Part shown: positions 1 through 7,869 of the stretch, in pieces | How the letters are laid out: each line of letters starts with the position of its first letter | Numbering within the stretch: the first letter of the stretch is position 1 | DNA from: Candidatus Poribacteria bacterium | GTDB taxonomy: Bacteria; Poribacteria; WGA-4E; WGA-3G | Assembly: GCA_028818995.1 (NCBI GenBank) | Contig: JAPPMR010000464.1 | Span: forward strand, 1 to 7,869 | Direction: 5' to 3' | DNA: 7,869 nt | Position numbers and translations under genes: made by a program | Notes under the pieces: generated by a model | What the model saw: only the letters and a program-made list of their open reading frames with translations | What the model was told of the DNA's origin: nothing | The model's database searches: none

Positions 1-2
1 CG

Positions 3-275
3 ATTATGGTGCGTCTCTTGGCCGAAGCTGGGCAAGGTGAATTGGGTGATAAGATCGCAAAAACGTATCCCCTCGATCCACCGTCGGCCGAGCACCAGAT
101 GCGCGAGCGGTTGAAGAATGGAGAGGCTGAATTGAGAAAACTTCCGAAGGGACTCAGTTTGATTACTGGGTTGCTCAATCATCTGAACATCGAGCGGTTT
201 GAGGATGTTGCGGATGAGGATTTGCCAGATGTGGTTGGCTGGTTTGAGGATGTTTATCGATCTGCCAAACAGTAA
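3..275 (+). CDS. Unrecognised protein, 3' end of a gene (partial at left edge)
   Basis: The frame is open to the left edge of the window. The ATG at 6 has no visible upstream ribosome binding site because the window starts there, so this is probably the C-terminal 90 or so residues of a longer protein. The segment is hydrophilic, predicted mostly helical, with no signal peptide or membrane helix. It ends in an acidic stretch (FEDVADEDLPDVVGWFEDVY) followed by RSAKQ. I do not recognise the family. G+C is close to 50%, higher than in the lanthipeptide genes. Its stop codon TAA (273-275) lies inside the first copy of the hairpin repeat: the CAGTAAGG that begins the repeat supplies the last codon and the stop. 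Coding is supported by normal codon use and by a terminator immediately downstream. Confidence 0.6.
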   Translation: MMVRLLAEAGQGELGDKIAKTYPLDPPSAEHQMRERLKNGEAELRKLPKGLSLITGLLNHLNIERFEDVADEDLPDVVGWFEDVYRSAKQ

Positions 276-281
276 GGTTTT

Positions 282-313
282 AAGGGGATCGGGCCGATCC
301 TGGTCCCCTTTTT
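282..313 (+). terminator. Rho-independent terminator, repeat copy 1
   Basis: AAGGGGATC (282-290) pairs with GGTCCCCTT (302-310) in a 9-bp stem with one T-G wobble, followed by a run of five T (309-313). It lies 6 bases after the stop of the first gene. The loop region also contains the competing palindrome GGATCGG/CCGATCC (286-292/294-300). It belongs to a family of three related hairpins at 270-310, 649-705 and 826-868, all preceded by CAGTA(A)GGTTT. Confidence 0.75.
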
Positions 314-338
314 CTAATTTGCGAATGAGGATATCACG

Positions 339-367
339 TTGACAAAACGCGTAGAACTGAATATACT
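339..367 (+). promoter_or_regulatory. Near-consensus sigma-70 promoter
   Basis: TTGACA at 339-344 (6/6 to the -35 consensus) and TATACT at 362-367 (5/6 to the -10 consensus) are separated by exactly 17 bases. It sits between the terminator of the first gene and the small coiled-coil gene. A start about 7 bases after the -10 would fall near 374, only about 8 bases before the ATG at 382, so the mRNA would be almost leaderless. Confidence 0.6.
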
Positions 368-381
368 GTCGAGGACACATT

Positions 382-648
382 ATGAACATTCCCACCATTG
401 AAAGCCGAGTCGCCGTTTTGGAAGCAATTATTGAACAGATCAACCACCGATTGAACAGTATCGACAATCGACTGAGCAACATGGACAATAGCATTGACAG
501 CCGATTGAACAACGTGGACAGCCGTTTTACGAATGTCGAGAATCGAATCAACGGCAACTTCAAATGGCTTGTTGGCTTGCTGATTACTGTTCTCCTTGCC
601 AATATCGGAACGGCTATCACCATCATTTTAACGCTGAACAAATCTTAG
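382..648 (+). CDS. Small coiled-coil protein with C-terminal membrane helix
   Basis: An 88-residue protein. Residues 1-20 are an amphipathic helix. Residues 23-57 are a coiled coil of RLxxxDN-like heptads (23-29, 30-36, 41-47, 48-54), with a four-residue insertion (SIDS, 37-40) that makes a stutter, that is an 11-residue repeat. Residues 61-85 form one strongly hydrophobic membrane helix, and the protein ends in NKS. The layout resembles small tail-anchored coiled-coil proteins such as the phage haemolysin XhlA type and many uncharacterised bacterial proteins, but there is no motif that gives a function. The start is supported by GAGG at 371-374, seven bases before the ATG, and by a strong promoter just upstream. 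It has its own promoter and terminator, so it is probably a single-gene unit and not part of the lanthipeptide operon. Confidence 0.75.
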   Translation: MNIPTIESRVAVLEAIIEQINHRLNSIDNRLSNMDNSIDSRLNNVDSRFTNVENRINGNFKWLVGLLITVLLANIGTAITIILTLNKS

Positions 649-674
649 CAGTAAGGTTTGATACAGTAAACTTT

Positions 675-709
675 AAGGGGATCGGATTTGTCCGGTCCCC
701 TTTTTTTAT
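675..709 (+). terminator. Strong Rho-independent terminator, repeat copy 2
   Basis: AAGGGGATCGGA (675-686) pairs with TCCGGTCCCCTT (691-702) as a 12-bp stem with one T-G wobble and a TTTG loop. The T run extends from 701 to 707. It ends transcription of the coiled-coil gene (stop at 646-648). The sequence CAGTAAGGTTTG at 649-660, directly after that stop, matches the lead-in of copy 1. Confidence 0.85.
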
Positions 710-748
710 AGATATGCGGAAAGTGTAACCCGAAAATGATCTTGGGCG

Positions 749-823
749 TTACTGCGGATTGATCCATTTCTCTTCAGGGTTGCCCAATTCGCGAAAGTCG
801 TGTCCGATGACCTGAATGATTGA
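749..823 (-). pseudogene. Possible C-terminal remnant of a lost gene
   Basis: Read on the minus strand, the segment gives an ordinary-looking protein end (including HDFRELGNPEEKW) closed by TAA at 751-749. Upstream the frame runs into repeat copy 3 and meets a stop at its far edge, and there is no start codon with a ribosome binding site. It could be the tail of a gene cut off when the repeat arrived, or chance. I do not recognise the family. Confidence 0.2.
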
Positions 824-825
824 TG

Positions 826-868
826 CAGTAGGTTTTGAGGGGATCGGTCGATCCTGATCCCCTTAAAA
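826..868. repeat. Hairpin repeat copy 3, no T tract
   Basis: CAGTAGGTTTTGAGGGGATC leads into a hairpin. TTTTGAGGGGATC (833-845) pairs with GATCCCCTTAAAA (856-868), 13 bp with one G-T wobble, around a 10-base loop. The sequence matches copies 1 and 2 closely, but there is no run of T after the stem and no intact gene directly before it. It therefore looks like a dispersed copy and not a working plus-strand terminator. Confidence 0.65.
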
Positions 869-873
869 TTAGC

Positions 874-903
874 GGTTCACAGGATATTTATATTCTGTGA
901 ACC
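874..903 (-). terminator. Strong 13-bp hairpin, possible terminator of the pentapeptide gene
   Basis: GGTTCACAGGATA (874-886) pairs with TATTCTGTGAACC (891-903) with one G-T wobble and a four-base loop TTTA. It lies 54 bases after the stop of the minus-strand gene at 958-2001. Read on that strand the stem is followed by GCTAATTTTAA, a poor U tract, so termination is plausible but not clear. It differs in sequence from the three AAGGGGATC hairpins. Confidence 0.4.
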
Positions 904-957
904 AGCACTCAAATAGGTTTTTGTCTTGGCATGGGCCCTCCTCGGCATTTTATTTTA

Positions 958-2001
958 CTACTTCCACTGTCTGACTATTGACTTGACGATACCCGGAAAA
1001 AGGTCGGCATAAGAAGAATTTTTCAAATCCAGTGCTTGATCTAAATTGCTTATCCTTTGTTCGACTGTTGCCAACATATATCGTTCGTATATCTGCATCG
1101 CTGGATACCTTTGAAACCCCTCTAATAACTCATCCTCCACCTCTGGTAATTCGGTCTGAACAAAGTAAACCAGACCGTTGTAACAGGGTATATGATCGGG
1201 TTCTGCAGTTCTGAATTGCTGCCCGAGAATAAAATCGATAATTTGGCTGAATTTATTCCACGATGGGTGATTGCGGAATAATTGATAGACAAGTACAGCC
1301 ACCAGCGAGTTATTCATAAGGCCCCAGATGAATCCCGAAAGGTCAATATCGTAAGGCAAACGTAACCCAACCGAGGCAGAGCCACCTACCCTCCATTCCA
1401 TCCGATTGATCTTTACGCCATGCATATTTGCACCATGCATGCTGGCTTTTAGATTCCCCGACATCATTTCGCCCCGACTCATTCGCAATCCAGTCATATT
1501 CCAAAACCGTGCTTGAAAATTTTTAAAAGTAGCGCCTGTTGCAACTGCTCCAGTAAAATTTGTGCCTGTTCCAGTTACATTATTAAAATTTGCATCCTTC
1601 AACCTTGCGGCGGTAAAATCTGAGTGGTCGAGTTTTGTCCCTTCAAAGTTGGCTCCGGTAAGGTCTGCTTGAGCAAAATTGGAGTGGGTTAAATCCTCGC
1701 TCGAGAAATCTATCCCTCTCAAATTTGCTCCAACATAATTCCTTTCGGATTCAGTAAGCAGATAAGTAACAGGCACTTTGCCCTGCGTTTCCTTTTCGAT
1801 ATAGCTGGCCAATCTCACCGCGGTTCTGTACTGGAGACAGTTGGCTTTTCCATTGAGAATTCTGCTCACTGTTTGGCGACTGACATTTGTTGCGGACTCG
1901 ATCACCTGTAGTTTCAGCCAGCCATTCTTTTCATTTTTGCTCATAGCATATAGTTGTTTTAGATAGGTAGATATTTTTTTAGTTACGACCTCATCAACCA
2001 T
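958..2001 (-). CDS. Helix-turn-helix plus pentapeptide-repeat protein
   Basis: A 347-residue protein with three parts. Residues 10-70 form a helical DNA-binding domain with a Cro/C1-like helix-turn-helix (VIESATNVSRQTVSRILNG, about 33-51). Residues 92-161 are 14 consecutive pentapeptides of the A(N/D)LxG type (ANLRG, ADLTG, ANFEG, TNFTG), continuing as a Met/Leu-centred degenerate run to about 203. These fold as a right-handed quadrilateral beta helix. Residues 204-347 are mostly helical and match nothing I know. I chose the ATG at 2001-1999 because GAGG (2011-2008) stands six bases before it. A longer reading from a TTG at 2013 would overlap that site. The gene is divergent from lanA and may regulate it, and some pentapeptide proteins (McbG, AlbG, Qnr) protect gyrase from toxins. 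Both roles are inference. Coding and domain calls are secure. Confidence 0.85.
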   Translation of the reverse strand: MVDEVVTKKISTYLKQLYAMSKNEKNGWLKLQVIESATNVSRQTVSRILNGKANCLQYRTAVRLASYIEKETQGKVPVTYLLTESERNYVGANLRGIDFSSEDLTHSNFAQADLTGANFEGTKLDHSDFTAARLKDANFNNVTGTGTNFTGAVATGATFKNFQARFWNMTGLRMSRGEMMSGNLKASMHGANMHGVKINRMEWRVGGSASVGLRLPYDIDLSGFIWGLMNNSLVAVLVYQLFRNHPSWNKFSQIIDFILGQQFRTAEPDHIPCYNGLVYFVQTELPEVEDELLEGFQRYPAMQIYERYMLATVEQRISNLDQALDLKNSSYADLFPGIVKSIVRQWK

Positions 2002-2140
2002 TTTGTGCCTCAAGTATGTGAATTTTGTGAACGAAAATACTGGACAACGAGCATTGAGTTTTAAAATATTGCATCCGCATAGTTTTTTGATTGGTGTTAC
2101 GACATACTGTCAAAAGTAGAATTCTCTGTGTTGGTGACAT
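1994..2140 (-). CDS. Possible 48-residue upstream ORF overlapping the pentapeptide gene
   Basis: An ATG at 2140-2138 follows AAGGAG (2153-2148) at seven bases, a better ribosome binding site than the downstream gene has. The frame (MSPTQRILLLTV..., ending EAQNG) stops at TGA 1996-1994, so its end overlaps the start of the pentapeptide gene within ATGGTTGA. That geometry is typical of translational coupling. The peptide has a short hydrophobic stretch near the N terminus but no recognisable domain, and codon use is not clearly protein-like. It may be a leader peptide, a small real gene or a chance frame. Confidence 0.3.
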   Translation of the reverse strand: MSPTQRILLLTVCRNTNQKTMRMQYFKTQCSLSSIFVHKIHILEAQNG

Positions 2141-2184
2141 AGTGGGACTCCTTCTAAATATTGGTAGGATACTCACCAAAATGA

Positions 2185-2249
2185 GTCAAGTCCATTTTCG
2201 ACAGGATTGAGTTCATCCAACGCGTTCTCCTGGTCAAGTCGGTCAAGTC
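2185..2249. repeat. Three GTCAAGTC direct repeats in the divergent intergenic region
   Basis: GTCAAGTC occurs at 2185-2192, 2233-2240 and 2242-2249. The last two form a head-to-tail tandem of GGTCAAGTC (2232-2240, 2241-2249). They lie between the divergent pentapeptide regulator and lanA, where operators would be expected. On the minus strand each copy reads GACTTGAC and contains a TTGAC -35-like core. The only other copy I noticed is inverted at 980-987, inside the 3' end of the regulator gene. They may be binding sites for the helix-turn-helix protein, or simply -35 elements. Confidence 0.4.
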
Positions 2250-2298
2250 CAAAAAATTTTGTAAAAAGGTAGCTCCGTGAAAGGGGGTCAGATCAGCG

Positions 2299-2457
2299 GT
2301 TTTGGGTAAGTGCGTCATGCCCAGATAGCGTCTGCCGGAGATCCTCTCTTCAGACTACTCCATACCCAAGGAGCCTTCCTTTGTCTATTTAAAATCTAAC
2401 ATCACGTTTTGATTTATAGGCGAGACAGATCCATAACCCTAAAGAAAGGGGGAAACC
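2299..2457 (+). promoter_or_regulatory. Presumed lanA promoter/leader region, possibly structured
   Basis: TTGGGTA (2302-2308) can pair with TACCCAA (2363-2369), extended by two T-G pairs. It encloses small hairpins CAGA/TCTG (2322-2325/2331-2334) and GAGA/TCTC (2338-2341/2345-2348). An alternative stem AAGGA/TCCTT (2368-2372/2377-2381) would compete with it. TAAAAT at 2390-2395 matches 5/6 of a -10 box but has no good -35 partner. The ribosome binding site is the purine tract AAAGGGGG (2445-2452), five bases before the ATG. I could not match the region to a known riboswitch. Confidence 0.3.
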
Positions 2458-2667
2458 ATGGCTACGATCCAGAAGCTCGAACTCAATAAGGAGACCATAA
2501 TGGTCCTTACTGAGTCTCCGAAGGTAGCAGTAGCAGAAGGTGACACCACTGATTCTTGCTTTATCACATTGCCACCTTTCTGTTGTCCTGAGACGCCAGA
2601 TACAATTTGCGACTGTTCATTTGAGACTTGCCAGTGTTATAGTTGTCCAGATACTCTTTGCTGCTAG
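2458..2667 (+). CDS. lanA: Class I lanthipeptide precursor
   Basis: A 69-residue precursor peptide. Residues 1-28 look like a leader: LELNKETIMVL (7-17) matches the LxLNKxTIxxL motif known from class I lanthipeptide precursors outside the Bacillota, and VAVAEG (23-28) is a plausible cleavage region. The predicted core, 29-69, has Cys at 34, 42, 43, 51, 53, 58, 60, 63, 68 and 69, and Ser/Thr at 30, 31, 33, 37, 46, 49, 54, 57, 62 and 66, ten of each. It contains seven Asp/Glu and no Lys, Arg or His, so it is strongly acidic, unlike cationic lantibiotics such as nisin. PDTxC occurs twice (47-51, 64-68). LanB would dehydrate Ser/Thr and LanC would add Cys to form thioether rings. The gene is preceded by a purine-rich ribosome binding site and followed by lanC and lanB on the same strand. 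The cleavage site, the number of rings and the activity are not shown by the sequence. Confidence 0.85.
   Translation: MATIQKLELNKETIMVLTESPKVAVAEGDTTDSCFITLPPFCCPETPDTICDCSFETCQCYSCPDTLCC
2596..2661 (+). repeat. In-frame 15-base duplication within the lanA core
   Basis: CCAGATACAATTTGC (2596-2610) and CCAGATACTCTTTGC (2647-2661) match at 13 of 15 positions in the same codon phase. They encode PDTIC and PDTLC. This suggests that the core grew by internal duplication of a ring-forming unit. Confidence 0.6.
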
Positions 2668-2716
2668 CATAGCGACCTTAATCTGGAGAATATAAAACTG
2701 TATCTGTTTCGCCTTG

Positions 2717-2786
2717 ATAGCCTGAGCGATTGGATTTAGAAAATAGGAGCTACACAGAATAGAGCTCAAATCGCTCAGGCTATTTT
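2717..2786 (+). terminator. 15-bp inverted repeat between lanA and lanC, possible attenuator
   Basis: ATAGCCTGAGCGATT (2717-2731) is a perfect inverted match to AATCGCTCAGGCTAT (2769-2783), with a 37-base loop that itself contains GAGCT/AGCTC (2747-2751/2763-2767). A short T run follows (2783-2786). It lies 49 bases after the lanA stop. Partial termination or 3'-end protection here would make precursor mRNA more abundant than enzyme mRNA, as is known for other lanA genes. The short T tract makes it leaky at best. The remaining stretch to lanC (2787-2955) shows no other gene and no convincing promoter. Confidence 0.6.
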
Positions 2787-2970
2787 GATAACTTCACTAA
2801 CTGGTATTGCCAAAAAAAGTATGAGTAAAAGTCGCTCTCTGGATACCCTTCTTGGAAAAACGTAACCTAAAACGGAAAGATATATGGCATTAAATTGAAC
2901 CAGTACAAACAAACTAACAAGTGGATCTAAAGATAGCAACGATGGAAAATTTGACAAGGAGGCCGATCCA

Positions 2971-4266
2971 ATGAAATCAGCTTGGAGACCTATCATAGAA
3001 GGTGGTCTGAGGGATGAGGTCAATGAGGTCATTATGGCAGTTGCCAGGGTTTTTCGAAAGTATGAATTAGGCGATTTCACACAGAATGATGACCAGAAAG
3101 AGCCTTATCTTTCGCTCCGAAGTCCTTCATTATATGGAGGACAAGCAGGTGTTGCGGTATTTTATACCTATCTTGCACAAATACGACCTGGGGAAGGACA
3201 TGAAAAAAGCGCAGTCTTCTTTCTCAATCAAGCTATACAGAAAACTGCCTCGGCCCTTTCTGCCCCTTCTCTTAGCAATGGTTTTATTGGTGTGGCTTGG
3301 GCGACTGAATACATTCGTCAGCGAATTCAGGCAGATGATTTAGGAGATCCCAATGAATCCGTGGACAATGCGCTGAGAATTTTACTCTCACGATTCCCTT
3401 GGAAAGGTAGTTACGATCCAATCAACGGCTTAGTTGGCATCGGGATTTACTTACTTGAACGGGTCCCTGATCCGGTAGCCGTTGAGTGTCTGGAACTTAT
3501 CATTGAACATCTTTACGAAAACGCTGAATTTAGTTCCAAAGGGACTACTTGGCATACACGTCCTGAGACAATGACCCAGGAGGGAAGGGAGCTATACCCA
3601 GAAGGTTATTACAATCTGGGGCTTGCACATGGTCTTCCTGGGATTATTTCATTTTTGGGCCGAGTGTGTTTGGCTGGGATATCCGCAGATCGGCCCTATG
3701 ACCTCCTTCAGGGTGCAGTTTCCTGGCTTCTTTCCCAGAAGCTTAATTGTCAAGGGTCGAGTTTTTATATGGGTATTGAAAAAGATAAAGATAGAGAACC
3801 ACAGCTTGCAAGGTCGGCCTGGTGCTATGGCAATCCCGGAATCGCGGCGGCTTTACTTACGGCTGCAAGGTGTGTCAAAGAACCTCAATGGGAATCAGAG
3901 GCAATAGAAATCGGACGAATAGCTGCTGAAAGACCGCCGGATGAAGCTGGTGTCATAGACTCAGGAATATGTCATGGGGCTTCAGGGCTTGGACATATTT
4001 TCAATCGTATTTTTCAAGTTACAGGTGAAACGGATTTTAAGCACGCCGCCCAGTATTGGTTTAAAAGAACAGTCGCTCTGAGAAGAACTGCCGGAGCAAC
4101 AACAGGTTTTTACGCAAAGACTCTGGATGATGATGGCGAGAAAATTCGGACTGAATTTCCTGGTATTCTTATTGGTGCTGCTGGTATTTCGATGGCTTTC
4201 CTTGGTGCCATCTCTTCTATTGAACCTGATTGGGACCGGATGATTTTGCTTTCAGCACCCTATTAA
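2971..4266 (+). CDS. lanC: Lanthionine synthetase C (LanC) cyclase
   Basis: A 431-residue, full-length cyclase that catalyses addition of Cys thiols to dehydroalanine/dehydrobutyrine in the LanB-treated precursor, giving (methyl)lanthionine rings. It is an alpha/alpha barrel with a zinc site. The motifs are in order: SLYGGQAGVAVFY (53-65), the YDPINGLVGIGIYLL block (148-162) with Asp149, LGLAHGLPGI (216-225) with His220, RSAWCYGNPG (281-290) with Arg281 and Cys285, and GICHGASGLGH (332-342) with Cys334 and His335. Cys285, Cys334 and His335 correspond to the three zinc ligands of NisC. Asp149, His220 and Arg281 correspond to its conserved active-site residues, so the enzyme should be active. 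The start is fixed by AAGGAGG (2956-2962), eight bases before the ATG. It is followed after 50 bases by lanB on the same strand, most likely as an operon. The long gap to lanA holds an inverted repeat. Confidence 0.95.
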   Translation: MKSAWRPIIEGGLRDEVNEVIMAVARVFRKYELGDFTQNDDQKEPYLSLRSPSLYGGQAGVAVFYTYLAQIRPGEGHEKSAVFFLNQAIQKTASALSAPSLSNGFIGVAWATEYIRQRIQADDLGDPNESVDNALRILLSRFPWKGSYDPINGLVGIGIYLLERVPDPVAVECLELIIEHLYENAEFSSKGTTWHTRPETMTQEGRELYPEGYYNLGLAHGLPGIISFLGRVCLAGISADRPYDLLQGAVSWLLSQKLNCQGSSFYMGIEKDKDREPQLARSAWCYGNPGIAAALLTAARCVKEPQWESEAIEIGRIAAERPPDEAGVIDSGICHGASGLGHIFNRIFQVTGETDFKHAAQYWFKRTVALRRTAGATTGFYAKTLDDDGEKIRTEFPGILIGAAGISMAFLGAISSIEPDWDRMILLSAPY

Positions 4267-4316
4267 AGTCAAATGGAATCACCTTATTTTAACATGATAA
4301 AGTTGAGGTATATCTG

Positions 4317-7300
4317 ATGTCGATGTCAACGCGAAAGGGATTTAAACCTTCAGGATTTTTTGTTCTCAGAACACCTCTTTTGCCATTTACTGAGTTTTTG
4401 AAATGGGGCGAAGATTTACTTATTTCAGACCAGAATATCTCCTCTTTTTCCCAAGAGACATTTGAAAGAGTACGTCAGCAACTTCGCAGTCGTCTTCAAG
4501 AGATTGTACATCGACCTGAAATAAGAGAAGCGTTATTCTTAGCCTCACCAAGTCTTGAGGAACGTATCAGCAAATGGTTTCAAGAATTAGAAAACAAAAA
4601 CACAAAAAAAATCGAAAATTCTATCATCAATTATTTTTCACGAATGACAGGTAGGGCAACTCCTTTTGGTTTATGTGCCGGATGTTCTATTGGTGTATTT
4701 GATTCCAAATCCCAACTTCGGGTTGAAAAGTCTTCTAAATACAGGCGGCATACGCGGCTCGATGCCGGTTTTCTTTATGCTCTTAGTAGAGACCTGCAAC
4801 AGTTGCCAGGAGTTTGCGAACAGCTAAAATACTATCCCAACGCAAGCCTCTATTTTGTGGCCGGAAAATTTCGGTATGTTGAAACTATATTTGAGGAAAA
4901 AATACGCAAGTATCATCTTGTAGGTGTTGAATCTACTGAATATCTCAATTCGACCATTGCGCTTGCACAGGAAGGGGCGCACATTGAGACGCTTGCTCAG
5001 GCTCTCGTTGATGAAGACATTTCGTTCATAGATGCCAAGAACTATATAAAAGCAGTGATAGAAAATCAGATTCTTGTGTCAGACCTGGAGCCACTCGTGA
5101 CGGGGGGTGAACCGGTCAATGATTTAATTCACCACTTAAAAAAAATTCCATCACTGACACCAATCACCACTTGTTTGAAAACCTTACAGCATTCTCTTCA
5201 AGAAATCGATAGATTTGGCTTGGGTATTAAACCCGAATGGTATCAAAAAATTGCTGAATCCCTTCATGGCCTACCAACGCAATTTGAAATTCACAGGTTG
5301 TTTCAAGTAGATTTGTTTAAACCAACGCTATCCTCTACTTTGGGCAAATCAGTATTGGATGAAATTTTCAAAGGCATAGAAATCCTTCACCTGTTGGGGA
5401 ATGTTCCACAACAGGATAACCTATCTCGTTTTCGCGAATCGTTTGTTAAAAGATATGGAAATAGAGAAATTCCTCTATGCGAGGCATTAGACGAAGAGTT
5501 CGGGATTGGTTTTACCGCATCGAATACCCCTGGAGCAGAAAATTCTCCATTACTTAAAGGATTGGAGTTTCCTGCCTCAACAGAAAAAACAAGAACTTGG
5601 GGGATGAAAGAACATTTCTTATTTGAAAAATTAGAAAAAGCATTGTCAGAGCAAAAGAGAGAAATCAGATTAGAACAACAGGATCTAAGCCGACTGCACA
5701 AAGATGATATACCTCCTCTTCCGGATGCTTTCTCAGTATCTGTAAATATTGCTGCTTGTTCAGAAGAGGAGTTGTCACGAGGAAATTTTCGTATGACCAT
5801 TGGAGGGCTGTTAGGTCCATCAGGGGTGCGGTTACTGGGCCGATTCTGTCACGCGGATTCATTATTGCGCTCTCAGGTAGAAAATCATATTCAGGAAGAA
5901 GAGCGTTTGAATCCAGATGCAGTATATGCAGAAGTCGTTCACATTCCACAAGGTCGCACGGGAAACGTGATCTTCCGTCCAATTTTGCGTTCCCATGAGA
6001 TTCCGTATCTTGGTCGTTCGGGAGCTGTTTCCGATCAACAGATTCCTGTTACTGATCTGATGGTATCCGTAGTTGGTGCACGTGTTATATTGAGATCCAG
6101 ACGATTAGGACGTGAAGTAATCCCGAGATTAACAAGTGCTCATAATTATTTTAGTGGTAGTTTACCCATTTACCACTTCTTGGGAACACTTCAAGATCAA
6201 GATATCGCCAAAGGTTTGCACTGGAATTGGGGTATTTTTGAGGGTGCTCGTTTTCTCCCCCGTGTTTCTATTGGCAAGATTGTACTCTGTCGTGCTCGCT
6301 GGCGGATCTATCGCGAGGAATTGGAGATACTGACCAGGACAAATGGTGTTGAGCTATTCAGAGCAGTTCAAGATCTACGCACGAAGCGAAAAATGCCTCG
6401 CTTCGTGCGTCTTTCCGAAGGAGATAATGAGCTTCCGATTGATTTTGAGAATGTACTAAGTGTTGAAAATTTTGTGCGTATTGCCAAAAATCGAAATCAG
6501 ATTACGTTGATAGAGATGTTTCCGGAAGCAAAGGAGCTTTGCGTCACAGGTGATACTGGTTCTTATGTCTCTGAAATCATAGTGCCTTTTGTAAAAACAA
6601 AAAATACCGAGAAGAGAGAATCTGTTAGAAAAAATCACAATATTTTATCTGTTCAATCCAATAATCCGATACAGCGATGTTTCTCGCCAGGATCAGAATG
6701 GCTCTATCTTAAATTGTATTGTAGCATTTCCAATGCTGATTTAATACTCAGAGATGCAGTTCCTCAAGTCTGGCACCAATTGTTTTCTGCCCGAATTATT
6801 GACCAATGGTTTTTCATTAGATATAGCGACCCTGATTGGCATTTACGGATTCGATTTCATGTTTGTCCTGATAAGAACTGTGAAGATGTGATTTCTATGC
6901 TTTACAAAACCTTTGATCCACTCTTGTCTAATGGCTTAATATGGCGTATTCAATTGGACACTTATGAGCGCGAAATTGAGCGTTACGGCGGTCCGGCAGG
7001 TATTGAGAGTGCAGAGAAGATATTCCACGTCGATAGCGAGGCTGTATTGAATATCATCCACAGTTATCCCTCTGATAAAGGTATGGATACCCGCTGTCAT
7101 TTAGCACTTCTGGGAATTGATCGGTTGCTGTCAAATTTCGGTTTTGATCTTCAAGCTAAGTACGAATTAGTCAAGACATGTCGTGAAATTTTTGGCAGAG
7201 AATTCAGAGCAGATACGACCTCTCTGCGGCATCAATTAGGCCGAAAATTTCGTCAGGAACGACGGAGTCTCGAGTCCTTAATGGATATAGGATTGTTAAG

Positions 7301-7553
7301 AAACAGTCCAATTGCACGCGGGCTTGAGATATTAAACAACCGGTCCAGGAGACTGAAACCTCTTATCAAAGAGATGGAAATGATAGGTCAAAATGGTGAA
7401 CTCGGCTTATCACTGCGAGAAATGGTGCCGAGTTTTACCCATATGTTTGTAAATCGTCTTCTACGTTCGTCTCAAAGAGCACAGGAGTTGGTCCTCTATG
7501 ATTTTCTTCGGCGTCTCTATGATTCGCAGATTGCGAGAAATCGCTCTAAATGA
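4317..7553 (+). CDS. lanB: Class I lanthipeptide dehydratase (LanB), full length
   Basis: A 1078-residue protein, somewhat longer than NisB (993). LanB enzymes glutamylate precursor Ser/Thr using glutamyl-tRNA(Glu) and then eliminate glutamate to give dehydro residues. The glutamylation domain covers about 1-760. It has SRMTGRATPFGLCAG (108-122), a winged-helix-like segment around 210-262 that probably binds the leader, FRPILRSHEIPYLG (553-566), DLMVSVVGARVIL (580-592) and PRFVRL (694-699). The elimination domain (about 794-1070) has WLYLKLYC (795-802), WFFIRYSDPDWHLRIRF (831-847), YEREIERYGG (883-892) and HMFVNR (1042-1047). His1042 matches the catalytic His of the NisB elimination site. Both domains are present, unlike the split versions of thiopeptide clusters. 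GAGG at 4305-4308 stands eight bases before the ATG; the ATG at 4323 is a weaker alternative. Residues 687-699 lie over a perfect inverted repeat in the DNA. Confidence 0.95.
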   Translation: MSMSTRKGFKPSGFFVLRTPLLPFTEFLKWGEDLLISDQNISSFSQETFERVRQQLRSRLQEIVHRPEIREALFLASPSLEERISKWFQELENKNTKKIENSIINYFSRMTGRATPFGLCAGCSIGVFDSKSQLRVEKSSKYRRHTRLDAGFLYALSRDLQQLPGVCEQLKYYPNASLYFVAGKFRYVETIFEEKIRKYHLVGVESTEYLNSTIALAQEGAHIETLAQALVDEDISFIDAKNYIKAVIENQILVSDLEPLVTGGEPVNDLIHHLKKIPSLTPITTCLKTLQHSLQEIDRFGLGIKPEWYQKIAESLHGLPTQFEIHRLFQVDLFKPTLSSTLGKSVLDEIFKGIEILHLLGNVPQQDNLSRFRESFVKRYGNREIPLCEALDEEFGIGFTASNTPGAENSPLLKGLEFPASTEKTRTWGMKEHFLFEKLEKALSEQKREIRLEQQDLSRLHKDDIPPLPDAFSVSVNIAACSEEELSRGNFRMTIGGLLGPSGVRLLGRFCHADSLLRSQVENHIQEEERLNPDAVYAEVVHIPQGRTGNVIFRPILRSHEIPYLGRSGAVSDQQIPVTDLMVSVVGARVILRSRRLGREVIPRLTSAHNYFSGSLPIYHFLGTLQDQDIAKGLHWNWGIFEGARFLPRVSIGKIVLCRARWRIYREELEILTRTNGVELFRAVQDLRTKRKMPRFVRLSEGDNELPIDFENVLSVENFVRIAKNRNQITLIEMFPEAKELCVTGDTGSYVSEIIVPFVKTKNTEKRESVRKNHNILSVQSNNPIQRCFSPGSEWLYLKLYCSISNADLILRDAVPQVWHQLFSARIIDQWFFIRYSDPDWHLRIRFHVCPDKNCEDVISMLYKTFDPLLSNGLIWRIQLDTYEREIERYGGPAGIESAEKIFHVDSEAVLNIIHSYPSDKGMDTRCHLALLGIDRLLSNFGFDLQAKYELVKTCREIFGREFRADTTSLRHQLGRKFRQERRSLESLMDIGLLRNSPIARGLEILNNRSRRLKPLIKEMEMIGQNGELGLSLREMVPSFTHMFVNRLLRSSQRAQELVLYDFLRRLYDSQIARNRSK
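6377..6410. repeat. 13-bp perfect inverted repeat inside lanB
   Basis: ACGCACGAAGCGA (6377-6389) and TCGCTTCGTGCGT (6398-6410) are exact reverse complements, separated by an 8-base loop AAAATGCC. The stem is G+C-rich in an A+T-rich gene and encodes lanB residues 687-699, just before and across the PRFVRL block. It would form a stable mRNA hairpin. No T run follows, so it is not a standard terminator. Confidence 0.8.
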
Positions 7554-7595
7554 TAGCTCGGAATTTCTTGTTGACATGCTCAAGAGTGATAGGCC

Positions 7596-7869
7596 ATGCG
7601 TTATTTACTTTTATTTTTTTTCATTGTGACGCTTGCTGTTTGCCTCCTGACGTTCAATTCAAGCGGGGAAGCGGTCGCACCGGATGAAACGCGTTCGCAG
7701 GCAGATACCGATTCACTGCGCCAACTTGAGAAGACGATTGAACGCACGCCAAAAGATGGCAACCTGTGGGTCAGACTCGGATACGCCTATTTCTCGGCTG
7801 GCGATCTGAAACAGGCTGAAAAAGCATTCCGCAATGGGATGAGATATGCAAATTCTGCAGCCTCGTACA
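7596..7869 (+). CDS. Secreted or membrane-anchored TPR protein, 5' end (partial at right edge)
   Basis: The frame opens at ATG 7596 and is still open at the right edge after 91 residues. An in-frame TAG at 7590-7592 means that no earlier start is possible. Residues 1-20 are a hydrophobic export signal or membrane anchor (MRYLLLFFFIVTLAVCLLTF) with only one basic residue before it. LAVC at 13-16 is a poor lipobox. Residues 25-50 are a polar linker. Residues 54-86 match a tetratricopeptide repeat (LWVRLGYAYFSAGDLKQAEKAF), so more repeats probably follow. TPR domains bind other proteins. Export places this one outside the cytoplasmic membrane. It starts 42 bases after lanB with no terminator between, so read-through is possible, but its higher G+C (33/60 at 7741-7800) suggests a separate origin. 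Only weak ribosome-binding sequence (AAGAG, 7582-7586) is seen. Confidence 0.7.
   Translation, partial: MRYLLLFFFIVTLAVCLLTFNSSGEAVAPDETRSQADTDSLRQLEKTIERTPKDGNLWVRLGYAYFSAGDLKQAEKAFRNGMRYANSAASY

Follow-up and report, generated by a model that had tools for sequence, protein, structure and literature searches.

The window analysed here, by which we mean the whole stretch of DNA of 7,869 nucleotides, contains a small gene, lanA, that almost certainly encodes a class I lanthipeptide precursor and that is followed downstream by lanC and then lanB, all on the + strand. Our best explanation overall, held with modest confidence, is that the precursor would be converted into a lanthipeptide with about eight to ten rings and would serve as an acidic secreted antagonist. 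The precursor gene and its parts are the following (positions are those of the window).

2445..2453, + strand: AAAGGGGGA, a purine-rich stretch 5' of the lanA ATG, read off the sequence and resembling a ribosome-binding site, its putative function
2458..2667, + strand: lanA, 69-amino-acid lanthipeptide precursor, stop codon included (from the ORF, its composition and one 94% identical relative)
2476..2508, + strand: leader motif LxLxKx5L (LELNKETIMVL, residues 7-17), read off the sequence
2518..2532, + strand: variable linker, residues 21-25, where all four differences from the relative P0001 fall
2542..2664, + strand: predicted core, residues 29-69, identical in P0001; the core start is a prediction

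The lanA reading frame opens with ATG, closes with TAG and encodes 69 amino acids. An initial annotation of this DNA had described a core with equal numbers of Cys and Ser/Thr, two CC pairs, seven acidic and no basic residues, and a recount of positions 2458-2667 agrees: the predicted core of 41 amino acids holds ten Cys (five TGC and five TGT codons), ten Ser/Thr (seven Thr and three Ser), five Asp, two Glu and no Lys or Arg, with a net charge of -7, and it contains the motifs CDC, CQC and CYSC next to the two CC pairs. The start of this core at residue 29 is a guess taken over from that annotation; the leader ends in AVAEG, without a GG, and only AEG precedes the predicted core. Such a composition does not come from a chance reading frame: when the window was shuffled 100 times with its dinucleotides preserved and read in six frames, no open stretch of 41 codons held ten Cys, and the highest count per shuffle ranged from 4 to 8. 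Walker et al. (PMC7268733) describe LxLxKx5L as the motif found in the leaders of some class I precursors from Bacteroidetes. The NCBIfam model of the class I lanthipeptide leader, NF038153 (lant_leader_L1a), aligns with residues 6-20 of lanA at 14.9 bits (E 0.022), which falls short of its curated cut-off of 22 bits, and lanA is not filed as a member. Annotation based on NF038153 would therefore miss lanA despite the clear leader at 2476-2508. The gene thus combines a leader with a Ser/Thr/Cys-rich C-terminal core and adjoins lanBC, as is found in class I systems. Bacteroidetes precursors of the NF038153 type likewise have the LxLxKx5L motif, are modified by LanB and LanC, and often have acidic cores, whereas lanA is without a GG site and without a C39 transporter recognised in the window. 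A leader ending in GG and a C39 protease-transporter are, in the account given in PMC7268733, features of many, but not all, NF038153-type precursors of Bacteroidota.

A word-based search of about 5.8 billion proteins, which detects only proteins with exact shared 5-residue words, returned a single relative of lanA, P0001, which is 94% identical; a leader-only search of the same proteins, again limited to exact 5-residue words, gave P0001 and nothing further. Residues 1-20 are identical in the two proteins and the four substitutions lie at residues 21, 22, 24 and 25. A homologue with an unconserved core had been named in the initial annotation as the case that would speak against it; P0001 instead retains the core at 41 of 41 positions, which is suggestive of constraint on the core, judged from this one relative (n = 1). 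Two Sinorhizobium matches obtained by tblastn of plasmids with lanA (E 3 and 5) were taken as chance, and a scan of the two fetched Sinorhizobium loci for Cys-rich short ORFs found nothing precursor-like. Likewise, lanA matched 26 of 390 Bacteroidota genomes at E <= 0.1 per genome (best 0.002), where about 39 would be expected by chance, and these matches were set aside. Relatives of lanA or of the window's pentapeptide-repeat protein were not found in the viral contigs searched, and a distant BLASTN of the whole window against plasmids gave no match.

The features downstream of lanA comprise the two modification enzymes and an inverted repeat.

2717..2783, + strand: inverted repeat in the lanA-lanC gap, with 18-nt arms (94% complementary) and a 31-nt loop
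2971..4266, + strand: lanC, lanthionine cyclase of 431 amino acids (PF05147, 142.7 bits; profile matches to 8byk and NisC)
4317..7553, + strand: lanB, full-length dehydratase of 1078 amino acids with glutamylation and elimination domains (PF04738, 526 bits; PF14028, 241.6 bits)

In LanC, C285, C334 and H335 do not vary among 27 aligned LanC sequences, and they are the counterparts of the NisC zinc ligands. The residues R87, T89, D121, R786, E823 and R826 of NisB are matched in LanB by R113, T115, D149, R846, E886 and R889, and H961 is matched by H1042 only via a separate, low-scoring segment (3.3 bits); all of these NisB residues, H961 included, have catalytic roles. Thus, LanB carries both domains together with active-site residues, LanC carries a Cys-Cys-His zinc site, and from these residues both enzymes look functional. 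A thiopeptide assignment, suggested by a match of LanB to TIGR03891, was rejected: what this model describes is a C-terminal domain that full-length LanB proteins have too, and the cluster also contains a LanC. In the lanA-lanC gap, the region 2668-2800 folds at -34.2 kcal/mol (z -2.89), and 1 of 200 shuffles was as stable; the inverted repeat was not reported by a terminator scan covering loops of 3-8 only. It is a possible attenuator or transcript stabiliser, and it may keep lanA transcripts in excess. No transporter, protease, C39 or ABC transporter was found among the Pfam and NCBIfam matches of the seven window ORFs scanned, and the lan cluster may be cut short by the window edge.

Elsewhere in the window, a divergent gene (961-2013, - strand) encodes a protein whose N-terminal part resembles a helix-turn-helix and which also contains pentapeptide repeats (PF00805). 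Proteins with such repeats in some cases confer self-immunity to gyrase-targeting peptides. Moreover, a 35-nt palindromic repeat, GGGGATCGG...CCCC, is present in three copies that are 66-100% alike (279-313, 672-706 and 833-867), two of which lie shortly downstream of ORF ends; the copies are perhaps terminator-like dispersed repeats of the source genome.

The acidity and Cys content of the lanA core were compared with those of other precursors. To collect comparison loci, NF038153 was run against overlapping sets of 395, 248 and 246 Bacteroidota genomes, where it scored above cut-off in 9, 12 and 16 genomes, respectively; further loci came from LanB/LanC relatives and plasmids. With L017, L059 and L060 left out beforehand, the scan found 119 leader-motif ORFs, and the removal of 9 on the basis of their locus left 110. 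Eight of the nine dropped ORFs resembled non-precursor reading frames; the dropped L120 ORF has a convincing leader (LSLKKDYVSEL...GG) and is probably a genuine precursor; its core, with 2 Cys and a net charge of +6, runs counter to the acidic trend. Among the 110 precursors, which form a non-random sample drawn entirely from Bacteroidota loci (cluster loci and leader-selected matches), were not clustered by identity, count tandem paralogues repeatedly and may include a few that are not genes, the core was net negative in 72, neutral in 22 and positive in 16 (mean -1.6); with the L120 ORF counted, 72 of 111 were negative and 17 positive. A net charge of -7 or lower was reached by 6 of the 110, with an extreme of -14, and the lanA core is not the most acidic, as two comparison cores also surpass its value of -0.17 per residue. 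The ten Cys of lanA exceed all comparison cores, which have 0 to 9, and two short comparison cores are denser in Cys than lanA, with up to 7 in 23 residues. The locus L089 (genome G497) carries very short Cys-dense precursors, one of them with 7 Cys in a 23-residue core.

The 94 experimentally defined lanthipeptides treated in PMC11251773 are described there as having positively charged cores, and a net-positive core is also the mark of cationic membrane-targeting lantibiotics of the nisin type, from which the lanA core is set apart by its charge. The contrast drawn in the initial annotation with membrane-targeting lantibiotics is therefore supported, whereas the idea that an acidic core is exceptional among precursors of this type finds no support in Bacteroidota, where most precursors in our sample are net negative; from these sequences, the acidity of lanA appears distinctive only in the first comparison, not among genome-encoded relatives. 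In the open-licence literature, we found no paper under the terms acidic or anionic lanthipeptide or lantibiotic.

The six comparison cores that reach -7 or lower are members of a single family, from genomes G792 and G212. Among 316 genomes from the same taxonomic family, a profile of these six (A2) had matches in 9 at E <= 0.001; the match in one of the nine, G853, was weak and involved a different precursor type. The family loci are in G792 (L150, L161), G212 (L151, L160), G1028 (L162), G1015 (L163), G1008 (L164), G996 (L165), G859 (L166) and G1043 (L167). The 22 precursors from the matched loci have 6-9 Cys and net charges of -5 to -14, and are often tandem. In the two family clusters examined, lanA, lanC and lanB are followed by a C39 peptidase transporter, and the precursors are acidic with 7-9 Cys. 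The family is thus like lanA in its A-C-B order (two clusters), its highly acidic cores and its LxLxKx5L leader, and unlike it in its cores of 55-71 amino acids, its GG leaders, its adjoining C39 transporter and its tandem precursors. One G792 precursor aligns with lanA at 24.3 bits (32% identity over 62 residues, E 5e-5 in a single comparison), a weak similarity driven by the leader motif and Cys. The LanB and LanC of G792 are 28% and 24% identical to those of the window. Class I precursors that are both acidic and rich in Cys thus occur more than once, beside enzymes that are only distantly related. The nearest LanB among plasmid records, 36% identical, is that of the Spirosoma oryzicola plasmid NZ_CP089546.1 (L014), where six tandem acidic precursors adjoin LanB at 4257-5805. 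These six resemble lanA in being acidic (net -4 to -6) with CC pairs, and differ from it in having four Cys per core, GG leaders and a tandem arrangement. In the 15-kb L014 locus, tblastn with the window's LanC found no LanC (E <= 1e-5).

The number of rings was approached with the rule given in PMC11251773, by which the Cys are taken in order from the C-terminal end and each is joined to the closest Ser/Thr that is still free and lies 3 or more residues upstream. This rule is reported there to have reproduced 92 of 100 known bridging patterns, and is considered by its authors less reliable for complex peptides. Applied to the lanA core without the labionin branch, it paired all ten Cys, a count that held wherever between residues 21 and 30 the core was taken to begin (pairs in core numbering: T2-C6, T3-C14, S5-C15, T9-C23, T18-C25, T21-C30, S26-C32, T29-C35, S34-C40 and T38-C41), and the up to ten rings proposed in the initial annotation are thus combinatorially possible. 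All ten Cys were paired in 175 of 5000 shuffles of the lanA core (3.5%). If rings may span only 3-12 residues, the core accommodates nine of them, and with spans of 3-8, eight; the looser counts of 10, 9 and 8 rings were reached in 8.8%, 10.4% and 13.6% of core shuffles, respectively. The rule also gave full pairing in 84 of the 104 Cys-bearing comparison precursors, including 11 of the 14 with six or more Cys, and in 23-43% of the shuffles of six G792/G212 acidic cores. A fully paired core is thus weak evidence that every Cys is bridged, since other precursors and shuffled cores often pair fully as well. In the acidic family, the rule pairs every Cys in 22 of 22 precursors; selection for full bridging, considered as the reason, was not retained, as it is weakened by the 84 of 104 and by the shuffle control.

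Seven bridges, in geobacillin I and elgicin, is the most that PMC11251773 gives for known lanthipeptides, which bears out the seven rings given for geobacillin I in the initial annotation and adds elgicin as its equal; the largest number predicted in the survey of 2785 genomes reported there is eight. Geobacillin I, elgicin and nisin are class I like lanA, but have fewer bridges than the ten possible in lanA. A class I lanthipeptide with about four to seven rings, in which LanB dehydration would be partial, CC and CxC would be partly unbridged and the rest of the Cys would be free or in disulfides, is an alternative that we regard as rather improbable. It would fit the seven bridges of known peptides, the frequency of complete pairing elsewhere and the geometry of the core: S5-C6, T29-C30 and S34-C35 are adjacent, so that some pairings need long or crossing rings, and the complete pairing includes 13 crossing pairs and one span of 14, with only nine or eight rings fitting under the span limits. 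The equal numbers of Cys and Ser/Thr, the complete upstream pairing attained by few shuffles of the core and the unchanged core of P0001 argue against it. From the sequence, ten rings on the lanA core are possible and mildly favoured, and we lean narrowly towards a predicted product with at least eight.

The relationships of the two enzymes bear on the lineage of the cluster. LanC has a sister, P0003, that is 88% identical; among the best 120 of 181 relatives, nearly all others are 37-50% identical, with one partial match at 52%, and the first with a named organism are from Acidobacteria, at 40-43%. Against the LanCs tested from Bacteroidota, its identity is only 23-30%, and against one Streptomyces plasmid LanC it is 37%. 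LanB is 34-36% identical to LanBs of Chitinophaga, Spirosoma and Cupriavidus, and its best relatives among the loci searched are from Bacteroidota (36%). The two enzymes therefore point different ways, and the host need not be a member of Bacteroidota, though the LxLxKx5L motif has been described there.

Taken as a pathway, LanB would bind the LxLxKx5L leader of the lanA precursor, glutamylate Ser/Thr of the core from glutamyl-tRNA and then eliminate glutamate to leave dehydroamino acids. Zinc-loaded LanC would join the Cys thiols to these, closing about eight to ten (methyl)lanthionine rings. Genes outside the window would provide for export and for cleavage of the leader. The product might then be a compact, protease-resistant, strongly acidic polycyclic peptide that is secreted and that might antagonise neighbouring microbes via a protein or a cationic surface target, not via anionic membranes. 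We regard this antagonistic role as possible rather than probable.

Some lanthipeptides act in development. SapT is a morphogenetic lanthipeptide. SapB is another, as noted in PMC7268733. A signalling or developmental role of this kind instead of antagonism would agree with the acidic, non-cationic composition and with the finding that none of the seven ORFs scanned matched a lanthipeptide-immunity family. None of them matched a family of sensor kinases or response regulators either, which speaks against such a role, and we consider it unlikely. A metallothionein-like, metal-chelating peptide, in which the CC, CxC and CxxC spacing (two CC, CDC, CQC, CYSC) and the seven acidic residues of the core would bind metal while thioethers were partial or capped the fold, is very improbable, given that LanB and LanC with intact active sites adjoin the gene, that thioethers would use up the thiols on which metallothioneins depend and that no metal-transport or metal-regulator family was matched by the seven ORFs scanned.

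To conclude, the reading that we prefer, an acidic, secreted class I lanthipeptide with many rings, makes lanA an extension of a recognisable acidic-lanthipeptide group and not something wholly new. A bolder version, put forward tentatively and to our mind doubtful, is that lanA carries nine or ten thioether rings, exceeding any known lanthipeptide, that with the G792-type family it represents a neglected anionic, Cys-saturated class whose target would be neither anionic membranes nor lipid II, and that its lineage may lie outside Bacteroidota. A product with every one of its ten Cys bridged would go beyond both the known maximum of seven bridges and the largest number, eight, among the predictions reported in PMC11251773, and it would test the reach of one LanB/LanC pair acting on one 41-residue core. 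Since the acidic composition recurs with distantly related enzymes (LanB 28%, LanC 24%), anionic lanthipeptides may be a neglected group, for which the usual anionic membrane would be an unlikely target.
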